A stretch of DNA of 64,000 nt. Origin: a virus. Positions 1 through 64,000 of this stretch are shown here, in pieces (within the stretch, counting starts at the first letter, position 1; each line of letters begins with the position of its first letter). The stretch spans positions 1 to 64,000 of the IMG/VR virus record IMGVR_UViG_3300029911_000001; one strand, given 5' to 3'. The translations under genes and the position numbers were made by a program. The notes below the pieces were generated by a model that ran no database searches, was not told the DNA's origin, and worked only from the letters and a program-made list of their open reading frames with translations.

Positions 1-10
1 TGCAGTGTGA

Positions 11-823
11 TTATAGCTCGATGCCGTACCGCTTGGCAATACGGTTGCGGGTACGCTCACGAACGGATGCGGCCTTGTTCTCTTCAGAGCTTCCCTGTGC
101 TTCGGGAATCTCCAGCTTGGCTGGTGCCTCAGGCTTGGCGTTGTTGTCGCGGTCAGTGATGAACGGGACGGAGCCATCGGCCTTTTTTTCCTTCTTAGTA
201 TGAATCGGGTCTTTCTCTTTCTTATGGCACTCTTCGCAGAAATCTGTGCTGTGACCTGCCGCAAACGGGGTCATTTTGTAAGCGTGAGGTTTAGTTTTAA
301 TCTTGGCTTCCTTGTCGAAAGCTTCCTCAGCCGGTTTGGCTTCAGAAGACTCAAGTTCCTTTTCGCCTTCCTCGAACTTCTCCTCGTCAACGGTAATCTT
401 CTCTTCAGGATGTTCCTTCTCGCCTTCGACAACTTCCTTCTCACCCTCTTCGGCGAAAGCATCTTCGACCGGGGTCAGGTCGAGGTCAATACCCATGTTC
501 TCGGCGAGAGCTTCAATCGCACCGGCAACATCATCGAGTGAGTGATAAACCTCGCTGATAGCGTCGGCCACAACTTCAGGGGCCTCTTCAGCGATACGCT
601 TGAACGCGGTCGCGTACTTCTTGGTGGTAGCAAGACGGACTTGGATGGAGGCAGTCTTCGGAGCCTCGATGAGGTCGAGATTGTCACGCAGGTTCGACAA
701 GGCGTCGGCCATAGTGCCAAGAGCGTCGGCTACTTCCGCGAGAGCCACATCAGCTTCTTTCGGCTCCTCGCCAGCTACCTGACGGAGACGAGCCCACTTC
801 GATTGTTCATTCTTACTAGCCAT
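11..823 (-). CDS. Acidic virion-associated-like protein, unknown function
   Basis: 270 residues, not recognised. The N-terminal half is predicted alpha-helical (Ala/Glu/Leu-rich, roughly residues 20-120). The middle is a very acidic Glu/Lys stretch. Near residues 190-205 there is a CEECHKKEKDPIH element that could bind a metal. The Lys/Arg-rich tail ends RNRIAKRYGIEL. It is the most distal gene of a minus-strand run and follows the 156-residue gene by about 45 bases. Several other virion-region proteins here also combine acidic disordered stretches with CxxC motifs, so a structural or scaffold-associated role is possible. That is inference only. Confidence 0.7.
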   Translation of the reverse strand: MASKNEQSKWARLRQVAGEEPKEADVALAEVADALGTMADALSNLRDNLDLIEAPKTASIQVRLATTKKYATAFKRIAEEAPEVVADAISEVYHSLDDVAGAIEALAENMGIDLDLTPVEDAFAEEGEKEVVEGEKEHPEEKITVDEEKFEEGEKELESSEAKPAEEAFDKEAKIKTKPHAYKMTPFAAGHSTDFCEECHKKEKDPIHTKKEKKADGSVPFITDRDNNAKPEAPAKLEIPEAQGSSEENKAASVRERTRNRIAKRYGIEL

Positions 824-867
824 GATTCCTCCACTGCACTTTTTGCAGTCTACAGATGGTTTCTAAA

Positions 868-1338
868 TTACTTTTTCTTCAACAACGGATTCTTGTAAGA
901 GGCCGCTATAGCTACTGGTGGAGTATAAGTCGGCTGGGTGGGTTCTTCCACTTCTTCCACAGGAGTTACAGGTTCAGTAGTAACTCCCTCCCTGATTTCC
1001 TTAGCCTTCTTCTTAGCCCCACGCATCGTTCGCTCTTCGTAGGACTCACCCGTCTCCAAATCCTTCAACATGAAAGTCTTGATGCGACGGGTAGGGTCAA
1101 TCTGAGTGATGGTGAAACGCTTGTCGTCGCTTTGCACTGTGTTCATCGAGACGCGGTTCCAGCCACCCCAGCCAGCCATGTGGAACAAGGCATTGGGGAG
1201 TTCTGGGACGACTGTGTGCTTCTCCTGCTCTGGCTCCTCATTGACCGCCATGGATTCCCCCATAGGGGTAGGGGCACCCGGTGCAGGAGGTACAGTCGGG
1301 GTAGTTTGCTGACGAACTGGCATGAAAGGTACGGACAT
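868..1338 (-). CDS. Hypothetical protein
   Basis: 156 residues, not recognised. The start is Pro-rich (residues 8-30). A compact central part reads like a small beta-rich domain (HMAGWGGWNRVSMNT, then KRFTITQIDPTRRIKTFML). The tail is charged and low in complexity. It starts two bases after the stop of the upstream 476-residue gene, so the two are almost certainly cotranscribed and translationally coupled. No signal peptide or membrane segment is seen. Function unknown. Confidence 0.7.
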   Translation of the reverse strand: MSVPFMPVRQQTTPTVPPAPGAPTPMGESMAVNEEPEQEKHTVVPELPNALFHMAGWGGWNRVSMNTVQSDDKRFTITQIDPTRRIKTFMLKDLETGESYEERTMRGAKKKAKEIREGVTTEPVTPVEEVEEPTQPTYTPPVAIAASYKNPLLKKK

Positions 1339-1340
1339 TG

Positions 1341-2771
1341 TTAGTTCCCCACTCGATCATGAGAGGGATTATTAGCATGATGGTTAAGAACGCAATCGCC
1401 GCAGAAGAGACCCTTACATGCGGGGCACTCCGTGGGGTTGTTGCCCTTGCCACAACCCTTGCAGGTCGGGCTCTCCCACATCTTCGCGGTGTGAGCAGAA
1501 GCAGCCAACGCCATACCACCAAGTTCTGCAAGTGTGTCGCCCCCGATAGCACCTATAGCCCCTTCACCTTCGCCACTGATAGGAGCTTGCATGTTGAAGC
1601 TCTTACCCTTATCATCCTGTGAGCCGCTGTCGGGAGGGGGGTTGAGGAAGTCTGCTACCGGACCCGCTACCTTCTTGTCAGGGGTACGATGGCAGCTACA
1701 GCAGTTGGAGTTACACTTGTGACCCTTATTTGATGTACGGGTCTCGCCGCACAGAGCACACTTGTCTTCAGCCGTCTTAGCCGAAGCTGCTACTGCCATG
1801 GCTTTCTGCTTTTTGCCAATCTGCCGCATGATTTCGAGGAAGGGGTTCGGACGGTAGCCCTTGCCCTGACGCTTGATGGCGATGTCAATCAGCTTGGGGA
1901 AGTCACGCCAGACCTTCTTGAAGACAACTGGGTCTGCACCAATCTCAGCGTTCCATTCTTCGAAAAGGGTGGACTGCTTGACCGACTCCGATGCCTTGAA
2001 TGCATCGTAAATCAAATCGAACAGCACCACGTAACGAGTAGCCTGAGATTCGCCGATGTTGGTGTTAAGCCAGTTGACGAAGAAGCTGCGGAAGTGGTTG
2101 ATGTCGATGTCGGTTTCGACAGCTTCATACTCACCCTCACTCGCGTGCTCTTCCGTGTCCAACACATTAACTTCCTTGCTGTCGTCATTACCCGGCGACC
2201 ACATGGAGTCCGTGTTCTCTTGACGCATGACCTTCTTGATGTAGTTGTTGGCTTCTTCCACACGCCACATAAAAGTCTGAATCAGGAACAACGTGACCTG
2301 ACGTTCTAGAGTTTCGGATTGTGTCTTCTCGGGGAAGGAGTGGATGCGTTCTTCGAACCGGCTAAGCACCTTGCGCTTTGCCAGCGCGTTAATGATGATA
2401 TGGTGGATGGCCTCGTCCTGCTCTTCCTCATCGCGAGACATAAGTTTGGGAGCGATTACTGCCGCGAACCACTTAGCCCAGTTCATGGTTTCGTCAACCG
2501 GCAGACCGGACTCACGTATGTATTCCTTTACATACTGATCGAAGTCTTTGTTGAAAGCAACAATGTAACGCATCCAAGCAGCGTGACGTGCAAGGGCGGC
2601 AGTGACTGGAAAAAAATCAGTTGGTGGTTGGACAGGCTTGCCCTGCAAGTCGGCGAAACAGTAACGTACCGTTCCTTCGGATGCCAATTTAGACGTGCAG
2701 CGAAAGACACTCCCGTCAGCAGAATGGACGATAGCACCAGCACGGATGAGAGGGGAGAATTTGGCGTTCAT
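1341..2771 (-). CDS. Large protein with two C-terminal Cys-rich zinc modules
   Basis: 476 residues. Residues 1-330 are a mostly helical, charged domain that I do not recognise. The C-terminal third has two clear zinc-ligand clusters: CALCGETRTSNKGHKC with CCSCH near residue 340, and a second at the end with CKGCGKG, CPACKG, CGDC and paired His residues (LNHHANNPSHD). The last cluster resembles a B-box or RING-type arrangement. A low-complexity Gly/Ala linker separates the clusters. A structural or nucleic-acid-binding role is possible, but nothing more specific can be supported. Confidence 0.75.
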   Translation of the reverse strand: MNAKFSPLIRAGAIVHSADGSVFRCTSKLASEGTVRYCFADLQGKPVQPPTDFFPVTAALARHAAWMRYIVAFNKDFDQYVKEYIRESGLPVDETMNWAKWFAAVIAPKLMSRDEEEQDEAIHHIIINALAKRKVLSRFEERIHSFPEKTQSETLERQVTLFLIQTFMWRVEEANNYIKKVMRQENTDSMWSPGNDDSKEVNVLDTEEHASEGEYEAVETDIDINHFRSFFVNWLNTNIGESQATRYVVLFDLIYDAFKASESVKQSTLFEEWNAEIGADPVVFKKVWRDFPKLIDIAIKRQGKGYRPNPFLEIMRQIGKKQKAMAVAASAKTAEDKCALCGETRTSNKGHKCNSNCCSCHRTPDKKVAGPVADFLNPPPDSGSQDDKGKSFNMQAPISGEGEGAIGAIGGDTLAELGGMALAASAHTAKMWESPTCKGCGKGNNPTECPACKGLFCGDCVLNHHANNPSHDRVGN

Positions 2772-2841
2772 GCTTTTTCACCTACTGTAGGTTTAGAAAA
2801 TATTTACCCGTGACATGGTTGACAATCAAATAAATGAACAT

Positions 2842-2874
2842 ACGAATAACCCTCTAGTATAGAGGGTTATTCGT
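2842..2874. terminator. 15-bp perfect hairpin between genes
   Basis: A 15-bp perfect inverted repeat with a 3-base loop lies in the gap between the genes at 2771 and 2893. It has A/T-rich sequence on both sides but no long uridine run directly after the stem. It could be a terminator or an RNA processing/stability element for the minus-strand transcript. Confidence 0.55.
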
Positions 2875-2892
2875 AGTTGACATTTCGACTGG

Positions 2893-3114
2893 TCAATCCG
2901 TGAGAGGATCGTTAGGTGCTCCGTCAGTCTTCTTATCTTCTGACATCACTGCCTTCAAAGTTTCGAGGTACTCGCTGTGATCCTCGAATGCTTGTGGGTC
3001 GTGGGGAGCACCCTTGTCGTCGGAAGCAGCGTACTTGACGCCCATGCGGTTCAATTCCGAACCGTAAAGTGAGTTCATCGCGTCTGCGTCGGACTTTGCG
3101 ATTTTCTTAGCCAT
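2893..3114 (-). CDS. Small acidic hypothetical protein
   Basis: 73 residues from the ATG at 3114, chosen because AGGAG lies at the right distance upstream. A frame extension to 3141 has no such site. The sequence MAKKIAKSDADAMNSLYG is followed by a hydrophilic tail rich in Asp, Glu and Lys. No domain recognised. It stands alone between two hairpins (2842-2874 and 3145-3171), so it may have its own transcript end. Confidence 0.65.
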   Translation of the reverse strand: MAKKIAKSDADAMNSLYGSELNRMGVKYAASDDKGAPHDPQAFEDHSEYLETLKAVMSEDKKTDGAPNDPLTD

Positions 3115-3144
3115 GGTAACTTTTCTCCTGTTTGAGGTCAAAAT

Positions 3145-3171
3145 GAAATCCTCTATATAATAGAGGCTTTC
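3145..3171. terminator. Imperfect intergenic hairpin
   Basis: Inverted repeat GAAA-t-CCTCTA / TAGAGG-c-TTTC with a 5-base A/T loop, upstream of the 73-residue gene and downstream of the 135-residue gene (minus orientation). Probably a weak terminator or processing hairpin. Confidence 0.4.
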
Positions 3172-3193
3172 ATAGTTGAAAATTAGAGGTTAT

Positions 3194-3601
3194 TCACTTC
3201 TTTGGCGTTGCTGGTGGTGCTGGTGTTGCCGCGGGTGGTGCTGGTGGTGCAGCCGTTTTGTACCACGCATCCTTGCTCTGGTCATACACATAACTGGTAT
3301 CCCAGCCATTGTCCTTGCGAACACGTTCGACCCATGCGGCCTCCTGCCCTTCAAGGACAGCGTACTGAGCCTTCATTTCGGACATTTTCTCCTTGTACTC
3401 TCCGCTCATGGCAGCGGCGGAGAGAGTCAAAGTCGTTTCCTTCTCGATAGCGAGAAGAACCTGAGCATGGGCAAGGGGGTCAAGCACTTTGGCCGTCACT
3501 TCAGTAGGAGTGACTGTCGGGGTCGGGGTTGGCGGTGGGGTTGACTGAGCAAGGATGCTGGTGGACACCATTGCTAAAGTAAGTAGACCGATTAGCTTCA
3601 C
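3194..3601 (-). CDS. Secreted Pro-rich small protein, possible lysis accessory
   Basis: 135 residues with a clear Sec signal peptide (MKLIGLLTLAMVSTSILAQ, cleavage expected after the Ala or Gln). A Pro/Thr linker follows, then a helical charged segment (residues 45-100), an Asn-Gly-Trp-Asp motif and a Pro/Ala-rich tail. Its ATG overlaps the stop of the holin-like gene (ATGA). Signal peptide, Pro-rich parts, helical stretch and holin neighbour are compatible with an outer spanin-like or other envelope lysis role. No lipobox Cys is visible, so this is only a suggestion. Confidence 0.65.
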   Translation of the reverse strand: MKLIGLLTLAMVSTSILAQSTPPPTPTPTVTPTEVTAKVLDPLAHAQVLLAIEKETTLTLSAAAMSGEYKEKMSEMKAQYAVLEGQEAAWVERVRKDNGWDTSYVYDQSKDAWYKTAAPPAPPAATPAPPATPKK

Positions 3602-3942
3602 TGTGGGGGTTCTCCTTGGGGGGGTACTGTAGTTGTAGGTACTGTGCTCTGCTGGTTATTCTCTGCCCAGCTAGACACTTTGTTAATACCGTACAAAGCC
3701 CCACAAGTAGTGACAATAAACGTTGCTCCAGAAGTAAGAAATGCATCGAACTGTTCGATGGTAACGTACTTGTGATGAACTGAAACAGCGAAGGAGATAC
3801 CGACGCCGAGAATAAAGGCAATAAGACCAGCCATGTGAACTCGGGTTGAAGAGCCGGAACCATCCGACTCGCTATAGACAGACCTCAGCCAGCTAAACAA
3901 GGAAGAAAGAAACTTAAGTATGTAGGTAAATGCAGTGTTCAT
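3598..3942 (-). CDS. Holin-like membrane protein
   Basis: 114 residues. An amphipathic N-terminal segment (TYILKFLSSLFSWLRSVY) is followed by two hydrophobic segments of transmembrane length, near residues 37-56 (MAGLIAFILGVGISFAVSV) and 68-88 (FLTSGATFIVTTCGALYGI). The C-terminus is polar and Pro/Gln-rich. Small size, two membrane segments and a polar tail fit a phage holin, and the next gene encodes a secreted protein with an overlapping start. No endolysin was recognised next to it, so the lysis assignment is not proven. Confidence 0.6.
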   Translation of the reverse strand: MNTAFTYILKFLSSLFSWLRSVYSESDGSGSSTRVHMAGLIAFILGVGISFAVSVHHKYVTIEQFDAFLTSGATFIVTTCGALYGINKVSSWAENNQQSTVPTTTVPPQGEPPQ

Positions 3943-3978
3943 GGAAGCTCTCCTTACTATGGAGTTTAAAGTCCAACT

Positions 3979-6900
3979 TTATTGAATGTAGCCTTTCAGA
4001 GTTCCCCCGTTAAGGGAGCTTCCCTTATGTGCAGTTACCCCCGATGATTCCACCCCGCCTATCGATGGCGGATTTGGCCGTGTGGTGCCATAGTAATCGG
4101 TCGTCAGCCCAGTGTAGATTCCGGTGTATATTGCTGGGCTTATCCCACTGAGGTAGAAACTATTGCCAGAGCCTGCGAACGGGTTGTATACATCAAACGC
4201 TGCTTCTGAAACCCAAGTTTGCGACGGCTCACTCAACATGAGCGGGTCGGCACAGAGGATGTGGTTCGTCCCGCAGGTATCCCCGCTTTGAACGCCGTAC
4301 TCGATGTTGTACGAGGACACCATATCAACCGGATTCGTATCATCGAAGTAGTACATATCGGGCGGGTTGCCGGGGTTGAACGGAGACGCCGTGTATGGCG
4401 AGGTGTAGCCGAGAACGATGTTGTTTGTGAAGTTGTACGGCGTCGTCGTGCAGGCTCCGACCGTGTTGCATCCCGGCTCAAAGAAAATAGGCTGATAGCT
4501 AACGAACGTGTTGTTTGTGAAGTTGACCGTGGCCCCCGCGTCCGCAAAGTAGTCGAACAGCGGACCACCGGCGCGGCAGTAGGTTGAGAGATATGAGCCG
4601 GGAAGCCCAGTCGTGATGTTGAAGTTCTGCGCCGCCCCGGTGAGCTGGACGGACAGCCTCATGCAGTTGCCCATCATCAGGTTGTTGTCGAAGACGAGCG
4701 TAGAGTTTGCGTCCTGCCCCCACTTCCCACTCTGTCCCATGTTGCCAATCCAAACGGAGTCTGTCAGGTTCAGATTGTGGATGAGCGTGTGTGGGCCCAT
4801 GGCGCCGTCCTTCACGTTGTAGCCGATGTAGCAATGGTCGCAGGTAAAGGTATTGAGCAGAGAACCTTGCCCAGACCACGCATCGCCAAACCCGCCACTT
4901 CCTTGGTCCCAGCACGACTTCGCCGGATACGCGGTGTTGACGATTGGATACTGCTCCAGGCATCCGTTTCCGACCATGGTCACGTAGTGCTGCGTCAGTG
5001 TTGAACCAGAAGCGTCTGGAGTCGCGTACCTTTGATAGGTTCCGCTGGTTGTAGCGGAGTCGTTTGCGTGAGTGAGTGGTCCGGTGATGGTTGTTGATGT
5101 CGCGCCCGTGATGATAATGGTCTGAGCGTTGAGGTAGGTGTACGGCGCGGAGAATCCTTCCAGTTGAATGAGGTTTCCTGCAACCAAGGTATTGCTCGCT
5201 GTCAGAGTGATGACGTTACTGGTGATGGAAAATGCAGTGACTGGTTCAGCCCCTCCACCTCCGTCATCGAAGTTCCAGCCAGCGAAGGCATTGAAGTCTA
5301 CGGAGACTCTGTTCAGGGTCGTAGGACCACCCAAGGGTCCACCGATCCCAAGGTTTGTGAAGCCGTGGATGTATAAATCCTGTAGTAGGATATTTGACGT
5401 AGCTTGGTTGATGATGACACCCCAGTTGGCGTAGTCACTTGCTGGTGAGCCGGAGCTACAAGTCGATGGATACTGCTGACCTCCTCCACCAATCGTCGTA
5501 CACGCACCATTGTGTGAGGTAATCTCCAGACCTTCTACATCAACGTATGAGCTACCACTCAAGTACAAGACTGCTCCTACTCCGAATCCTCCGAATAGCT
5601 GAGTTTCGTTACCGGAGAAAGGGTATCCAATCACAGGAGTGCAGTCCCCATCATAGGCACACCCTCCGAAGATTCTAGTAGGTTGCCCCGACGTTCCATT
5701 TTTGGGTGGAGGAATAGAGCACCCGTAGGAGGTTGTAACTCCATGACACAGGCCGTAGGTATTATTTGGATCGACTTGACCGATTCGGCAGGCCGGTGAC
5801 GCCGGGTTGACTTCATTCGGCTGGTTAGCGCAGCTACGGATGACGTACGTGTCACCGCCGTTTCCAACCCACGCTTGATTGCCATACCCGCCTGTCGTGT
5901 ATAGATAGGGGGCTTCATTGAATGCACAGTGCTGATTCGGGGTTGAGCCTATAGGCGCTGTGTCCGCCGTACCATCGCAGGTACCGGTGGGGTTGTCCGT
6001 AGCATCATAGCGAGGTCCACCATTTGATCGTACGAACCATGTCTGGGCTCCGACAAGGGTGTAAACCGCACTCACTACTGAAGAGTTCGTAAGCCCAGAT
6101 TTAGTACCTATAGCCTTCACAGTCTGTGTGGAAGAGACTGTGATCGGAGCAGAGTATGTAGACCCGCTTGAGCAGGTTCCGGGAGTTAATGCTGCGGGGG
6201 TTGAACCATCAGTCGTGTAGCAGATCGTCGCGCCACTGGTAGAATCGCTGATCGTTACTGTCTGAGTGGATGTGTATGTGCCTGTCCCCGGCGAAAAGGT
6301 TGGGTTGGCGACCGGGGTTCCTACGTCGTCGGCCACATAAGGCGACCCAATTGAGTCGCTTGGATAGATAAACATAGCAGGCATAAGCCCAGAGACGGCG
6401 TTGTTTGACCCCGAGGTGCCCGAGCAGATGGTTGTGCTGGTGGTCACATCGGTGACTATATAACTATTTGGGGATGACCCTACCGTACCCGGCGTGAATT
6501 GAAATTTAATCGTGTGGCCTGACGCCGGTGCGGTCGAGCACCCGCCTAAATCTGCTCTAGAACCGCTACCCGCGACAATGTAGAAGACAGACCCGATATT
6601 GGGAATGTAAAAATACCCATCGCCGGTTGTGTCGGCTACGCCTAGTCCAGAATATCCGCCCCCAGACCAATTCAAAACTGCCTGACTATAGTAGGGGTTG
6701 GTGAACGTCAGACTATTGAGTGAAACCATGCAATAGCTGCCGCCCGATGTTACAGCGGTGCCAGAAGATGCTATGCAGGTTGACGGAGCAGTGCTGTCCT
6801 GAGTCCAATGGGAGCCAAGTGTTGAGCCTGTAAAGTTGTCCGTGTAAATCGGACCAGTAGCCCATGTGTACGTGGTCATCGAGAACGGGGGGAGCGTGTC

Positions 6901-9363
6901 GCCGGACGGATTGCTCAACGTCGTAGGCGTAGGCTGGACGATGGGGGGCGTTCCGCTGCTGATTACAGTGCTCTCATTGTTGTCCGTGATGTTCGTGCTG
7001 GTAAATACGGTCTTCGTGACTGTCCCGGTTGGAGCCGCCGCGCCTGCAAAGGTCACCGCCTCGCTGCTGGTCAGGTTCAAGTTGTAGACGATGAGCGAGT
7101 AGTTCCCCGCCCCATCCCCGAATCCAAATGCCTGCACATACGGAACAGCGGGGTTAGCCACGATTTGATACGTGAGCGTCGTCCAGCCGGGATTGGGCTG
7201 CGCCGCTGGTGAACTGTAGGTCGGGGTTCCCGTCTGCGTGACGGCAAGCAGATTCGGCAGCATGGCGGCGTTGACCATATTCAGCGCGATTCCAGACGGC
7301 CTGTCCACCACGCTTGCATTCGTCGGCCCCGGCATGATGCGATTAAAACCCCACAAGGGAGACTTGAGCGCACTGGAGGTACCGCAGGCTCCCGCCGTGT
7401 CGCTGGTCGCTGTATAAAAGGCGTTGGCGTCTTCCGGCAACGCAAAGGCGTTCTGTACCAGTACACCAGCATCGCGCACGCCGAGCAACATATTGAGCGT
7501 TGCATCCAAGCCTGAACCAATACCAGCTACCACGCCGTTGATGGTGCCTTGGGTGACTCCAGCCAGTCCGCATTGGGTGCCGAGGTTGGTCTCGTAGATC
7601 GCTCCCTGCACGCCGAAGTTTGATTGCGAATAGTGCTGGAGGAAGTAGGTATAGCCTGTGCCGGGAATATTAGACGACACCGAATTATAGTTTGAAAGCT
7701 CGGCGAACATCGGTCCAAAAATGTTGGCATTGGAACTGGTGTCGGTCATGATGTTGAAGACATATGGAGCGCCGTCAATGTAATCGGGGGCAGAGCCCGA
7801 ACTGGCGGCTTGCGTCAAGACGTTCTGGTTCCAGCCGCCGTTATCGTTCGACTCCAACACGAAGCCGGAACCAACCATCTTCATCTTTGAGTTGTAAAAG
7901 GACGAATCCCTGAAAATCGCCGTATTCTCGCCGAGAAGGGTGCCGTAGACTAAGCCCTGATTCGCATACAGGTTCTGCCCGTTCGGGCCATTCCAAATCT
8001 CATTACCCATCTCCAGATAGATGTGGTTAAAAACCGAAGTCCATGGGGTAATCTGCCCCGAGTTGCAACGGATAGTAGTGTAAGCATTGCCATTGCCGCA
8101 CGTGCCTGACAGATATGCCTCAAGACTCTGCACGTCATAAGGGGTTGCGTAGGCGGAGAATGTTATCCACGGGTCAGCACCAATTGCAGACGCCAGTTGT
8201 AGTTGCTCTGGCCATCCAATGTCGATGATCCCGCCGTACTGACCAAAAGTACTCGCTGCGCACATCGCACGCGACTCGTAGGGAAGCATGACATTCTCGA
8301 CTGTGCATCCCCAGATGCCTCCCGTCATCAGACGTAGAATCCCCGGCTTCAACGCTAGAAGCCGCTGGTAGACGGCGTTGCGGAACGGTGTTGTGTTGCC
8401 ACCGGTGGGTGCTTCGGTGAGCGCCACGTCCTGCACAATGACTGTGCCGCTGGCGACCGTGAGTTGGACGTTGATTCCTTCGGTTACTTGAGAGCCTGTC
8501 TCAGACGCTGTGAAGGTCTCGGTGTAGTTCGTCCACCCGGCTCCGGCAGTTGCATTAACTGTGGGAGTCACTGTCCCAGTGGTGAAATATGTACCGCCAA
8601 TTCGGTTTACCTGATACGAAATCGTCGGGGTTCCTGTGGTGCCCTTGGCACGGAAGCTCAGCGTATACGACCCATTCAGGTTGATCCACACGTTACCAAG
8701 GGCAGGCTGATCGGCCTGCATGGTCAGCGTATTTGGCGCGACCATATGGAGAGCCTGCGGGGCGGTAGAAGATGGCGACAGGTCTGTGGTCTCGAAAGAG
8801 CCGTTGGCTGTGCTGCTCAAGCCAAAGTAACCCGCTGAACTCGCCGCCGTCGATGTATACCCACCGGCGCAGGTGCTGAGAGCCGACGTACACCGCACGA
8901 TCATCAAATCGCCGTTCGAGCATCCTGTTCCCCATGTGCCATGGAGAGTCTGCCCGTTGGACCCGGAGGCTGCGTCGCTTGACGTGATCGTTCCTGTCTC
9001 ACCCGTGTCTGCGCCGTAAACAACCTGAAAAGTAGCTCCCTGCCAGAAGTTCGCAGGCTGTGGGGAGTACTGGTTCTGGTCAACCCATGTCGATGTGGTT
9101 CCCGAAAGGCAGGTTGTTGCCATGTTCCACATCTGCGGGTTAAAAGAACCACCCGCAGCGGCCAGCAGATTTGCCGACATCTGACCGTTGAGATAGAGCG
9201 CGCCATCGTCAAGATTGACGCCAAAGACGTGCCCATTTGGACCTGTTGGCAGGACGGATTGGATACCGCCGCCCGACGCCACGGGAATCGTGATCGTCGT
9301 CTGGGCAAAAAGAGCCCCTGAAAACAATAAAACCAAAAATAGAACTAGGTTTTTACTTAGCAT
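3979..9363 (-). CDS. Giant secreted glycosidase/beta-helix protein
   Basis: 1794 residues, with a Sec signal peptide (LVLFLVLLFSGALFAQ) at residues 5-21. Order of parts: a beta-rich N-terminal region; a carbohydrate-binding-like jelly roll near 190-320; a TIM-barrel-like glycosidase region near 330-800, with LEMGNEIWNG near residue 450 resembling the catalytic Asn-Glu of clan GH-A enzymes; a second jelly-roll-like part near 840-1000; a chitobiase C-terminal-type (FN3_7-like) domain near 1020-1105; and from about 1106 a Cys-rich right-handed beta-helix-like region reaching the end. The likely role is degradation of host or environmental polysaccharide. A Sec signal on a phage depolymerase is unusual. 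It could be secreted from the infected cell or be an odd tailspike. Its ATG lies inside the end of the upstream gene. Confidence 0.75.
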   Translation of the reverse strand: MLSKNLVLFLVLLFSGALFAQTTITIPVASGGGIQSVLPTGPNGHVFGVNLDDGALYLNGQMSANLLAAAGGSFNPQMWNMATTCLSGTTSTWVDQNQYSPQPANFWQGATFQVVYGADTGETGTITSSDAASGSNGQTLHGTWGTGCSNGDLMIVRCTSALSTCAGGYTSTAASSAGYFGLSSTANGSFETTDLSPSSTAPQALHMVAPNTLTMQADQPALGNVWINLNGSYTLSFRAKGTTGTPTISYQVNRIGGTYFTTGTVTPTVNATAGAGWTNYTETFTASETGSQVTEGINVQLTVASGTVIVQDVALTEAPTGGNTTPFRNAVYQRLLALKPGILRLMTGGIWGCTVENVMLPYESRAMCAASTFGQYGGIIDIGWPEQLQLASAIGADPWITFSAYATPYDVQSLEAYLSGTCGNGNAYTTIRCNSGQITPWTSVFNHIYLEMGNEIWNGPNGQNLYANQGLVYGTLLGENTAIFRDSSFYNSKMKMVGSGFVLESNDNGGWNQNVLTQAASSGSAPDYIDGAPYVFNIMTDTSSNANIFGPMFAELSNYNSVSSNIPGTGYTYFLQHYSQSNFGVQGAIYETNLGTQCGLAGVTQGTINGVVAGIGSGLDATLNMLLGVRDAGVLVQNAFALPEDANAFYTATSDTAGACGTSSALKSPLWGFNRIMPGPTNASVVDRPSGIALNMVNAAMLPNLLAVTQTGTPTYSSPAAQPNPGWTTLTYQIVANPAVPYVQAFGFGDGAGNYSLIVYNLNLTSSEAVTFAGAAAPTGTVTKTVFTSTNITDNNESTVISSGTPPIVQPTPTTLSNPSGDTLPPFSMTTYTWATGPIYTDNFTGSTLGSHWTQDSTAPSTCIASSGTAVTSGGSYCMVSLNSLTFTNPYYSQAVLNWSGGGYSGLGVADTTGDGYFYIPNIGSVFYIVAGSGSRADLGGCSTAPASGHTIKFQFTPGTVGSSPNSYIVTDVTTSTTICSGTSGSNNAVSGLMPAMFIYPSDSIGSPYVADDVGTPVANPTFSPGTGTYTSTQTVTISDSTSGATICYTTDGSTPAALTPGTCSSGSTYSAPITVSSTQTVKAIGTKSGLTNSSVVSAVYTLVGAQTWFVRSNGGPRYDATDNPTGTCDGTADTAPIGSTPNQHCAFNEAPYLYTTGGYGNQAWVGNGGDTYVIRSCANQPNEVNPASPACRIGQVDPNNTYGLCHGVTTSYGCSIPPPKNGTSGQPTRIFGGCAYDGDCTPVIGYPFSGNETQLFGGFGVGAVLYLSGSSYVDVEGLEITSHNGACTTIGGGGQQYPSTCSSGSPASDYANWGVIINQATSNILLQDLYIHGFTNLGIGGPLGGPTTLNRVSVDFNAFAGWNFDDGGGGAEPVTAFSITSNVITLTASNTLVAGNLIQLEGFSAPYTYLNAQTIIITGATSTTITGPLTHANDSATTSGTYQRYATPDASGSTLTQHYVTMVGNGCLEQYPIVNTAYPAKSCWDQGSGGFGDAWSGQGSLLNTFTCDHCYIGYNVKDGAMGPHTLIHNLNLTDSVWIGNMGQSGKWGQDANSTLVFDNNLMMGNCMRLSVQLTGAAQNFNITTGLPGSYLSTYCRAGGPLFDYFADAGATVNFTNNTFVSYQPIFFEPGCNTVGACTTTPYNFTNNIVLGYTSPYTASPFNPGNPPDMYYFDDTNPVDMVSSYNIEYGVQSGDTCGTNHILCADPLMLSEPSQTWVSEAAFDVYNPFAGSGNSFYLSGISPAIYTGIYTGLTTDYYGTTRPNPPSIGGVESSGVTAHKGSSLNGGTLKGYIQ

Positions 9364-9676
9364 TGGTTACCCGAACTCCTGAAAGACCGTGTTGAACGGC
9401 GGGGATTATTATGGTTTTACCGTCCACTTTTACTCTCTGTTCATTACCAGTTTGCCTAATTTGCACGTAGGTTCCCGTTCCCGTAGCACAGGTTGAAGGC
9501 GACCCTGTGAGCGTTACCGAGTCAGCACAGGTACCAATTTTATGATGTGCCCCGTGTGGTAGAACTATCTTATTCAGCTTCGTGTCCCCTACTATAACGT
9601 AGAGGGGGGTGAATACGATGGTCTGAGCCATCGCGGGGAGGCAGAATAGGAACAGTAGTAATCGAATATTCTTCAC
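9353..9676 (-). CDS. Small secreted protein
   Basis: 107 residues from the GTG at 9676, preceded by AAGGAG eight bases upstream. The upstream in-frame ATG has no such site. The Sec signal is MKNIRLLLFLFCLPAMAQ. The mature part is a short beta-rich domain with two Cys pairs (GTCADS, STCATG) that could form disulphides outside the cytoplasm. The GTG overlaps the TGA of the 64-residue gene, and the 3' end overlaps the start of the giant glycosidase gene. Function unknown; its place in the exported-protein block suggests an envelope or extracellular role. Confidence 0.65.
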   Translation of the reverse strand: MKNIRLLLFLFCLPAMAQTIVFTPLYVIVGDTKLNKIVLPHGAHHKIGTCADSVTLTGSPSTCATGTGTYVQIRQTGNEQRVKVDGKTIIIPAVQHGLSGVRVTNAK

Positions 9677-9867
9677 TGGTCGTGCTCCTTCTTCCAATTA
9701 ATACCCGCGTCCCAGAATAAGACTGCGAAAGCACGCATCTTTTCTTCCCCTGCAATTACCGGGAGCGAATCGGCGACAGGAGAAATGTGTCGCGACTTCC
9801 ACCGCTCCCACTGCTTGTTGAAATGTAACCTGCTGTTGAACTGCAATCTGCTCTGCTGTTCATCCAT
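9673..9867 (-). CDS. Small hypothetical protein
   Basis: 64 residues starting MDEQQSRLQF, with AGAGGGG just upstream of the ATG. The stop overlaps the GTG of the following secreted protein, and the start is 12 bases after the 1259-residue gene. It is Trp- and basic-residue-rich with no recognised domain. The tight coupling on both sides is the main reason to accept it. Confidence 0.6.
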   Translation of the reverse strand: MDEQQSRLQFNSRLHFNKQWERWKSRHISPVADSLPVIAGEEKMRAFAVLFWDAGINWKKEHDQ

Positions 9868-9879
9868 GCCATACCCCTC

Positions 9880-12800
9880 TTAGTTAGCCTGTGTAAGAGT
9901 ACAGTCCACCGTGTACCCACCGACAGTACCCGATGTTGATACAGCATAGGTGAAGTTATTAGTCGCGAACGTTGCTACGGTGGATACCTGAATCGGTGAT
10001 CCGTTGAGGTTCGGGTGCCCTGTCGTCGTGTTTAGCGCCGGGTAGGAGTAGGACTGCGCATTTCCGGCTGGGTCTGTATACCCAAGGGTAACTGTCGCTG
10101 TACCAGCCCAAGCTGTGGTAACCCAAAGAGAACAACCGTAATACCATGGCCCACTCTGGTTCTGCGAATCGTTGAACAAGGTAGTTGTGCCTATTGGACC
10201 TGTAGCAGCTATCTGACCTGTGTCGGCACGGTCTGCTGATGTCCCGACGCCAACCGTTGGGAATCCTTCCAGATTGTTGATTGCGCCCGGTATACCCAAG
10301 TGTCCATATAGGTCGAAGTGGAAGGAATACCCGTTAGGCAGCTTAATGTCGAGAGGGTCACCCAACTGTCCGGGACCAGAAAGAATTCGTACGGCGGTGT
10401 TCCCAGTTCCAGACGTTGTATCCTGTATGTCCAAAGTATCTGTTGGCACAAATGTAGTTGGACCAATTCCAAGGGAGCCTGCGTTAGTGTATAGGTTGCT
10501 TACACTACCGCCTGCCGCAGCGCAAGCCCCGTCGCCGCGTAGGAAGGTTGACGATGAGCAGGAACCAGACCACAACCCGTACACGTCAGCCGCTACCGCA
10601 TCCGAGATTGCTCCGGTCGTAGTCGTGTTCTTGACGATACCTGTAGCCAGAGTAGCCCAATTCTGGTTGCTCGTTCCGAGTGTGAGAGTTGCTGTGTTAG
10701 CTACCCCCGAGCCGCCCTGAGCAGGACTCCATATGCTTGTCTCACCCGCCGCACCCACATCCCACGTTACCTTTCCGGTTGAAATTGGAACATACATATA
10801 GAACTGACCCACCGTCGGAGTACCTGACCCCGTAGCCTCGTTCAGCCCTAAACACCCGCCCGTGATTGTAGAGCATCCCGTAGGAGGAGAGACCCCTGAT
10901 GAGAGGGAACCGGTGGCCGTGAGAGCTACAAACGTTGCGTCGCCACTGGCATCGATCTGCGCCGGGCATGTCCCAACTACAGTGGTGCTCGACCCGGAGC
11001 ATCCGAATCCTGCGATGCCATGCACTGACAGTGGGTACGGAACGGCATTTCCAGCCGTCCAGTTCAGCCCTACGTTGCCAACGTGGGCAGGCCACAGGCT
11101 GTAAGGGTTGTAACTATCAATCCAGACCATTCCGGTATTGGGTCCGTTCTCGCCTCTTAGCGCGACGCCACCGGCAAAGGAATTTACCGAAGGGTAGCCA
11201 AAACCGCTTGCGTACAAGTCGATTCGGTCTGAAGTTGAACCAATGCTGGCGAAAGACTCTCCGCTCATAAGCAGATGTCCGGCTGTGCTGCTATTGCCGA
11301 AAACACCATCCAGCGGCGCAAATGGAGCGTTCGCTGAAATCACACCACCTTGCGTCACTCCATAATCGAGATAGCTACTGTTACAAAATGTTCCACCTGA
11401 GAAGCAAGCCGAGTTACCGTTAAACAACCACTGGCCACTTGTGTTGCTGCTGATTGTATTTCCAGCAGGGTCTTTGAACTCCGTCATACTGGTTTGTCCG
11501 GTAGCCCAGTTGTTCCACTGAAAGGCAATACCATATGGAGATAAATTACTGATGAAGTCGGACCCAAACAGTCCAGATGTCGATCCTCCAAATCCCTCAG
11601 TTCCAGCACTCATAAAGGTTGGAGGAGCGGCTCCTTTTAGCGAACCGTCAGCGTTTAGGTAAAAACTCTCATCGTTTGCATTTTCGATATCAATAGCACC
11701 ACCGTTACTAGCAGTCGCTCCGAGACCAGATTCCTGAAAAAAGAACCCTTGGCATCCGGCTTCACCAGCAGTAAGGCACCGATTTGTCCCTTGTATGAAT
11801 GCGGTGCCTTGTTCATCGAAGTTAGTGTCAGAGACTACCTCTGCTGACCACGTCCCACCGTTAGGTCCTAGCTGAAAAGTAGACGGAGGAGTTCCTGACC
11901 CAGACTTCACAATTCTTGCGGCAGGATAAAGGGTGACGTTCGATGGCGTTGTTCCCCGGTTGGCAAAGGTACAGGTTCCCCACGTTGTGTGTCCATTCAG
12001 AGAGCTATTCCAAGCTGGGAAAGTGCTGCCAGAGGTGCAAGATGAGGTAGTAATATTTTGCTGATCGTTCACACCATCAAACACGTAGGTGTTTGTGTAG
12101 TTGTACACAAATGACGTAGTAGCAGGTAGAGACACTTGCATTTGTTCAGAGTATTGTTGCGGAAGTTGAAATGGGTTGACCGACGAAGTACCTTCAGTCA
12201 TATAGATAAGGTTTGTCCCATCAAGAGAATCTGTCGCCCAGTACCCCGTACGCAAGTTGTAAGGCGAGGCAAGGTCGGCTGCTGATGTTAGGTTGTGAAG
12301 ATGGCTTTTCAGGACGACGACACTGACGTTCGGACGAGTAATTGGCAACGTGATTGTCTGAGTCGGAGCCGAGCCGGATACACCTGTGATTTTGGACTCT
12401 TCAAGAAACTGATTACCAATTACTGCAACGGAGTCTCCTATGCTAAAAGTACCTGACCCTCCTTGCATGGCGATGGATGTGGACACAGGAGCATCTGGCG
12501 TTGTGTTAGGCTCCAGATTCACGTTAATTGCGCATCCACCAACTGAAGTGGTGGGAAGACCACCAGAAGTCGCCATCTGGTACATCCAATAAAGGGCTGC
12601 TGTATTGCATGGTGCAGACCACGCAGTGAATCCCGTCGAATATCCTCGCAACTGAGTAGTAACAATTGGTGCAGTAGTTTCCACAAGCTGTGATCCCGCC
12701 GAAGGCCAGCACTGCTGAGGAATACCGGGTCCACCACAATTATGTGCCGAGAAGGTTATGTTCGGTGCTGAGTAGGTTCCAACGGTAGGTGAGTCGGGGA

Positions 12801-13659
12801 CTGCTTCACCACCCAATTCGTGAAATGCGACATTGCCTTCGTCACTGGAATAAGCCCTTCCAGCTTGCGATGCATTGTAGAGATATATCCCTCCGGTATC
12901 ACCTACACTAGGGGCAAAGTGCCAGATAGTCAAAGCCTGCTTTGTCGAAGCCGCCGACATATTGTCATAAATTTGAACCGTGGTGGCAGACGTTCCTTCT
13001 GCGGCTAATAGCCCATTCGATAAAGAGTAAGGTCCATACGAGGTCATATTAAATGTATGACCTGATGTCCCATTTGTGAGTGGAGGTTGCAAGGTGTAGT
13101 TTTCCTCAAAAGCGGACAGACCTCCGTAGATCGCCCCCGGTTGAGTGAAGAATGACGCATTGGGTGCTGTGAGATTCTGAGTCGAGGTGCCCAGCGTCTG
13201 TGTAACCTGCGTAATACCCGCCGTGCTTTCGTTGATGTGTGAGGGACCACCAATAGTGTTAGCATTAGTTGCCAGACCTACATAATTGGGGGTTTGACCT
13301 ACGACCGAGCCACTGCCCCCACTCCCGCTACAGGAGAGCACTCCCGCTGAAACCGTGCAGGAAGTTCCGTCTGGCTTCATAAGTCCAAGGGTTGAGTTAG
13401 TTGCGACTGGAGCATTGGAGGACAGTGCATCCCAATAGGAGGATAGAGATGCCGGAGTGTGCCCCGAGTTATTGGCGACCTTGGAGATGTAAGTCAACCC
13501 ACCATAGGTAACCATGTCGTTGACGTTATAGGATATTGAGCCACTCCACGCCCCCAGATATACTACCAGCGTACGTGTAATTTGGGCGGAAAGGGGGGTG
13601 GGGGCGGCTACACCCAGTCCAACAGCCATCGCCAATATTACCAACAAAAGTCGCTTCAT
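9880..13659 (-). CDS. Large fibre-like protein with Sec signal
   Basis: 1259 residues, with a signal peptide (LLLVILAMAVGLGVAAPTPLSAQ) at the N-terminus. Residues 30-80 resemble a small carbohydrate-binding module (YLGAWSGSISYNVNDMVTYG ... YWDAL). The rest is low-charge, Gly/Ser/Thr/Asn-rich beta sequence typical of tail fibres, including a FLRGDGACAAAGG loop near residue 1050 of a type seen in many phage fibre C-termini. A compact C-terminal domain (SGPWYYGCSLWVTTAW) may be a receptor- or sugar-binding head. Fibre-like composition with a cleavable export signal is unexpected for a virion part. Confidence 0.7.
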   Translation of the reverse strand: MKRLLLVILAMAVGLGVAAPTPLSAQITRTLVVYLGAWSGSISYNVNDMVTYGGLTYISKVANNSGHTPASLSSYWDALSSNAPVATNSTLGLMKPDGTSCTVSAGVLSCSGSGGSGSVVGQTPNYVGLATNANTIGGPSHINESTAGITQVTQTLGTSTQNLTAPNASFFTQPGAIYGGLSAFEENYTLQPPLTNGTSGHTFNMTSYGPYSLSNGLLAAEGTSATTVQIYDNMSAASTKQALTIWHFAPSVGDTGGIYLYNASQAGRAYSSDEGNVAFHELGGEAVPDSPTVGTYSAPNITFSAHNCGGPGIPQQCWPSAGSQLVETTAPIVTTQLRGYSTGFTAWSAPCNTAALYWMYQMATSGGLPTTSVGGCAINVNLEPNTTPDAPVSTSIAMQGGSGTFSIGDSVAVIGNQFLEESKITGVSGSAPTQTITLPITRPNVSVVVLKSHLHNLTSAADLASPYNLRTGYWATDSLDGTNLIYMTEGTSSVNPFQLPQQYSEQMQVSLPATTSFVYNYTNTYVFDGVNDQQNITTSSCTSGSTFPAWNSSLNGHTTWGTCTFANRGTTPSNVTLYPAARIVKSGSGTPPSTFQLGPNGGTWSAEVVSDTNFDEQGTAFIQGTNRCLTAGEAGCQGFFFQESGLGATASNGGAIDIENANDESFYLNADGSLKGAAPPTFMSAGTEGFGGSTSGLFGSDFISNLSPYGIAFQWNNWATGQTSMTEFKDPAGNTISSNTSGQWLFNGNSACFSGGTFCNSSYLDYGVTQGGVISANAPFAPLDGVFGNSSTAGHLLMSGESFASIGSTSDRIDLYASGFGYPSVNSFAGGVALRGENGPNTGMVWIDSYNPYSLWPAHVGNVGLNWTAGNAVPYPLSVHGIAGFGCSGSSTTVVGTCPAQIDASGDATFVALTATGSLSSGVSPPTGCSTITGGCLGLNEATGSGTPTVGQFYMYVPISTGKVTWDVGAAGETSIWSPAQGGSGVANTATLTLGTSNQNWATLATGIVKNTTTTGAISDAVAADVYGLWSGSCSSSTFLRGDGACAAAGGSVSNLYTNAGSLGIGPTTFVPTDTLDIQDTTSGTGNTAVRILSGPGQLGDPLDIKLPNGYSFHFDLYGHLGIPGAINNLEGFPTVGVGTSADRADTGQIAATGPIGTTTLFNDSQNQSGPWYYGCSLWVTTAWAGTATVTLGYTDPAGNAQSYSYPALNTTTGHPNLNGSPIQVSTVATFATNNFTYAVSTSGTVGGYTVDCTLTQAN

Positions 13660-13709
13660 TTGTCCTCCATCTTGTATATAAGAATCTCGTAGTCTGTTTT
13701 TATCTTTGA

Positions 13710-14606
13710 CTACAAAGAGATGAGGTCAAAGGCACCATTGGTGATATAAAGCTTATAGGGGAGATTGGTTTCAATGTCAGTAAACGGCAGGTAGGGAACC
13801 CCCACTCCACTCAGCACTGGGATAAACTCCAATGCACCACTCGTGACTTGAAGCTGGTACAAGCTGCTCGTAACCGAGTCAATCAGTATCACCTCACTCA
13901 CGCCTGCTGCCACTACAACAGGGATGACAGTCACTGCTCCATCTGCAACTACAACGTTATAGGCACCCTCTGTAACGGTATCCACAAATGTGAATACAAG
14001 CACCGTAACTTGAGCCGTTGTAGTAAGTGCGAGGTGCCCCACCACGTCATAGGCGTCCAACGTAAAGAGAGTTGTTGTAGACACTCCTTCTGGAAAGAAC
14101 ACACTCCCAACGCCCCCTGTATCGATGAGCCCAGAGTCATACCCCGTCGCCGTTATTCTAATTTGAACAATACCCGTGGTCTCCCAGATAAGGGTGAGGG
14201 GGACGTAAAGGGCTGTGACCGAGTTAGGGATAGCTCTAAGGATTGCAGTTGGGGTGGGGTTTGTTCCTACGTCTCCTGCGCTACTGTACCCTGCTATCAA
14301 AGCGAAGCTGGGTAACCCCCTCACCCCTGAGTCTATAAAGAAGGGTCTGGGCATGTGGTGTATGGCTTGAATCACTCCCTGTAGGTTGATTGAAGTGTCC
14401 ATATAGAGCAGGTACCTATTATTTTCGACATCGAACGCGAATGTACGTACCGGGGTGAGGTACCCATCCACATACACTTCAAGGTCGCGGCGAGGGTCGA
14501 ACTCCCCTAGAGGTCCTTCCTGCACAAATGGACCGAGGTAGTCATTCAGAATCCACTGGATGCGGTCAGGGTAGGGGGTATTGGTTTCAAAACTAAACAT
14601 CGTCAT
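13710..14606 (-). CDS. Virion-like protein with C-terminal repeats
   Basis: 298 residues. The N-terminal 160 residues are unrecognised beta-rich sequence. The C-terminal half holds three copies of a roughly 30-residue unit of the form D-x-x-T-x-x-x-Y-x-L/V-x-V-x-x-G-A-x-x-x-x-P (for example YNVVVADGAVTVIPV, YQLQVTSGALEFIPV and YKLYITNGAFDLISL). The same unit closes the protein at 17988-18647, suggesting a shared oligomerisation or attachment motif. The start lies inside the end of the intein-bearing gene. Probably tail- or fibre-associated; this is inference. Confidence 0.65.
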   Translation of the reverse strand: MTMFSFETNTPYPDRIQWILNDYLGPFVQEGPLGEFDPRRDLEVYVDGYLTPVRTFAFDVENNRYLLYMDTSINLQGVIQAIHHMPRPFFIDSGVRGLPSFALIAGYSSAGDVGTNPTPTAILRAIPNSVTALYVPLTLIWETTGIVQIRITATGYDSGLIDTGGVGSVFFPEGVSTTTLFTLDAYDVVGHLALTTTAQVTVLVFTFVDTVTEGAYNVVVADGAVTVIPVVVAAGVSEVILIDSVTSSLYQLQVTSGALEFIPVLSGVGVPYLPFTDIETNLPYKLYITNGAFDLISL

Positions 14607-17064
14607 CCCCCACCAACATAGACAGCAGTTTCATCTCTAGTGAAGTCTGCTTGCGTTTCTTCATCTTCTGTTCAACCTGTTCTTTGGTTTTACGCATGGT
14701 GCTCAACAGGTCGTCGTCCGTTGGAACGTTGTGTCCATGCTCTGCCTTCTCAGCCTCAGTCTCATAGGGGAGCCCCTTATGCAAGTGGGGTTCCTTCTTT
14801 ATCTTGTCGTGCTCCTGTTGCTCAAGCTTATGTTCTTCGTTCTCCACCATAGCGTTGAGGTCGTCTTCCCCCTCCGGCTCTTCCTTGGACACATCCTCAG
14901 TCTTCGGCGTGTCCACAACCAAGGGTTCTGTCGCGTTCTCATTACGTTCGACAACACCGGGGACTTCTTCCTCTTCGGGAGCCTTCTTACCTTCTTCCTG
15001 TTCACGCAGGGCATCGATGAGCTTTTGTTGGATGCTCTTGTTTTTCTTCTCGCGGAGCTTCTTTATCTCCTGACGCTTCTTCATCGCGTCCTGTTCCTTC
15101 TTCAGTTTCTCCGACTTCTCCGTGGGCTGTTGTTTGTCCTTGTTCCGTTTAACCGTATTCTCACGGATAATGTTCTGAATGTTGTGCTGCACAGAGGGTA
15201 GGATACGTTCCAGCACAGCCTTTTCGTGCTTGCAATTGTGTACGACCACACCATTAGCTATAAATGATTCATCTTCATCCACGGTCAAATCGTGAAAATA
15301 TTCCGGGGCATCAACATCATTCGCTGAGTGAAGCACTCTAGTAAACCCATCTTGCCATACATCGGTTTCTTGGTTAGGAAGACCTGTATTCAACTGGTCG
15401 ATAACATGAGTACGCAACCTACCCCTCATCAAATCAAGAAGCTGGGGGTACTGTTTGTAATTCCAGTAAAGGCGGAAATACCTGTTTTTCTTTCTAACCC
15501 CCTCCTTTTTACCCCGCCAATCTTGGTGGAGACGCCCATGCCAAATACCCATGCTATACAGCATGGTAGATATTTGGGATACAACATGAGGAGAGATTGA
15601 ATACACATATTGTTGCCCCGAAGCATCAAAATGCCCATCCCCCAAAGCGTAAGATGACACAAGGGCTTGAATGGCCTCTGTGTTCCACTTAAACACATCA
15701 GGAGCGAGGCGCTTCGTAAGGGAGCCGCACCCCGCCAATTGAATCATCTTAGCCGCAAACTTACCGTCATTGACAATGACATTGAGCCACTTTTTCCCCC
15801 CATAGTTGCGAAACTTAATTTGAATATCAGCTTCAGCCCCGAGAACCCCAAACAATTTGGACTGGATATCCTGCCCAAGAGTTTCGGCCTCGTCCTGATT
15901 AATCGTAAAGTTTACCCCCCATACACGAGAGGTTACCCCGTTTATATCGCATACCACTCCTTTTGTGGTGGGTCTGCCTGACTTGACCTTATTCGGGATT
16001 CCCTTTCTATATATTGGGCTACCTTCTGCCAAATAATACCCCAGCAAAGAAGCAAAGTTGGAATCAACTTCAGTGCCTCCATCCCATTGTATTTTTGGGA
16101 AAAACAGGTACTCGTGAAACTCCAATTTATCCGATTCAACCCACCCCAACTTGCCTTGTGAGCAGTCTTCAATTTCAGGATCGCCCACATGGGCGACCCG
16201 GTTTTGCACTCGGGATATAGTGCCCTGACTAACCCCATACCTCTCAGCCAGAGTGTACTGATTTTCTATACTTGAATGTATCTCAGCTATTGCTTCCTCA
16301 GAGAGTTTTCGAGAAGGACGATTACGGTGGTGACCCGGCAAGAACTTACGCCCCCACTTTACCCCCCTATAACCGAGGGGCAGTGAACCTTTACAGCCAC
16401 AGAAGCAGGTTTCATTTCCTCGCACAACAGCTAGTGGGTGCTCTTTAGATACAATCAGGGGTTCGGATGCCCCTTTAGCTCTAACCTCCCGAGCTATCTC
16501 TCCAACATGTGCAGGTCGTCCAGAAACATGAGTAACTTTACGAGCACGCCCTTTATGAGTGACAACCCAATCCCCCACCTGTACATTTTCAATCAGTTTT
16601 TCAGTACCATCCCCCATCAGGACGCGGGTTCCGGGGGCTACGCATAAAACAAAATTCTTACGTAGGTCAAGCCGCTTCGTAGGAGCAGTAAGTTCCGGGC
16701 GTGGCTCACCCAGCAGGGCATCTCGCTGGTGAAGGTTCCACTGAGCCCCCCAGTAGAGATGGGCAGGGCAGCTACAATTAAGCTTCACATCAAGGTCGTT
16801 GGCGTTCTGAGTATCCTCCACCTTGTCCACGTCAAACTTCACCGTCACGTCGTGACCGGCAGGGTCTGAGTAGGACTCACGGCACTTAACGTTGTAGCGA
16901 AGAAACAACTGCTTCGGGTTCGAGTCGAGCAGGGAGGGAGTACAGCCGGGACGACGCTTGATACTAAAAGAATTCGTCTGGCTCACAAGTTCGGGTACGC
17001 TAATCGCCACTTTAGTTTGCGGGTAGCTGATGTTGCCGAGTGAGATGGTGATAAAGGAAGCCAT
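14593..17064 (-). CDS. SWIM-like zinc protein interrupted by an intein
   Basis: The precursor is 823 residues. Residues 1-140 and 611-823 are the host protein (353 residues once spliced) and 141-610 the intein. The host part carries CSCPAH near residue 97, and after splicing the second half begins CKHEK, giving a CxC...CxH zinc site like SWIM fingers. The intein sits exactly before the Cys of CKH, so splicing is needed to complete the site. The C-terminal extein is a long, highly charged coiled-coil-like region (Lys/Glu-rich) ending KLLSMLVGDDDV. It lies in the virion region; function unknown. Confidence 0.8.
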   Translation of the reverse strand: MASFITISLGNISYPQTKVAISVPELVSQTNSFSIKRRPGCTPSLLDSNPKQLFLRYNVKCRESYSDPAGHDVTVKFDVDKVEDTQNANDLDVKLNCSCPAHLYWGAQWNLHQRDALLGEPRPELTAPTKRLDLRKNFVLCVAPGTRVLMGDGTEKLIENVQVGDWVVTHKGRARKVTHVSGRPAHVGEIAREVRAKGASEPLIVSKEHPLAVVRGNETCFCGCKGSLPLGYRGVKWGRKFLPGHHRNRPSRKLSEEAIAEIHSSIENQYTLAERYGVSQGTISRVQNRVAHVGDPEIEDCSQGKLGWVESDKLEFHEYLFFPKIQWDGGTEVDSNFASLLGYYLAEGSPIYRKGIPNKVKSGRPTTKGVVCDINGVTSRVWGVNFTINQDEAETLGQDIQSKLFGVLGAEADIQIKFRNYGGKKWLNVIVNDGKFAAKMIQLAGCGSLTKRLAPDVFKWNTEAIQALVSSYALGDGHFDASGQQYVYSISPHVVSQISTMLYSMGIWHGRLHQDWRGKKEGVRKKNRYFRLYWNYKQYPQLLDLMRGRLRTHVIDQLNTGLPNQETDVWQDGFTRVLHSANDVDAPEYFHDLTVDEDESFIANGVVVHNCKHEKAVLERILPSVQHNIQNIIRENTVKRNKDKQQPTEKSEKLKKEQDAMKKRQEIKKLREKKNKSIQQKLIDALREQEEGKKAPEEEEVPGVVERNENATEPLVVDTPKTEDVSKEEPEGEDDLNAMVENEEHKLEQQEHDKIKKEPHLHKGLPYETEAEKAEHGHNVPTDDDLLSTMRKTKEQVEQKMKKRKQTSLEMKLLSMLVGDDDV
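15235..16644 (-). mobile_element. LAGLIDADG intein
   Basis: 470-residue in-frame intein. It begins with Cys1 (CVAPGTRVLMGDGTEKLIE, block A) and ends with VVVHN followed by an extein Cys, the standard splice-junction residues. A TxxH-like block B is visible as VSKEHPLAVV. The endonuclease part has two LAGLIDADG-type helices (SLLGYYLAEG and LVSSYALGDG). Between the splicing and nuclease parts there is a Cys cluster (CFCGCKG) and a helix-turn-helix (TLAERYGVSQGTISRVQNR), probably extra DNA-binding modules for target recognition. All key residues seem intact, so it should be active. Confidence 0.9.
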
Positions 17065-17099
17065 TGACCTAGTAAGCCCTCATGATAGATTCATGTAGT

Positions 17100-17444
17100 T
17101 CAATTGTCAGAGAGACTGCGGAAGTCGAATGGGCTACTGTTGTTCTCACCGTAGAAAACAACTTGAATCCTACTGTGTAGGTTAGGTACCCCAGCGTACC
17201 CCATAGAAAGGAGGCGACGAACGACGAGGGCTCTCAGGTATTTTCGAAACCCCCTTATATTTTGGTCAGCCTTTGTGTTATTACACCACTCACAGGCGGG
17301 GAGGAGGTTGTCGATGGTGTTCTGTCCACCCATGCAGCGGGGAGTGGCATGGTCTATGGTCTTAGCTTCCCGACCACAGAACCAGCATCTCCCCTCACAC
17401 TTTCTAATAGCTTCAATCCAAAGGGTTCTAGAAATGCGGGACAA
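17100..17444 (-). CDS. HNH homing-type endonuclease
   Basis: 114 residues starting at a TTG (17444) just after the stop of the upstream gene. Two CxxC pairs (CWFCG, CEWCN) bracket the HNH core: DHATPRCMGGQNTIDNLLPAC supplies the catalytic His and Asn positions, followed by NNTKADQ. This matches free-standing HNH nucleases common in phages. It lies between two virion-region genes, consistent with homing. Weak start and small size are normal for the family. Confidence 0.8.
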   Translation of the reverse strand: MSRISRTLWIEAIRKCEGRCWFCGREAKTIDHATPRCMGGQNTIDNLLPACEWCNNTKADQNIRGFRKYLRALVVRRLLSMGYAGVPNLHSRIQVVFYGENNSSPFDFRSLSDN

Positions 17445-17449
17445 GAAAA

Positions 17450-17887
17450 TTACTTCTCAGTTTCTACCGGCTCTTCAACCGGTTTTGGTTTGAGTTCGAG
17501 GAGGACTTGCTTCAAGCGGTAGGGAACCTCATCAGCGGAAAGCTCGATGGGATGAGCCTTACGACGCTTCAGTTCGCGATCCTTGTCCTCTTTGCTGGGC
17601 TCAGACGCGGCTACAGGTGTCTCTGCGACGACAGGGGTAGACTGGGGGGCTGGGGGAGGGACAAGAGCCACAGCGGGGGTATCGAGTACAGGTTCGATGA
17701 ACTTGTTCTTAAGAAAGACCCCGATGCCTAGCGGCTCCTGTTTGACCACCTTCACAATCTGACCATTCCGGTATACGGTGAGTCGATTGTGATTACCCGT
17801 GTCATGCACCAGCACATCTCCCGGACGGACGTAGAAGTGGAAGTCCATGAAATCAATGGTGGTAGTTGCGACGTAACTACGCTGCAT
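17450..17887 (-). CDS. Hypothetical protein with small beta-barrel start
   Basis: 145 residues. Residues 10-60 look like a small beta-barrel (FHFYVRPGDVLVHDTGNHN ... LTVYRNGQIVKVV). This is followed by a Pro/Ala/Val linker and a Lys/Glu-rich tail with LSADEVPYRLKQVLLELKPK. It is not recognised. The position between virion-like genes suggests a minor structural or assembly protein. The HNH gene at 17444 begins within a few bases of its stop. Confidence 0.65.
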   Translation of the reverse strand: MQRSYVATTTIDFMDFHFYVRPGDVLVHDTGNHNRLTVYRNGQIVKVVKQEPLGIGVFLKNKFIEPVLDTPAVALVPPPAPQSTPVVAETPVAASEPSKEDKDRELKRRKAHPIELSADEVPYRLKQVLLELKPKPVEEPVETEK

Positions 17888-17979
17888 CTTGTATCCCCTT
17901 ATACCTTACTCAAGTAGGCAATTATGATTCAACACCTACAAAAGGGGGGAATATTGGTAAAAGTAGGTTATAACCCCCT

Positions 17980-18001
17980 ACCCCCTATCAGGAGGGGGTA
18001 A
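17980..18001 (-). terminator. GC-rich hairpin at gene end
   Basis: On the minus strand a C-rich arm (ACCCCCTCC) pairs with GGGGGT across a short TGATA loop, directly at and after the stop of the 219-residue gene. It is a plausible intrinsic terminator, although no strong uridine tract follows. Confidence 0.4.
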
Positions 18002-18647
18002 CATCCACGGCTCCGTTCACTATGCTTAGGACGAAGGGTGCTCCTGTTATGCTGTCTAGCACTGTAATCCCGGTTACTCCTAGTTGATAGAACCCATCTA
18101 GAGAGCACCCCCATAGGTTATTGCCGTTTCCATTACCGTTACTTCCAGTACAGATGAGCCCCGTTTGAAATGTTGGAGCTATGTAGTAACCCACCCTGAA
18201 GTAGTTCTCCCCCGAGCCCAACGTGGTGAAGGGGGAATCTATACCAAGGTTGCCATAACCGTTGGATACCACTGCGATGCATAACTCACTGATGTAGCTG
18301 GTAGTGAGAGGAGGACTCTTCCATATGGCGTCGGGTCCGGCTCCCGATATTAGACTTCCAGTGTCGTAGGCATTGACACCGGAAAACTCCCCTACAGTCA
18401 TGGCCTGTACCCCCTCCGAGCCGCTGATGGTTACAGTGGTGGGTCCGCCTACACATCTTGAGCAGTACCAGAGTCCTGTTCCGGTAGCAACCCATGTGTT
18501 ACCCGCAGTGTCAGAGCAGGACGAGCCCCCTCCGCTCATCGAGGCTATTAAAAAGTTACCCAACGTGGTGTTGGTTAGATAGGTCAACGACCGAGAGCCT
18601 CTACCAGCAAACCCCACTGAATTTGATTGTACGTATGCTATGGACAT
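17988..18647 (-). CDS. Virion-like protein sharing a C-terminal repeat
   Basis: 219 residues, Gly/Ser/Thr-rich and low in charge, starting MSIAYVQSNSVGFAGRGSRS. The layout resembles phage or secreted beta-sandwich proteins of the type AxxxxGNxxxAxxxxGGG...DTAGNTW. The last 30 residues (VLDSITGAPFVLSIVNGAVD) match the repeat unit found three times in the 298-residue protein at 13710-14606. No signal peptide. Probably a tail/fibre accessory protein; inferred. Confidence 0.65.
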   Translation of the reverse strand: MSIAYVQSNSVGFAGRGSRSLTYLTNTTLGNFLIASMSGGGSSCSDTAGNTWVATGTGLWYCSRCVGGPTTVTISGSEGVQAMTVGEFSGVNAYDTGSLISGAGPDAIWKSPPLTTSYISELCIAVVSNGYGNLGIDSPFTTLGSGENYFRVGYYIAPTFQTGLICTGSNGNGNGNNLWGCSLDGFYQLGVTGITVLDSITGAPFVLSIVNGAVDVTPS

Positions 18648-19315
18648 CCGAAGCCGCCTAAACTTGAGTTCTGTATAAGACCTTGGTAGTCTATAAAAGG
18701 GACTTCATTCCCTTTCTGCAAAATAGTTTGAAATAACTCTTGACAAGAGTGCGGGAATCCCTTAGAAACATAGAGGGGCAACAAACCTCAATCTAGAACG
18801 GCTTCGGAGGCCAGCATGAAATCCACCCCTATTAGCAGGCTTGGGCAGTCGCAAAGCTCTTGTGATTGTGACCGCAGTTGGCAAGCTCCTCATGGATGCC
18901 GGTCGATGCGCTCCAAGAGTTAGGGTTGCGGACGATAACGCTGTAGGTATGACCGGCTTACCGCATGGCGCGACGGCGCTACTTCGGCCCGCTGGTACAA
19001 CGCTCGAATCGAAGACAGCACGGGCCATGAAATCGCCCCTGATGGTTCCCAACTCCCCACCGATCAGGAATGCCGCTGAATTTGAGGGGATGTAACCCAT
19101 GGGCAAATCCACAATCAGCACCTTTCAGCTTTTCGCGATGTTCCCCCGAATACTTGTTCCAAAACACACAAGTGCCCAGTGGAGCTTAGTTTCCACTGGG
19201 CACCTATGCAGGAGGTAACGATGATGCATAGACTAGGGGTCGTCCAAAACCACAGCCTACAGTAACATAATACTCACAAAAAATGAGTTGATGATTTGTT
19301 CTTTCGTCGTCATAC
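18648..19315. other. 668-base gap with possible decayed insertion element
   Basis: No convincing gene. Near 18695-18715 a small inverted repeat (AAAGGGA / TCCCTTT) follows the 219-residue gene start. On the plus strand, 18740-18830 and 19000-19100 look like two related segments. Each has a CATGAAATC-CCCCT element, and each has a GGAAT-C-C ... GAGGGG element like the right-end hairpin of IS200/IS605 tnpB genes. A plus ORF (18841-19095) ends NSPPIRNAAEFEGM, loosely like a TnpB tail, but it has no ribosome binding site and no zinc ribbon. I treat the block as a possible decayed insertion, at low confidence. Confidence 0.3.
19172..19203. terminator. 11-bp perfect hairpin
   Basis: GTGCCCAGTGG pairs perfectly with CCACTGGGCAC across a 10-base loop. 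It lies between the Hef-like homing gene and the non-coding block. Probably a terminator for the homing gene (minus orientation) or the boundary of the inserted block. Confidence 0.55.
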
Positions 19316-20749
19316 CTAATTAATATTCAGTGAGAAGCGTTTCTTCCCGCTATCCCAAATACGATACCATCCCTTGGCTTCCGCTTCGGATTTCTCATCC
19401 ATGCCTGCCTTGACCCTTAGAGCGTACTTGCTTTTACGAACTGAACCGTTGGTGTACGAGTAATCCGGCTTTAACTCCTCTTCGAATGTGAACCCCAGCT
19501 TTCCATAGAGCCCACCCGTGTGAAACCGATTATCACTAAAGGTGACCATTCGCTTGAATCCCATAGAGCGTAGCTCAGGAAGAGCTAGATGAAGAGCCTT
19601 TTCATGAGGATTCCATGCTTTATATTCATGATTCCAACTAGCCCGATGCCACAGGATGACACCCTCTTCACGTTTCATAAAAACCCATACACCCACAAGT
19701 TGGGTACCATGGTGGGCAGTCACCGTCAGGCCACCGGATGCGGCTCCGAGGTAATGGTACGCATCTAGAAAGGTTCGAGCTTCAAATGGAGTTTCATGAT
19801 GGATAGCAAAAACCGGCTTGATGCGCTTCCCACTCCGGGGTTGAATCATCGAACGTACGAGTGCCTTAACTACATCAGGTTTCTCATTCCACTCATCCTG
19901 ATAAATCTGGAGAAGGCGGGTTGCGCCCTGTTGTAACCACTGAAACTTATCGGCGTCTTTAGACCCTTGAAGGTATCTCTCCGAGTGCCATATCAGTCCA
20001 TGGTACTCAATAGCTAACGAGGCCGAAGGAACGTAGATATCCACTGTATGTCGTCTGGAAAACTGGGGAACCAAAGAGGACAAAGGGACTTCCATCTCTA
20101 CCGGAACGTGGTATTCGTTACGAATGAAATCGGCAATATGGGTGGCTGGAGAGTTCGCCATCATACCCATTCGGTGACATCCACAGGACTTAATCAGTCC
20201 TTGTACGAGGGAGTCGCCGTAAACCACTGACGTGTTCCCGCAATCACAAGTCACATTCCACTGGTACTTCCCCCCCTGACCCACTCCATGTACAGTCGTT
20301 GTCGTAAGAGCGCCGAACCGCTGCCCTTCTATGTCCTTGAAGTTAGCGAGTGTGGCTTGTTCTCTCATGTAACAACCACATGAAGACGTGTGTCCACTAT
20401 TCAAGTGAGCAGTGGATACCAGTGCCATGCCCCCACATTCACAAGAGCACTGCCAGAATGACTGACCGTTATACGACCCCTCGTTACGTTGGTGGTCTAA
20501 TGTTATAACTAGAAGCCGTCCGAATTTCCTGCCCACCATACTGGGGATACGATTCTGGCGACTCTCTTTTACCAGACAACCACATGACTTGGATAACCCT
20601 CGCAGCACAGAAGCCCACGATATTTCTTTTGTTCCACCGCAGGAGCACACGAACCGATACTTCGTATGAGACACCCTAAGATTAAGAGGTAGGTTCTCCT
20701 GCTGAGGGTCAAGACGAAGTCGGTTCCACTGCATACCCAGCATATCCAT
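19316..20749 (-). CDS. Hef-like homing endonuclease (Vsr/EDxHD-type)
   Basis: About 477 residues from the ATG at 20749; a TTG at 20761 in the same frame is an alternative. The N-terminal half has at least three CxCG...SCGC zinc repeats (CSCGGTKEIS, CSCECGG, CDCGNTSVV with SCGC). A nuclease core follows with IEYHGLIWHSE, a conserved Lys stretch and LLQIYQDEW, the layout of Vsr-like phage homing enzymes. The C-terminal GNAT-like part contains FLDAYHYLGAASGG and LVGVWVFMKR. It sits between the capsid terminator and the gap, so it is an insertion downstream of the capsid gene. Confidence 0.8.
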   Translation of the reverse strand: MDMLGMQWNRLRLDPQQENLPLNLRVSHTKYRFVCSCGGTKEISWASVLRGLSKSCGCLVKESRQNRIPSMVGRKFGRLLVITLDHQRNEGSYNGQSFWQCSCECGGMALVSTAHLNSGHTSSCGCYMREQATLANFKDIEGQRFGALTTTTVHGVGQGGKYQWNVTCDCGNTSVVYGDSLVQGLIKSCGCHRMGMMANSPATHIADFIRNEYHVPVEMEVPLSSLVPQFSRRHTVDIYVPSASLAIEYHGLIWHSERYLQGSKDADKFQWLQQGATRLLQIYQDEWNEKPDVVKALVRSMIQPRSGKRIKPVFAIHHETPFEARTFLDAYHYLGAASGGLTVTAHHGTQLVGVWVFMKREEGVILWHRASWNHEYKAWNPHEKALHLALPELRSMGFKRMVTFSDNRFHTGGLYGKLGFTFEEELKPDYSYTNGSVRKSKYALRVKAGMDEKSEAEAKGWYRIWDSGKKRFSLNIN

Positions 20750-20767
20750 ACTAATACCCAAAAAGCG

Positions 20768-20795
20768 AAGGGACTGAGATTTCTCTCAGTCCCTT
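20768..20795 (-). terminator. Strong intrinsic terminator after the capsid gene
   Basis: On the minus strand AAGGGACTGAGA pairs with TCTCAGTCCCTT (12 bp, GAAA loop), followed by CGCTTTTT. It lies directly after the capsid stop at 20818 and before the Hef-like gene start, so the homing gene is insulated from capsid transcription. Confidence 0.85.
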
Positions 20796-20817
20796 TAACC
20801 TTATCTAGTCACCTAGA

Positions 20818-21774
20818 TTAGTTCTCGCCTACGTTCGGGGAAGCGAAGCGACCACTTACAGTCAGACGCTGTACGCCGGACGGGTTGAAGACCAAGAAGC
20901 CGAGGTTCTCGAAGATGGAGAAACCAATCTGGCGGAGGTCAGGACGGTCTGCACTCATGACGGTTAGCGGGATACGCTCTGGGATGACACCGAGGAACTC
21001 AGCGTCGGCCAGAATGTACACGCAGCCATAACCAACCTTACGGGACTGGAGCAGAGTTGCGCCCCACAGGTAACCCATAACACCGGTCTTCAAGAGCTTG
21101 CGCTGTGTCTCACGGTCGATGTTCTGCTGTGTCCACTTGAGCAAGTCAGTGTAGTCGCGGGGGTTGAAGAAGCAGAAAGCCACCGAGAGGTCGTGACGCT
21201 GAACCTGACCGAAACCATCAGCCATGCTGTTGATGTCGATAGGAGCCGAAATCGCGATGTCCACGTTGTACACGGGGTCGGTCTGCGCCTTGCCTGCTGC
21301 GGCAGTTGCAACCGCGTCAAACAGGGTGAAAACGTAGCCGTCTTCTGCTGCACCGACTTCAGCCTTCGCCAAGTTAAGCGAATGGGCCACGAGGTCGAAG
21401 CGGCGTTCCTTAATCTGGGTGATAGGAATCATCGGGTTGGATACGATTTCGAACGTCGGAACCGTAACACGCTTCGGCTTTGTCACGCGAACGATGTCAC
21501 CACCTTCTTCACCGACGACGAAGGCTTCCACGAAGCTACCACCGGGGGCCGAGCCCACAGTCATAGCAGCAGTGTCAAATTCCTTATCGTAGATGGGCAG
21601 AGCACCATCGGGCAAAGTCTCAACCATCAGCGCCTTACGGGCGATGGACATATAGTCACGACGACGACGAAGTGACGGGCCAAGCGAGGCAGCAAGCTTC
21701 TGACGACCACCGGCAGTCTTAAGCAACTGTCCGAGCATCGCGGTCTGCTGCTGTGTGCGAGAAAGATTAGCCAT
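20818..21774 (-). CDS. Major capsid protein (HK97-fold type)
   Basis: 318 residues. A basic N-terminal arm (LGPSLRRRRDYMSIARKAL) is followed by an E-loop-like stretch (APGGSFVEAFVVGEEGGDIV) and the P- and A-domain pattern KPKRVTVPTFEIVSNPMIPI ... MADGFGQVQRHDL ... FFNPRDYTDLLKW ... LLKTGVMGYLWGATLLQS ... VYILADAEFLGVIPERI. This is the familiar order of HK97-like phage capsid proteins. It is followed by a strong terminator and preceded by the decoration gene, the usual head-gene arrangement. Pieces around residues 184-210 and 228-240 recur in the Tat-signal proteins at 60198-61359. Confidence 0.85.
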   Translation of the reverse strand: MANLSRTQQQTAMLGQLLKTAGGRQKLAASLGPSLRRRRDYMSIARKALMVETLPDGALPIYDKEFDTAAMTVGSAPGGSFVEAFVVGEEGGDIVRVTKPKRVTVPTFEIVSNPMIPITQIKERRFDLVAHSLNLAKAEVGAAEDGYVFTLFDAVATAAAGKAQTDPVYNVDIAISAPIDINSMADGFGQVQRHDLSVAFCFFNPRDYTDLLKWTQQNIDRETQRKLLKTGVMGYLWGATLLQSRKVGYGCVYILADAEFLGVIPERIPLTVMSADRPDLRQIGFSIFENLGFLVFNPSGVQRLTVSGRFASPNVGEN

Positions 21775-21798
21775 AATATTCCTTTTCCTTTTCTCTCG

Positions 21799-22530
21799 TT
21801 AGAGCAGTGAAGCTACGCCAAGCCAAGGCTCAGCAGCGGAAGGAACATGGGTGCAGATACCGACCGCAGGATTGCCAGAAAGCGTTCCCTTGTTGGTGGT
21901 GTCGGTGTACAGACCAATGTTGCTGTGAGTGGTTCCACCACAGTAGATGTACTTACCGATAACAAACGTCGGCGAGTTCACTGTGTCGTAAGACTCAGAG
22001 TTGACGTTGCCCTGAAACAGGGCGCGGACAATAGGAGCCTTCTTGGAACCGGAGGGACCAATCGCACCAGCGAATTCGCCGGGACCATTGAGCAGGACGC
22101 CAAAGGGCACAAGTGCCGCAGCGGTGTCAGTGTCGGCGGGAACGATGACAGCTTCCAGCGAGGTGTTGACAGCAGGAACCTTGAGGGCAACAATCTTGCC
22201 ACCGAGGTACCCAGCCGCAGTCAACGTCTGCTGGTCAGTGCCGGGGTCACCCGTGAGCACAACGTCAGGCGACCACTGAGAGTCGTTCTGTCCGTAATAC
22301 CTATGTGTTATCCACTTTCGTGGAGGTAGGGCATTTCTGCCTACCTCTTATAGTTCACTATTTCCTATAAGAGCGGACTATCGCATCACCGTTTAGGTGC
22401 CCTCTCGCTTAGTCTCTCAGGCTGCACAGTAACTGTTTGTTACTTGCTTGCCCCCTGTTGGCATCTCAGCTTCCAAGTCGATCAGAGTGGGTTTATACTG
22501 GCCTAGCTATTAAGTCAGTTTAAGAGCCAT
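21799..22530 (-). CDS. Head decoration protein, split by a group I intron
   Basis: Exon 1 is 22530-22513, encoding MALKLT, with GGAGA upstream of the ATG. Exon 2 is 22299-21799. The spliced product is 172 residues, beginning MALKLTYYGQNDSQWSPDVV. The exon 2 protein has the low-charge, Gly/Pro/Ala-rich character of lambda gpD-like decoration proteins (LVPFGVLLNGPGEF, IVRALFQGNV, IYCGGTTHSN). It lies immediately upstream of the capsid gene. Reading only the unspliced frame gives a truncated 153-residue protein with a GTG start at 22260; the intron explains the missing N-terminus. The exact 3' splice base is inferred from reading frame and P10 pairing. Confidence 0.8.
22300..22512 (-). ncRNA. 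213-nt group I intron
   Basis: No ORF inside. P1: the exon end ACUGACU pairs with intron GGCCAGU, giving a U-G pair at the 5' splice site and one A-C mismatch. P10: the first exon 2 bases UAUU pair with intron AAUA (22511-22508). P7: GACUA (22414-22410) pairs with UAGUC (22380-22376) inside the classic GAUAGUCC signature. P8: CACC/GGUG (22399-22396 and 22390-22387). A P9-like hairpin is GAGGUAGG/CCUACCUC (22347-22340 and 22330-22323). The intron ends in G at 22300. A GIY-YIG gene lies 200 bases away on the other strand and could be the mobility partner. Confidence 0.85.
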
Positions 22531-22734
22531 TTTGACTTTTTCTCCATGTAGAAGTTTTGAATTAGCCCTCACTCCAATTCTTAGTCGAGGAGACCGACCG
22601 TTGAACTATAGAGCAGTGACTTACTTCACATACCTATGGGGTGGGTATTGGGAGAAAGCTAGACTTACATTAAATTTTAATTTTATGCCCGTTTTTCTGT
22701 CCATAATAAATAAGTGAACTACCTATACCTTAGT

Positions 22735-23412
22735 ATGTTCATATACCTAGTTACCAACACGATAAACGGCAAAGCCTACATTGGAAAAACCTCGAAAACC
22801 GTCAAGGGACGGTGGGAAACCCACCTTCAGAACGCAAAGATGGGGTTGCCCTACCATCTATACCGAGCTATTCGAAAGTATGGGGTTGACGCTTTTCATG
22901 TACAGACTATCGCAGAATGTAATAACTCAGAACAGTTGAGCGAGTTGGAGAAGATGTGGATTTTGTTACTAGGTACTCACAGCACCAAATATGGGTACAA
23001 TATGACCTATGGAGGTGAGGGGGTTACCGGAACTGAGGAGGTGCGTGAAAAAATTAGACAAAAGGCCATGGGTCGGATTCCGTCTAAAAAACAGAGAGCA
23101 GTTGCGTCAGCCCTCTTCAAGGGTAAGCCAAAGCCTATAATTCAGCGGAAGAAAATGGCTGCTTGGTGGGATGAGACCACACCTATAGGCCAAGCTAGAC
23201 GTAGTAAACAGGCGTTGGTAGCCCGTCGCGTCAATGACATTGAAAACAAGAAACTGAAGGACTACCTATGCCCTGACTGCGGGAATGAGTTTGAGCAAGT
23301 TACCAAAGGCGTATACGGTGGGCACCGTAAGGCGTGCCTACACTGGAAGAGAATGTCTGAGATTGTCGAAGAAGAAATTGGGCTGACCCTAGACGAGGTA
23401 CTAGACTCCTAG
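22735..23412 (+). CDS. GIY-YIG homing endonuclease
   Basis: 226 residues from the ATG at 22735; a GTG at 22714 in the same frame is possible. The GIY-YIG core is plain: MFIYLVTNTINGKAYIGKT, then an Arg (GRWETHL), LYRAIRKYGVDAF and a Glu (SELEKMWILLLG). It is followed by Tyr-Gly-Tyr-Asn, a linker rich in Lys/Arg and a zinc-ribbon-like end (CPDCGNEF ... HRKACLHW). No good ribosome binding site is seen before either start. It lies on the strand opposite to the intron-bearing decoration gene, just outside the intron. Confidence 0.85.
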   Translation: MFIYLVTNTINGKAYIGKTSKTVKGRWETHLQNAKMGLPYHLYRAIRKYGVDAFHVQTIAECNNSEQLSELEKMWILLLGTHSTKYGYNMTYGGEGVTGTEEVREKIRQKAMGRIPSKKQRAVASALFKGKPKPIIQRKKMAAWWDETTPIGQARRSKQALVARRVNDIENKKLKDYLCPDCGNEFEQVTKGVYGGHRKACLHWKRMSEIVEEEIGLTLDEVLDS

Positions 23413-23509
23413 CGAAGTTTTTTCTTTATCGAGTTCCCGCAAAGCTTGGTATCTACTACTGTGAGGGCGAAAGCCCAGCTTTACGTCTAGTCTAGTCAAA
23501 AGGAAATAT

Positions 23510-23779
23510 ATGAATCAGCCATCCGATGTGTTCTACACGGTCGTCTACGAGGACAACTCTATCAAGAAGCCACACCGCCGCCAGAAGTTCACTGGCTATG
23601 TAACCACAAAAGACATGAGGGCACTTTTTGGTGCCCCTTCACCCCAGTTGTTCAGGAATTGGGATGAGGCCAAGGAGCTACTGGACATTGCCAACCGGGA
23701 CTTGGGAGTAAAGGGAGTAAATCCGACGTTCTCCGTCTTCATCATGACCTTCCGGCTCACCGAGCTGGGTGGTCGGTGA
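23510..23779 (+). CDS. Plus-strand hypothetical protein
   Basis: 89 residues, with AAAGGAAAT upstream of the ATG. It begins MNQPSDVFYTVVYEDNSIKK and has a mixed alpha/beta pattern with an aromatic-rich N-terminus and a helix (NWDEAKELLDIANRDLGV). No domain recognised. It starts a short plus-strand group (23510-24249) that converges on the bidirectional terminator at 24260, against the strand of nearly everything else. Confidence 0.6.
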   Translation: MNQPSDVFYTVVYEDNSIKKPHRRQKFTGYVTTKDMRALFGAPSPQLFRNWDEAKELLDIANRDLGVKGVNPTFSVFIMTFRLTELGGR

Positions 23780-23832
23780 CGCGGGGGAGAACCGCATCCG
23801 GGATGCACGCCGCGTAGGCTATCAAGGATTTG

Positions 23833-23943
23833 GTGAAGTCGAGTTTCCGTTCGCAGTTGAGCGACGTTCACCGTGATGCATATGAAGACCCTGACTGTGA
23901 GTCGGCTGAGGGCTCTTATGAGAAAGACATTCTGGACGACTAA
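23833..23943 (+). CDS. Possible small acidic peptide gene
   Basis: 36 codons from a GTG at 23833 (AAGGA five bases upstream) to TAA at 23943, ending ESAEGSYEKDILDD. It has good coding character and lies 15 bases before the next gene's ATG. Another frame in the same place (23769-23876, starting GTG and reading GDAGENRIRDARRVGYQGF) also looks coding-like. A frameshift between the two frames or two overlapping mini-genes would fit. I cannot decide which. Confidence 0.35.
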   Translation: MKSSFRSQLSDVHRDAYEDPDCESAEGSYEKDILDD

Positions 23944-23958
23944 GGAGAAACAAACATT

Positions 23959-24249
23959 ATGGGTTTTTGGAAAGACACGCTCAGGGACAGCCTTCGTCCC
24001 GTATCACTTCTCTTCTCAGCACTTGGTATCCTCTTGCCGTACTACCTCCTCGTATTTATCGCACCCCAGCACTGTGTGAGGATTGCTGTCGGGGTTCTCA
24101 TCGCTAACCTTGTGGGCTATGCCGAAGGCCGGAGCAGAAACGATAGGAAGAAGTCGGAGAAGGCAGTATGTTCCCGGTTCCACAGGGAAGATGACGATGA
24201 TACCTATGACGATAACTGCCCTTGCTGTCACGACCGTCCCAGCGTATAA
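23959..24249 (+). CDS. Small membrane protein
   Basis: 96 residues. AAGGAG lies 11 bases upstream of the ATG. The N-terminal amphipathic part (MGFWKDTLRDSLRPVS) leads into two hydrophobic segments (LLFSALGILLPYYLLVFIAP and VRIAVGVLIANLVGYA). The C-terminus is very acidic with a Cys/His cluster (DNCPCCHDRPSV) that could bind metal in the cytoplasm. It is the last gene of the plus-strand group before the terminator. Function unknown. Confidence 0.6.
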   Translation: MGFWKDTLRDSLRPVSLLFSALGILLPYYLLVFIAPQHCVRIAVGVLIANLVGYAEGRSRNDRKKSEKAVCSRFHREDDDDTYDDNCPCCHDRPSV

Positions 24250-24259
24250 GGCAAAAGAA

Positions 24260-24284
24260 AACGCCCCGATACTCTCGGGGCGTT
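24260..24284. terminator. Bidirectional terminator between convergent operons
   Basis: AACGCCCCGA / TCGGGGCGTT, 10 perfect base pairs with a 5-base loop, flanked by A-rich sequence on the left and a T-rich stretch on the right. It lies between the plus-strand group ending at 24249 and the minus-strand gene ending at 24307, as expected for a shared terminator. Confidence 0.85.
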
Positions 24285-24306
24285 CCTGTTTCTGTTGTAC
24301 AGAGGG

Positions 24307-26511
24307 TTAGTTGTCGTCGGAGCCGAAAAGTGCCTGACCGATGTCGAACTTAGGGGCACCAACGGTCGGGCCACCAGCGGTACGAATCTTCTTCAGGATG
24401 GGAGCGGAAGCAGCCTTGGGAAGTTTAAGCTCGTTGGTCGAGTCCTGCTTCACACGCTTGGCACCCTGCTCTTCGGGGGTGATGTCCTCGATGGTCTCTG
24501 CCCACAGGTCGCCCGAGTGGTCGTTCTCATTGTCGCGGCCTTCACCGGTGGCTTCGTCGGACTCAAAGTGGTTGGCAGCTTCCCCGGTTGAGGACGGAAC
24601 AATGTCGAACCCGTCAACACCGGCAGCTTCCTTCAGACCAGCGATGAGAGAGGCAAGCGGATCACCGTCAGAGCCCTGCAAGGAGAACATGTCGTGCATG
24701 TCGCCCATGCCGTCGTCGTCCATCGAGGCTCCAAGGTTGCCAGAGGGAGCGAAGAAATCGTCCTCACCAGCAGCAGACTTCTCTTCACCCTCGTTCGCCA
24801 AGGAAGCGGCCTTCTCTTCCATCGCGTCGGCGTCGAATACCTTGGAGAAGTCGAGTTCGTCACCCTCTGGGTCACCTTCCACTACTTCGCCGTCGAGACC
24901 TTCGATTTCGCCTTCGCCTTCGCCTTCCATACCACCAAGTGCCTCTTCCTCACCCTCAAGTTTGGCGAGGTCAAGTTCCTCATCCCCCTCTTCAAGGATT
25001 TCACTTTCGATAGCCTTGATAGCAGCCTGAGCTTCGTCAATCTTCTCTTCGAGAACCTGCTTCTTCTCGTCGGTCAGAATTTCTGTTGCTTCACCCTCTG
25101 GGTCGCCGGGAACTTCTTCGGGAAACTCAGCCGGAGCTTCGATTTCACCTTCGACAGGTGCAGCAGCTTCCTCTACAGGAGCGGCCTCTGCGGGAGCAGC
25201 GGTCTCTTCAGCAGGAGGGAACTCGCCGTCAGCCTTCTTGGTGGAAGCCTTCTTGCCCTTGCAGTCGGCGTTGGTGCAGCCCTTGCAATCCTTGCCTTCG
25301 CAAGCGGTCTTCTTGGCAGCAGCCTTCTCGGTCTTGCCATCGGACAAATTCTGGGTCTGACCCGGCTTCTCGCCAGCGTCGGGACGCTCAGCAGCCTTGG
25401 ATGCGTCAATCTCCTTCGGCTCAGAGCCGTCGCGACCGTCATCATAGGTGCCTTCCTGAGGTCCGTTTTCTTTACGGTCGTCAGCCTTCTTGACGTTGGC
25501 GTTCTTCGCATCACCACTGAGTTCCGAGGACACAGCCGACTTCTCGGACTTGAGAACGGACGGGTCTTCGAGCAAGTCGTTCAACTCGACCTTGTGGACT
25601 TCCTTGAAAGTCTCAGCAAGCTTCTGATAGTGCGCGTTGATAGCGGTCTGACGGAGCATAGCCTTGATGGCTTTTGTGCTGTTGCCCGAAAGAAGAGAAG
25701 CCGCGAGAGACTTCTGTACAGAAGTCGGTGCCGTGGGAAGCATAGTCTTGGCGATAGCCCAAGCTGAAGCTACACGGGTCTTTGCTTCCTTCGAAATTGC
25801 CTCCCGCTTGTTCTTAACCTCAGCCAGCTTTTCCTTCAGCGAGAGGTTGTTCGTATTTGCCATGTGAGTATCGCCTTTCTTCAAGTGAGAGGAGTCAGCA
25901 GCAGACCCCTTCTTATCAGAAGTTTCATAGTTGTTTTTTTGTTTGGTTTGTGCATTTTTGTTGCTTGCCACAGGTGCTTCGAGTGGTTCAGCCGGTGGAG
26001 CATCCATCGCCGCGTCGGGCATTGGCTCCAAAGCTGTATCACCTTCTGGCGTGGCAACAGATGCATCCGCTGCCGGAACTTCGGGGGTGGGGGGTACTTC
26101 CGGCAAGGCCGGTGCCTCGGGAGCCATCGGAGCAGCGGGAGCCGCGAGGGCATCAGGAGCCATAGGCATGTCGGGGGACATCATGTCCATACCCGCATCA
26201 TCACCATCGGCGATAGTTGCAAACTGTGAGTCGAGAGCGTTTAGCTCAGTCTGTACATCATCAGACCAACCCGAACCTTTGAACTTCTCCCACTCGGAGA
26301 TAAGCTGTACCCGTTCACGCATAGCGCGAATCTCGGTTTCGAGTTCCTCACGTTTATCGGTGAGCAAGCTGAACTGCTCCATACCCTCGCCCTGAGGCAT
26401 AGAGGCATCAAGGTCAGCGAATTCGTTATCGAGCATGTCCAGTTCAGCGAACTTAGCCTTGACGTTCGCGATAACCTTGAGAATTGATTGTGTTGCTTCT
26501 TTGTTTGCCAT
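24307..26511 (-). CDS. Large acidic scaffold-like protein
   Basis: 734 residues. Residues 1-110 form a coiled-coil-like helix region. Then come a Pro/Ala/Met-rich linker (110-200), a helical part beginning MANTNNLSLKEKLAEV near 217, a short Cys-rich motif (CEGKDCKGCTNADCKGKK) near residue 400, and a long Glu/Ala/Gly-rich acidic tail. The internal Met217 has a purine-rich stretch upstream (GAAAGGCGA), so a second internal start, or an old fusion of two genes, is possible. The stop of the protease-like gene overlaps its start. Neighbouring protease and capsid genes suggest a head scaffold or internal protein; inferred. Confidence 0.65.
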   Translation of the reverse strand: MANKEATQSILKVIANVKAKFAELDMLDNEFADLDASMPQGEGMEQFSLLTDKREELETEIRAMRERVQLISEWEKFKGSGWSDDVQTELNALDSQFATIADGDDAGMDMMSPDMPMAPDALAAPAAPMAPEAPALPEVPPTPEVPAADASVATPEGDTALEPMPDAAMDAPPAEPLEAPVASNKNAQTKQKNNYETSDKKGSAADSSHLKKGDTHMANTNNLSLKEKLAEVKNKREAISKEAKTRVASAWAIAKTMLPTAPTSVQKSLAASLLSGNSTKAIKAMLRQTAINAHYQKLAETFKEVHKVELNDLLEDPSVLKSEKSAVSSELSGDAKNANVKKADDRKENGPQEGTYDDGRDGSEPKEIDASKAAERPDAGEKPGQTQNLSDGKTEKAAAKKTACEGKDCKGCTNADCKGKKASTKKADGEFPPAEETAAPAEAAPVEEAAAPVEGEIEAPAEFPEEVPGDPEGEATEILTDEKKQVLEEKIDEAQAAIKAIESEILEEGDEELDLAKLEGEEEALGGMEGEGEGEIEGLDGEVVEGDPEGDELDFSKVFDADAMEEKAASLANEGEEKSAAGEDDFFAPSGNLGASMDDDGMGDMHDMFSLQGSDGDPLASLIAGLKEAAGVDGFDIVPSSTGEAANHFESDEATGEGRDNENDHSGDLWAETIEDITPEEQGAKRVKQDSTNELKLPKAASAPILKKIRTAGGPTVGAPKFDIGQALFGSDDN

Positions 26512-27401
26512 TAGCGTATGCTTCTCCCACGAAGGTCATCTTCTTGCATTAAAACCTCGCCTAAATTAGGTGTCCGATATTCACTATCTTCTGACGCTGC
26601 TTTCGTAATCCCATCCAAACTGCTTGATTTGCGGGTGTAGGGAGTCTTAGGGCCGACCCATTCATCAGAAACGATTGACCGCTTAACTGCTCCGGGGAAG
26701 GCCGGGGTACCTACCCACGAGGCTTCCACGAACTTGACTCCACCGTTGGGCAAAGTGTGATGACCACAGAGTTCACCTACACGACGAGAGATGCCGTCAT
26801 CATCTAATAGAAATTGGCCCTTCTGGAAGTTTAAATGAACACAATAAGAACTCTGATCGGTTACATGGGCTCCGCAAAAGGAGCAGATAACAAGGTCAGT
26901 CACGCAGCCCATCGACAGGTAACGAACTTCACCATTGCGAATGTCATTGATGAGCTTCTCGTGAGCAAGGTCGGTAGCAACAAGAATGTCGCAGAAGTAA
27001 ACCCAATCTTCAGCTTCTGGGCCAAGATGAATCTTGCGGAGCACCGAGTCAAGAATATGGCCTTTCGCATACTTCGAATTTTGGAAGTGTTCAACGAAGT
27101 TGAAGGCACCAACGAAGGAGCGGTGCGACAGGCGCAAAACCGGGTTGGACCAACCGTCGTCGTTGTTGTTGAAAAGATGAGAGGAGGAGGGGCGCACCAA
27201 ATAGTCGAAAGGTGGTGCCTCTGTGGCTAAACTGCTCATAATTGTGCAGTGAGACAAAAGGTATTTACTTTGATCCGCTGCGATTTTATTGAAGGCGGCG
27301 GTTTTCTGCCCAAACGTACGGGTGCCATACAGCTTGCTCCAATCCTGTGTACTCAGGATAGGTTCTTTAAGTTCCGCGTTGGCTATCTTCTCGAATGACA
27401 T
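26511..27401 (-). CDS. Putative capsid maturation protease
   Basis: 296 residues. The segment HILDSVLRKIHLG ... YFCDILVATDLAHEKLINDI ... LSMGCVTDLVICSFCGAHV followed by CVHL resembles the gp21/S78-like prohead proteases of large phages, in which a DLLVATD...LSMGC core is followed by a Cys-rich insert. The catalytic His/Ser pair cannot be fixed from sequence alone. The gene overlaps the scaffold-like gene by one base and lies in the head-gene region, which supports the call. A short Arg/Ser tail ends the protein. Confidence 0.5.
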   Translation of the reverse strand: MSFEKIANAELKEPILSTQDWSKLYGTRTFGQKTAAFNKIAADQSKYLLSHCTIMSSLATEAPPFDYLVRPSSSHLFNNNDDGWSNPVLRLSHRSFVGAFNFVEHFQNSKYAKGHILDSVLRKIHLGPEAEDWVYFCDILVATDLAHEKLINDIRNGEVRYLSMGCVTDLVICSFCGAHVTDQSSYCVHLNFQKGQFLLDDDGISRRVGELCGHHTLPNGGVKFVEASWVGTPAFPGAVKRSIVSDEWVGPKTPYTRKSSSLDGITKAASEDSEYRTPNLGEVLMQEDDLRGRSIR

Positions 27402-27439
27402 ACTACTTAGAGGATACGTAGTTCACTTTCTTTGGGTTC

Positions 27440-29446
27440 TCACATCGCAAAAAAGCATCCGCAATCGACACACTCAACCAAGCTGCCATCTTCTGCGTCC
27501 GAATTTTCAAACTTTTTTACGTTCTGGCTGGAGCACGCCGGACACACTTGGTTGACCCCATCCTCAGTAAGCGGGACAAAGCCCGTTGTGGAAGGAAACG
27601 AAGTAGCCGTGCTCCCTTTGATTTTCAAAGTATCCATGAACCACTTATCGAACTTGCTGCGGGGGGTGTACTTCTTGGGATTCGAAGGTGAGGGAGTTAC
27701 CGGCTCATCTTCCTCTTCTCCAAACTCGGGAACCCCTGCCGCTTCTAGCAGTTCGTCACCCGGCTCGATATGGTCGGCCAAGTCCTGTAGCTCCATGAGT
27801 TCACCTTGGCTGATAGATTCAGCTTGAAGCTGACTTCTCAGGTACTCCAGACGGTCTTGAATCGAGGGTGTGGTGGTTCCTCCCAGCGGCTTACCATAGA
27901 GAGTACCCATAGACCCCCCTTCATCATCGTCCTCATCATCATCCTCATAGTCCCACTGGATAGCGGTCTTGTCAGTAGCAAGAACCGTGTTCAGAAGCTG
28001 TTGCTCAGCCGTGGGCGGAGCTTGTATCTGTTGCTGGGGTACTGGCGTGGGCGGGGCTTGTATCTGTTGCTGGGGTACTGGCGTAGGAACGTCAGCAATG
28101 CCTTCCTTGACTTCATCCTTCGCACCCTCGTCAAGGTGACGGCGCATGTCGTTACGGGGCGGGAGACTCTTCGGGCTGGTCTTTTGCTCGATGTCGGCGG
28201 TGCGTACAAAGTAGTCTGGGTTGACTGCACCATTGACACGACGTGCGATGTCCTTAACATCTACCTGCGACCCCTTCTTGTGACCTACAATAAGTGTGAT
28301 ACCTTCGCTGGCTCCGAGAGATGAGAGCTTCTGTGTGGCTCTATGAATAGTGTATCCAGCCATCTCCAACGCTTCAGCCGATGCCTTCACAACGGTGCTT
28401 ATGGAAGGAGCGAACTCCTTGTCCACTGCACAAGAGAGGCGGAGCTTGACGGATGAAGTTGTCATCTGACGCAACTGTTCGAGAGGGTCAGGTACCATAC
28501 CCGGCTGCATCGGTTGTTGCACAGGCTGACCCGGAGGCGTAGGTTGACCCGGCTGCTGTTGCTGTTGACCCGTCTGTGTCTCCATACCGGTCTGCTGCTG
28601 ACCCTGAGGTAGCTGGGGCAGCGTGCCGGGGGGTGGTTGTAGGTCTTTCTGTGCAGGAGCAATGGTAGTGGACTCAGCAGACTGCGAACGCTGCTCTGGG
28701 GTCATGTGTGCGACACCCGGAGTTGCGTTGGGATTGGTAACCGGGGGGGTTACACCATAGGGTGTGCTGGTGCCATAGGACTGGGTAACGGCTATCTTAC
28801 CTCCCACTCGGCTCACAGCGAAGTCCTCATCGCCTTCCTTGAAGAAGGTAGCGTCTTCTATCTCATTCTCTACGGGCTGCACCAACTCATGAACGGGAGA
28901 CGCAGTGTGGATGCCACAGTCACCGGCCCGAGGGTCTTTCCTCTTCTTAGCATCGTAGGATGCATATACAAAATTATTGGGGATTCCAATCATGGATGAG
29001 GCTGGGATTGTAGGAGAATCCAAAGCACCCTGCTCCTGCTCTGTACCCTTCCCCATCATCTTGCCGTTCTGCGTGGTAAAGTCTGGGTCGGAGTGGTGCT
29101 GATGAGTCGCGTAATCTTCATCTGCGATTTGCTCAAGTAGAGCGTCAAGGGCGGTCTTGCTTGAGGCAAGGCGAATACCCAGCTTACTAGCTGACTCAAT
29201 AATCTGCTTGTACTTGTGGTCGCCAAGAAAGTCAGGCTCGTTCAGCTTCTTGCGTACTATCTCTTTGAATTGGGGACGTTCCTTCCACTCATTGAACACA
29301 CCACCGTTAGAAGGCGTAACGATGCTGAAGCCTTCCCTATTCGGGTTGCCTTCAGGGTCGGTAACTTTGAACGCCTTCCCGTACAACAAGTCGAAGTCGA
29401 GGGGAGTACGTGCGTCTTTTTGGAGAAGGGGATTCTTGGGCTTCAC
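27440..29446 (-). CDS. Large protein with Gln/Pro linker and zinc ribbon
   Basis: 668 residues, unrecognised. Residues 1-230 are mixed. 230-330 are very rich in Gln and Pro. About 330-420 form a compact alpha/beta region (SVKLRLSCAVDKEFAPSIST ... ITLIVGHKKGSQVDVKDIAR). Then comes a linker with an exact repeat (PTPVPQQQIQAP twice), an acidic run, and a C-terminal zinc ribbon (CPACSSQNVKKF ... CVDCGCFF). It is located between protease-like and tail-tube genes, so probably virion-associated. The modular layout with linkers resembles other acidic/Zn proteins of this genome. Confidence 0.65.
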   Translation of the reverse strand: MKPKNPLLQKDARTPLDFDLLYGKAFKVTDPEGNPNREGFSIVTPSNGGVFNEWKERPQFKEIVRKKLNEPDFLGDHKYKQIIESASKLGIRLASSKTALDALLEQIADEDYATHQHHSDPDFTTQNGKMMGKGTEQEQGALDSPTIPASSMIGIPNNFVYASYDAKKRKDPRAGDCGIHTASPVHELVQPVENEIEDATFFKEGDEDFAVSRVGGKIAVTQSYGTSTPYGVTPPVTNPNATPGVAHMTPEQRSQSAESTTIAPAQKDLQPPPGTLPQLPQGQQQTGMETQTGQQQQQPGQPTPPGQPVQQPMQPGMVPDPLEQLRQMTTSSVKLRLSCAVDKEFAPSISTVVKASAEALEMAGYTIHRATQKLSSLGASEGITLIVGHKKGSQVDVKDIARRVNGAVNPDYFVRTADIEQKTSPKSLPPRNDMRRHLDEGAKDEVKEGIADVPTPVPQQQIQAPPTPVPQQQIQAPPTAEQQLLNTVLATDKTAIQWDYEDDDEDDDEGGSMGTLYGKPLGGTTTPSIQDRLEYLRSQLQAESISQGELMELQDLADHIEPGDELLEAAGVPEFGEEEDEPVTPSPSNPKKYTPRSKFDKWFMDTLKIKGSTATSFPSTTGFVPLTEDGVNQVCPACSSQNVKKFENSDAEDGSLVECVDCGCFFAM
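28011..28082. repeat. Two tandem 36-nt repeats inside a gene
   Basis: Two adjacent 36-base units differing at one base (positions 28011-28046 and 28047-28082) encode the repeated PTPVPQQQIQAP linker of the 668-residue protein. A recent in-frame duplication is the simplest reading. Confidence 0.9.
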
Positions 29447-29447
29447 T

Positions 29448-30401
29448 TTATATGTCCTTCACTAGAGGAATAGGTAGTTGGTGTTTCCTCTTTGTTTCTT
29501 GCATCTTCGCCATTACATCAGGGCTAGAGGCCGGAGAGTTGCCGCCATAACGTAGCTGGTTAGTCTTGATACGTTTCTTCTCTATGTCGGGGCGACATGA
29601 TGGGCTTAAGCCGCCAAATCGCTCTAGTATGGTCGCATTCTTCTTAGCTTGTAGTGTCAAATTGAGAATTGGGTTGGTTACCCCATACTTAGCCAGCATG
29701 GTGGTTTCTGCTTTTTGTTTTAACTCTGGGTCGGCGAAAGTACGTCTGTTTCTCCAGTGTGCCGAGCATTCGTAGAAGGTCTTTGAACAGCACGGCTTCT
29801 CATTATTTCCCAACAAGAACAGAGCTTGAGCACCACAACCATAGCCACAAGCTGCTTCCTTTTCAATCATCTTTACCTTCATGCTCTTCTTATGCTTACT
29901 GTAGGCTGAGCATGAACCTTGATGGTGTGAACAACAAGGGGTTTCCTTCTTACCTACAAGGAATTTGGCGGGGTTGAAGCAGCCGTACTCACACAGCAGC
30001 CTATCATCAGGAGAAATTGGGTGTACACGGGTCTTTGCCCCCTTGCGCCTACCCGTGTTACCTTTTTCTTTGGCTATACGTCCCGCACGACCGGGGTCAG
30101 AGAGTCCCTTATCATTGATGTATTTGAAACCTCCCTGACCCCCCTCATGGAGGTTGTAGCATAGTTGGTCTTGACAGGCCGATTGGAGGAGTTCTACCTC
30201 TTTAGCATATGCCTCGGATGCAAGGGAGAATTGGGTTATAACTTCTTTGGTAAAGTTATGGCGACCGTACTTCTTAACAGCGCGTTTGATGACAATACCA
30301 GAGCCAAGATAATCATCGTTGGGATTATTAGTCTCGTGAACCCCAAGGTAATACCGAGAGTTGAGAAGGTTGGTAATTTTGTAGACCGTAAAAACACTCA
30401 T
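29448..30401 (-). CDS. GIY-YIG homing endonuclease
   Basis: 317 residues from the ATG at 30401; a TTG at 30413 is upstream in frame but sits inside the leader hairpin. GIY-YIG core: VYKITNLLNSRYYLGVHETN, then IKRAVKKYGRHNF, the catalytic Glu region (EAYAKEVELL) and CYNLHEGGQGGF. The rest carries repeated Cys/His modules (LLCEYGCFNPAKFLVGKKET, CCSHH, CGYGCGAQALFLLGNNEKP, CCS) that probably bind DNA with zinc. It lies between a virion gene and the tail tube gene, and its ribosome binding site is hidden in a strong hairpin. Confidence 0.85.
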   Translation of the reverse strand: MSVFTVYKITNLLNSRYYLGVHETNNPNDDYLGSGIVIKRAVKKYGRHNFTKEVITQFSLASEAYAKEVELLQSACQDQLCYNLHEGGQGGFKYINDKGLSDPGRAGRIAKEKGNTGRRKGAKTRVHPISPDDRLLCEYGCFNPAKFLVGKKETPCCSHHQGSCSAYSKHKKSMKVKMIEKEAACGYGCGAQALFLLGNNEKPCCSKTFYECSAHWRNRRTFADPELKQKAETTMLAKYGVTNPILNLTLQAKKNATILERFGGLSPSCRPDIEKKRIKTNQLRYGGNSPASSPDVMAKMQETKRKHQLPIPLVKDI

Positions 30402-30449
30402 GCGACTCTCCAAGTATCAGTTACTTCTAACTAATACCCAGAAAGTCGC
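30402..30449 (-). promoter_or_regulatory. Leader hairpin hiding the homing gene's RBS
   Basis: GCGACTTTCT pairs with GGAGAGTCGC (10 bp including G-U pairs) right before the ATG at 30401. The GGAG ribosome binding site is in the paired 3' arm. The loop itself folds into a second 10-bp stem (GTATTAGTTA / TAACTGATAC). Translation should be low unless the stem is opened or transcription starts inside it. Confidence 0.75.
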
Positions 30450-30502
30450 AAAGTTGATTCCACTATCAATAAATGGCTGATACCAGAATCAAATAACAGT
30501 AA

Positions 30503-31168
30503 CTAGATTGAATACAGCAGGCTACGCCCGGTTGTATCTGATGTATTTAGGCCCGAATCAATAAATTCTCCGTAAACCGAACCTGCCACGTCAAAGATGT
30601 CTGTGACAAGGATGTTGCAGTTCTCCGTCACCGCCGCCGTCTCAATAGCGTAACCGGTTTGATAGCTCGACATCCAACATCCCTCAAATATCGTAGCTAC
30701 GGCAAACAGGCCGGGGTTGCCAGTATTGTTCAAGCCGCCCTCGTTAGGAATGTCAGCAGTAATAGCCTGACCTACGTTAGGGTCTTCAGAGGCAAGCTGC
30801 GAGAAGACGATTTCCGTCTTGATGTCGAATGGCCACTTGTGATGACGGAGTGAGCGAACAGCACCAGATACCCCAGCCTTGTATCCGAGAACCTGCTGAA
30901 GGTTGGCGAGATACAGACAGGTACGGGTGATGGTCAAGCTCATAGGCTCGGTCACACCGGGCACGAGTTCGGCAACTTGGTCACCATACCCTAGACCACG
31001 GATAGTCTCGATATTCTTTGATTCCGAAATATCGAACGACGAAGTGACGCCAAGCTTCACGAACTTACCTACGTCTACAACGTCGGTGAAGATTTTAAAT
31101 CGGGATGAAATCACCGATTCCGTTTGCGCTGTCGTTCCTTGCTGGTACACATACCCACCCTGTGCCAT
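30503..31168 (-). CDS. Tail tube protein
   Basis: 221 residues, starting MAQGGYVYQQGTTAQTESV. The central motif KNIETIRGLGYGDQVAELVP followed by GVTEPMSLTITRTCLYLANL is characteristic of tube proteins of contractile-tail phages. The second half (FDIKTEIVFSQL ... ATIFEGCWMSSYQTGYAIET) completes a beta-barrel-like pattern. AAGGAG lies upstream of the start. The tail sheath gene is about 2.2 kb upstream. Tube and sheath together support a myovirus. Confidence 0.75.
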   Translation of the reverse strand: MAQGGYVYQQGTTAQTESVISSRFKIFTDVVDVGKFVKLGVTSSFDISESKNIETIRGLGYGDQVAELVPGVTEPMSLTITRTCLYLANLQQVLGYKAGVSGAVRSLRHHKWPFDIKTEIVFSQLASEDPNVGQAITADIPNEGGLNNTGNPGLFAVATIFEGCWMSSYQTGYAIETAAVTENCNILVTDIFDVAGSVYGEFIDSGLNTSDTTGRSLLYSI

Positions 31169-31318
31169 GTTTTTATCTCCTTAACCTTGTACTGCTTGCT
31201 CATATAAGGCAGCGGGTAGTTGCTTTTGTAAAAATAACCGTCTCCGCGCCCATCCATCTTTAATTGCTTGCCTATGTGTTCCGAATTATGTACACGCCGC
31301 AATCAAACCAAACCATAC

Positions 31319-32899
31319 TTACTCTTCTTCATCTTCCCCTGCAACATTGAGCCCAAAGAGCAGGGAGGAACTCTTGGACGAATGAGGCTTGGTGCTGAAG
31401 AGAATACGCCCACACTCGGAACATTCATCGTTGCCTTTAACTGACTTTGGAGTCACATCCTTCTTGCACTTGGTGCAATACAACTCCTTTGAACTCTTCT
31501 TACCCTTGTTCTTTTCCTTGACTTCCAGTGCCTGCGCTTCGGCTTCTTCCTGCATCTTTTGCTTGTTCAACACCTTGGCAGCTTCGCCAAACATGTCGTA
31601 TGCACGGTAGACCGATTCAACGGCTTCACGCACGGGGCGGGAGTCAAGAGTCTTGGTTACCTTCTTGATTTCGAGGTACAGAGCCTTGAGGTCATCGCCA
31701 GCCTTCTCAACCTTCTTAAGTGCAGTACCTGTGCTCATGTCCTCAGCGAACTTGGTGACAAGTTCAGTCGCGGGAATCTTGATGCCGGTGTTGTCGTCAA
31801 TCTCCGCGTGGGCCTTGGCTACTTCAGGAGTGCGACCCCCGTCTTCAACGATGCTCCCGGTCTCGCCGTCGTTTACGAAAGAACCACCCTGATTGGAAGC
31901 TTCCTTCTTCTTGCCGTCCTCATCCTCTTCCTTCTTCTTACGCTTCATGTCATCGGCGAAAGGATTCTTGCGACGGTCAGCAGCAACATGGCTGTCTGCT
32001 TCCTCCTCTTCTTCCTCAGCACTGGCCAAGTTCAAGCCAGCGAATGAAGCGGCCATCGGCATAGGAGCAGCAGCCGCTGGAGCAGCAGCCGGTTCAGGGG
32101 CTTCCTGTTCAACAGGACGGTCAGCGATAATCTTGGCGATAGCACCAATAAACCGATTCGCTGCCTTGTCGTTCATGAGGTCTTCCGCAGTGGACAGAGC
32201 CTTCAGCATCTTAGCGAGAACATCGCTGGACAACTGCTGGATGTCTGCATCTGGATTAGAGGCGGCTGGTGCAGGAGCCTTGGCAGGTACAGCAACTGGA
32301 GCAGCCTTCTTGCCGTAGAACAACTCAGCCGTAATCTTTGAAGCGAGACGAGGAACTTCAGCCAGTACAGGCTCTTCCGGCTTTCCGTCAACGCGGTCGG
32401 AGACCCAGTTGTCGCTACCAGAAGCTTCCTTTACTTCTTTCGGTTCGCCATCGTTCTCCCTGTCCGTAACCCAGTTGTCACTGCCAGAGGCTGCGCGAGG
32501 AGCGGGAGTGAAAGTTTGCTCATTCTTCATTTCAACATTCCTATCGGGCGAGTTGCCCATGGTTTCTGAAGGTGTCCCGTCGCCTTTGAGCTTGGCAATC
32601 AAGTTCACATTCTCAGAAATTTTTGTCGCCATCTCTGGCATTACGGTGTCGTCCAAGTAATCTTCCAGAGAGGATGCACCTTCTTGCCGCATATCCAAGG
32701 GAGCCTTGTTCAGCACACTGGTTAGAAAACTGATGGCGTCATCAAGCTGTTCCAAACGCTCATCCTGTACATCGGCCTCCACAAGTTGCGAGACCAGCGA
32801 TTCTGCTTCCTGCACCGCACTCTCCAAAGTCTGCTTGGATACAAGTACAGTTGCTTTCTTCGGCTGCTGCTTGCGACGAACTATCAATTTCGACGCCAT
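31319..32899 (-). CDS. Acidic helical protein with C-terminal zinc ribbon
   Basis: 526 residues. Helical N-terminus (QTLESAVQEAESLVSQLVEA). A linker holds two similar peptides (GSDNWVTDRENDGEPKEV and GSDNWVSDRVDGKPEEP), then an Ala/Pro-rich region, a Lys/Glu patch and a helical domain near 400-470. The C-terminal zinc ribbon is LYCTKCKKDVTPKSVKGN with CSECGRILF. It ends LFGLNVAGEDEEE. It lies between tube and sheath genes. Function unknown; probably a virion or chaperone-like component. Confidence 0.65.
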   Translation of the reverse strand: MASKLIVRRKQQPKKATVLVSKQTLESAVQEAESLVSQLVEADVQDERLEQLDDAISFLTSVLNKAPLDMRQEGASSLEDYLDDTVMPEMATKISENVNLIAKLKGDGTPSETMGNSPDRNVEMKNEQTFTPAPRAASGSDNWVTDRENDGEPKEVKEASGSDNWVSDRVDGKPEEPVLAEVPRLASKITAELFYGKKAAPVAVPAKAPAPAASNPDADIQQLSSDVLAKMLKALSTAEDLMNDKAANRFIGAIAKIIADRPVEQEAPEPAAAPAAAAPMPMAASFAGLNLASAEEEEEEADSHVAADRRKNPFADDMKRKKKEEDEDGKKKEASNQGGSFVNDGETGSIVEDGGRTPEVAKAHAEIDDNTGIKIPATELVTKFAEDMSTGTALKKVEKAGDDLKALYLEIKKVTKTLDSRPVREAVESVYRAYDMFGEAAKVLNKQKMQEEAEAQALEVKEKNKGKKSSKELYCTKCKKDVTPKSVKGNDECSECGRILFSTKPHSSKSSSLLFGLNVAGEDEEE

Positions 32900-32901
32900 G
32901 C

Positions 32902-33342
32902 TTACACCGTCACGTCTGGGATAGTGGGAACCAAGGTCTTACCACGGAGTGCAGAGAACGCCGCGATAATACGGCTGGTAACTACGTTCACCCAAGCTGC
33001 CGCTGCTTCACTTGGGTTAGTGGTGATACATGCCATCGGACCTTGAACTGGAGCGAGGTTGTACTGGTTCGGGTTCACTGCCGTTGGGAGTGCCAACATG
33101 AACTGAGCTTGCTGTGAAGAAAGCTGAGTTGTAACCCCTACATAGTTCTCCGTAGTGGGGAACTGAAAGGTAAAGATCGTGTTGTTGGGATCAGTGAAGG
33201 TACCTGCGATGTTGACCTCAGGGTCACCGAACGCAGCGATCAACGCCTTATCATTCGCGTCAGTCATGTCTCCCACGAAGGAGGCTTGAATGGTGACGCT
33301 AATAATACCGTTTGCTTGTGTGGTGACGGTATGCAGCTTCAT
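32902..33342 (-). CDS. Tail-region hypothetical protein
   Basis: 146 residues from the ATG at 33342 (MKLHTVTTQANG), chosen because GGAG lies eight bases upstream. A frame extension to 33363 is possible. Beta-rich, with ITVTIQ-type strands and a C-terminal helix (EAAAAWVNVVTSRIIAAFSA). The position directly after the sheath gene and the size suggest a tail completion or tube-associated role. Not proven. Confidence 0.6.
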   Translation of the reverse strand: MKLHTVTTQANGIISVTIQASFVGDMTDANDKALIAAFGDPEVNIAGTFTDPNNTIFTFQFPTTENYVGVTTQLSSQQAQFMLALPTAVNPNQYNLAPVQGPMACITTNPSEAAAAWVNVVTSRIIAAFSALRGKTLVPTIPDVTV

Positions 33343-33393
33343 CCTATATAACTCCAAGTGCATCGGGGGTGGATGAACTCCACCCCCATTTTG

Positions 33394-36300
33394 TTAGTTA
33401 GACGACGTTGCTGAAGTCGTCGTAACCGTGAAGGTGACGCTGATGTAGAGCAACGAGAACACCGGCTGGATGGTCATGGTGATGTTCACCGTGGTCGGAT
33501 CAGACGGGTCAGGTATGACACTCAGGTTCTGGTAGCTTGCGAGAATCTCGTTCGCAACCAAGGAGCGGAGACGTGCGTTGCAGACCGCCGTGATGTCATT
33601 CACAAGACTGGTAACCAGCTTGCGACCAATGAACTGCTGAAGGTCAGAACGGAACAACTGACGGGTGTAGTCCACGATGGTAGTGCATGTCGGCTCCGAG
33701 TAGATGGGGTTCGACGGGTCGGTGGACTTGTAGTGGCGAATCTGGAGAGCCCCGCTCTGGTTGGTGAGAACCACGAGACCCTGTGACGCCATGTTGTTGA
33801 GCGTTGCATCGTCGTAGGTAACGAGGAGGCGAGTGAACCCAACCAAGTCCTGCAAGGTCAGAGTCGTCGCAACGTCGTTCGCCGGGTTGACTTCAAGACC
33901 AGCCATAGCAGCCGCCATGAATTCGCCGGAGATGGCGTACTCAAGAGCAACACCGGTCAAACCGTTGGTCACCTGAATACCAGCAACCGGCATACCGACG
34001 GCAATCATACGGGAGTTCTTCAAACCGGTCGCGTTCGCAATAGCCTGATAGGGCGAGGTGAACTGCGAGTAGCCGACGAAGCCGAGTGCCTCACCCTTGT
34101 AACGGGCAGTGGCCTGAGTGGTAAGCTGACGGCTCAAGAACTGATGAACAGTCGTGCTGGTGGACAGAGGAACAATGACGTTCGCCTTGCTGGTTTGACC
34201 CGGCAGGTTAGCAGTCAATGTACCAATGGCCGATATGAAGGAAGCGTCCGAAGCCACGGCGAGACCGGTCTGCTTAGGCACCTGAATAGCACCGAAGACC
34301 TGAGCACCGTTCTGGTTCAGAAGCGAGATACCCAGCGACAGACGGTTGGTGACATTTGGCTGACCATACTGGGTGTAAGCGTCGGCCACATTAGTGAAGA
34401 GTTTGATTGCCATATCTGTCACAGTCTTGTTGACCGTGAACGAAACATAGTAGAACTCTCCCACCGCAGGTTCATTACCCGAAGCATGATTGGTTGTGAT
34501 GATAGCCGTGTCGCCAGTGTTCGCACCAAAGGTTGTGACAACCTCAGTCTGAAGCCCAGAGACGGCAATCAGGCTGTTAGGCTGTGCAGTACCAAACGGT
34601 ACATAAGTGGAACCTGTATAGCGGACAGCAGCCTTGCTCACAACGTAGGTGAGAGTGTCGCCGGGGGCGAAGCTGTACTGAGGAGAAGGCAGCGACGTGT
34701 AACCATAGCCGAGAGCATCAGCCGGGTTCACAACGGTGACCTTGAAACCAGTGGCGGCATCAATGTAGGTCTGGTCGAGGTAGCCAACGCCAGCAGAGCC
34801 AGCACTCGCCGAGGAAGTCACGGTGTAACTGTGAGTGTAAGGTTGAGTGATTGCGTTGGCACCGTGGGCGAGATTGGCAGCAGCCGAAGAAGTTCCGATG
34901 GCATCGGAACCCGTACCAGCGGTCAAAGTTGCGGTGATGACACCAACAGTGACGGTGAGCGGGAACATCGCGACAAGCGAGTTCACATTACCTGTGCTGT
35001 GCAGGGTAATCGCGTTGCCAGAGATAGTCGGAGCAGCGTTGGTCGTGTTGTCGATGGCAATGGTAACCGCATTGCCAACCGACCCCGGAGTCGAAGCCAA
35101 GAAGTGAACGGTCGAAGCCGAGAACGTTTTGTCCAAGTAAGCCTGAATGGCCGGGGTGATAACCGTAGAGCCATCGTTGTTGAAGGTCAAGGTAACCGTC
35201 TCGTCAACCGCGTTTGGTTCGTCCCATGCATCTGAGAAAGAGTGCGGATAGACAATGCCCGTGGTTGCGAAAGCACCCGCAGCAACCGTGTTGGTTCCGT
35301 TGGAAACAACTGGTAGAACCTGACCGAGTTCGTTCTTCAAGGTGTAGGTGCCCTGCCCTGACTGAGCCGGGTTGACAACTGTCACCGTGTAGACGTGGTC
35401 GTTGATGGTGTTGCGGTAGTAGCTGGCATACACCTTCTGACCGGATGCTGGCGGATTGTACAAGGTGATAGTCGCCGAGTCGCCGGAGAGACGGGAAACT
35501 TGAACTGCGCCAGCCTGATAGGCGGTGAAGGGGTCAACCCCGACATACACGGTAACCTTTGTAGGGTCATCAGTAGGACGAGCCAAACCACTTCCGTCCG
35601 TGGGTACATCCGGGAGGGTGAAGGTGGCAGTGTTACCGTTGCCGTGGCCGGCGAACTGGAGGTACACATGCTCGTCAACCAGCGTGGTGGTAATCTGGGT
35701 CGGGCCGAACGGGGTGTAACCCGTGGTCGAAGTTCCAACCGCAGTCGATGCTGCGGCACCCCATTGGATGACAGGGTTGCCAGCGGCATCCGTGCTAAGC
35801 ACGTAGTCCACGTCTTCGATGAAGTCTGCACGGTTAGGACCGAACCCAACCTGAGTGATGGTGGATACAGTGGTGGCCGGAAGCAGGTCGTAGGTGTTCT
35901 GGTAGTTGTTGGTGTAGTAGGTCGCAGTCAGAGTCGAGCCAAACACAACGGGGTTGGCCAGAGTGATGAGGCTATTAGCACCATCAACCGCTGTCACCGT
36001 GGCAGCGGAACCGTTCACGAGGACAGTGACATTGGCCGGATTTGTGGTGACCACTCCGCCGTTGGTACCGTCAACGATGGGGTTGTTCTTTACCTTGAAG
36101 ATGGTGTTAGTGTTCGGACCTTCCCCACCAGATAAAGAGGCAGCACCTGTGACCGATAGAGCACCGGTACCGACCGGAGTCGCACCCACCAAGTAACCCG
36201 CCGAGAGGGTGAGAATACCAGCCTCGATGAGATTGTGAAGGTCAACCACCGTACGGATGGTGTTGTCGGACTTGCGGATGTTGATGACAATTGCGTTGGT

Positions 36301-36936
36301 GCCGTAGCCAGAGACCGCCAGAGCATCCACCACGCCCGGAGTCGGGGGCGACAGCAAGGTTGAATCGATAAGCTGGATGCTCACTTCGTTACCAACCGCA
36401 CCCGGAAGGGTTGTGGTAACAACCTCGTGAGCCCCCCCGGCACCGGCAACAGTCAGAGAAGCGAAGGCTGGAATTTGAGCCGACAGATTCTCGTTAGAAA
36501 TGAGGGTGTCCATGCGCTTGAAGTAGTAACTGACGTCAAAATTGGTTCCCGGAAGCACAATATCCTGAGTCTGGAAAGCACCAGTGGAGCCAACCAGCGA
36601 AACAACAGTGACAGGAACGCCATCAGCGGTGACCTGAATGAAGGAGGGGTCATTGGTAACCGTACCACTTCCATCACCCGTAACCACCGGGAAATAGGTG
36701 GTGTTAAAGTTGCTGGTCAAGCCAGTAACTTGGTCAGAAATGTTCTCATCCACAACTTGGTCATCGGCGACGGCTGAAGAGCCGCGATGAATCTCTTGGT
36801 TGTTCTGTGTGAAGTATTCGAGACCTTCACCAATGATTACCGGGATACGAGCGGAACCGAACAGCGGCTGACCACCGTTGTCTATCACCACACTTGTAAA
36901 AACGCCGGGAGCGGCGTAACTGCCAAAAAGTGCCAT
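33394..36936 (-). CDS. Very large tail sheath protein
   Basis: 1180 residues. The N-terminus (MALFGSYAAPGVFTSVVIDN) and the C-terminal region with YKGEALGFVGYSQF, NSRMIAVGMPVAGIQV, a VDYTRQLFRSDLQQFIGRKL stretch and a final sheath-like beta strand block match phage contractile sheath proteins. Typical sheaths have 400-700 residues; here about 600 extra residues of Thr/Val/Ala-rich beta repeats (Ig-like character) fill the middle, probably decorating the sheath surface. AAGGAG precedes the start. It shows that the phage has a contractile tail. Confidence 0.8.
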   Translation of the reverse strand: MALFGSYAAPGVFTSVVIDNGGQPLFGSARIPVIIGEGLEYFTQNNQEIHRGSSAVADDQVVDENISDQVTGLTSNFNTTYFPVVTGDGSGTVTNDPSFIQVTADGVPVTVVSLVGSTGAFQTQDIVLPGTNFDVSYYFKRMDTLISNENLSAQIPAFASLTVAGAGGAHEVVTTTLPGAVGNEVSIQLIDSTLLSPPTPGVVDALAVSGYGTNAIVINIRKSDNTIRTVVDLHNLIEAGILTLSAGYLVGATPVGTGALSVTGAASLSGGEGPNTNTIFKVKNNPIVDGTNGGVVTTNPANVTVLVNGSAATVTAVDGANSLITLANPVVFGSTLTATYYTNNYQNTYDLLPATTVSTITQVGFGPNRADFIEDVDYVLSTDAAGNPVIQWGAAASTAVGTSTTGYTPFGPTQITTTLVDEHVYLQFAGHGNGNTATFTLPDVPTDGSGLARPTDDPTKVTVYVGVDPFTAYQAGAVQVSRLSGDSATITLYNPPASGQKVYASYYRNTINDHVYTVTVVNPAQSGQGTYTLKNELGQVLPVVSNGTNTVAAGAFATTGIVYPHSFSDAWDEPNAVDETVTLTFNNDGSTVITPAIQAYLDKTFSASTVHFLASTPGSVGNAVTIAIDNTTNAAPTISGNAITLHSTGNVNSLVAMFPLTVTVGVITATLTAGTGSDAIGTSSAAANLAHGANAITQPYTHSYTVTSSASAGSAGVGYLDQTYIDAATGFKVTVVNPADALGYGYTSLPSPQYSFAPGDTLTYVVSKAAVRYTGSTYVPFGTAQPNSLIAVSGLQTEVVTTFGANTGDTAIITTNHASGNEPAVGEFYYVSFTVNKTVTDMAIKLFTNVADAYTQYGQPNVTNRLSLGISLLNQNGAQVFGAIQVPKQTGLAVASDASFISAIGTLTANLPGQTSKANVIVPLSTSTTVHQFLSRQLTTQATARYKGEALGFVGYSQFTSPYQAIANATGLKNSRMIAVGMPVAGIQVTNGLTGVALEYAISGEFMAAAMAGLEVNPANDVATTLTLQDLVGFTRLLVTYDDATLNNMASQGLVVLTNQSGALQIRHYKSTDPSNPIYSEPTCTTIVDYTRQLFRSDLQQFIGRKLVTSLVNDITAVCNARLRSLVANEILASYQNLSVIPDPSDPTTVNITMTIQPVFSLLYISVTFTVTTTSATSSN

Positions 36937-36949
36937 AAAGTAAATCTCC

Positions 36950-37042
36950 TTAAGCTGCTGCTTGTTCCCTACCCAAGATGTCAGTAGTCAATTTTTGTGC
37001 TTGATGTTGAAAAATAGTAGCCATAGAATAAAACCGCCTCAT
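36950..37042 (-). CDS. 30-residue mini-protein upstream of sheath
   Basis: ATG at 37042 with AAGGAAA upstream, reading MRRFYSMATIFQHQ and ending GREQAAA just before the sheath gene's AAGGAG. It fills the gap between the 174-residue gene and the sheath with correct spacing on both sides. A leader or coupling peptide, or a tiny structural protein, are both possible. Confidence 0.45.
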   Translation of the reverse strand: MRRFYSMATIFQHQAQKLTTDILGREQAAA

Positions 37043-37075
37043 GACTTTCCTTTTTTCAAGACACCGCAATAATCG

Positions 37076-37600
37076 CTACTCATCCCGATTTACGGTTCTT
37101 TCAGGGACGGTTACTCCAACCAGCCGCCCTTCCTTAATTGGTCGGTATTCATCTCTTCCAGTGGCTGTCAAAGCCTGAGTGCCGGTTTTCCTGCGGACCC
37201 TATCCCGTGCTGTCTTCCGGTCGTGTATTTTGTTCCACCTTGTGTCCGCATCGCGCCCAATTACAATGTCGATACTTGCGCCCTTGCTCGTGTTTTTCCC
37301 ATGAACAATGGCAAAGCTCGACTTCAATTTCGCTGTTACTCCGCACATAGGACAGGCGAACGTATCTGGAGCCTTACCAGTCGGGTGCTCTACGCTGAAA
37401 ACTTGTCCACATCCACCCTCACTTTGCCAGCACTGGTAGTTATAGTCTTCGGTACTAATCGGTTCGTCGTATGTCAGTGCTGACATACAGAGAGGACATG
37501 GAGGAACTGGCTTTTGGAAACTAACCCCGAAGTCCAGATATTCGTACTCGAAATTACAAGGGACGCATTGATACATTTTCTTAGTGGGCACGGATGTCAT
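37076..37600 (-). CDS. Protein with three zinc ribbons
   Basis: 174 residues. Successive CxxC pairs: CVPCNFEYEY ... CPLCMSALTY; CWQSEGGCGQVF; CPMCGVTAKLK. The first resembles FmdB-type zinc ribbons. The second half is basic and helical (DADTRWNKIHDRKTARDRVR), so nucleic-acid or virion binding is possible. It lies between the sheath and a baseplate-like gene. No exact family recognised. Confidence 0.65.
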   Translation of the reverse strand: MTSVPTKKMYQCVPCNFEYEYLDFGVSFQKPVPPCPLCMSALTYDEPISTEDYNYQCWQSEGGCGQVFSVEHPTGKAPDTFACPMCGVTAKLKSSFAIVHGKNTSKGASIDIVIGRDADTRWNKIHDRKTARDRVRRKTGTQALTATGRDEYRPIKEGRLVGVTVPERTVNRDE

Positions 37601-37660
37601 CCTTTTAATCGGTTATGCTTACGGACAAACCTCATTCCCGATTGTGTTCTGCTATAACAG

Positions 37661-37678
37661 CAAGTGAAAGTCCACTTG
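37661..37678. terminator. Short intergenic hairpin
   Basis: CAAGTG / CACTTG, 6 bp with a 6-base loop, between the genes ending at 37718 and starting at 37600. Weak terminator or processing hairpin. Confidence 0.3.
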
Positions 37679-37717
37679 CATATAGACCTTTGACCTGTGC
37701 TATTTTTCAGCCATGGA

Positions 37718-39343
37718 TCAACTGTAGGACTGCACAAACTGGAACCTCGTGTTGCCAAGAGCCTGAACGCGAGGAGCCATCTGTAATTTCCCCTGAAAGT
37801 CAGGCAGACCCGCAGTGTCGGTGATTATGAAAGAAACAAGACGTGTGACTTTCGGTACGAACACCTTCCAGTCAGCCATGGCCGACACTGAAATGCTGTA
37901 AGTGTAGGTGGGGGCGGTCCCGGAACTATCGCGCTGTGCGCTGCGGAAAGAACGGGGAGCCTCGAAGATAGTAATGCCATCAGCTTCCATGTTCTCGCGG
38001 CGGTAGATAAGAATCTGCTGCTTGATAAGTTCGCTGAGGTCAGAAGATGTTTGAAGGTCGTTGGTGCGAACGTCAATCGTGAAGTTTAGGTTCTCCTTGG
38101 AACCGTACACATCATAAGTCTCAGTAGTCGTGGGGTTTACAATAATAGCCGCTTGGTCTCCTACCACAACAGAATCTCCGATTGCAATAGCCAGTCCGGG
38201 TATAGTATCCGTCCGCAAATTAGTAGTTGGATCAGTGACGAATTGAACCACGTTGCTCTTATCCAAGTAAGTGTCGTAGAAACCATTCAGGGAGAATTTT
38301 TTACCGCGACACGTAGTCTGACCGGAGGCGATGCGGACCTCCCAACGCACCCAGTCTCCCGGCTTCAACAGAGTTGGAAGAGTTACAGTACCATCAGCGT
38401 TAACAATGGCATTGTAATAGTCATTCTCGGTAGTGTGGATGAAGACCTGCCCCGGAGCCAGCGATTCAGTGGGGAGAACACCCACCTGAAGAATATTCTC
38501 GGGATTAGTGCCCACCGTTGTGCTGGGGTCAATCTTGCGGATGACGTTGGCCGTGATGGTGCTGCCCGGAGGAGCCGATGAACTAAGCTGAATGAAGTTG
38601 AGACCGAAGAAATTCCAGTCGATACCCTGACGAAGCTGGTAGCCCGTCTGGTCAACCAGAGTGAATGACACCCATGGCGGGAGTATGTTAGCGACCTCTG
38701 CACCGCCTACTGTGTTCTGAATGATGACCTCAGGTACCAGACGCTGGTACCAATAGTCGGTCATAGGTGTGAGGGGGTTGTTGTTCGAATCGTAGAGTTC
38801 AAGAGTCTGAGTGGGAACAAGCAGATACACATAATTGCTGGAGCCTTCGATGGCAACCGCGTTTCCTGTGGCTCCATCCTTGGCTGTGAGCGTAGTGCCG
38901 TCGATGCCGGGGCGGAGATAAACGAGGGAACCCACCGCGTTCGTGTAGTGCCCCTGCACCCAGCGATACTTTTCCACGGTAATGTCGATGTCGTTGGTTT
39001 CTTCGTTGACTGCATCAATGTTGAGATAGTAAACGCCAGCCTCTGGAGTCACGAGCGTTTTATCGGTCTCAGTAATCCACTCGATGAACGTGCCTTCCTT
39101 ACCTTCTACTTTGGCGACCAAGGCTCTGCCGTACTGGTTGCACAGGAAGTAGTCGGGGCTCAAGCGGTTGCCTGATGCGGAGATGTCGCGAAGGGTAATC
39201 TGCGTGTCGCCGTACTTCAAAAAATTGTTGGATTGAAACGTAACTTGACCGAGTGTGTTATTGAAACGGGGGTTCCGAGAAACGGAATCCCTGATAATTC
39301 TGAGCAAATAGCCTATAAGGTTGGCACCAGTTAAGTCCAGCAT
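37718..39343 (-). CDS. Baseplate- or tail-associated structural protein
   Basis: 541 residues, beta-rich and low in Cys. It starts MLDLTGANLIGYLLRIIRDS and has several strands with Val/Thr/Ile alternation. Residues 430-470 contain a conserved-looking stretch (YGSKENLNFTIDVRTNDLQT, then ELIKQQILIYRRENMEADGI) that reads like a virion protein helix-strand unit. It lies between the sheath and other virion genes. I recognise no precise family; baseplate or neck assignment is a guess from position and composition. Confidence 0.6.
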   Translation of the reverse strand: MLDLTGANLIGYLLRIIRDSVSRNPRFNNTLGQVTFQSNNFLKYGDTQITLRDISASGNRLSPDYFLCNQYGRALVAKVEGKEGTFIEWITETDKTLVTPEAGVYYLNIDAVNEETNDIDITVEKYRWVQGHYTNAVGSLVYLRPGIDGTTLTAKDGATGNAVAIEGSSNYVYLLVPTQTLELYDSNNNPLTPMTDYWYQRLVPEVIIQNTVGGAEVANILPPWVSFTLVDQTGYQLRQGIDWNFFGLNFIQLSSSAPPGSTITANVIRKIDPSTTVGTNPENILQVGVLPTESLAPGQVFIHTTENDYYNAIVNADGTVTLPTLLKPGDWVRWEVRIASGQTTCRGKKFSLNGFYDTYLDKSNVVQFVTDPTTNLRTDTIPGLAIAIGDSVVVGDQAAIIVNPTTTETYDVYGSKENLNFTIDVRTNDLQTSSDLSELIKQQILIYRRENMEADGITIFEAPRSFRSAQRDSSGTAPTYTYSISVSAMADWKVFVPKVTRLVSFIITDTAGLPDFQGKLQMAPRVQALGNTRFQFVQSYS

Positions 39344-39362
39344 AATCAGTTACTTAGCCCTT

Positions 39363-39413
39363 TCAATGAGTCACCTTGCCGTTTATTTTGTTGGTTACCT
39401 TGTAGATGAACAC
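39363..39413 (-). pseudogene. Relic of a GIY-YIG homing endonuclease start
   Basis: A GTG at 39413 opens 16 codons reading MFIYKVTNKINGKVTH and then stop. The first 13 residues are almost identical to the start of the intact GIY-YIG protein at 22735 (MFIYLVTNTINGK). The reading frame breaks exactly where the Tyr-Ile-Gly half of the motif should follow. A 7-bp hairpin (39400-39427) encloses its ribosome binding site, as for intact homing genes here. It is probably the stump left by deletion of such a gene. Confidence 0.55.
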
Positions 39414-39427
39414 ACACGCCTCTACAA
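39400..39427 (-). promoter_or_regulatory. Hairpin over the relic gene's RBS and start
   Basis: TTGTAGA / TCTACAA, 7 bp, with GAGG and the GTG start in the loop or next to the stem. Same layout as other homing-gene leaders in this window. Confidence 0.5.
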
Positions 39428-39433
39428 TAGGGT

Positions 39434-39802
39434 CTAAAAGTCCCAATCAGGAATCTCAACCGTCTGTCCGGCAAGTTTGTGCGTGGAGTCGTCAAGGAAT
39501 TGAATCTTGCCATCGGTCACGAAGCTGTGGCACACACGGCAAAGGAAGGGATTTTTATCTTCCGGGTGCTCCTCGTTGTAAGTACACCAGCATGAGTCCG
39601 ACTGATGACCGGGAGCATAGTGACCTGAGCGAACGAGGATGCTGGGAGTGAAAGTAGGCCGGTCTACATTGCGGTTCCATCCCCACTTGGGGTGTGTGTC
39701 GTCACCGTCTACCTTGATACCATGGTACTCTTCGCAACCCGGACACCAAAAGGAAACAAGACCTCCTTCCAGTGACCGTAACTTGTTGCTAAGAGCACCC
39801 AT
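39434..39802 (-). CDS. DUF6527-like zinc protein
   Basis: 122 residues with the pattern SFWCPGCEEYHGIKV ... WGWNRNVDRPTFTPSILV ... CHSFVTDGKIQFLDDSTH ... LAGQTVEIPDW. This is the layout I associate with the DUF6527 family, small metal-binding proteins common in phages and prophages, of unknown function. Extra Cys (CWCTY, CRVCHSF) add a second site. Its stop is close to the homing-gene relic and its start directly follows the 171-residue gene. Confidence 0.75.
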   Translation of the reverse strand: MGALSNKLRSLEGGLVSFWCPGCEEYHGIKVDGDDTHPKWGWNRNVDRPTFTPSILVRSGHYAPGHQSDSCWCTYNEEHPEDKNPFLCRVCHSFVTDGKIQFLDDSTHKLAGQTVEIPDWDF

Positions 39803-40318
39803 TTACCAACCACCTGTGCCGTCGTCTTTCTGGTAGTCGGTGATAGCGTCAGCCGAACCGACGCTATCCTTATCGACCATACGCACAAGCTGTGCAGAGT
39901 AGTCCACACCCGGAGGCGGTGGTGGTACTGTCTGGGTGATAGGTTCAATCCACTGGTGAATCGAACGGCGGATGTCCCACAGGCTGACGTGAGGCGTAGA
40001 GCGGGGGTACCAGCGGTTCTCAATCTCGATGTCATCATTGCTGGAGTACGACAGGATGTTCCATTCAGAACCTGCGTGGTCTTGGAAGACCGCACCGGGA
40101 ATCATGTACGCAAAGAAGATTTCATCGCCTTCAATCGGCGAGAGGGGACTTGGCGACTGCATCGTGCCGGGGTTCGGCTTGAACTGCACGAACGTGGAGG
40201 TACGAGCGTCATTTGGGTCGCCCACAATTCCCTGTAGGGCGGAGTCCGAGTTGACCTCTTCATCCTCGCAGAGGATACGGGCTTGCTTTACTAGGGCGTC
40301 AAACATCGAAGCGTTCAT
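39803..40318 (-). CDS. Virion-region hypothetical protein
   Basis: 171 residues from the ATG at 40318 (MNASMFDALVKQARIL), with GGAAGG upstream. The frame stays open to 40438, but that extension overlaps a separate small zinc gene and is rejected. Features: helical start, then a beta region (FVQFKPNPGTMQSPSPLSPI, DEIFFAYMIPGAVFQD) and a Pro-rich linker (QTVPPPPPGVDYSAQ). It lies within the tail genes. A connector or baseplate role is possible but not shown. Confidence 0.6.
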   Translation of the reverse strand: MNASMFDALVKQARILCEDEEVNSDSALQGIVGDPNDARTSTFVQFKPNPGTMQSPSPLSPIEGDEIFFAYMIPGAVFQDHAGSEWNILSYSSNDDIEIENRWYPRSTPHVSLWDIRRSIHQWIEPITQTVPPPPPGVDYSAQLVRMVDKDSVGSADAITDYQKDDGTGGW

Positions 40319-40364
40319 ATTTTTTCCTTCCAATTTTGAGAGTGTGGGTCTAAACCCACATTTT

Positions 40365-40487
40365 TCAGTTCCCCCCAAATACCGAGCAACGAAAGTAGCC
40401 TTCACGGTCGTTCCATTCCCGCCATTCGCATTCGCCACATTGCGTCGGACTGCTGGGGTTGATAATTATCTGGTGTACGAATGACAT
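40365..40487 (-). CDS. 40-residue zinc-knuckle protein
   Basis: ATG at 40487 with AGAGGGAAG upstream. The protein reads MSFVHQIIINPSSP, then QCGECEWREWNDREGYFRC and a short end. CxxC plus a later Cys suggests a metal site. A hairpin (TGTGGGT / ACCCACA near 40341-40360) follows. It explains the apparent N-terminal extension of the downstream gene. Confidence 0.55.
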   Translation of the reverse strand: MSFVHQIIINPSSPTQCGECEWREWNDREGYFRCSVFGGN

Positions 40488-40540
40488 TGCTCTTCCCTCT
40501 AATTCTGTAATCAGGTAGTCGAAAAGTTATTTTCCTGTCA

Positions 40541-41842
40541 TCAAGTTTGGATTCTGCCGAACGTTACCGTCCGACCAATAGGAATCTCCGCCTTGTTCTC
40601 CCATGGAGCCTTACCCGGCTGGGTCAGAGCGTTGAACAGAGGCTCACCGTCACCCTTGAGATTGTTCGGGTCTTCACCCTGAAGGTAGTTCTTGCCGACG
40701 ACTGGATTGAATAGGGTGGGCATACCTGTGTTGATGGGAATGAGGTATCGAGTATCGCCCCAAGGCAGCAGGGACGTGTTGAAGTCCTGCTGTAATAGAA
40801 TGCCACGCGGGGACTTATAGGTCACACCACTGATAACCAGACGCTCACCGTTACGACGGACGATGAGGTCACCGTCCTGCACGATGGGCGTGTTGGTAAG
40901 GTAACTACGACTCTCGCGGGTTGCCTTGATGCCACCACCCTCATCCAGTTCACGAGTGATAGCGGAGTCTGGCGGAACGTACGTGATGTCGTAGGGGCCA
41001 AAATATCCTCCGACGATACCAATCTCGAAGCAAATCTTGCAGCCAGTCTTGGCTTGACCTAATCCACCTTCAGACCCTCTGCAACCGCACAACTTACCCC
41101 GCGTTTTGCGAAATAAGATGTAGGCAGGCTCCCCTATCTGTTCGAACAGCCACTCGTTGCGGCGAACCATCTCTGCATACTCCCACGTCATCTGGTCAAC
41201 TTCCTGCGTGTTGACAATCTTGGTGCCGGGGTGACCGGGCTTATGCAGTTCCTCGCCCACCGGTCCCAAAGGAACGATGCAATAGAAGGTGCGGGTCATA
41301 CCGGTGTAGATGTCCACATAGTTGATGAGCTTGTTGTAGACGACCTTGAACTCCTTCACGCCGGAGTAGTCAGCCTTCCACACGACACCATTATTCACCG
41401 CAGCCAAGTCAGTGACGTAACCGCCCTGCTTCAACTGATTGTCCATGGGGAGCCACACGGTGCGGTCGAGACCTTGAACCTCAGCCGGGGTGAGGGCAAC
41501 ATCGTCTACGTACACTGTCACGTCCTGAGGACGAATAGAGACGAAGGGGCGTCCGGTCACGACATCAGCGTATGGAGTGTCGGGGATTCGGAAGCCCCAC
41601 CTTCCCATGATTCCCTTGTCTACCCAGTCGGGCTCCTGAACAATGTACGTGACCTGCTGGAGAGCTACTTGATCCCGGTAGAAATGACCTGACCATGGAT
41701 TAACATTTAGTTTGTGCCAGTTCACCGGGGCATCAAAGGCCCGGTAGATATTGTAGCCATGAGCAGCGTCGGGGTCGTCCTGCCACCAGAGGTCGCGGGA
41801 GCCGACGTAACTGGAGTTCATAACTATTAGGGTTTGAATCAT
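40541..41842 (-). CDS. Virion structural protein, baseplate-like
   Basis: 433 residues from the ATG at 41842 (MIQTLIVMNSSYVG), with GAGGG upstream, just two bases before the stop of the upstream ART-like gene. It starts with an aromatic-rich domain (RDLWWQDDPDAAHGYNIYRA) like fibronectin-type insertions in phage structural proteins. The middle has a Cys cluster (GKLCGCRGSEGGLGQAKTGC, then CFEIGI), probably a metal site. The end is beta-rich. A comparable Cys-containing protein is seen in other large myophages, but I cannot name it. Confidence 0.6.
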   Translation of the reverse strand: MIQTLIVMNSSYVGSRDLWWQDDPDAAHGYNIYRAFDAPVNWHKLNVNPWSGHFYRDQVALQQVTYIVQEPDWVDKGIMGRWGFRIPDTPYADVVTGRPFVSIRPQDVTVYVDDVALTPAEVQGLDRTVWLPMDNQLKQGGYVTDLAAVNNGVVWKADYSGVKEFKVVYNKLINYVDIYTGMTRTFYCIVPLGPVGEELHKPGHPGTKIVNTQEVDQMTWEYAEMVRRNEWLFEQIGEPAYILFRKTRGKLCGCRGSEGGLGQAKTGCKICFEIGIVGGYFGPYDITYVPPDSAITRELDEGGGIKATRESRSYLTNTPIVQDGDLIVRRNGERLVISGVTYKSPRGILLQQDFNTSLLPWGDTRYLIPINTGMPTLFNPVVGKNYLQGEDPNNLKGDGEPLFNALTQPGKAPWENKAEIPIGRTVTFGRIQT

Positions 41843-41843
41843 A

Positions 41844-42197
41844 CTATTTACCCTCGCTGAGGCGGATGACATCAATGGGAGTCACAGGAACTCTGTGCAA
41901 GTACCGCCATATTCGAACATCCTTAGCACTAGACAGGGAACCCGGTAGGAGTCGTTTGACCAAATCGAGGTCTTTCTTTATAAACTGGGTACCATGGATG
42001 CGGAGAACTATGGGGGCTCCCCCTGTTTTCCCCGCCTTGTTTTTGGCGAACCACTCAGCAACAGGTAGTGTGAAGTAGCTTCTTTCAACCAACCCCTCTC
42101 GAATAATCTCAGGCAGCACACTGTCGTCAGTTCCGTGATACAAGAACTCAGGAACTACGGACACCCCTTGTTTTAGAAACTTACTTTTCCAGTGCAT
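41844..42197 (-). CDS. Small ADP-ribosyltransferase-like protein
   Basis: 117 residues. LYHGTDDSVLPEIIREGLV resembles the His-Gly-Thr start of the ART fold, followed by SYFTLPVAEWFAKNKA and a strand APIVLRIHG, which is the usual order in small phage and KptA/DarT-related ARTs. The third catalytic residue is not clear. If active it would use NAD+ to modify RNA, DNA or protein, or remove a 2'-phosphate as KptA does. It lies among virion genes, so it could be packaged. It is also relevant to the NAD+ salvage genes downstream. Confidence 0.5.
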   Translation of the reverse strand: MHWKSKFLKQGVSVVPEFLYHGTDDSVLPEIIREGLVERSYFTLPVAEWFAKNKAGKTGGAPIVLRIHGTQFIKKDLDLVKRLLPGSLSSAKDVRIWRYLHRVPVTPIDVIRLSEGK

Positions 42198-42207
42198 ATC
42201 GCTCCTA

Positions 42208-42936
42208 CTAAGGTACTTGGGTAGTGCAAAAAGAGCAGTTCGGATTAATCAGACCACGATTGGTGTGCCAACGCACATGCTTGGCCTTTATAAGACTGCC
42301 GCTGGCAACACTAGCTGCGGCGGCTCTCTGCTTCGCTTCGCGAGAGCCTGACTTGCCTCCGAGGCTGTGAACTTCACGGGACATGCGGGTACGCATCTCC
42401 TCAGGGTGTTCGTCAGCCCACTTCCTACAAGCCTCGATACGAGTAGATTCATCTTGAAGGGCACGTTTGGTTTTTATTTTCTTCACTGAGTCTTCTGTGA
42501 GAAACGAGCCACCCTGCTCCTGTCTTGCTTGCTCAACAGCAGCTTTACGCTTCTCCTCTTGTTCAGCCGAACGCAGGAACACAGGGTTACCTACTTCCTT
42601 CAATTTGGCCTTGGTCTCTTCAGACATAGTGCCGGTGAACCCTTCTCCACCCCGGCAGATGTTGTAGCCGATTTCTGGATTGCGGGTGTCGTAAAGGGCG
42701 ATGAGTAAACGTTCGAGTCGGTCTAGCTCTTCTTTGGTCTCGATACCCTCGAAAAGAGGCTCTATCGACCAAACCTCCTTGGGGTGCTTACGCATGGAGT
42801 TGAAGAGATGGGATGAACCTCTGTTTCGCTTTGCATGAGAAAATTTGTCTTGAAGGTACTTCTTCAAGTTATTGCCCTTATGCTGGCCGATGTAAATCTT
42901 CCCTGTGATTGAGTTAGTGATGGCATAGATGTACAT
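42208..42936 (-). CDS. GIY-YIG homing endonuclease
   Basis: 242 residues from the ATG at 42936; the open frame to 42993 runs through the leader hairpin. Motifs: MYIYAITNSITGKIYIGQHK, a Lys/Arg stretch with HLFNSMRKHPKEVW, the Glu helix (KEELDRLERLLIALYD) and IGYNICRGGEGFTG. The C-terminal part holds NUMOD-like helices and a final Cys pair (NPNCSFCTTQV). It lies between two virion genes. Translation is probably limited by the hairpin at 42941-42965. Confidence 0.85.
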   Translation of the reverse strand: MYIYAITNSITGKIYIGQHKGNNLKKYLQDKFSHAKRNRGSSHLFNSMRKHPKEVWSIEPLFEGIETKEELDRLERLLIALYDTRNPEIGYNICRGGEGFTGTMSEETKAKLKEVGNPVFLRSAEQEEKRKAAVEQARQEQGGSFLTEDSVKKIKTKRALQDESTRIEACRKWADEHPEEMRTRMSREVHSLGGKSGSREAKQRAAAASVASGSLIKAKHVRWHTNRGLINPNCSFCTTQVP

Positions 42937-42940
42937 GAAA

Positions 42941-42965
42941 ATGGACTCCTCTTGTAGGAGTCCAT
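42941..42965 (-). promoter_or_regulatory. Leader hairpin hiding the homing gene's RBS
   Basis: ATGGACTCCT pairs with AGGAGTCCAT (10 bp, 5-base loop). The AGGAG ribosome binding site lies in the paired arm and the ATG follows four bases later. A perfect example of RBS occlusion. Confidence 0.8.
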
Positions 42966-43023
42966 AGTTGGGTTTCGATTTGTTATAAAACACAAATTAT
43001 TGAAACTAAACAACTTATCGTCG

Positions 43024-43950
43024 TCAACCCAAAAGCCAACGCTGCTGTCTTAATCCTGCACTGAACGGTCTGTTCGCCGTAATCAGTGGAGCCCACTCAT
43101 TGAACTCTTGGGAGTAGGTTTGACCTAGCGACTGGTAGAGGTTGGCCTTGTTGATGTCGAGGGACACACCGTTCAAGCTGTAGCTAAACTCATCCGCAGC
43201 CCAGCGTGCCCCTTCCTTGGTGAGGCAGGAAGACGCAGCACCGATGGCTGCACAACGTCCCCAGTCAATCGGGATGTTGTCCAGCGTCCAGCCGTACAGG
43301 TTCTTCACGTTCCATGTGTTGAGCTTGGAGATGGCAATATCCAGCATCCGAAGGATGGTGGAATCAAGCCAGATGTACCCCACGCGAGTGGTGTACCCGG
43401 CTACCACCTTACCCGGAGTGGGTGGGCGGAAATGGTAATTACGGTCGGGGTTCTCATCGCTAATCAATTCCCTGACGTACATGATGGCCGGAGCATACTT
43501 GCTGGTGGTCGTCTTCGCCGGGGCAAGAATCTGAGAGGGAGCTTCAAAGGAGTTCGAAGTCGGGTCAATGGTCTGAACCACGAAGTCTTCGGTTACCTGC
43601 TGCTCAGCGTTACCGGGGTACTGTACCATGTACCAGACTAGACGATACACACCCTGCCACGTTGTAGGGATGGTAAGGTTGATCCAGTACATGCCCTGAG
43701 ACGCACGTATAGGTATCATGCGCGGCTGACCCACCAGCATAGCCCCTTCCGGGTTGTAGTCTACTGGGAGCGACTGAAGCTGTTGCTGGTCATAGTCATA
43801 GGCACCCCGAATCTTGATGGGCACCTGTGACGAAATCTGGAAGATGCTGAAGCTTATTTGTGCGGGGTCTACTAGCACACCAGTAGCGTCCCGAACGATA
43901 ATGTTCAGGTTGCCTGTGCCTAAAGCCATCCCTTGCGTTAAAGTTACCAA
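43024..43950 (-). CDS. Virion-associated protein
   Basis: 308 residues. N-terminal beta-sandwich-like region (GNLNIIVRDATGVLVDP ... FSIFQISSQVPIKI ... YWINLTIPTTWQGVYRLVWY), as in phage neck or baseplate proteins. The second half is helical (RVGYIWLDSTILRMLDIAIS) with EGARWAADEFSYSLNGVSLD. No Cys-rich module. It lies in a run of structural genes and is flanked on both sides by homing endonucleases, which often target conserved virion genes. Confidence 0.6.
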   Translation of the reverse strand: MVTLTQGMALGTGNLNIIVRDATGVLVDPAQISFSIFQISSQVPIKIRGAYDYDQQQLQSLPVDYNPEGAMLVGQPRMIPIRASQGMYWINLTIPTTWQGVYRLVWYMVQYPGNAEQQVTEDFVVQTIDPTSNSFEAPSQILAPAKTTTSKYAPAIMYVRELISDENPDRNYHFRPPTPGKVVAGYTTRVGYIWLDSTILRMLDIAISKLNTWNVKNLYGWTLDNIPIDWGRCAAIGAASSCLTKEGARWAADEFSYSLNGVSLDINKANLYQSLGQTYSQEFNEWAPLITANRPFSAGLRQQRWLLG

Positions 43951-43952
43951 AA

Positions 43953-44549
43953 TTACACCTCCTGTAAGTGATGCCCAAACCGTTTTTTCTTGTGTATCTC
44001 AACCCAGTTTTTCTGAGGAAGAATGCGCCTAAGGGTTGGACTCAGTTCCATCATCTCTTCGTAGGAGAGGTAGTTGTTTTTCATTCGATTGCAAATAATA
44101 CATGCAACCACCAAGTTGTCCTCTACGTACCCCTCTTCATTGTTTTTTCGGTCGAGGTTAGTTCGAGCGTGACCTTTACCCAAATTGTGGGCTGTCCAAG
44201 TGACAGGTGAACCGCAGTAGTGACATACACTAACTGTAGTAAAAGTCAAGAATTGTTCGTAGGTAATAGTGAACGCGAGTCCGCGTGACGCCGCTTGCTG
44301 TTTAAGTCGGTGCCAAAGCCACTCATAGGGTCGCTTACGCAACCCTCGATTTCCGGGATAGTTTTTCTGGATTAGGTTTCGACCAGTGCAAGACCTACAC
44401 TTACCCTGCCGTCTTGATAAACGGCTAGATTCCACCCACAGTTCGTTAGAACAGTTATCGGTCGCACACTTGAACAAGTACATCACCTTATTCTGGCGAC
44501 CTTGGGGGCGTAGCTCTTTTCGTAGTGCGTCTGTGATATTCAAACTCAT
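43953..44549 (-). CDS. HNH homing endonuclease
   Basis: 198 residues. The N-terminal zinc ribbon KCATDNCSNELWVE ... CRSCTGRN is followed by the HNH core: SVCHYCGSPVTWTAHNLGKG, then NLDRKNNEEGYVEDNLVVAC with the conserved Asp-Arg, Asn and IICNRMKN. This is the common phage HNH homing type. The start codon is inside the stem of an 11-bp perfect hairpin. The gene lies directly after a virion gene, two bases beyond its start. Confidence 0.85.
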   Translation of the reverse strand: MSLNITDALRKELRPQGRQNKVMYLFKCATDNCSNELWVESSRLSRRQGKCRSCTGRNLIQKNYPGNRGLRKRPYEWLWHRLKQQAASRGLAFTITYEQFLTFTTVSVCHYCGSPVTWTAHNLGKGHARTNLDRKNNEEGYVEDNLVVACIICNRMKNNYLSYEEMMELSPTLRRILPQKNWVEIHKKKRFGHHLQEV

Positions 44550-44575
44550 GGGAAGTCTCTACCTATGAGTTTGAA
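44539..44575 (-). promoter_or_regulatory. Hairpin enclosing the HNH gene's start codon
   Basis: TTCAAACTCAT pairs perfectly with ATGAGTTTGAA (11 bp). The ATG of the HNH gene (44549) is the first triplet of the 3' arm, and AGGTAGAG is in the loop. Initiation needs the stem to open. Confidence 0.8.
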
Positions 44576-44582
44576 AGTTCAC

Positions 44583-44984
44583 TTATTCTTCACCCAACTC
44601 ATCCAAATGGAGCTTATCCCACTGTTCGTAGACAATGCGGTTGTTCTCCTCAATGTCCTCACGAGTGGGGTACTTACCCCCCACCATAAGCAGAGAAGAA
44701 CAGTTAATGCAGCGAGGGGCATCAGGCCAGAAATGCTTCTCGAAGCCTTCAACTCCCATCCGGTCATGCCCGTAGATAGTGCAGTTGACCCGATTCCAGA
44801 CACGGCATATCAGGTGCTTGACCCATCCGGGAGCCCACAACAAGTAGCCGTGCTCACAGCCGTAGGCCATGGGGTAGCCTTGCTGACCGTCGCGTCGAGC
44901 GACCAGCCCCATGTTCCGTCCGAAGACCTTATTGAATCGTCGCTTCTGCTGAAACTTCTTCCACAATTTCTTCATCGAGTTCAT
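44583..44984 (-). CDS. Basic Cys-containing hypothetical protein
   Basis: 133 residues from the ATG at 44984, which has GGAG eight bases upstream. A longer open frame reaches 45164 but lies wholly within the upstream gene. Basic start (KKLWKKFQQKRRFNKVFG), then YGCEHGYLLWAPGWVKHLIC, RCINCSSLLM and an acidic helical end. Two Cys pairs suggest a metal site. It overlaps the end of the 257-residue gene by about 55 bases, an unusually long but plausible overlap. Confidence 0.55.
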   Translation of the reverse strand: MNSMKKLWKKFQQKRRFNKVFGRNMGLVARRDGQQGYPMAYGCEHGYLLWAPGWVKHLICRVWNRVNCTIYGHDRMGVEGFEKHFWPDAPRCINCSSLLMVGGKYPTREDIEENNRIVYEQWDKLHLDELGEE

Positions 44985-45702
44985 GTATGAGGCTCCATGC
45001 AATGATGCAGTAACCGAGTAGGTCTTTTGCTGAGTCAAGCTTTGGTTCGTATGTTGCCGTCCGTCCCAAAGCTGAAAGCTGTGCATAGCGTGCAATCTTA
45101 TCCCACAGCCGGGGTAGTGTACCTTGAATGCCATGGCGACGGTAGCTTTCACCATACTCTGCACCCTTAGAGTATAGTGTGCTGGTGAGTTCCTTCACTG
45201 CATCCCTGACATGGGATTCGGTATATAGGAAATTGTCGTTCACCACGAGTGCCTTGAACTTGTTCTGTTCGTACAGGTAGATGAGAGCCGCCACGTATGT
45301 CATCACATGCATGTGCTCTTCAACCAGAGTAACGAAGGAAGGGTTCCAATGGGGGAGCAGGACGTTGTGCAGATGGTTGGAGACGCCTTCAACGATTACG
45401 AAGTTGTAAACCCACTGAAGGAAAAGGTTCTCCACGTTGTAGTAGCCGCCGTCAAACAGCACACCGTACTGAATCAGCTTCTCCGGGTCGGGACGGACGG
45501 TGATGATTTCGTTGCCTACAGTACCGAGGCCGGTCAGGCCGGAGCTAAGAATCTGAGTAGGGGACTGTAGTTTGGAGAGAACTTTTTCTGCGGAGATTAG
45601 GTCGGGTAGTCGTTCGATTACCTTATCCCAAGATTCATTGTGGACGAAGAGACCTTCTCGAACCTCTTGCCAGTATACTGTACCGTTCAGGGCTTCACTC
45701 AT
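44929..45702 (-). CDS. DUF1599-like domain protein
   Basis: 257 residues. The C-terminal 75 residues (LYSKGAEYGESYRRHG, GTLPRLWDKIARYAQLSALG, DSAKDLLGYCIIAWSLI) match the DUF1599 / nucleotide-modification-associated domain pattern, where YG, R-x-x-DK, R and DL-x-Y are conserved. The N-terminal 170 residues are unrecognised and may bind a partner. Such domains usually sit in nucleotide or NAD-related metabolism of phages; the reaction is unknown. The start overlaps the preceding gene by eight bases. Confidence 0.6.
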   Translation of the reverse strand: MSEALNGTVYWQEVREGLFVHNESWDKVIERLPDLISAEKVLSKLQSPTQILSSGLTGLGTVGNEIITVRPDPEKLIQYGVLFDGGYYNVENLFLQWVYNFVIVEGVSNHLHNVLLPHWNPSFVTLVEEHMHVMTYVAALIYLYEQNKFKALVVNDNFLYTESHVRDAVKELTSTLYSKGAEYGESYRRHGIQGTLPRLWDKIARYAQLSALGRTATYEPKLDSAKDLLGYCIIAWSLIHELDEEIVEEVSAEATIQ

Positions 45703-46348
45703 ATCCCATAATACTGGCTATAGATGAGTTTCCTATCAGGCGATATACCTTTGCTGGTGGCTTTTCTCCAGCGAACTTGGACACACGTGGGGCCTGTACG
45801 AGTCTCGCGTCCCTCAGAGCCTCCAAGGTGACGCGACCGAAGCCGCGTATCCTGTTTCCCCGTGTATCGAAGATGCCATAGGTGCGTACCCACTCTGGAA
45901 CGTGGGAGATACCCTTTGCGACTATTGGTCTCTCATAGTCCACCACGAAGACGCAGCCCTTGCGAAGATAAGCGACCGCCGACTGAGAGAGCCAGCTAAG
46001 CCCCGGTATGCGATGCTTGATGATGAAATCTACGCGAAGCTTAAATGCTTTCTTCTGAAATCTGGTCATGCCTTTTCTCTCGAAGTAGTGCCGCACCCCT
46101 TCTGACGGTGGTTCAGGCTCCGGCTTGTACGCCTTGGCAAAGTCAAGGATACGACGTCGCACTTCTGACTTGGTGGGACCGAGACCCACCTGTGTGAAGT
46201 CCCGCACCATCATCCCAAGGACTTCATCCTGCGAGGGCTGGATGGGCTCGGGGTCGCTGGAGGGATGAGCACTGAACCGTGCCTTCATAGCGGACATATG
46301 GGCTTCCACTTGTTCCTTGGTCGCGCCTGCTGGTGGGTTAAATGACAT
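45695..46348 (-). CDS. Hypothetical protein, basic C-terminal domain
   Basis: 217 residues with GAGGAAG upstream of the ATG. Acidic/Pro-rich linker between residues 25 and 85. The C-terminal part is basic and beta-rich (WLSQSAVAYLRKGCVFVVDY, FDTRGNRIRGFGRVTLEALR) and looks like a small folded domain. Function not recognised. Overlaps the next gene by eight bases. Confidence 0.6.
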   Translation of the reverse strand: MSFNPPAGATKEQVEAHMSAMKARFSAHPSSDPEPIQPSQDEVLGMMVRDFTQVGLGPTKSEVRRRILDFAKAYKPEPEPPSEGVRHYFERKGMTRFQKKAFKLRVDFIIKHRIPGLSWLSQSAVAYLRKGCVFVVDYERPIVAKGISHVPEWVRTYGIFDTRGNRIRGFGRVTLEALRDARLVQAPRVSKFAGEKPPAKVYRLIGNSSIASIMGYE

Positions 46349-46439
46349 GACTTCCTCCTATGTTATCCCTTGCCTCTCGCAGTAGCGAGGAGCGGTCAGT
46401 TCCAACGTGGGGTACATCTGTCCGATGCCAGCCACGACT

Positions 46440-46904
46440 TCATTTCTTCACCTGTTTGAGTTCGGTCTGTACGTAGGCCGCAACCGAATCATCCTCGTGC
46501 TTGACCCAAAACAGGTCTCCGCCAGCACCCGGTACGGTGCCGTAGAAGGTGCCCTTCGTGCCGATGGGCTTACGATTGTCGATGTGCGACTGATGCACAA
46601 GGAACGCAGACGTGTTGCCGTCGTACTTCCGGTTCGCCACAATCAAATGAATCGGCACAATCAAATGAATCGGCTCAGTGGGGAGTTCATCCCAAGTTTG
46701 CTGCTCTTCCTTCTTCAAGCCGCGATTGAACATGAACATATCGAGAGCGCGTGACTGCTGCACCGCATCGTTCAGCACCAGTCGGTAGAGTTCACCGAAG
46801 GGTTGCGTGGCATCTACAACCTTCTGGTAAGCATCCATCAAGAGTTGCATCTCACTGTCAGTAAGATGCCCACCCTGTTCGTACTTGCGAAGAATATCTT
46901 TCAT
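46440..46904 (-). CDS. Hypothetical protein with internal duplication
   Basis: 154 residues from the ATG at 46904 (MKDILRKYEQGGHLT). AGGGGAAC lies just upstream and the ATG overlaps the TGA of the mini-membrane gene. An ATG at 46919 is also in frame. Helical N-terminal half (DSEMQLLMDAYQKVVDAT). A short tandem duplication makes IHLIVPIHLIV. A basic/beta end (FYGTVPGAGGDLFWVKHEDD). No family recognised. Confidence 0.6.
   Translation of the reverse strand: MKDILRKYEQGGHLTDSEMQLLMDAYQKVVDATQPFGELYRLVLNDAVQQSRALDMFMFNRGLKKEEQQTWDELPTEPIHLIVPIHLIVANRKYDGNTSAFLVHQSHIDNRKPIGTKGTFYGTVPGAGGDLFWVKHEDDSVAAYVQTELKQVKK
46638..46673. repeat. Perfect 18-bp tandem duplication
   Basis: CACAATCAAATGAATCGG occurs twice in a row within the 154-residue gene, adding six residues. 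Perfect identity suggests a recent event. Confidence 0.9.
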
Positions 46905-47029
46905 AGTTCCCCTGTCCATGCGGTCACAATGGGTTCCGCTATGATTATCAAGACTATCACCTTGTCCATCGGGTACGAAAAGAAGTCAGCGAGGCGGTCG
47001 GCGAGAAGTTCGAGTTTCTTAACGTTCAT
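46901..47029 (-). CDS. 42-residue membrane mini-protein
   Basis: ATG at 47029 with AGGAAA upstream. It reads MNVKKLELLADRLADFF, then a hydrophobic segment (VIVLIIIAEPIVTAW) and a short end. The TGA overlaps the ATG of the 154-residue gene. Small, one membrane segment, tightly coupled. Role unknown. Confidence 0.6.
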   Translation of the reverse strand: MNVKKLELLADRLADFFSYPMDKVIVLIIIAEPIVTAWTGEL

Positions 47030-47030
47030 T

Positions 47031-47171
47031 TCAGTTTCCTGTCACCTTGATAGGTTCATTGGTGAGACGGGTCTGGTCATCCGTGCGACCACACAGACTA
47101 TCTTTTCCGTGGAATTGATAGAAGTGCAGCCGCCCGGTGACCTTCCTCGTCTTGTATGTGTTCCGCTCATG
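47031..47171 (-). CDS. Orphan open frame directly after the Nampt stop
   Basis: The 46 codons that follow the Nampt TAA in the same frame (HERNTYKTRKVTGRLHFYQF ...) look coding and stop just before the mini-membrane gene. There is no ATG, GTG or TTG in this frame. An ATG four bases after the TAA, with GGAG before it, is in another frame (MSGTHTRRGRSPGG). A frameshift just after that ATG, or readthrough of the Nampt stop, would explain it. Confidence 0.35.
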   Translation of the reverse strand, partial: HERNTYKTRKVTGRLHFYQFHGKDSLCGRTDDQTRLTNEPIKVTGN

Positions 47172-48587
47172 TTACTCCGCGTCCTGAAAGTAGTCGAAGC
47201 TGGCTGCGGTACTGCGAACCTCATCCAGCGTGAAATCCTTCTTCAGTTCGCCGTTGAGGAACACGGTCTTGAGGTAGTTGCCGTAGCTGTCCTCTTCCGT
47301 GGTGTCGATAGTACGCCAGCCGCCGTCGCTGTTGAACAGGTTGAAGCGGCCACCGATGGATGCCTTCGAAGAATCCGTCTTCGGGTTCTTGAAGACCGGA
47401 CTCCACTGCCCTGCCCGGTTGATGGCCGAGCACTTGATAGCAAAGCGCATCGTGTCGCGGTTCTGCTGCTGCAACAGGGCACCGCCCATGCCGTAGCCCC
47501 AGTTGTCCATCGACCAACCCGACCGGGTGAGGGAGGAGTTGATGCGAAGGATGTTCTGATAGTTCACGCCGTCGCCCTGAATCGCACGAATCTGTGCCGG
47601 GAGAACCTTGTAGCCCTTGGCGTTGGTCTCGAAGCCGAACTTCTCCGCAACTGCGTTGAAGATGTCTTCGAGGACAACCACAGGGTCACCTGAGTCCGGG
47701 CGAAGCACGACAGTACCGTCCCGACGCAGAACCTTCTCACGAAGCTGGTTGCCGAAGATTTCAGCGACCGCGTTGTGCGTGTCGTAGCTGTCAACCACGC
47801 ACGCGAGAAGCGCAGTGGGCGACTTGTCGAGCATGTTCTCGTAGGCATCACGCTCGTTAGCCTGACCCCATGACGTGACCGTGCTGTGTTCCATAGCAGG
47901 GATAGAGAACCCCGGCATATCCTTGGCTCCGTAATAGTCACGTAGCAGTATGGCCGCTTCCATCGTGTCTGAGCCCATGAAGTTGACCAGATGTGCTGCT
48001 CCGCCGATAGCCGCCGATTCTTGCGAGGAGACGCCACGGGCTCCAAAGTCATGCAGCTTGAACGGCAAGCCAGCAGGAGTTCCGGTGCGAACCAAGTCCT
48101 TGCCAATTTCCTGCTTGATGTGCCATGACAGGGTGCCGACCGTGATGGGGTACCATGTTCCTCGGAGGATGATGGTCTCCGCCCAGTTTGTCAGCCAAGG
48201 AAACTCATCATCCGTGTTCTCAATGGTCAGCAGGGCGTTCTTCACAGAAACAACTGTACCCTCCGGCACCGCACGAATCTTGAGGGGAAGGCGACCGTCG
48301 TGCTTCTCCAGCAACCTGAGCCAACCCGTCGTATTGAATACCTTATCGGAGCCAAAGTGAGCCGCCGCAAATGCTTGAGCCTCGTCTACGTCTTCCTTAG
48401 TGAAGACCTTACCGACCAAGTAGGTCTTGAGGGTGTACTGAAGACCGAAGAACATCGTGTCCTTCCAAAAACCTCCGCGAGACATAAGGTGGGAGTAAAT
48501 AGTTCGAGTATCTGGGGGGTACTGAAAATGGTGGGAAAGCTTGTAACTGTCCGTTGTCAGTAGGGGGTTAACTCTCAGTTTTTGCAC
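47172..48587 (-). CDS. nampt: Nicotinamide phosphoribosyltransferase
   Basis: 471 residues, the normal length. It makes NMN from nicotinamide and PRPP in the cytoplasm. Signature stretches are all present: FKLHDFGARGVSSQESAAIG, HLVNFMGSDTMEA, SIPAMEHSTVTSWGQANERD (with the His that is phosphorylated in known enzymes), RPDSGDPV and IRAIQGDGVNYQN. Substrate-binding Asp/Arg positions look intact. It lies 1.6 kb from the NMN adenylyltransferase-Nudix gene in the same orientation, separated by a homing gene and a PEP-CTERM gene. The homing gene ends inside the first 20 bases of this gene. Together the two enzymes rebuild NAD+ in two steps. Confidence 0.92.
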   Translation of the reverse strand: MQKLRVNPLLTTDSYKLSHHFQYPPDTRTIYSHLMSRGGFWKDTMFFGLQYTLKTYLVGKVFTKEDVDEAQAFAAAHFGSDKVFNTTGWLRLLEKHDGRLPLKIRAVPEGTVVSVKNALLTIENTDDEFPWLTNWAETIILRGTWYPITVGTLSWHIKQEIGKDLVRTGTPAGLPFKLHDFGARGVSSQESAAIGGAAHLVNFMGSDTMEAAILLRDYYGAKDMPGFSIPAMEHSTVTSWGQANERDAYENMLDKSPTALLACVVDSYDTHNAVAEIFGNQLREKVLRRDGTVVLRPDSGDPVVVLEDIFNAVAEKFGFETNAKGYKVLPAQIRAIQGDGVNYQNILRINSSLTRSGWSMDNWGYGMGGALLQQQNRDTMRFAIKCSAINRAGQWSPVFKNPKTDSSKASIGGRFNLFNSDGGWRTIDTTEEDSYGNYLKTVFLNGELKKDFTLDEVRSTAASFDYFQDAE

Positions 48588-49497
48588 TTGTTTTCTCCTT
48601 CAAAAAAGCCTTTACATCATTTATGAAGAACGGGATTCTCACCATTTGGTATCCGTTATCTTCCGCCCACTGGTCTTTCAACTTGTCCAAACTTCGTATG
48701 CGTTCCAAGTCCTCGGGCTTCTTCCCTGTCAATACCTTGTAATGCTGTGCTCCATCAAATTCAATGAGTAGCTTCATCCCCTCAACACAGAAGTCATACC
48801 GTAGATGGCGACCTGACTTTGGGTTTATGAGTCCGGGGAAACACTTCTGTGGTTTGTACTTCCAACTCCACGCTTCCAAACACTTTCTAACTTCCTCCTC
48901 GCCCCACGAATAGTACCGTGAAAAGCATTTTGGACAACCTGCACCCCGAAGATGATTACTCGCCAGTTGTTTAAAGTCCCCATGCACCTTACATGTAATG
49001 GTAACCGATTTCAAAGAGTAGGTGTAACCTAGTCGGTCATAACCATAGCGGTCACCGTGGAGCCTTCGAGCTTCGATGATGAAATCTTCGGGGGACTTAC
49101 GCTTTTTATCGCTCCTCTGTACTATCCCACATTTTGGACAGCCACACCCATTCAAATGGTTATTCGGGGTCATCTCAAACCCCCCGTGAACCGGACAAAG
49201 AATTGTTACTTTGTCCAAAGTTGTGGTTCGGTATACAACGTTGGAATAGTCGTATAGATCACCATGCTTCTTCCTTGCTTTCTCGATGAACTTCTCAGTC
49301 GTTGATGTTGCTTCCTTCCGAGCACATTTAGGACAGTTCTGGCCCACTCTGTGACATGAGGGGAGTTGCCAAAACACACCATGTTCTCGACACACAATTT
49401 CTACCTTGCTACGTTTGTTTTTGTACACCAACCGGGAGTAATCATACCGCTCTCCGTGTACCTGTTGCACTGCTACCAAATACTCCTGTGTCGTCAT
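48568..49497 (-). CDS. Homing-type nuclease with zinc repeats
   Basis: 309 residues from the ATG at 49497; a GTG at 49503 is upstream. Three repeats follow the pattern AxxxHGxRYDYSxxxY...KVxIxCxxHGxFxQ...HxxGxGCPKC. The C-terminal domain has YDFCVEGMKLLIEFDGAQHY and a later Lys/Gln region (YQMVRIPFF), typical of PD-(D/E)xK/Vsr-like nucleases attached to such repeats. The gene is inserted just before nampt and overlaps its start by 20 bases. Its start lies in a hairpin. Confidence 0.75.
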   Translation of the reverse strand: MTTQEYLVAVQQVHGERYDYSRLVYKNKRSKVEIVCREHGVFWQLPSCHRVGQNCPKCARKEATSTTEKFIEKARKKHGDLYDYSNVVYRTTTLDKVTILCPVHGGFEMTPNNHLNGCGCPKCGIVQRSDKKRKSPEDFIIEARRLHGDRYGYDRLGYTYSLKSVTITCKVHGDFKQLASNHLRGAGCPKCFSRYYSWGEEEVRKCLEAWSWKYKPQKCFPGLINPKSGRHLRYDFCVEGMKLLIEFDGAQHYKVLTGKKPEDLERIRSLDKLKDQWAEDNGYQMVRIPFFINDVKAFLKEKTSAKTES

Positions 49498-49524
49498 ACC
49501 CACCTCTAACTAAGGGGTGGGTAT
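49496..49524 (-). promoter_or_regulatory. Hairpin over the start of the nampt-linked homing gene
   Basis: ATACCCACC pairs with GGTGGGTAT (9 bp). The GAGGTG ribosome binding site and the first two bases of the ATG at 49497 are inside the stem, so translation should be repressed. Confidence 0.75.
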
Positions 49525-49537
49525 TGCAAACAGTAAC

Positions 49538-50115
49538 TTAGTTTATTCTCAAATACCTATTCCTTGACACGTAACCCAGCCCTAGCAGCCCTGTGCCCAG
49601 CAGCAGCAAGGAGGAAGGCTCAGGAGTCGGGGCTGGGATGGGGACAGCGAAGGTGTCCAGTGGCGTGACTGACAGGCTTACGATCCCCCCTTCGGGTGTG
49701 TCCCCACTCATGAATGAAATCCAGTCCAGCCCGTCCGCCTCAAAGCCCTCCGAAGTGCGTGTAAGTCCAGCGTATAGGGAATACTCCAGACCGCGTTGTA
49801 GCCCGTAAATGCAACCCCCGTCGCCGCCTCAAACCACGGGCTGGAAGCAGTCAACACGTTGTTGTTGAATGTCGTACCGGGGGCTGACAACACCATGGAG
49901 GCAGTATGCTGGGCATCCGATATCACACCCGTGAGTCCTGTGATAATTCCGGCTGAATTGGTTGTGAAGGTTCCGCGTCCTGCGAGGGGTAGATAGGGGA
50001 TACCGTCAGGCGTGTCGGCTGAATTGAAGAAAAAAGAATACTGACTGGCAGAGGCTGCTGGAGTTCCTAGTACAACCATCAAGGTCAAGGCAAAAGAAAG
50101 TAGGGCGGTTTTCAT
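49538..50115 (-). pseudogene. PEP-CTERM secreted protein, reading frame broken by one base
   Basis: Starts MKTALLSFALTLMVVLGTPAASA (Sec signal) and continues as a beta-rich secreted domain (YSFFFNSADTPDGIPYLPLA ... GTTFNNNVLTASSPWFEAAT). At about 49790 the first frame runs into an unlikely end (stop at 49708). The other frame continues as EYSLYAGLTRTSEGFEADGL and ends with PAPTPEPSSLLLLGTGLLGL and an Arg-rich tail, a textbook PEP-CTERM sorting signal. Adding one G in the TGGAG at the junction (AVW to EYS) restores a single protein of about 190 residues. This could be a real mutation, a sequencing slip or programmed frameshifting. Exosortase substrates of this kind are host-type proteins, rarely seen in phages. 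Confidence 0.75.
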
Positions 50116-50162
50116 TGTTTTATCCCTTTCATTATTTTATTTAGTTCCCAAGAAACCTCTGG

Positions 50163-51164
50163 TTATTTCAATCCTTCCGCTGCGAGTTCCTTGGGCGTCA
50201 TGTGCGTGTAGGTGACGTTCATCCGGCCAACCTCGATGGTGTCCCACACGTACAGGCCGAAGTGCTTGTACACGACGGGGAAGACACTCTCCCGGTGCGT
50301 GTCGATGAGCAGTTCTGCCTTCATCTGGTCGATGGGAAACCACTTAACCTCTTCAATGTCATCGCCAGCAATCGCATTGAGCGAGGGTGACTCCGCCGCG
50401 AAGACGAGCGACTTGATTTGGTCGGGCTCCCCTTTCCACCGCCAGTCAGGGATGAGAGCAGAGCCGATGAACTGAGGTTCATTCACCACGAGGCTGGTCT
50501 CCTCCATGGCTTCACGGGCAGCGTCGTACTCGTAGCTGGGGGTGTAGGGCTCAGAGAAGCCACCGATGAACCGCCACTGCGTCTCACCCGGCTTGCGACC
50601 GAGCAGGAACAGCGTTTTGGTGTCGTCGTTCTCCGGCTTGTGGTAAATCACCACGTCCACCGTCGCCTTCACAGCAGGACGGATGTTGGTCATGGCGTAG
50701 ATGACGCCAGCACGGAACTCCGGGGACTCCATGACCGTGTTGGTAATTTTCGCACGGATGGTGGTGCCGCTGATGCCGTCGAGCGTGTTGGGGAGAGTCA
50801 GTTCAATCGGCTTGTACGCCCCATGGTAGTGCGGTACGAAAGAATCGCGAGAGCCGTACAGCGTCACGTCGCCGTAGTCCACTACGTCACGAATAGCCCT
50901 GTCCAAGTTCCGCGACCACGTTGCATCTTCCTTGGTGTCGGTGAGGGGGAAAATCATGAAGTCGGGATACGCAGCCTGAACCATCGCCTTGCGAGTCTCG
51001 AAGTCGAGGGGGTTGTTGTAGGTCGAGCCAATGGACTTCTGACCGAGGAACAGAATGACCTTGCTGTGCCGTGCCCTTACTTCATCGAACAGGGCTCTGT
51101 GTCCAGCGTGAAGAGCATCGACTTGGCAGCGTGCGACAAGAACGCCGTAGTTAGGCTTTTGCAT
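50163..51164 (-). CDS. nadM: Bifunctional NMN adenylyltransferase/Nudix hydrolase
   Basis: 333 residues. The first half is a nucleotidyltransferase (GVLVARCQVDALHAGHRALF with the His-x-Gly-His motif, and ISGTTIRAKI). It turns NMN and ATP into NAD+. The second half is a Nudix hydrolase: GGFSEPYTPSYEYDAAREAM plus EETSLV fits the Nudix box with Ser in place of the usual Gly. This fusion occurs in bacterial NadM-Nudix proteins, where the Nudix part often hydrolyses ADP-ribose. It works with the Nampt at 47172-48587. The start overlaps the 212-residue upstream gene. Confidence 0.9.
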   Translation of the reverse strand: MQKPNYGVLVARCQVDALHAGHRALFDEVRARHSKVILFLGQKSIGSTYNNPLDFETRKAMVQAAYPDFMIFPLTDTKEDATWSRNLDRAIRDVVDYGDVTLYGSRDSFVPHYHGAYKPIELTLPNTLDGISGTTIRAKITNTVMESPEFRAGVIYAMTNIRPAVKATVDVVIYHKPENDDTKTLFLLGRKPGETQWRFIGGFSEPYTPSYEYDAAREAMEETSLVVNEPQFIGSALIPDWRWKGEPDQIKSLVFAAESPSLNAIAGDDIEEVKWFPIDQMKAELLIDTHRESVFPVVYKHFGLYVWDTIEVGRMNVTYTHMTPKELAAEGLK

Positions 51165-51789
51165 TACTTTCCTCCATGTTGAGTTCCAATATCCTTACGC
51201 CCCGGTTCAATCCGTTGAGCACTCTGCCGAGCCGATAATCAACACCACTTGAGGGCACGTTGAATAGCTTAGCCAGTTCGGTGGTTTTTGTTACCGCTGG
51301 TCGTCCATCCAAACCAAATGCTCTGACTGCGAGGTCGGCAGCGATTGGCTTGTATCCCGCCTTCACAATGCCATACACCTTGGCGAAAATCGCCAGCTTC
51401 TCACTCCGAGTGGGGTTGTAATTTGGTTTGTGCCATGACCGCTCACCCGCCGCACGAAACATAGCATTGAGGCTGGCCGATGAGGGGTTCAAAGAAATAG
51501 CAACCTGCTCCGCCTCACGTAGCACCCGCTCATACTCCGCCTTCTCAATAGCCTCCGCCCTCTCAGCTTGTTTGCGTTTCTCCTGAACTACCTTTTTACG
51601 TTCATCCAGTTCATCGAGGATTGTACGTAGAGCTTCCCTTTCCTTTTTCAGAGAGACCACCGATTGGTAGAAGTCGAACAGAGCCGAACATCCCTCGCAC
51701 AGTATCAACTCAGGAGGGGTCTCCGGGTTGAACTCTGGGTGCTTGGGACACGTCGAACTCCATATCGAGACACCAAAGGGTTTCATCAT
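51151..51789 (-). CDS. Protein with coiled coil and HTH-like end
   Basis: 212 residues. A Cys/His cluster at the N-terminus (CPKHPEFNPETPPELILCEG with CSALF) may bind zinc. Residues 45-95 are a strong coiled coil (Lys/Glu/Ala). The C-terminal 70 residues contain ELAKLFNVPSSGVDYRLGRV, resembling a helix-turn-helix. A regulator or adaptor is possible. Both ends overlap neighbours: ATGA with the 55-residue gene, 14 bases with nadM. Confidence 0.6.
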   Translation of the reverse strand: MMKPFGVSIWSSTCPKHPEFNPETPPELILCEGCSALFDFYQSVVSLKKEREALRTILDELDERKKVVQEKRKQAERAEAIEKAEYERVLREAEQVAISLNPSSASLNAMFRAAGERSWHKPNYNPTRSEKLAIFAKVYGIVKAGYKPIAADLAVRAFGLDGRPAVTKTTELAKLFNVPSSGVDYRLGRVLNGLNRGVRILELNMEESNAKA

Positions 51790-51953
51790 TTCTCCGGCAC
51801 TTCAACCGTCCGCAACCGGACGGGTTTGGGGCCGAACTCCTGTTCGACCTCTGCGTGACAAAAGTCACAAGTACCGACGTTGAAGATGGCGTCCGCCGTC
51901 TGAATCATCGGGCCGGTAAATGTGACCTTCGGGTGTTGACACGTGTTGCTCAA
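51786..51953 (-). CDS. 55-residue zinc-finger protein (TTG start)
   Basis: TTG at 51953, one base after the stop of the 65-residue gene, with GGTGG upstream. Sequence features: CQHPKVTFTGPMIQTADAIF, CDFCHAEVEQEFG and a basic end. Four metal ligands (Cys, His, CxxCH) are visible. The TGA overlaps the ATG of the next gene. Coupling on both ends supports it. Confidence 0.55.
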   Translation of the reverse strand: MSNTCQHPKVTFTGPMIQTADAIFNVGTCDFCHAEVEQEFGPKPVRLRTVEVPEK

Positions 51954-51954
51954 G

Positions 51955-52152
51955 TTAGAACCACCGTTCGTAAGATAAAAACACCGGCTCGTAATCGCCG
52001 TTGACCAGCCTGTCCAGCATCATGCGACGGAACTTCCGGTGAAGGGCCTTGTTCAACTTGCGAACCTTCCGGGCACCGTTGCGGGTTGACTTGATATGAC
52101 GCTTGTAGCCGTCGCAGATAGGGCAGCAGCCCTTGATGAATGTACGTTGCAT
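51955..52152 (-). CDS. Small basic zinc protein
   Basis: 65 residues. KGCCPICDGYKRHIKSTRNG gives one Cys pair plus His. The middle is strongly basic (ARKVRKLNKALHRKFRRMML), suggesting nucleic-acid binding. It is the first gene of a coupled series that ends with nadM. No family recognised. Confidence 0.6.
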   Translation of the reverse strand: MQRTFIKGCCPICDGYKRHIKSTRNGARKVRKLNKALHRKFRRMMLDRLVNGDYEPVFLSYERWF

Positions 52153-52209
52153 TAGGTACGGCTCCTTAGGCCGCGCTAATGCATGGTTGACTCCTTCATG
52201 ACTTCCTCC

Positions 52210-52410
52210 CTATGGGAGCTTGAACATCAGTATAACAAAACTTGAGAGTACGGCGATAGTAACACCGATGACACAGAAATCATAGGTGTCGTAGTTGAAG
52301 GTAATCCACCACGGAGCTTCTCCGCCAGCGGCTTCAACCCCCCGAACATAGCCTCGCATCCCACGGAACAACAGACAGTAGACGAGGAAAAAGAAAGCGA
52401 ATCGCATCAT
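52210..52410 (-). CDS. Small membrane protein
   Basis: 66 residues with two hydrophobic segments (FAFFFLVYCLLFRGM and FCVIGVTIAVLSSFVILMF) separated by a polar loop with WWITFNYDTYD. Its start overlaps the stop of the 141-residue gene by four bases. Function unknown. Confidence 0.6.
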   Translation of the reverse strand: MMRFAFFFLVYCLLFRGMRGYVRGVEAAGGEAPWWITFNYDTYDFCVIGVTIAVLSSFVILMFKLP

Positions 52411-52832
52411 GCCCCCTTGTGAATCGCGTCATACCGAGCGCGCATTTCCTTGGTGACCGGGTAACCGTCCGGTGCCTGTGCTCCGGGCTTCTTCGCCGAA
52501 AAGGTGACAACATCGTGGTGATGCTGCGAGACTTCCAGCCGCATCAAACGCCAGTCGAACTCCACATGCTCACGAGCCATGACCATAGCAGCATCAACGC
52601 CCTGAGCCTCATCAAAGGTGCCATGGATGCCGGTCTTCTGCCAGCACTCACCCGAAGCACTGAATCCCGGAGGGGTGCCGAAGCTGTCAAGGCTTGCCCT
52701 GAACCACTTTTTGTCCTTACCAGTGGTGTACCGGGCTTCCAGTACGTAGATAGTGAACTCGCCGTCGCATCTCATACCCACAGTATACACACGCTGGGGA
52801 CGTTTTGAACAAACTTTTACTGAGGCGTCCAC
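52407..52832 (-). CDS. Hypothetical protein
   Basis: 141 residues from a GTG at 52832. An ATG at residue 20 (MRCDGEFTIYVLEARY) is an alternative start, with a promoter-like TATACT just upstream of it. Compact alpha/beta pattern with HVEFDWRLMRLEVSQHHHDV and a basic end. The GTG start overlaps the small zinc gene at 52817, while the ATG start would not. Start choice is uncertain; function unknown. Confidence 0.55.
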   Translation of the reverse strand: MDASVKVCSKRPQRVYTVGMRCDGEFTIYVLEARYTTGKDKKWFRASLDSFGTPPGFSASGECWQKTGIHGTFDEAQGVDAAMVMAREHVEFDWRLMRLEVSQHHHDVVTFSAKKPGAQAPDGYPVTKEMRARYDAIHKGA

Positions 52833-53026
52833 CTTTTTATAGCCGCTTGACGCGATATTTCAATGAGACAGCCTCTACCACAAGTCTTAGCCCCGCTAGA
52901 TTTAGGCGTAAAGGGGGTATAACATACGAGACACGTAGGTTGTACAAACTGTAGACCATATTTGATACATGTTTTAAGTGAAAATAAGGCCCCTTTGGCT
53001 TGCTGAGCCATGAAGGTTTTTGCCAT
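52817..53026 (-). CDS. Small zinc-finger protein
   Basis: 69 residues. PTCLVCYTPFTPKSSGAKTC with CGRGCLIEISRQAA is a treble-clef-like four-Cys module of the kind found at the start of phage HNH proteins, here without a visible HNH core. It may be a stand-alone zinc protein or the stump of a homing nuclease. It lies just after the helicase gene. Confidence 0.5.
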   Translation of the reverse strand: MAKTFMAQQAKGALFSLKTCIKYGLQFVQPTCLVCYTPFTPKSSGAKTCGRGCLIEISRQAAIKRWTPQ

Positions 53027-53067
53027 AGCATCTAGCGATTTTGGTTTGCCCCTGTGGGCTGATTTAA

Positions 53068-55002
53068 CTAATCATCATTAATTAATCCCAATTCCACAAG
53101 GAACCGGCTAGGAGCTACTCTACGTACATCAGCCCCCCGCTGTTCCATAGCATGAGCGCAAATAGTCAACTGGTCTTTAGCTCTAGTACAGGCGACGTAC
53201 CATAGCCTGCGCTCTTCCTCAATTTCCTCGGGAGATTGACAGAAGAGATGAGGTAAACTCCCCTCCACTACATTAGTCACATACACCCTTTGAAACTCTA
53301 GACCTTTAGCACTATGTATTGTGCTCACTGTTACTTGCCCTTCCTTGTCATCCTCGCGTGCCCGTTCAAGTGTAATCTGGAAGACCACATCTTCGGTAGT
53401 CATCTTCTGGTCTTCAGAGAGACCGCGAACAAGTTCCTTGAAGCGTTCGATGTTCTCCAGCTTCGACTTTATCTTGTCCGGTTCCTTCTTGTACTTGTTG
53501 TCGATGTACTTGTTGTAGTCCATCGCCGAGATGATTTTGTCGAGAGCCTGAACCGGATACTCTCGGTACCTCTGGATGTTCTCCATGGCAGACACAAACA
53601 AGCTGAGCTTGTCGATGATGTTGCAGCCTTGAATCAGGTCGCCATCATATTTCTCATTCGCCGTCTTGCGGATGCGTTCAAGAGCCACATCACCAACACC
53701 ACGTTTCGGTATGCTCACTGCACGAGCGAGAGCGGTGAAGTCTTTCGGGTTGGCGACAAGACGCAAGTAAGAGATAATATCGCGTACCTCTTCTGTCTGA
53801 AGTAAGCCGCGACCACCACGCACCACGTAAGGGATGCGGTAGCGAACGAGGGCGTTCTCAATGTCCATAATCTGACGAGCAGAGCGGACGAGAATCGCGT
53901 TGTCCTTGTATGCGATGTGACCCTTCTTCCGCATATTGTCCTTGTTGATTTCGGATGCGATGAGCAGGGCAATGTCGATGGGCAGAGAGGCTCGTGTTAG
54001 TTCAACCGTTCCCTTGTTCTCCTCGTCTCCACGGAAGGTGGACATACGAAGGGGCACCGTGTCCACCATCTTCGCCTGTATGTGATTGGCGAGGTAAACA
54101 ATGCGAGGAAGACTGCGGTGATTCTTAGCAATCCGGTAGAGAATGGGGGTGCGTCCTCTCCACCCCTCTGAGAACTCCTTGAGGAGATGGGGAGCCGAGC
54201 CGTTGAAGCCCATGATACTCTGAGAAATATCTCCTACCGTCATCAGGTTGGGGTTGTCGGGCGCGAGGAGCCCATTCACGACGCCCCACTGGGGAACAGA
54301 TAAATCCTGAGCCTCGTCCACCAGCACAATGGTAAATGCCTTATGCAACTGAGCTAACCACACCGGGTCTTGCTCACATCGGCGATTGAAGAAACACAAC
54401 ATATCCGAGAAGTCGAGGTTGTTGGCCCGATGTTTTTCTTCCTCATACAGCTTCCAGATTTGTAAGTCGAAGGGCTCCATCGCATGATAACCTGCGTGGG
54501 CGACAAGAGCCTGTTCATGCACATCATCGGTGTAGTCTACACAAAAGCCGAGGCCACGAGCGCGATGGTAGTTCACCTTCTCTAAAAATTTGTATACAAA
54601 TGAGCCAAGGCTAATACCCTTTTCTTTGACGTTGACCGTACGTTCCACAATCCGGCGAATCATCTGGCTCTGGTCGTAGTCATCCAGCGGCGTCACTCGC
54701 TCCTGTAAACCAAAACCAGCAGGGTTCTTACGAATCGCGGAGAGAGCAATGGAGTGGATGGTGGATACCTTAGGGGTGAAAAGTGAGTCAGGGGATATGT
54801 CCAACCGCTCTAAAAGCTCACCCGCCGCTTTATTGGTGAAGGTCACGCAACAAATTCGTCTAGGTTCCACCCCCTGAGCGATAAGCCACTTCACACGCTC
54901 TGTTAGTACACGGGTCTTCCCGGAACCCGCACCGGCGATGAGACAGGCAGGAGCACCTAGCGGGTGTTCAACCGCTGCCATCTGTTCTTCATTGAGTTGC
55001 AT
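53068..55002 (-). CDS. uvrD: UvrD/PcrA-like SF1 DNA helicase
   Basis: 644 residues, near full length for the family. Motif I: GAGSGKT (residues 24-30). Motif Ia: CVTFTNKAAGELLERL. Motif II: IVLVDEAQDL. Motif III: TVGDISQSIMGFNGS. Motif IV region: NHRSLPRIVYLANHI. Motif V: STIHSAKGLEFQRVYVTNVV. Motif VI: RRLWYVACTRAKDQL. It unwinds DNA 3' to 5' with ATP, in replication or repair, in the cytoplasm. The ATG overlaps the TAA of the 58-residue gene. Confidence 0.92.
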   Translation of the reverse strand: MQLNEEQMAAVEHPLGAPACLIAGAGSGKTRVLTERVKWLIAQGVEPRRICCVTFTNKAAGELLERLDISPDSLFTPKVSTIHSIALSAIRKNPAGFGLQERVTPLDDYDQSQMIRRIVERTVNVKEKGISLGSFVYKFLEKVNYHRARGLGFCVDYTDDVHEQALVAHAGYHAMEPFDLQIWKLYEEEKHRANNLDFSDMLCFFNRRCEQDPVWLAQLHKAFTIVLVDEAQDLSVPQWGVVNGLLAPDNPNLMTVGDISQSIMGFNGSAPHLLKEFSEGWRGRTPILYRIAKNHRSLPRIVYLANHIQAKMVDTVPLRMSTFRGDEENKGTVELTRASLPIDIALLIASEINKDNMRKKGHIAYKDNAILVRSARQIMDIENALVRYRIPYVVRGGRGLLQTEEVRDIISYLRLVANPKDFTALARAVSIPKRGVGDVALERIRKTANEKYDGDLIQGCNIIDKLSLFVSAMENIQRYREYPVQALDKIISAMDYNKYIDNKYKKEPDKIKSKLENIERFKELVRGLSEDQKMTTEDVVFQITLERAREDDKEGQVTVSTIHSAKGLEFQRVYVTNVVEGSLPHLFCQSPEEIEEERRLWYVACTRAKDQLTICAHAMEQRGADVRRVAPSRFLVELGLINDD

Positions 55003-55178
55003 TAAACTATGACCCCACCTTCGTGTCTAACAGTAACTTTGTAGATAGCTCCATCCGAGAGAATCACAGTTCTCTCGGTATAGTCTGCACCCATGCGATG
55101 GAGATGCTCCGCAAAAGCGTTGGCTGTTTGCTCACCGATAGTGAGTTCCTCGTTTAGTTCATCATCTTCACTTGCCAT
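55002..55178 (-). CDS. 58-residue protein upstream of the helicase
   Basis: ATG at 55178 with AAGGAG upstream. Sequence starts MASEDDELNEELTIGEQTAN, then FAEHLHRMGADYTERTVILS and a basic end. The TAA overlaps the helicase ATG (TAATG). Good coding character, unknown function; possibly a helicase partner. Confidence 0.6.
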   Translation of the reverse strand: MASEDDELNEELTIGEQTANAFAEHLHRMGADYTERTVILSDGAIYKVTVRHEGGVIV

Positions 55179-55183
55179 CGGTT

Positions 55184-55588
55184 TTACTCCTTGACTCTAC
55201 TTATGGCTGGCTTGTTCTCGTAGGTTCCCCAAAAGGTCTTACCTTCTAGGTAATACTGCCAAGCCGAGTCAAACTGACAGTTATCTGGAGCAGCAACAAA
55301 CATCGGAGCCATATCGGCTGCGGTGTACTTCGAGTGCCCGCATCCAATCTGCGTTATTTGGAAAGCCAGTTCAGGGTGGGCGATAGCGTAGGCGATGAAC
55401 TCGTCCACGAATCCCTTGATGCGGTCGATAGGCAGGATAGCCAGCTTGGCATCCTTGGTGGGGATAGCATAACTGTTGCCATGGTGACCATTACCGCGAC
55501 CATACTTGGCCCCGTGTTGTCGAGCGGCGATAAGAGCCGCACCGAGTCCGTGGGCTCCTGCTAGGTTAGAGCCGAAGACAAATATCAT
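55184..55588 (-). CDS. A1S_2505-like (macro-like) phage protein
   Basis: 134 residues from the ATG at 55588, which overlaps the stop of the upstream gene; a GTG at 55606 is also in frame. IFVFGSNLAGAHGLGAALIA, KYGRGNGHHGNSYAIPTKDA, FVDEFIAYAIAHPEL and QITQIGCGHSKYTAADMAPM match the family annotated as A1S_2505 phage non-structural protein, which looks like a macro domain (Gly-rich ligand loops). Macro domains bind or hydrolyse ADP-ribose or related nucleotides. Given the Nampt, NadM-Nudix and ART-like genes, an NAD/ADP-ribose link is attractive but unproven. Confidence 0.7.
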   Translation of the reverse strand: MIFVFGSNLAGAHGLGAALIAARQHGAKYGRGNGHHGNSYAIPTKDAKLAILPIDRIKGFVDEFIAYAIAHPELAFQITQIGCGHSKYTAADMAPMFVAAPDNCQFDSAWQYYLEGKTFWGTYENKPAISRVKE

Positions 55589-55938
55589 TTGTGGTCTTCT
55601 CTCCACTGATCTTCATAGAGCTTCTGCACATCAGGTGAAAGGATGGCCGGATGGCAGTCTGCTGGGGCACCAGTGGACGTGAGCCCTGCACAATAGTATG
55701 GGGGTGGCGGGGAGTCCTTCTGGCTCTCTTCAGCCCAGTGGGAGATGAGCAGGGGCATACCTACGAACGGGGCGAGGATGATAAACAGCAGCATACCACT
55801 GAGCCACATCCCTTTCTTGACATCCTCATCAGGCACAGGCTTGTGGCAGTAACATGTACAGCCGCCAGCCTTGCACACCTGAGCGACCGATGGCTTCTTC
55901 TCTTCCTTGCGCTTGTTACGACGAGTCCAGCCGACCAT
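55585..55938 (-). CDS. Membrane protein with Cys motif
   Basis: 117 residues. Basic start (TRRNKRKEEKKPSVAQ), then CKAGGCTCYCHKPVP, a hydrophobic segment (LSGMLLFIILAPFVGMPLLI) and a polar C-terminus with two more Cys. One membrane span is likely, with the N-terminus inside by the positive-inside rule. The stop overlaps the next ATG (ATGA). Unknown function. Confidence 0.6.
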   Translation of the reverse strand: MVGWTRRNKRKEEKKPSVAQVCKAGGCTCYCHKPVPDEDVKKGMWLSGMLLFIILAPFVGMPLLISHWAEESQKDSPPPPYYCAGLTSTGAPADCHPAILSPDVQKLYEDQWREDHK

Positions 55939-55941
55939 GGT

Positions 55942-56445
55942 TCACCTCTCTTTCGCTAACTCACATTCACGACAAATCATCTGTATCATTTCTTTGTCTG
56001 GTTGGAACACGCAATTGCACATAGAGCACTGATACTCTGACACGTTGGAATTGTCTTCTCCATTGAGAGGGAACTTGCGAATCTTCAAATCGTTGTTGGC
56101 GAAATCGCAGAAACTACAGGTGCATTCACCATGCTTGGATGCCACTTCCCTACAATACTTCAGCTTGTCATGATATGACGTGAAGAATCTTGGTAACTCC
56201 CCGGCTCCCTCTGCGGCAAGCAGCCACATACGGATGTTAGGCAGCGAGGCCATCTCTTCGATACGGGCGTGGCAGTGGCAACCACAGTTGCTTAGTAAAC
56301 TATCGTCCTGCCATGTCATGCAACAGGCACAGTCATATGCTTCAGCAAAGGGAGATGAGTCGTTGCCTGTCCAGCACCAGAGCCAACGTGCTTGGTTACT
56401 TGAGAGAAGCTTTTCGAGGATGAGACCGGCTTTTGTTCTATACAT
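55942..56445 (-). CDS. Cys-rich hypothetical protein
   Basis: 167 residues with many Cys/His pairs: CACCMTWQDDSLLSNCGCHC and HARIEE; CTCSFCDFANND; CSMCNCVFQPDKE; MICREC. This would allow three zinc sites. Trp-rich N-terminus. It lies between the kinase-like and membrane-protein genes. No family recognised. Confidence 0.6.
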   Translation of the reverse strand: MYRTKAGLILEKLLSSNQARWLWCWTGNDSSPFAEAYDCACCMTWQDDSLLSNCGCHCHARIEEMASLPNIRMWLLAAEGAGELPRFFTSYHDKLKYCREVASKHGECTCSFCDFANNDLKIRKFPLNGEDNSNVSEYQCSMCNCVFQPDKEMIQMICRECELAKER

Positions 56446-56457
56446 GATGGATAATAC

Positions 56458-56853
56458 TCAGTCCTTGGGTTTGTATACGGGGAAGTTCGGGCCGCAGGGG
56501 TAAATGTACCGAGTTGACGCCTCGAACAGAGCATCCCGGTTGATGACCCGACCATCGTTCCGGGTCTCGATGTTTCTCCAACACTGCTCCGGGTCGTTCT
56601 CCCACACCAGCCACTGAATCTGGCACTCGTAGTTCACGCCCTTGAGATAGGCGACGGCATTGTGGCGAACGTCAGGAAAGATGAAACCATAGTCTGAGAG
56701 AACTATAGTACCGCTGCTAAGCAATCTGGTTGGCACCACTCGATACAACTCTCCTGTCTGTGTCACGTCATCGAGGAACGGGTGTCCTGAGTTGTTTCCA
56801 AAATAGGACTTCCCGCTCCCCGGTAACCCGACAAGTAGAATGAACTTTGTCAT
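56458..56853 (-). CDS. Small P-loop kinase-like protein
   Basis: 131 residues. FILLVGLPGSGKSYF (Walker A, residues 9-16) at the start, then an Asp-rich switch region (FLDDVTQTGELY), a Walker B-like strand (TIVLSDYGFIF) and CQIQWLVWENDPEQCWRNIE near the lid position. It resembles small AAA_33-type nucleotide or polynucleotide kinases of phages. Substrate unknown; the RNA ligase and tRNAs downstream make an RNA-end kinase one possibility. Overlaps the next gene's stop by four bases. Confidence 0.65.
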   Translation of the reverse strand: MTKFILLVGLPGSGKSYFGNNSGHPFLDDVTQTGELYRVVPTRLLSSGTIVLSDYGFIFPDVRHNAVAYLKGVNYECQIQWLVWENDPEQCWRNIETRNDGRVINRDALFEASTRYIYPCGPNFPVYKPKD

Positions 56854-57341
56854 TTGGGCTCAGCCTCTCCGATGACCCCAACAGTCACCAACGCAAGGTA
56901 GAGGTTGTAGGGCGTGCATACCTTCCGCACGTAGTTGGATGAGTTCCCGTAGTAGTCGTTGGTACCTGACTCCTCGCTCGTGAGTTCTGCTTCCTTCACC
57001 AAACGCTTGTACTGAAGGAAGGTAATCTCCGGGCAGAACTTTGCCAAGATGTCGTCAAGGCATTCAATGGTGGGGTCGTCGTGAGCCTCAGTGTAAGCGT
57101 GGTGCGGGTCGCCACCCCAGCAGCTACCGCCAGAGATACCACCTACGTGAACTTCAGAACCTTCGAGACGGGTCTGACGATTGATGTCAGCAGCATCCTT
57201 CACCGTCTCCCACGTAGTGTAGTAACCCCGGCCCCGGTCGTTGTTGGGGTTCTTCAAGGAGCCACGTGCGATGGCGAAGACGCGGATGGCAAACTCTCCG
57301 AATCCAATGTCGTTTGTCTTTTCCAACTTAGTCTTGGCCAT
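56850..57341 (-). CDS. Hypothetical protein
   Basis: 163 residues starting MAKTKLEKTNDIGFGEFAIR. A conserved-looking GGSCWGGDPHHAYTEAHDD stretch in the middle and a C-terminal helix region (RKVCTPYNLYLALVTVGVIG). The His/Asp cluster could bind a metal. Good ribosome binding site (AGGAGG). A terminator hairpin and one copy of the 22-base repeat lie upstream. The stop overlaps the kinase start. Confidence 0.6.
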   Translation of the reverse strand: MAKTKLEKTNDIGFGEFAIRVFAIARGSLKNPNNDRGRGYYTTWETVKDAADINRQTRLEGSEVHVGGISGGSCWGGDPHHAYTEAHDDPTIECLDDILAKFCPEITFLQYKRLVKEAELTSEESGTNDYYGNSSNYVRKVCTPYNLYLALVTVGVIGEAEPK

Positions 57342-57370
57342 GGTGTACCTCCTGTGGCATTATACATGAA

Positions 57371-57396
57371 AACGCCGTGAGTCTCCTCACGGCGTT
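57371..57396. terminator. 11-bp hairpin terminator
   Basis: AACGCCGTGAG / CTCACGGCGTT with a short loop, A-rich before and T-rich after. It separates the TerD-type gene from the 163-residue gene; usable in both directions. Confidence 0.7.
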
Positions 57397-57453
57397 TCAA
57401 CTTTTCTCGGCGGAGAGCAGTAGACCTTATTTTTGAGTTTAAGTCAATGGTTT

Positions 57454-57475
57454 AGAAGGAAGGGTTACAATAGCC
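57454..57475 (+). repeat. 22-nt conserved intergenic motif, copy 1
   Basis: AGAAGGAAGGG, four variable bases, then AATAGCC. The identical frame of conserved bases recurs at 59847 and 59921. In this copy the minus strand continues into TTGACT and a TCTACT 17 bases later, a possible promoter for the 163-residue gene. Confidence 0.7.
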
Positions 57476-57579
57476 GCCGATTCTTGATTGACGAGGGTGT
57501 TTCAGATACACGCCCAGCATATGCCACTGAGGTTGTTAGACCACGCATCTCGCGTAGCACCATGCCCTCGTCAAAGTTG

Positions 57580-59769
57580 TTAGGCCGACTTCGCCTTGGA
57601 CTTTGCCTTCGGCTTCACGACTTCATCAGTCATGAACTCCGACGCAATCTTATCCAGTTCGAAGGGAGTTCCGGCCTTTACCGAGAACACCACGTCTGCC
57701 TTGGTTTCGTCAGTTACAAGCTTACCACGTCCTGCGGCGTGGAGAGCAAACAAATCGTACAGGTTCGGCTTCTTGATGTTCGTGAAAGCCCTACCGAGAA
57801 GTTCGATGGTACCGCGAGTCGAGGCAACAGTGTTCCCGCCCCAACCGTAGTCACGACGCGAGTTCATCGCAGCGTCGGCCCAGATGACCTTGCGGTCAAC
57901 GAGGTCGATAATCATGGGCACACCTGAGCGTGCAGCCATCGACAGGTCAGCCTTGTCCTCAATGGTACGAGGGTCAAAGACTTCTCCCGACTGTGCCTTC
58001 TCACGCAGCATGAAGCCAGCGAAGCACTCCGGCAGGTCGCAGAAGTTCTGCTCCGTGTATCCGTGAACCGTCATGACAACGTAACGTACACGCTGCTTGA
58101 TAGCCTTTGGGATGTCCACGTCGATGAACTCCGCAGCACCGTTCGGTGCCGACGTGATGTCGCCGCTGTGAACCGCGTAGCCTTCACGCAGGTTGTAGAA
58201 CGTGACCGCACCGAGAGCGTTCCAGTTCTCGTCATAGGATGACGCCGACAAGTCTAGGTCTACCCGGTTGCCCCAGTAGGTGTCCGCCTTGTCCTCCTTC
58301 ATGTCATGCCACCAGATGAAGAAGCGGAGGGTGTCCTTGTCATTGCCGAAGGCCAGCTTCGAGCCACGCACGAGAGTACGCAGGGACTTGCTTGCCGAAC
58401 GCTGTGAGAAGGGCACGAGGCACTCCCTCAGAGCCGGGTCAATGTAGACCTTGCCCAGCTTCGGCAGAGCGGAGAACCGCTCAGCGAGAACACGCTTGAT
58501 GCCATCGACCACGAGCAAGCAGATGCTGGGACGCAGCGTCGGCAGGTCGTTCTCCAGAGCCGTGCAATGAGCCACGTTGCCCTTCGGGAATACCACACGC
58601 AGAACATAACCCTCCGCACGATTCGAGAAGTGCGTCATGACCTGCAACAGTACCGGCGTAGAAACATCCGATGCTACATCCAAGAAAGACTCCGCGACAC
58701 GAGTCTGAGTACGAGCCGCCGCATTGCGGAGCACGTGGTCGAGACGACGAGCGAACTCACCCGGACGCTGCTGAAGCAACGTGATGCTCTTGATGGTCTC
58801 GCCAGCACGCACGGACGCTTCTACCTGCGAACGGTAGGTCTCAATGGTCTTGTTGTTACGCAAGTCCTTGAACGCATAGAACGAGGTAGGGAACTTCTTC
58901 TGGAACTCGCCCGGATGCAGACGCTCACCGAGACGAATCCAGCGGGACGGCCAACGGGCCATGTCCTCTGCCTTGTTCTTGATGGGCTCCAGCAAGCCGA
59001 GAATGTAACGACGCTCCGAACGCTTGAACGCCTTGAACTTGGACTTGTCCGTAAGAGACACGTCACCGCCGCTCATCGCCGTAGCGAGACGAAGTACGTC
59101 CGTGGCCGTCTTGAAGTACGGAGTGAGGTCGATGACACCGTTGACCAGCAAGGAACCCACGAAAGCGAGGTTCTCCTTGTTGCTGATGAGAGCAAGGGAC
59201 TCTTCCACGTTGCCGTAGCCAGCCGTGATGAGAGCCTTCAGGTCTTCCTTGTCGGATGCCGACAGAGACGTGTTCGACTTGGCGAGGTTGTTGGCAATCT
59301 CGTCTGCCTCATTTGCCGTGGCAACTTCAATGACACGCAGGTTCACACGCTCATCGAGCGGGGCACGCTTATCCTTCGCGTACTTCGGCAACCAAATCAT
59401 GTCCGGGTCGCCGGTCGCGTCTACCAGTCGGAACGAGAAGTAGTGGATGATGGCGTTGAAGTACAACTCCGCCGCGTCGGCCTCGATGACCTGCTGAGGG
59501 AAATTCGGGTACATGGGCGTGTAGTTGCGGACGCCCTTCTGCTCCTTGAGAACAGCGAGGATGTCATCAAAAATCTTGAACGCGGTTACGCCGTTCAAGT
59601 TCGTCAACGCACGGAAGAGCGTGGGGGAGAGGGTGTAGCCCAATGACTGAAGGTTCAAGTTGAACGTCGATACTGCCGGGACATTCAAAGTGAACTTGTG
59701 AGCAGTCTTCGTCCCTGCCGGGAGAAGAACCTTGTTCTTACGACGCAAAAGAATGGACTGGACGTTCAT
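57580..59769 (-). CDS. Large protein with TerD-like C-terminal domain
   Basis: 729 residues. Residues 1-490 are a mostly helical region I do not recognise (LNLQSLGYTLSPTLFRALTN; RAFTNIKKPNLYDLF comes later). Near 490-600, FFIWWHDMKEDKADTYWGNR, VDLDLSASSYDENWNALGAV, TFYNLREGYAVHSGDITSAP and AEFIDVDIPKAIKQRVRYVV follow the TerD pattern (DLDxSA..., FYN, HSGD, E-x-I-x-VD), with the Ca-binding Asp residues apparently kept. TerD domains are tied to tellurite resistance and phage or stress responses in bacteria. The C-terminus is Lys-rich. It is a single-gene transcript between motif copies and a terminator. Confidence 0.65.
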   Translation of the reverse strand: MNVQSILLRRKNKVLLPAGTKTAHKFTLNVPAVSTFNLNLQSLGYTLSPTLFRALTNLNGVTAFKIFDDILAVLKEQKGVRNYTPMYPNFPQQVIEADAAELYFNAIIHYFSFRLVDATGDPDMIWLPKYAKDKRAPLDERVNLRVIEVATANEADEIANNLAKSNTSLSASDKEDLKALITAGYGNVEESLALISNKENLAFVGSLLVNGVIDLTPYFKTATDVLRLATAMSGGDVSLTDKSKFKAFKRSERRYILGLLEPIKNKAEDMARWPSRWIRLGERLHPGEFQKKFPTSFYAFKDLRNNKTIETYRSQVEASVRAGETIKSITLLQQRPGEFARRLDHVLRNAAARTQTRVAESFLDVASDVSTPVLLQVMTHFSNRAEGYVLRVVFPKGNVAHCTALENDLPTLRPSICLLVVDGIKRVLAERFSALPKLGKVYIDPALRECLVPFSQRSASKSLRTLVRGSKLAFGNDKDTLRFFIWWHDMKEDKADTYWGNRVDLDLSASSYDENWNALGAVTFYNLREGYAVHSGDITSAPNGAAEFIDVDIPKAIKQRVRYVVMTVHGYTEQNFCDLPECFAGFMLREKAQSGEVFDPRTIEDKADLSMAARSGVPMIIDLVDRKVIWADAAMNSRRDYGWGGNTVASTRGTIELLGRAFTNIKKPNLYDLFALHAAGRGKLVTDETKADVVFSVKAGTPFELDKIASEFMTDEVVKPKAKSKAKSA

Positions 59770-59827
59770 TGGACGTTACCTCTTTCAAGCAAAATAGTCG
59801 GGGAGCATCAGACCTAATCGTTGGCAA

Positions 59828-59843
59828 AGCCCGAAGGCTTTAA
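59828..59843. terminator. Small UUCG-loop hairpin
   Basis: AAAGCC-UUCG-GGCUUU on the minus strand, a stable tetraloop hairpin in the leader of the TerD-type gene. Too short for a strong terminator; may be a leader element. Confidence 0.35.
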
Positions 59844-59846
59844 GTG

Positions 59847-59868
59847 AGAAGGAAGGGCTGAAATAGCC
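59847..59868 (+). repeat. 22-nt conserved intergenic motif, copy 2
   Basis: AGAAGGAAGGG plus CTGA plus AATAGCC. It lies about 80 bases upstream of the TerD-type gene's start. Confidence 0.7.
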
Positions 59869-59920
59869 GACCAGTATGGGCTAGGGAGTAGTGTACCTGA
59901 GTCTCATCCAATAGAAGTGT

Positions 59921-59942
59921 AGAAGGAAGGGACACAATAGCC
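59921..59942 (+). repeat. 22-nt conserved intergenic motif, copy 3
   Basis: AGAAGGAAGGG plus ACAC plus AATAGCC. On the minus strand a TATTAT box lies just upstream (about 59950-59960), so the motif could mark the start of a transcript reading into the TerD-type gene. Confidence 0.7.
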
Positions 59943-59992
59943 AGCCCAGTTTCTATAATACGACAGAAATGGAAAAATGTGTGAAGTATTTT

Positions 59993-60220
59993 TCAGCACA
60001 TATCCCATGCACGGATTTCGGAGTGTTCGAAGTCTACATCGGCGAGGTTCTCTTCGCCTACCATCTCAGCCGCGAACGCACGGTAAGTCTCTTCCGTGGA
60101 GTCGGAGGGGTGGTGGAACTCGAACTGGAACTTACGAGGGTCTCCGTCTTCGGTCTCGACACGATGGCCGCAGCAACCGGAGTCGCAACCGTAGTAGCTA
60201 TGTAGGATTAGAAGTTTCAT
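59993..60220 (-). CDS. Small hypothetical protein
   Basis: 75 residues starting MKLLILHSYYGCDSGCCGHR. The Cys/His cluster is followed by a beta-rich stretch (KFQFEFHHPSDSTEE) and an acidic end (AEMVGEENLADVDF). It overlaps the end of the Tat-signal protein gene by 23 bases and appears to be the last member of that cassette. Function unknown. Confidence 0.6.
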   Translation of the reverse strand: MKLLILHSYYGCDSGCCGHRVETEDGDPRKFQFEFHHPSDSTEETYRAFAAEMVGEENLADVDFEHSEIRAWDMC

Positions 60221-60515
60221 TCTGTAACCTCACTAATTCTGCGTACCCCGCAGGGTTCCACTCTTTATACACCCGAGGGTTGACGAACATGAACGTAGGT
60301 GCAAGGTCATACCGTTGGACTTCTGCGAAGGCGTCAGCCATACCCTCAAGGGTAATTGCACCCGGAGTGGGCTGGGGGGTTGGTACGTTCCACAAATACC
60401 CCATCACGCCACGCTGCTTCAGCAACTCAAGGTCAACAGGAACAGGTGCTGGCGTCGGGAGTACCGCCGCGACCGCTACTGCAACCATGGTGCCTAAAAA
60501 GTTTCTACGGTTCAA
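60198..60515 (-). CDS. Tat-signal protein resembling capsid protein pieces (short form)
   Basis: 105 residues from a TTG at 60515 that overlaps the preceding TGA, with GGAG upstream. It begins MNRRNFLGTMVAVAVAAVLP, a twin-arginine signal. After it, LLKQRGVMGYLW (31-42) matches LLKTGVMGYLW of the capsid protein at 20818. GMADAFAEVQRYDLAPTF plus MFVNPRVYKEW (58-86) matches capsid residues 183-210 (SMADGFGQVQRHDLSVAF, FFNPRDYTDLLKW). The two blocks are in reversed order compared with the capsid. Probably exported by Tat. A similar protein lies two genes upstream. Confidence 0.75.
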   Translation of the reverse strand: MNRRNFLGTMVAVAVAAVLPTPAPVPVDLELLKQRGVMGYLWNVPTPQPTPGAITLEGMADAFAEVQRYDLAPTFMFVNPRVYKEWNPAGYAELVRLQNETSNPT

Positions 60516-60751
60516 TCTCCTGCCTCCATGAAGTGCGTGATGGGACCATACTTCGGCTGGGCTGCAATCTTCCAGCAGTTTATGATTCGGAATGCTCGAC
60601 CTGTGCCGGTGAGAATACGACCAGTCTGAGTCTTCACTGCGAAGAAGCGTTCCTTCGATTCATCGGTGGGGGCTCCGGGAGTCCATGCCTCTGGAGGCAG
60701 GGTACCGGCCCAGTCACCAATCGCTTGCAGATGTTTTTCTTTTTCTCTCAT
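60512..60751 (-). CDS. Small hypothetical protein in the Tat cassette
   Basis: 79 residues from the ATG at 60751, which overlaps the stop of the larger Tat protein (ATGA). It reads MREKEKHLQAIGDWAGTLPP and has a beta-rich end (VKTQTGRILTGTGRAFRIIN). A longer frame to 60802 exists but lies inside the upstream gene. It is translationally coupled on both sides to Tat-signal genes, so probably part of the same function; it has no export signal itself. Confidence 0.6.
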   Translation of the reverse strand: MREKEKHLQAIGDWAGTLPPEAWTPGAPTDESKERFFAVKTQTGRILTGTGRAFRIINCWKIAAQPKYGPITHFMEAGD

Positions 60752-61359
60752 GCGAAGAACTGCTCCCCAACTTTCTCGTTCACGAACAGCACGACGTTCC
60801 AATCAGTGGGCTTGCGAGTATAGGTCGCAGTGTGATGGAAGAACCCCTTAGTAGAAAGCTCAACCCAGTCCACAGGTGCGGACGCCCTGTAACTCTTCGG
60901 CCTGTCTCCGACGTACCGGCGTTCGGTACGAACACGAATCTCATCCATGGGGAGGTCGAGGTCACCCACCACGATGGCTCCCCACATGTACCCCATGACC
61001 GGGCGACCCTCGGTGTAGTGATAACTCGCACAGACCATATCGCCGGGACTACCGTTGAAGTGACGACCCTTACTCCATGACTTCTTAGCCCCTCTGCTGT
61101 ATCGAGACTCCCCCATAAAATCCTCCCAACCAATGGTGTCTTCAAGCCAGAGAAGATTGTCGGGGTTGATGTAAAGAACCTCCGCCCGATCCCCATGAGC
61201 TTCCATCTTGTCGAAGGCGTCCTTGATACTTTCAGGAGATAGCCCCGGCGTCAGCTTGATAGGCTGGGGTGTGGGAACGTACTTCGCCAACGCTGTGAGC
61301 GGAGAGACGAGGGCGAGAGCCACCGATGTTTGGAGAAAATTTCGACGCGATACTAACAT
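60748..61359 (-). CDS. Tat-signal protein resembling capsid protein pieces (long form)
   Basis: 203 residues. LVSRRNFLQTSVALALVSPL is a near-perfect Tat signal (S-R-R-x-F-L-x), with likely cleavage after TALA. SIKDAFDKMEAHGDRAEVLY plus INPDNLLWLED (44-74) parallels the capsid stretch 183-210. GRPVMGYMWGAIVVGDLDLP (118-137) parallels capsid LLKTGVMGYLWGATLL, in the same order as in the capsid. The segment VPTPQP before the first block is shared with the short form, so the two are paralogues. The C-terminal 60 residues are unrecognised. First gene of a four-gene coupled cassette. Confidence 0.75.
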   Translation of the reverse strand: MLVSRRNFLQTSVALALVSPLTALAKYVPTPQPIKLTPGLSPESIKDAFDKMEAHGDRAEVLYINPDNLLWLEDTIGWEDFMGESRYSRGAKKSWSKGRHFNGSPGDMVCASYHYTEGRPVMGYMWGAIVVGDLDLPMDEIRVRTERRYVGDRPKSYRASAPVDWVELSTKGFFHHTATYTRKPTDWNVVLFVNEKVGEQFFA

Positions 61360-61379
61360 GATTCCTCATTTCTAGTTCC

Positions 61380-61440
61380 GGCGCAGGGAGTCGAACCCCA
61401 GTTCAAGGCTTCAAAGACCCGTGTCCTACCCAAAATAGTA
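61380..61440 (-). tRNA. Probable tRNA relic (TTG-anticodon-like)
   Basis: The minus strand has a T-arm-like GGGGTTCGACTCCC, an anticodon-like loop CTTTGAA and a D-arm-like TTTTGGGTAGGA, similar to the intact Gln tRNA at 62420. The acceptor 3' strand (CGCCGGA) has no 5' partner, and the anticodon stem is weak. Probably a degraded tRNA. Confidence 0.4.
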
Positions 61441-61516
61441 CCTTCCGTTAAGGATGTTCTGTGTCCGGTACACTGTGTAAAACCGGGTTGTAGCTTTCTT
61501 ATAGTTTCTCATGAAC

Positions 61517-61568
61517 CTATCAACCTCTCAGATGCTGAGGAGCTAACCTCTACTAAAGAGGTTGATAG
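61517..61568. promoter_or_regulatory. Long hairpin between tRNA-like genes
   Basis: CTATCAACCTCT pairs perfectly with AGAGGTTGATAG (12 bp), enclosing a second hairpin (GAGG/CCTC). It sits just downstream of the Thr(TGT) tRNA in the minus orientation. Likely a terminator or a tRNA-processing element. Confidence 0.5.
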
Positions 61569-61578
61569 TCACGAAAGA

Positions 61579-61658
61579 GCTACGAGAGGGATTCGAACCC
61601 CCGGTGTTTGTATGCCGCATTACAAGTGCGGTGCATTCGACCACTCAGCCATCGTAGC
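61579..61658 (-). tRNA. tRNA-Thr (anticodon TGT)
   Basis: Acceptor GCTACGA/TCGTAGC, D-arm TGGCTGAGTGGTCGAATGCA, anticodon stem CCGCA/TGCGG with loop CTTGTAA, T-arm GGGGGTTCGAATCCCTC. The variable region is long (CATACAAACACC), as in type II tRNAs. No encoded CCA. Confidence 0.8.
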
Positions 61659-61664
61659 ATACCT

Positions 61665-61934
61665 TTACATTTTTACAAAAGAGAGTACCGGTACATCTGG
61701 GTAGCTCTCCCTGACTTCTTTATTCCAAACCTCGTGCCTTGCATGACATTCTGAACAGTAGAACGCTCCCGCATCGAAGGAGTGGTCTTGATAATCACTC
61801 GACCAACCCCCTGTGCCGGGAGGGCACCAGAACTCAGCCGAGTTTTCACATCTCCCCTTGTAGTTCTCAATGTCCGTGGATACAAACCCCACAGACTCCG
61901 GTACGCCCATGCATTGAATCTTCAAATCGGTCAT
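61665..61934 (-). CDS. Small Cys-rich protein
   Basis: 89 residues. CMGVPESVG, then GRCENSAEFWCPPG and FYCSECHARHEVW. The CxxCH and other Cys suggest a zinc site. It is placed among tRNA genes, starting eight bases before the Pth2 gene's stop. Function unknown. Confidence 0.6.
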   Translation of the reverse strand: MTDLKIQCMGVPESVGFVSTDIENYKGRCENSAEFWCPPGTGGWSSDYQDHSFDAGAFYCSECHARHEVWNKEVRESYPDVPVLSFVKM

Positions 61935-61942
61935 GTATCCTC

Positions 61943-62251
61943 TTACTTATACTTCGGGAAGAATCCAAAGTTCTTGGGGTACTCTTCTCTCGGTATGAAA
62001 ACGATTGCAACTTCTTGTCCGTTCAACGTGGACTCGGTGATGACTTGATGCTTCGGCACTTCCTTCGCCTTCTCGAACTCCTCGTCGGTTACCTTGCACA
62101 CAACCTTGGCGAAGGACGTTTGCAGCCACTTGACCATATCCGGGTCGGTGGGGAAGTTCAGGTAGAGCGACAGAGGCCCGTGTGCTGCGGCCACGATGGC
62201 GTTACCTACCGGGATGGAGCCCTTCACCAAAACGTACATCTTCAATTTCAT
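61943..62251 (-). CDS. pth2: Peptidyl-tRNA hydrolase 2-like protein
   Basis: 102 residues from the ATG at 62251. LKMYVLVKGSIPVGNAIVAA, AHGPLSLYLNF, KVVCKVTDEEFEKAKEV, HQVITESTLNGQEVAIVF and IPREEYPKNFGFFPKYK follow the Pth2 fold order (Lys and His near the start, Asp/Thr-rich strand later). Pth2 releases peptidyl-tRNAs that drop off ribosomes. It lies inside the phage tRNA cluster, which supports a translation role. The frame is open far upstream, but that region holds tRNA genes. Confidence 0.7.
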   Translation of the reverse strand: MKLKMYVLVKGSIPVGNAIVAAAHGPLSLYLNFPTDPDMVKWLQTSFAKVVCKVTDEEFEKAKEVPKHQVITESTLNGQEVAIVFIPREEYPKNFGFFPKYK

Positions 62252-62291
62252 GCTGGCCTCGTGTATGAGTCCGATAGGGCTCATTGGACTC

Positions 62292-62328
62292 ATATATGAA
62301 GCACTAAAGCCGTTAGTGCTCCATATAT
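62292..62328. terminator. Long A/T-G/C hairpin upstream of pth2
   Basis: ATATATG-a-AGCACTAA / TTAGTGCT-c-CATATAT, about 15 bp with a 5-base loop, between the Gly tRNA and pth2. A second small inverted repeat (ATGAGTCC/GGACTCAT) follows. Probably a processing or termination hairpin after the tRNA pair. Confidence 0.6.
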
Positions 62329-62340
62329 GGGACTTTATCT

Positions 62341-62413
62341 TGGTGGGCACTTCGGGAGTTGAACCCGAATCACCGTTTCCCTTGGCAGGGTGCCACGGTG
62401 AACCAATGTGCCC
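62341..62413 (-). tRNA. tRNA-Gly (anticodon GCC)
   Basis: Acceptor GGGCAC/GTGCCC, anticodon loop CTGCCAA, T-arm CGGGTTCAACTCCCG, discriminator A and an encoded CCA. Normal short variable loop. Six bases from the Gln tRNA. Confidence 0.85.
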
Positions 62414-62419
62414 GAATCT

Positions 62420-62506
62420 TGGTTGGGGAGGCAGGATTCGAACCTGCAATGAGCTTACGCTCGGGGGCTTCAAAGGCCCTTGACCTACCATTGGTACGAC
62501 TCCCCA
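62420..62506 (-). tRNA. tRNA-Gln (anticodon TTG), long variable arm
   Basis: Acceptor TGGGGAG/CTCCCCA, anticodon loop CTTTGAA, T-arm GCAGGTTCGAATCCTGC, discriminator A and encoded CCA. The variable region forms a stem GAGC-GTAA-GCTC, a type II feature that is unusual for a Gln anticodon. Confidence 0.8.
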
Positions 62507-62511
62507 ATAAC

Positions 62512-62745
62512 TTATGCTGTGACCAAATCCTTCGGAGGCCACTCAAACTTCCAGTTGCTCCGCTCACGAATCTTGTTATCGCGAATGTTGTAGAACCCGG
62601 CGTACGCTGCACACGTGATAGAGCAGAACACAGGATGACTCAGGTCGTCCGGCATCTCAACCATCTGAGGCCCACGTGGGGTGTCAGGGTCTTCGTGATG
62701 ACGCCGATAATCTGCACAACCGGGTGCTGGACACGCAATCAACAT
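62512..62745 (-). CDS. Small zinc protein
   Basis: 77 residues. MLIACPAPGCADYRRHHEDP and FCSITCAAYAGFYNIRDNKI supply four Cys and two His, a likely zinc knuckle. The C-terminus is Trp- and Pro-rich (WKFEWPPKDL). It lies directly between the RNA ligase and the tRNA pair. Unknown function. Confidence 0.6.
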   Translation of the reverse strand: MLIACPAPGCADYRRHHEDPDTPRGPQMVEMPDDLSHPVFCSITCAAYAGFYNIRDNKIRERSNWKFEWPPKDLVTA

Positions 62746-62748
62746 AGC

Positions 62749-63348
62749 TCACTCCCAGTACAGCCTATAGTTCGTTCCGTATACTTCGTTCAACTTCTTG
62801 AAGAAGGCATCGGTCTTTATCTTGACCATGAAATCGTCACCCTTGGCGACGACGCCTTCCCACACTGGATACTTTCCGCTGCGGACATCATCAACGAACT
62901 GCTTGTTGAGGTTGCCCTCGTAAACCACTTCAGCCGCGTATGGCAGGTCTCCGTACTGCTTGAGAAACTGCCGGGGCGACATCATCCCCTTCTTGAACAG
63001 GTACACATCGAACAAGCGAAGCTGCTTAGGCTCCCCCGGCGTATGCACACCCGCGAAACTTGAGTCCCCGAAGAACTCTGTGAAGACCGTGGTCCTCTGG
63101 CAGTTCCGGTCGTAGTCCTTCACCCGGCGAGTCAACTCATCTGCCATGGTATCCATGAAGACCGGAATCGCTTCACCGAAGACCGGGTTGCTCTTGTCGA
63201 ACAACTCATGTCGGGTACCAAACTTGAACCAACCCTTCTTGGGGTTCCACTCCCAACGAAGGTTCGAGCCATCGTACTTGTAGAAAGCGATGCACTGCTT
63301 ACCTAGAGGGGCTTTGGAACTTCCTTCGATACTTGGGTACTGCTCCAT
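62749..63348 (-). CDS. RNA ligase-like nucleotidyltransferase
   Basis: 199 residues. Motif I is KYDGSN (residues 24-29, adenylated Lys). Others: FGTRHELFD, a motif IIIa-like region (TVFTEFFGDSSFAG, RLFDVYLFKKG), motif IV WEGVVAKGDD and motif V MVKIKTDAF. This is the core of the Rnl2/DRB0094-type RNA ligases. It would seal RNA ends with ATP. Near phage tRNAs and a P-loop kinase it may repair tRNAs cut by host nucleases. No large C-terminal domain, so a short form. Confidence 0.8.
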   Translation of the reverse strand: MEQYPSIEGSSKAPLGKQCIAFYKYDGSNLRWEWNPKKGWFKFGTRHELFDKSNPVFGEAIPVFMDTMADELTRRVKDYDRNCQRTTVFTEFFGDSSFAGVHTPGEPKQLRLFDVYLFKKGMMSPRQFLKQYGDLPYAAEVVYEGNLNKQFVDDVRSGKYPVWEGVVAKGDDFMVKIKTDAFFKKLNEVYGTNYRLYWE

Positions 63349-63371
63349 ACATCCCTTTCAATTTCTCCAAT

Positions 63372-63396
63372 ACCACTTCCATAATCAGGGAGTGGT
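63372..63396 (+). promoter_or_regulatory. Hairpin before a broken homing gene
   Basis: ACCACTTCC pairs with GGGAGTGGT (9 bp, 7-base loop). The AGGGAG ribosome binding site of the gene starting at 63399 lies across the loop and 3' arm. Confidence 0.6.
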
Positions 63397-63398
63397 TT

Positions 63399-63613
63399 AT
63401 GAAATGCCTTCAATGTGATACCGACACGAGTAATCCAAAGTTCTGCTCCAACAAGTGACCATATTGATGGAAATTACATGAACAACCATCGTAATAACTT
63501 GCGGTGCAACTGCCCAAACTGCGATATACAACTACCTACGTCAAAAGGGGAAGAACCGAGGCAACGGTAGGCATTGGCGTCGAGTTCGTTATGCGGAGGG
63601 TAAGTCCCGCTAA
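63399..63613 (+). pseudogene. Broken small HNH/zinc-type gene
   Basis: Starts MKCLQCDTDTSNPKFCSNK, the typical first zinc module of phage HNH proteins, and then stops at 63458. A second frame continues DHIDGNYMNNHRNNLRC with CNCPNCDI. A third frame ends KNRGNGRHWRRVRYAEGKSR at 63613. Two frameshifts would make one protein of about 70 residues. The RBS-hiding hairpin supports a homing origin. It points opposite to its neighbours. Confidence 0.5.
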
Positions 63614-63616
63614 AAA

Positions 63617-63692
63617 TGGAGCCGGTTGAGGGACTCGAACCCTCTGCCTTTTGCTTACCAAGCAAATACACATCCATATATGCTTAACCGGC
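63617..63692 (-). tRNA. tRNA-Thr (anticodon GGT)
   Basis: Acceptor GCCGGTT/AACCGGC, anticodon stem TTTGC/GCAAA with loop TTGGTAA, T-arm GAGGGTTCGAGTCCCTC, discriminator T, encoded CCA. Normal length. Confidence 0.85.
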
Positions 63693-63698
63693 CTTTCT

Positions 63699-63896
63699 TT
63701 ACTTACAACAGCGACTAATCTGCTTATCAAGTTCCTGTGCAGTCTCGTGCGCTTTTTCAAAAAACTCATCAACATCTTCGGAGTAGGTGACTCCGTGAAG
63801 CAGAGCACGTCGCCGCTTGTCCTCTGCTACGTTGTGGCGAAGGTTCTCCAGCATCTGCTGAGCGATTGCTGCTGCGGCCTCATCCAAGTTTTCCAT
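63699..63896 (-). CDS. Small helical protein
   Basis: 65 residues from the ATG at 63896 with AGGTGAG upstream; a GTG at 63902 is also possible. Fully helical pattern: MENLDEAAAAIAQQML, NLRHNVAEDKRRRALL, VDEFFEKAHETAQELDKQI. It lies between two Thr tRNA genes. Unknown function. Confidence 0.6.
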   Translation of the reverse strand: MENLDEAAAAIAQQMLENLRHNVAEDKRRRALLHGVTYSEDVDEFFEKAHETAQELDKQISRCCK

Positions 63897-63917
63897 ACTC
63901 ACCTAATACTGCGAAAC

Positions 63918-64000
63918 TGGAGCTAGGTGAGGGACTCGAACCCTCGGTGTTTGTATACCGCTTTACGAAAGCGGTGCCGTCGCCACTGAGCCAACCTAGC
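63918..64000 (-). tRNA. tRNA-Thr (anticodon CGT)
   Basis: Acceptor GCTAGGT/ACCTAGC, anticodon stem CCGCT/AGCGG with loop TTCGTAA, T-arm GAGGGTTCGAGTCCCTC, discriminator T and encoded CCA. Long variable region (TATACAAACACC), nearly the same as in Thr(TGT). Ends at the window edge but complete. Confidence 0.85.

Follow-up and report, generated by a model that had tools for sequence, protein, structure and literature searches.

The window, the whole stretch of DNA that was analysed, comprised bases 1-64000 of a 231,108-base IMG/VR virus record. Both Nampt (nicotinamide phosphoribosyltransferase, NadV) and an NMN adenylyltransferase (NMNAT) are encoded in this one phage, the latter as part of a bifunctional NMNAT-Nudix protein (NadM-Nudix). 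The genes lie on the minus strand and are read in the order NadM-Nudix, a broken PEP-CTERM gene (50115-49538), an HNH homing endonuclease gene and Nampt (Table 1). The boundaries of both enzyme open reading frames (ORFs) in the initial annotation were exact. Its statement that a homing gene and a PEP-CTERM gene separate the pair was borne out by the phrog_559 and TIGR02595 matches, though the PEP-CTERM gene is broken.

Table 1. Genes of the locus in the window and genes found between NadM-Nudix and Nampt in related loci
Feature	Position or locus	Strand	Product	Basis and remarks
Nampt (NadV)	47172..48587	-	471 aa	GTG start; family matches, catalytic positions
HNH homing endonuclease gene	48568..49503	-		phrog_559, 6e-56; stop overlaps Nampt start by 20 bases
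PEP-CTERM gene, C-terminal part	49538..49765	-		other frame; motif PEPSSLLLLGTGLLGLGY
PEP-CTERM gene, N-terminal part	49708..50115	-		MKTALLSFALTLMVVLGTPAASAS, signal-peptide-like by eye
NadM-Nudix (predicted bifunctional)	50163..51164	-	333 aa	profile and fold match to 2qjt, 2r5w and 2qjo; motifs
ADP-ribosylglycohydrolase	L104, L105			gene between the pair
SLOG/YAcAr	L080, L087, L089			gene between the pair
NADAR	L074			gene between the pair
DarG-like macro protein	L063			gene between the pair
Deoxyribosyltransferase-like protein	L082			gene between the pair

Nampt and NadM-Nudix proteins

The family libraries agreed on Nampt, with scores far over their cut-offs. Pfam detected NAMPT_N (8.5e-32; 109.8 bits, cut-off 25) and NAPRTase (1.5e-52; 179.2 bits, cut-off 20.8), PHROG gave phrog_448 (1.7e-153), and the NCBIfam model PRK09198 scored 574.8 bits (cut-off 405). 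Xanthomonas Nampt (7yqo) aligned with the window protein at E 1e-131. In an alignment with mammalian 2g95 and 7yqo, D13, Y15, F182, R185, D207, H235, R297, D299, G339, D340 and R378 were kept. H235 corresponds to human H247, the catalytic histidine, and D207 to human D219, the nicotinamide-selecting aspartate; D13/Y15, F182/R185, R297/D299, G339/D340 and R378 are substrate (nicotinamide/PRPP-binding) residues. The annotation as Nampt was thus confirmed, and the comparison of active-site residues with known structures that had been proposed found every Nampt position examined in place.

Namat, the phosphoribosyltransferase of NARP1, uses ADPR-pyrophosphate and has Adps as its partner. Namat and Nampt are homologous and have a common catalytic core (PMC12774641), so the window protein might be read as a Namat. 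However, it reads GGALLQQQNRD and lacks the Namat signature GSX-Phi-X-Phi-X-Phi-TRD (aromatics at 3 and 7), and the PRPS/Adps-type N-domain PF13793 had no match in the 231 kb record, which is possibly incomplete. Because both the signature and a PRPS/Adps-like gene were absent, we rejected the NARP1 reading as extremely improbable and assigned the pair to the Nampt/NMNAT route (NARP2), the second route that the initial annotation had named.

NadM-Nudix was less readily recognized. Pfam detected the NUDIX domain at 5.9e-12, and CTP_transf_like scored 20.4 bits against a cut-off of 21 (22 bits in the genome-wide search). These matches, like those of Nampt, are beyond chance. The NMNAT half was matched weakly by single-sequence searches. 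tblastn with the protein found eight phage records only, five of which cover most of it. We built a profile from twelve relatives and ran it by hmmsearch against known structures. It matched FtNadM over the whole length (2qjt/2r5w, 3.4e-23; profile positions 6-299 for 2qjt) and 2qjo at 1.4e-17. The top Foldseek matches of the AlphaFold model (pLDDT 88.7) were bifunctional NadM structures. Its N-terminal domain aligned with archaeal NMNAT 1m8g (Z 14.2, rmsd 2.5, 147 residues), and its C-terminal domain with many Nudix hydrolases. VIA-align of the model with 2qjt gave Z 15.3 over 285 residues with a high rmsd of 12.0, presumably because the two domains are placed differently with respect to each other.

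The motifs HAGH (19-22) and ISGTTIR (131-137) were intact, as was the Nudix box (201-225), which contains REAMEE with R217, E218, E221 and E222. Among 61 relatives, R12, R58 and R137 were invariant, and H22, E218, E221 and E222 nearly so. The window protein has C in place of F13 in the otherwise conserved RFQ motif; its clade has two extra residues ahead of HxGH and a Nudix loop longer by one residue. The NCBIfam NadM-Nudix models gave 45.5 bits against 397, a cut-off that is a naming threshold for other clades and non-biochemical; the protein stayed under this threshold for all of these models. On its fold and motifs we assigned it to a divergent clade. The low NCBIfam score, F13C and the longer loop suggest that rates or substrates may differ. 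The earlier call of an NMNAT-Nudix protein agrees with the full-length FtNadM profile and fold match and with the intact HxGH, ISGTxxR and Nudix motifs, which together identify the product as a predicted bifunctional NadM-Nudix.

Genes between the pair

The N-terminal ORF of the PEP-CTERM gene (49708-50115) showed no family match and no PEP-CTERM motif; the motif was found at about 49556-49627 (TIGR02595, 24.1 bits; cut-off 16). The PEP-CTERM gene is thus a genuine surface-protein gene, but it is broken by an apparent frameshift near 49765. Two further IMG/VR contigs, possibly not independent phage samples, were identical over 49481-51250, and among viral contigs the gene had no relatives outside the same phage.

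In six close relatives (L036, L037, L038, L040, L043 and L045), the NadM-Nudix stop lies within the Nampt start with an overlap of 20 bases; in two others (L035 and L044) the genes overlap by a few bases less. In the window it is the HNH gene, and not NadM-Nudix, that makes the 20-base overlap, with TAA at the same place. Because the HNH stop reproduces the overlap of the relatives, we conclude that the PEP-CTERM/HNH segment was inserted directly upstream of Nampt. The PEP-CTERM and HNH genes were added to the junction later and have no part in the pathway. A different insert occupies the same junction in one relative, L041. The ribosome-binding region of Nampt (AAGGAG, Shine-Dalgarno-like) was spared. 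The insertion may lower co-expression of NadM-Nudix and Nampt.

Such an event raises the question of whether one or both genes have been decaying since the operon was split. Nampt begins with GTG (ATG in the relatives compared), ~1.6 kb was inserted, and the PEP-CTERM cargo is frameshifted. However, neither the Nampt nor the NadM-Nudix ORF is shortened, the motifs of both are intact, and AAGGAG was left in place ahead of Nampt. We consider decay very unlikely.

A gap of at least 300 bases between NadM-Nudix and Nampt was found in 23 of 60 non-redundant loci. Besides the genes in Table 1, this slot contained aminotransferases, glutamate-synthase-like proteins and homing endonucleases. ADP-ribose-related Pfam families were present in 7 of 48 slot ORFs and 4 of 100 flank ORFs (Fisher one-sided p 0.028), the flank figure being at least 4 of 100 (25 of 46 families listed) and perhaps low. 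When near-duplicate loci were collapsed, p was 0.2, and for this reason we make no claim of enrichment. The slot content of other phages is a suggestive, statistically weak pointer to an ADP-ribose theme.

In L095 and L100 the NMNAT motif of NadM-Nudix was lost (HAEQ and HSEQ, respectively). The slot of both loci encodes a second, NadD-like adenylyltransferase domain, with HEGH in L095, HDAH in L100 and SSTAIR in both. One would expect this if NMNAT activity is required by the operon; the two loci are close relatives and so represent one evolutionary case. A CinA-like identity for the first half of this slot gene was unsupported by Pfam and was dropped. Conceivably, the gap in this clade of large phages is a cargo slot that gathers enzymes against ADP-ribose-derived immune signals, or replacement adenylyltransferases, and is filled in the window by the homing and PEP-CTERM genes; we regard this as rather doubtful. 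RyDEP in a mycobacteriophage NARP1 operon would be an analogue of such a slot gene. The slot genes of the relatives are concrete candidates for degradation of ADP-ribose-based immune signals.

Distribution and genome context

At least 109 viral (IMG/VR) contigs encode a member of the NadM-Nudix clade; members include Tunturi_5, a jumbo phage of the acidobacterium Tunturiibacter (PMC11924767), and huge phages that are uncultured. Of 80 viral loci, 77 had a Nampt in the flank of NadM-Nudix, almost always downstream of it on the same strand. The pair does recur in related phages, a point on which the initial annotation had asked for a check. Bacterial genomes yielded 132 stretches that encode a relative, mostly in Bacteroidota and often on megabase contigs, and the pair was adjacent in 73 of the best 80 of these loci. 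In the tree, viral and bacterial proteins were interleaved and the deep forks were weak; the window protein fell within a ten-member viral clade (support 100/100). A single acquisition of the clade by phages was rejected because several changes of label are needed on the tree, which is weak at its deep forks. The viral and bacterial distribution indicates a widespread salvage operon common to phages and bacteria. In L183, a short contig from an acidobacterial MAG, part of the Nampt gene showed 65% identity; together with Tunturi_5, it hints at an acidobacterial host for the window phage.

The initial annotation had also pointed to a wider theme of NAD+ and ADP-ribose handling, on the strength of an ART-like gene at 41844 and a macro-like gene at 55184. 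This theme was borne out only in part. It gained one true NADAR gene elsewhere in the 231 kb record and three Nudix genes besides NadM-Nudix. The 41844 gene weakly matched the C-terminal half of KptA/Tpt1 in PHROG and NCBIfam models. A search of the genome with PF01885 found nothing at 1e-3; a full KptA was rejected, and the gene is at best a KptA-like fragment. The macro call failed: the 55184 protein belongs to the A1S_2505 family (142 bits, NCBIfam), and Pfam Macro matched nothing across the genome. NADAR, NadM and NadV have already been described in common phage neighbourhoods (PMC9503650).

Proposed salvage route and known systems

The observations comprise the two genes with their motifs, the match in fold and the pairing conserved among relatives, and we conclude that Nampt and NadM-Nudix very probably form a phage-encoded nicotinamide salvage route. 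Going by the known reactions of these enzyme families, Nampt would convert nicotinamide and PRPP to NMN, and the N-terminal domain of NadM-Nudix would convert NMN and ATP to NAD+. The Nudix domain most likely accepts ADP-ribose and would hydrolyse it to AMP and ribose-5-phosphate. Host PRPP synthetase could then convert ribose-5-phosphate to PRPP, which would feed Nampt. Nicotinamide and ADP-ribose, both NADase products, would so be recycled to NAD+. From the sequences, both enzymes are predicted to be catalytically active. The pair is presumably expressed during infection, and its purpose would be to keep up NAD+ at that time, including under NAD+-depleting defences. NadV was present in every phage bearing NadM in one survey (PMC9503650).

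That the pair defeats Thoeris or TIR-type defences in the window phage is plausible by analogy. Phage NAD+ reconstitution counters NAD+-depleting defences (PMC12774641). NARP2 counters NAD+ depletion, as far as the work of Osterman et al. (2024) is cited in PMC11984713 and PMC12300627; in vibrio phages, the virions contained NARP2 proteins (PMC12028318). PADLOC gave no match for the pair. Because the operon also occurs on bacterial chromosomes, the pair need not be an anti-defence device. It could instead be a general metabolic aid that raises NAD+ for replication in NAD+-poor hosts, for example as a supply for NAD+-consuming phage enzymes, with defence evasion being incidental. On Bacteroidota chromosomes the same clade occurs as a simple salvage operon of two genes, and Nampt alone has relatives in 1908 of 50,697 phage records, more than expected for specialised counter-defence. 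However, such pathways rescued phages from NAD+-depleting defences in published tests, and ADP-ribose-related genes lie in the gap between the pair in some relatives. We consider the metabolic purpose quite possible, though somewhat short of probable. It is compatible with the salvage route, as the enzymology is common to both and the purpose alone differs.

The gene pair adds one more phage with a known pathway, and its function is ordinary. Of possible use are the charting of a divergent NadM-Nudix clade that escapes both curated models and simple similarity searches against KVP40-type NatV, its placement as an operon on Bacteroidota chromosomes as well, and the list of slot genes in relatives. 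NARP2 (Osterman et al. 2024), as far as it is described in PMC11984713, PMC12300627 and PMC12028318, likewise combines Nampt and NMNAT activities, by family, in large phages; in the window, NadM-Nudix belongs to a different, divergent clade, the genes are split by an insertion, and the function is predicted from sequence. KVP40-type NadV and NatV have the same NMNAT-Nudix domain order and a partner Nampt. A NatV-type query had relatives in 456 phage records, whereas the window protein reached only 3 NatV-type records, over its first 107 residues at ~31% identity (tblastn, 1e-5). Francisella NadM (2qjt/2r5w) and the NMNAT/ADP-ribose pyrophosphatase 2qjo resemble the window protein in full-length profile and fold and in both sets of active-site motifs. 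However, identity in structural alignments was 16-19%, the GRFQ-HxGH spacing is altered, and the Nudix loop is one residue longer in the window protein. Chromosomal operons of Bacteroidota (Chitinophaga, Mucilaginibacter and others) belong to the same clade and have the same gene order, with the genes usually adjacent; they are cellular and compact, lack the insertion, and encode proteins that are 33-45% identical to that of the window. In the mycobacteriophage NARP1 operon (PMC13232231), RyDEP likewise represents an insertion into phage genes for NAD+ synthesis; RyDEP degrades cADPR signals, whereas the window insert consists of a homing gene and a broken PEP-CTERM gene.

Genes between NadM-Nudix and Nampt

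The predicted NAD+ salvage genes NadM-Nudix and Nampt flank ADP-ribose-related genes in several related viral loci (L-numbers in the table). Aminotransferase and glutamate-synthase-like FMN protein genes found in the same slot have no obvious link to NAD+. The window phage has a gene for a PEP-CTERM (exosortase-sorted) protein, with an apparent frameshift near 49765; this gene did not occur in other phages among the viral contigs compared here.

In L095 and L100, the HxGH histidine of NadM-Nudix is gone (HAEQ/HSEQ), and the gene preceding Nampt encodes a NadD-like adenylyltransferase domain. Judged from sequence, this domain apparently compensates for the lost histidine.

Features of the slot and of the phage genome (G000; L020, L022 and L026 are stretches of it)
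Feature	Position	G000 position
Slot: DarG-like macro	L063:8456-8983	
Slot: NADAR	L074:7306-7788	
Slot: SLOG	L080:6885-7217	
Slot: deoxyribosyltransferase-like	L082:7340-7783	
Slot: ADP-ribosylglycohydrolase	L104:7548-8426	
Slot: class I/II aminotransferase	L048:7566-8669; L049:6903-7997; L059:6924-8012	
Slot: glutamate-synthase-like FMN protein	L071; L078; L085; L087	
NadM-Nudix lacking the HxGH histidine, and NadD-like domain gene before Nampt	L095:101-2200; L100:5989-8493	
PEP-CTERM	window 49538-50115	
Putative homing endonucleases	window 42208-42993, 43953-44549; L020:14682-15422; L022:8443-9093	
NADAR domain protein	L026:6493-7020	190493-191020
561-aa Nudix protein	L020:15654-17339	79654-81339
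261-aa protein, ART-like motif	L020:8304-9089	72304-73089

Other genes of the phage genome

The genome that carries the pair also encodes a NADAR domain protein (PF08719, 66.2 bits) and a 561-aa protein whose C-terminal part is a Nudix domain; the ~400 residues fused to this domain had no Pfam match. Another protein, 261 aa long, carries an HGT motif of ART-like type (VYHGTT) but had no match in PADLOC, Pfam or NCBIfam.

Genes for homing endonucleases, both GIY-YIG-like and HNH-like, seem to be abundant in this genome. The NCBIfam scan covered the two putative window genes listed: the first resembled a group I intron endonuclease at 42.8 bits, under the model cut-off, and the second had no NCBIfam match.

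Host

Nampt on QHZW01000302 showed 65% identity to window Nampt over part of the gene. This short contig, probably from a phage, was binned in an acidobacterial MAG, which hints at the host of the window phage.

Follow-up and report, generated by a model that had tools for sequence, protein, structure and literature searches.

A broken gene for a putative exosortase substrate in a probable Acidobacteriota jumbo phage, and intact PEP-CTERM genes in other phages

Described sorting systems and the phage carrying the locus

Proteins of the bacterial PEP-CTERM/exosortase (EpsH/XrtA) system combine an N-terminal signal, a variable ectodomain and a C-terminal tail consisting of a PEP motif, a hydrophobic segment and a basic end (PF07589, TIGR02595; Haft et al. 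2006, PMC1569441). This type of sorting occurs in soil and biofilm bacteria, and what its substrates do is known in few cases. PEP-CTERM proteins are carried by many Acidobacteriota. The gene described here shares the three parts of this architecture. It differs from the bacterial system in that it is phage-encoded without an exosortase and is frame-broken, and in that genes of this kind often form adjacent pairs in phages.

Phage proteins that alter the envelope of the infected cell, as is proposed here, include those responsible for superinfection exclusion and lysogenic conversion. The known surface proteins of this type are lipoproteins, membrane proteins or glycosyltransferases, and, to our knowledge, none of them uses exosortase sorting. 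Another comparison is with proteins containing the choice-of-anchor C domain (TIGR04362); one phage PEP-CTERM protein (L136:6087–6716) matches this model with a value of 9e-18, which is below the curated cut-off, and the protein of the present locus does not match it.

The DNA analysed here (the window) is from a giant phage of soil and comprises bases 1–64,000 of a virus record of 231,108 bases (G000). The nearest cultured relative of the window phage is the Tunturiibacter phage Tunturi_5, a 309-kb jumbo myovirus with a complete genome isolated on Tunturiibacter psychrotolerans, Acidobacteriota (PP885688; PMC11924767). The major head protein of the window phage has 72% identity to that of Tunturi_5 over 97% of the query, and at least 163 relatives of this protein were found among IMG/VR stretches. 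The host of the window phage is likely to belong to the Acidobacteriota.

Two Tunturi_5 proteins, gp97 and gp179, exceed the Pfam PF07589 cut-off. Both are intact and annotated as "hypothetical protein", and neither "PEP-CTERM" nor "exosortase" occurs in the main text of the paper describing this phage (PMC11924767). Like the window gene, they encode PEP-CTERM proteins and belong to a jumbo phage, the head proteins of the two phages being homologous; unlike it, they are unbroken, and their ectodomains are not demonstrably homologous to that of the window protein.

The interrupted PEP-CTERM gene

An NAD-salvage module containing NAMPT and NMNAT-Nudix genes occupies positions 47172–51164 of the window. 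These two genes are adjacent in three related virus records (L012, L014 and L018), with no endonuclease-like gene between them, while in the window about 1.6 kb separates them, in which the PEP-CTERM gene and a gene of endonuclease-like type are located (Table 1). This module has received the PEP-CTERM gene as an accessory insertion.

Table 1. Features of the PEP-CTERM locus and of the window phage (window coordinates)
Feature	Position	Strand	Basis
Major head protein	20818–21774	-	phrog_2522, 3.4e-42
NAMPT gene, downstream flank	47172–48587	-	PF04095, 1.5e-52; PF18127, 8.5e-32
Endonuclease-like gene (DUF4379/DUF723/DUF559-like)	48568–49503	-	weak sub-threshold Pfam matches
Whole PEP-CTERM gene	50115 to 49538	-	signal and domain in frame 0, tail in -1 frame
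Putative Sec signal peptide, first 23 codons, ending in ASA	50047–50115	-	sequence rule
Frame-0 part: signal peptide and ectodomain, then out-of-frame residues	49708–50115	-	ORF list; 135 aa, stop at 49708
Frame-break zone	49770–49800	-	codon-usage switch; no slippery heptamer; same in three records
-1-frame open run: rest of ectodomain and tail	49538–49828	-	96 codons and stop; codon usage favours ~49770 to 49600
PEP-CTERM sorting tail: PEP motif and hydrophobic segment, then basic end	49568–49630	-	PF07589 and TIGR02595 over cut-off
NMNAT-Nudix gene, upstream flank	50163–51164	-	NUDIX PF00293, 5.9e-12; weak CTP_transf_like match

A preliminary description of this locus had reported a phage gene for a PEP-CTERM protein with a Sec signal, a complete tail in a second frame and a one-base frame break, and the present analysis supports this observation. 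The frame-0 product begins with MKTALLSFALTLMVVLGTPAASASQYSF and contains an AxA site. The putative Sec signal was assigned by a rule (a lysine near the N-terminus, a hydrophobic core and AxA) rather than by a signal-peptide program, and the mean hydropathy of its core is 1.8. The tail sequence in the -1 frame is APTPEPSSLLLLGTGLLGLGYVSRNRYLRIN. It scored 31.1 bits against Pfam PF07589 (cut-off 20.7, E-value 9.5e-8) and 25.7 bits against NCBIfam TIGR02595 (cut-off 16), and neither model gave a match over its cut-off in any of 14 control genomes. Judged by these profiles, it is a genuine PEP-CTERM tail. Its C-terminal end is basic, although not strongly arginine-rich as had been described (3 Arg in the last 11 residues). 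An N-terminal Sec signal and a C-terminal tail are present in one frame in the intact relatives considered below and not in the window gene. Searches for relatives of the window ectodomain found none among annotated phages or plasmids and only identical copies in viral contigs; a search of genome contigs using short patterns, which is weak evidence as all the patterns came from one sequence, also returned no relative.

The position of the break was estimated by a codon-usage log-odds scan trained on 24 window genes. The coding signal follows frame 0 down to approximately position 49785 and the -1 frame from approximately position 49770. The earlier placement of the break, near 49790, is thus right within about 15–20 bases, a precision that does not single out the lost base, which had been given as G. 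Two further virus records (183,684 and 60,064 bases) contain the locus and are identical to the window over 10.4 kb, including the break. Where more sequence is shared, SNPs and indels set them apart from the window (in one record, for example, 48 mismatches within 19.8 kb), so the three records do not go back to a single assembly. An isolated sequencing error, which had been offered as one explanation, is therefore unlikely and was rejected as the cause of the break. Most likely, the window copy is a gene recently broken by a real mutation; the break is read as recent because the codon signal and the tail beyond it have not yet decayed. Since it is broken, this copy is not by itself evidence for function.

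A programmed -1 frameshift yielding soluble and anchored forms of the protein, also raised earlier, was considered as well. The coding signal is kept in both parts of the gene and a run of five G is found at 49819, upstream of the switch. However, there is no slippery heptamer between 49831 and 49708, the stretch usable for a -1 shift, and the codon-usage switch falls downstream of the G run. The RNA downstream of the break folds worse than shuffled sequences (z = +1.35; 189 of 200 shuffles were as good or better in a pseudoknot-free model), and no Rfam family matched. Programmed frameshifting was rejected on these grounds and is regarded as very improbable. Restarting of translation at the ATGA overlap at 49708 was rejected too, as the product would have no signal peptide.

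It could also be supposed that the truncated product of 135 residues serves a purpose of its own, secreted and free of an anchor, and that loss of the tail was favoured. The ribosome-binding-like sequence AAAGGGA, the start and the signal peptide of the gene are intact, and the break has spread to three records. On the other hand, the ectodomain would be shortened, and the last residues of the product would be nonsense because codon usage marks the -1 frame as the coding one after the break. We consider an advantage of this kind improbable and prefer the reading of the window copy as a recently broken gene.

Intact PEP-CTERM genes in related and other phages

The window phage contains a second PEP-CTERM gene, which is intact and lies in one frame (200 aa; tail at 142490–142549 of record G000; L104:6978–7580). 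Its product has a membrane segment at the N-terminus and also contains a linker rich in proline. Two intact PEP-CTERM genes in tandem were found in a 157-kb phage (G044) whose head protein is 88% identical to that of the window phage; as in the bacterial system, they are located near sugar-modification genes, here encoding a methyltransferase and an NDP-sugar epimerase. The core of gp97 of Tunturi_5 was compared with the second protein of the window phage, and 61 of 2000 shuffles scored as high, so that a likeness between them is only suggested by the sequences. Scans of viral contigs with gp97 and gp179 revealed no full-length relatives, and a scan of genome contigs with a G044 protein revealed no relative.

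Of 50 further records sharing a related head protein, many of which are fragments, G044 was the only one positive for PEP-CTERM (1/50). The trait is therefore patchy, as expected for accessory genes. The preliminary description had held that a host without exosortase, together with the lack of any related phage with an intact tail, would argue for a meaningless fragment. The search of other phages that it called for revealed intact tails in related phages, which removes half of that argument.

The wider survey covered contigs found by tail-pattern scans of viral contigs, together with G044. All 26 surveyed viral records exceeded the PF07589 cut-off and 15 of them hold at least two copies, often adjacent; as several records are near-duplicates, the number of independent lineages is lower than 26. 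Phage genes are located close to the PEP-CTERM genes in those contigs whose neighbourhoods were inspected: head and neck protein genes surround the pair in L110, terminase and portal genes follow directly after the pair in L120, and a neck protein gene (L126), a terminase gene (L119) and tail protein genes (L131) are found nearby in others. Adjacent pairs in or beside virion-gene modules occupy L110:4539–6105, L122:3441–5070, L126:3380–5003 and L120:3929–6090. The pair at L136:5386–6719 adjoins a phage thymidylate synthase gene. A 70-kb viral contig contains two adjacent PEP-CTERM-like genes recognised by motif only (L146:2643–4093).

Every example except Tunturi_5 comes from metagenome assemblies, and the genes could in principle be host DNA misassembled or misbinned as virus. 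We give this almost no credence: phage genes lie close by on the contigs, three records agree at the window locus, and Tunturi_5, where the explanation is already refuted, has been isolated in culture and carries two such genes in its complete genome.

Different phages have PEP-CTERM families in common, with approximately 35–89% identity, paired in varying combinations. L110_5425 is related to L122_3441, L126_3380 and L128_5419; L122_4267 to L131_6120 and L128_6102; L120_5368 to L131_5365; L110_4539 to L120_3929; and L125_5218 to L138_3194. For seven phage gene pairs, dN/dS values of 0.03, 0.12, 0.05, 0.27, 0.40, 0.25 and 0.19 were obtained, the distant pairs approaching saturation. All seven values are below 1: the compared genes are kept by purifying selection, whose action in phages is not fully separable from earlier action in hosts. 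As far as seen, the compared copies occur mostly in phage contigs only.

These results bear on the reading of the window gene as a functionless passenger, which would have been taken up from a host with its endonuclease-like neighbour, would now be decaying and would never have had a role in infection. The place of the insertion, between two genes that relatives have side by side, the broken frame and the lack of the gene in most related phages agree with this reading. Against it, the second PEP-CTERM gene of the same phage is intact, and there are intact families under selection in other phages as well as intact genes in Tunturi_5. A passenger without function is therefore judged unlikely, and a broken member of a recurrent class of phage genes is preferred.

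An alignment of eight diverse phage PEP-CTERM tails was too variable to search with. A short-tail search of annotated phages returned nothing and also missed the two tails of Tunturi_5, which makes it a false negative; other annotated phages may thus have been missed in the same way. A search of an open-access collection, in which most subscription papers are missing, found no paper describing phage-encoded proteins tagged for exosortase.

Structure prediction was carried out for a related phage family in place of the window protein, since the latter is broken and lacks the relatives needed for an alignment. Modeling with AlphaFold2 using six related phage proteins led to a predicted beta-sandwich flanked by an N-terminal helix and, at the PEP motif, a C-terminal helix of membrane length (mean pLDDT 73.6). 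Structurally, the model came closest to a Bacteroides surface glycan-binding protein (Z 9.7, rmsd 3.0, 133 residues); adhesin domains were also among the best matches, as were several carbohydrate-binding modules with Z values around 8, and Foldseek results agreed in kind. Since these values barely exceed the common beta-sandwich background, binding of carbohydrates by the intact phage proteins is a suggestion from the model. For a second phage family, the predicted structure was too poor (pLDDT 53).

The beta-sandwich also resembles domains of phage tail fibres, and pairs are located among head, neck, terminase and portal genes in L110, L120 and L126, so the phage PEP-CTERM proteins might be virion or assembly proteins rather than proteins of the host surface. 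However, a signal peptide and a membrane tail are ill-suited to virion assembly in the cytoplasm, and the genes of the window phage, G044 and Tunturi_5 are located among NAD-salvage, sugar or replication genes. A virion role seems to us to have little likelihood compared with a role at the host surface.

Exosortase and the proposed role at the cell surface

No exosortase (PF09721) over the cut-off was found in any of 30 virus records, namely the window phage, a near-identical record, the 26 surveyed records, Tunturi_5 and G085; the PEP tails of G085 were recognised by motif only. What these phages provide is limited to substrates, and a host enzyme would be needed to process them.

In our main reading, to which we assign a probability of about 0.7, the window gene encoded a surface protein and exosortase substrate of a jumbo phage, probably of Acidobacteriota, and a real frame break removed its anchor tail. 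It would belong to a recurrent class of phage genes without an exosortase of their own, whose intact members would be sorted by the host exosortase and would change the cell surface. An intact protein would be exported by Sec and held in the inner membrane by its tail. The host exosortase would then cut off the tail and pass the protein to the cell surface or the exopolysaccharide. There, its domain may give the infected cell an altered surface; receptors might be hidden from other phages, for example, or the polysaccharide coat might be changed. A similar effect on the surface had been proposed in the preliminary description, whose interpretation as a whole is partly supported.

A broader generalisation is more doubtful, and we put it forward tentatively: many tailed phages of exosortase-bearing soil bacteria might carry small cassettes, often of two genes, encoding carbohydrate-binding-like proteins tagged for the host exosortase. 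Through the sorting machinery of the host, the phages would thereby give the infected cell a new coat, for instance, as a defence against competitors among phages.

The presence of substrates without the enzyme in phages, including a cultured phage of Acidobacteriota, suggests viral exploitation of this pathway. Phage genes now called hypothetical would gain a likely function, and Tunturi_5 with its host offers an experimental system for surface sorting.

Several other features of the window were noted. A large protein encoded at 14593–17064 has Hint/intein matches (PF05203, PF14890) and is probably an intein in a structural gene. GIY-YIG endonuclease genes, likely those of homing endonucleases, are located at 22714–23412 and 42208–42993, with a weaker match at 29448–30413. 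Four tRNA genes, three for Thr and one for Gln, are found at 61577–64000, at the end of the window.

Follow-up and report, generated by a model that had tools for sequence, protein, structure and literature searches.

Phage proteins carrying capsid-derived sequence behind predicted twin-arginine signals

Introduction

Capsid proteins are regarded as structural parts of the virion that remain cytoplasmic until lysis. Why, then, would a phage place pieces of its own major capsid protein (MCP) behind twin-arginine (Tat) export signals? This question is raised by a stretch of 64,000 nucleotides, referred to here as the window, that forms part of a virus record of 231,108 bp (G000). The initial annotation of the window described a coupled cassette of four genes, two of which encode proteins with a Tat signal followed by capsid-like stretches. 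Here, we ask whether the likeness to capsid is real, whether such proteins recur in other phages, and how they might act.

Results

A coupled four-gene cassette in a tRNA array

The cassette (59993-61359) consists of four genes on the minus strand, located in an array of tRNA genes (Table 1). All four are linked through overlapping start and stop codons, so the coupling first proposed holds: the stop codon of P0002 (60750-60748) and the ATG at 60751 of the 79-aa open reading frame (ORF) overlap, as do the TGA of that ORF and the TTG at 60515 of P0001; P0001 in turn overlaps the ATG at 60220 of the 75-aa ORF. Codon bias favors the annotated frame in each of the four genes. Family database searches returned no match for the 75-aa ORF or for a longer, 96-aa frame of the 79-aa ORF. 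The cassette is not an assembly artefact, since it recurs in two further metagenomes, whose contigs are the same over 7.4-8.5 kb apart from a single mismatch each. Also within the tRNA array, at 62749-63348, is a gene for a nucleotidyltransferase-type protein (RNA or DNA ligase-like, with a KYDGSN motif). A tRNA with a CTA anticodon, possibly an amber suppressor, and a predicted tmRNA are found just right of the window (L009:3323-3396 and L009:7374-7774) and in L333 of phage G009.

Table 1. Cassette genes and associated features in the window.
Feature	Position	Strand	Remarks
P0002, long Tat protein, 203 aa	60748..61359	-	Tat signal SRRNFLQ..LTALA followed by K, then A-domain-like blocks in MCP order
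ORF, 79 aa	60512..60751	-	no assigned function; start overlaps P0002 stop, stop overlaps P0001 start
P0001, short Tat protein, 105 aa	60198..60515	-	TTG start; Tat signal NRRNFLG, then permuted MCP blocks
ORF, 75 aa	59993..60220	-	no assigned function; overlaps P0001 end
HK97-fold MCP	20818..21774	-	source of shared sequence; A-domain stretch ~residues 176-260
tRNA-Thr (TGT)	61577..61658	-	closest tRNA of the array holding the cassette; 218 bp upstream of P0002

The MCP of this virus belongs to the HK97-fold capsid proteins, with matches to phrog_2522 (E=3e-42) and NF042927 (E=7e-36). Its identity is 72% with the MCP of jumbo phage Tunturi_5, a phage of the acidobacterium Tunturiibacter psychrotolerans, and 35% with the MCP of Bacillus phage G, for which a structure is available (6wkk). 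Directly downstream of the MCP gene, at 19316-20761, lies a gene for a 481-aa, apparently homing-endonuclease-type protein with zinc-binding repeats.

Twin-arginine signals of the window proteins

P0002 begins with MLVSRRNFLQTSVALALVSPLTALA followed by K, and P0001 with (M)NRRNFLGTMVAVAVAAVL; that is, each has a Tat motif near the N terminus and then a hydrophobic stretch. The strength of these signals was assessed with an HMM (TIGR01409) and by eye rather than with a dedicated predictor. P0001 scored 18.2 bits, over the cut-off of 16.7, and P0002 scored 12.7 bits, under the cut-off although the motif is present. The twin-arginine signals reported for both proteins were therefore recovered in both, with P0001 above the model threshold. 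The same cut-off was exceeded by P0004, a further protein of this virus described below, and the Tat signals of P0002 and P0005, the latter from another phage, have an AxA-like site. No TatC was found in the eight phages examined, and export would therefore go through the host Tat system; from their sequences, the Tat members are probably exported in this manner.

Capsid homology of P0001 and P0002

The capsid-like content of both window proteins is limited to A-domain blocks; neither has the full succession of N-arm, E-loop, P-domain and A-domain that makes up an MCP. In P0002 the blocks ESIKDAFDKMEAHGDRAEVLYINPD and RPVMGYMWGAIVV occur as they do in the MCP, while in P0001 LLKQRGVMGYLW comes first and GMADAFAEVQRYDLAPTFMFVNPRVY second, an order permuted relative to the MCP, which agrees with the reversal noted at the outset for the short protein. 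By BLASTP, P0001 matches the MCP with E=4e-10 over MADAFAEVQRYDL...NPR and with E=0.002 over the permuted LLK-GVMGYLW; in a search of every ORF with an MCP HMM it was found with E=4e-8. P0002 is weaker by itself, with a BLASTP match to VMGYMWGA only (E=0.006) and E=0.014 with the MCP HMM. The two proteins are mutually related (pairwise E=1e-7), and an hhalign comparison of P0002 and its paralogue P0004 with the MCP gave 96.5% probability and E=8.5e-10. With a profile built from four of the Tat proteins, the alignment to the MCP reached 97.7% probability.

Could these matches reflect chance, that is, short blocks with no relation to the capsid protein? Each block is indeed short, and P0002 on its own is a weak match. 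Several controls nevertheless lead us to reject this explanation, which we consider very improbable. The MCP HMM was built from 55 distinct MCPs, with the Tat proteins excluded, and was used to search open frames of at least 40 aa in G000 and in a second phage, G014. Every non-MCP ORF found at E<=0.014 was a Tat ORF, and the next match had E=0.17; the best score in a reversed-ORF control was E=1.6. When sequences were shuffled, none of 3000 shuffles reached the real score for seven of eight proteins, P0001 and P0002 among them, and two of 3000 did so for P0008. The profile comparison points the same way, and A4, a search profile of four Tat proteins, hits a capsid protein in all but one of 43 records (see below). 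The capsid-like stretches described in the two proteins are thus upheld by BLASTP, the MCP HMM, shuffles and hhalign alike, and alignment by profile HMM, which the initial annotation had proposed as a check, gave scores better than the shuffled and reversed controls.

Further members in this virus and in other phages

A search of the whole record with P0001 revealed P0004, a third Tat protein, outside the window (65742-66380 of G000). Its capsid-like part follows MCP residues 181-257 in unchanged order, with 25% identity over 85 aa (E=9e-6). P0007 (85 aa, 146922-147179 of G000), one of the Tat ORFs recovered with the MCP HMM, reads MKFTRRQFFAGLPVF... and then PKRVMVPTFEIVSCPTILLKEIKERRF, corresponding to MCP residues ~100-128. 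A family with no assigned function, phrog_17546 (85 aa), weakly matches P0004 (E=0.026); it was found solely in G000 and in a contig nearly identical to it. In a loose scan for Tat motifs, about 40 chance or antisense ORFs were dropped by eye, either because the RR was far from a plausible start or because the frame was antisense. The convincing Tat-signal ORFs of G000, also inspected by eye, all carry MCP sequence (four of four). Among convincing Tat ORFs, the clear exception to this pattern is gp162 of Tunturi_5 (L303:17114-17689), a Tat-signal protein with no detectable MCP piece.

The initial annotation had suggested searching phage genomes for the same fusion of signal and capsid sequence, and such a search yielded additional cases. 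Against 20 related records, a profile of three Tat proteins matched the MCP A-domain in every record, and P0005 was the single additional ORF hit. This protein, encoded in G014 (237 kb), has a Tat signal and a complete A-domain-like region, with 31% identity to MCP over 80 aa (E=1e-10); the whole A-domain-like region is likewise retained in P0004. Against 43 further records, A4 matched a capsid protein in 42, including phage G and LR745208, and in the remaining one, G022, an identical copy of P0005. G014 carries two more Tat members: P0009, which starts with A-domain-like sequence and continues with the N-arm region, in an order altered relative to the MCP, and P0008, with a weak C-terminal MCP piece. 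In Tunturi_5, gp172 (P0006; XOB77615.1, annotated as hypothetical) combines a Tat signal with MCP 273-302 and MCP 100-128, swapped (E=3e-13), and aligns with P0007 at 36.7% over 90 aa, the Tat signal included. Lastly, P0010, from G011 (456 kb), is a second MCP with a Tat signal. It starts with MQRRNFLRGLLLAPLAGLFPTFTWAEVW from a TTG codon with AGGAGG upstream, and is 43% identical to MCP over 322 aa, i.e., nearly full length, with part of the E-loop absent; it scores under the NF042927 cut-off (47 versus 80 bits). The ordinary MCP of G011 is at 430631. The Tat signals are intact in all members. Taken together, these proteins very probably form a capsid-derived family with Tat signals, whose members draw on different regions of the MCP.

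Among the larger related genomes that were examined, Tat members were found in only 4. Scans of viral contigs with P0001, P0002, P0004, P0005 and P0010 returned identical copies only, no bacterial homologues appeared in the genome contigs scanned with a Tat-MCP/MCP alignment, and tblastn of phage records returned nothing with P0002 and, with P0001, no match other than the Tunturi_5 MCP. Genomes were covered completely for G000, G014, G022, G015 and G004, nearly so for Tunturi_5, G005 and G009, and to ~83% for G011. Because most relatives are metagenome contigs of uncertain completeness, the absence of members is weak evidence.

MCP pieces also occur in proteins without a Tat signal. Orthologous genes in G009 (L333:9482-10198) and G011 (L370:10979-11512) carry an A-domain piece (MCP HMM E=1e-10 and 2e-11, respectively) and are 36% identical over 188 aa. 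A 106-aa cysteine-rich protein (L369:2791-3111) ends in PTFEIASMPMISKSEIINRRFE, a piece corresponding to MCP 101-127 (E=0.0005), and G004 has a C-terminal MCP piece (E=0.017). A 98-aa protein of G023 (L251:2868-3164) shows weak likeness to P0004 (E=0.003) and to the MCP A-domain (E=0.37). Small proteins with, or resembling, the MCP N-arm are encoded in G005 (L300:4377-4868) and G011 (L370:10479-10751 and L371:2891-3187). The Tat signal is therefore not obligatory. As to location, the A-domain-piece gene of G009 directly follows tRNA genes, and one of the N-arm-type genes sits just upstream of that for P0010.

Retained regions and folding

The initial annotation envisaged exported, folded capsid fragments. 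Folding as capsid domains is unsupported, in that some members have only 57-69 aa after the signal, with an MCP piece of ~30 aa, and the two AlphaFold models run are of very low confidence (mean pLDDT 39). The MCP regions retained also differ among members (N-arm, 100-128, A-domain, C-terminus), and the block order is permuted in P0001, P0009 and gp172. Given that the pieces come from different positions, are permuted, and in many cases lack the length for independent folding, sequence recognition would seem to count for more than the capsid fold.

Specificity, location and ancestry

Among 69 protein families common to at least four of eight phages, a clear excess of scattered pieces in unrelated ORFs was seen for the MCP alone; a general shedding of gene pieces is rejected on this basis. 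The long 'fragment' lists of other families consist mostly of endonuclease paralogues, antisense shadow frames and cuts at stretch borders. For eight of the nine Tat members, the distance to a tRNA gene is at most 2.3 kb, the exception being gp172 of Tunturi_5; such distances span 1.6-13.5% of each genome. Thus, the family is encoded mostly beside tRNA genes, in giant (jumbo) soil phages related to an Acidobacteriota phage. An HNH-endonuclease family near the loci in G000, G014, G011 and G009 suggests a shared ancestral locus.

In closeness to the fragments, the MCP of the same phage ranks from 1 to 45 of 56; that is, the own MCP is not consistently the nearest. The fragments are therefore not fresh copies, and neither recent copying nor concerted evolution from the own MCP is supported. 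Judging from sequence, P0010 plausibly represents the ancestral architecture of the family. The idea of a domesticated capsid protein, one of those offered initially, is supported in terms of origin by the capsid-derived sequence in a recurring Tat family that includes a nearly full-length Tat-MCP.

Discussion

Phage capsid protein, or pieces of it, behind Tat signals is a recurring architecture without described counterpart in the open-access literature; our search of that literature found no such system, as the initial annotation had held. The Tat members share sequence with HK97-fold MCPs of the phage G / Tunturi_5 type (phrog_2522, NF042927, 6wkk) in the A-domain, residues 100-128, the N-arm and the C-terminal region, and differ from them in the Tat signal in front, the partial or permuted content, the separate gene and, mostly, the position beside tRNA genes. 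With Tat substrates (TIGR01409 / PF10518) they have in common the RRxFL motif near the N terminus, an uncharged h-region and, in some members, an AxA-like site; their cargo, however, is capsid-derived and not a cofactor enzyme, and export here is predicted. MCP paralogues such as T4 gp24 show that a phage can possess a further gene derived from its MCP, comparable to P0010, but gp24 occupies the vertices of the virion and has no export signal, whereas the window proteins are fragments with Tat signals. Encapsulins likewise put an HK97-type fold to a new use, as whole shell proteins without Tat signals; the window proteins and their relatives matched no encapsulin family in Pfam or NCBIfam.

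What might these proteins do? The mechanism that we place first, tentatively and by analogy, is that of a recognition decoy or sponge for a capsid-recognizing factor. In the most likely history of the family, a duplicated MCP gained a Tat signal, and this Tat-MCP, of the kind seen in P0010, was then duplicated, pruned and shuffled, leaving each gene with one or two MCP stretches behind its own Tat signal. The capsid-derived pieces would mimic capsid segments and thereby bind such a factor, either a capsid-sensing defense protein or the capsid partner of a competing element, and the bound factor would be held at, or carried across, the inner membrane via Tat. Because short stretches with no foldable domain are kept, the proteins may act by being recognized; the retention of the Tat signal across the diverged members gp172 and P0007 also counts in favor of the proposal. 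Capsid proteins or peptides are known to trigger CapRel-SJ46 and Lit, the latter being activated by the Gol peptide of the T4 MCP (PMC9712102). In those systems a cellular host sensor recognizes the MCP or a short peptide thereof, whereas the Tat members are phage proteins, likened to them by analogy. Known capsid sensors act in the cytoplasm, which a decoy would leave on export; the proposal therefore needs either membrane retention or 'hitchhiker' export, the transport through Tat of partners attached to a subunit that bears the signal (PMC4273604). Against a decoy, a capsid peptide could activate a sensor instead of blunting it; moreover, the Tat signal is not obligatory and Tat members were found in only those 4 genomes. 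The entire chain, from a Tat-MCP family through host Tat export to a decoy or sponge at the membrane, is thus rather doubtful. It is unlikely, in its full form, that we are dealing with an undescribed class of phage proteins in which Tat signals are joined to capsid protein, nearly whole or as shuffled pieces, and in which the host Tat system thereby moves the pieces, together with a bound capsid-recognizing factor, to or across the inner membrane.

Three other explanations, each improbable if taken singly, are not separated by the data. The fragments might interfere with or regulate capsid assembly by binding MCP subunits or assembly intermediates, with the Tat-like segment targeting the inner membrane, and so localize assembly or poison the capsids of co-infecting phages; Gag-derived restriction factors, which poison the capsids of infecting viruses in animals, are a model for such an effect. 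The regions that supply the pieces form inter-subunit contacts in HK97-type shells, and P0010, nearly full length and short of a portion of the E-loop, could act as a defective subunit. A cleavable Tat signal, however, would take the fragment away from capsid assembly in the cytoplasm, and the fragments do not track the MCP of their own phage. There is a similarly small chance that a capsid-derived domain has assumed a periplasmic role apart from capsid recognition, for example in superinfection exclusion or envelope modification. The AxA-like site in the signals of P0002 and P0005, and the whole A-domain-like region kept in P0004 and P0005, would fit such a role, but the ~30 aa of MCP sequence in P0006 and P0007 cannot hold the fold, and family database searches found neither a catalytic motif nor a known domain. 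Nor do we think it likely that the short ORFs are functionless leftovers of a Tat-MCP duplicate that decayed in a recombination-prone tRNA array. The permuted and partial pieces, the patchy distribution, the tRNA-array setting and the nearby HNH endonucleases are what such decay might produce; against it stand the frame-specific coding bias, the start-stop coupling, the intact Tat signals in every member, and the fact that signal and piece can be aligned between two diverged phages (P0006/P0007).

A recurring family that joins capsid sequence to an export signal implies that this sequence has a second role, either at the inner membrane or beyond it. Should the proteins prove to be decoys, they would direct attention to factors in Acidobacteriota that sense capsids, and to the stretches that these read, namely the N-arm, residues 100-128 and the A-domain. 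As gp172 occurs in a cultured pair, Tunturi_5 and Tunturiibacter psychrotolerans, the question is directly testable. In the same phage, gp90 (L302:18759-19988, XOB77533.1) is annotated as 'major head protein' and reads as an AAA ATPase (GPPGTGKST, VFEDID), an apparent misannotation.
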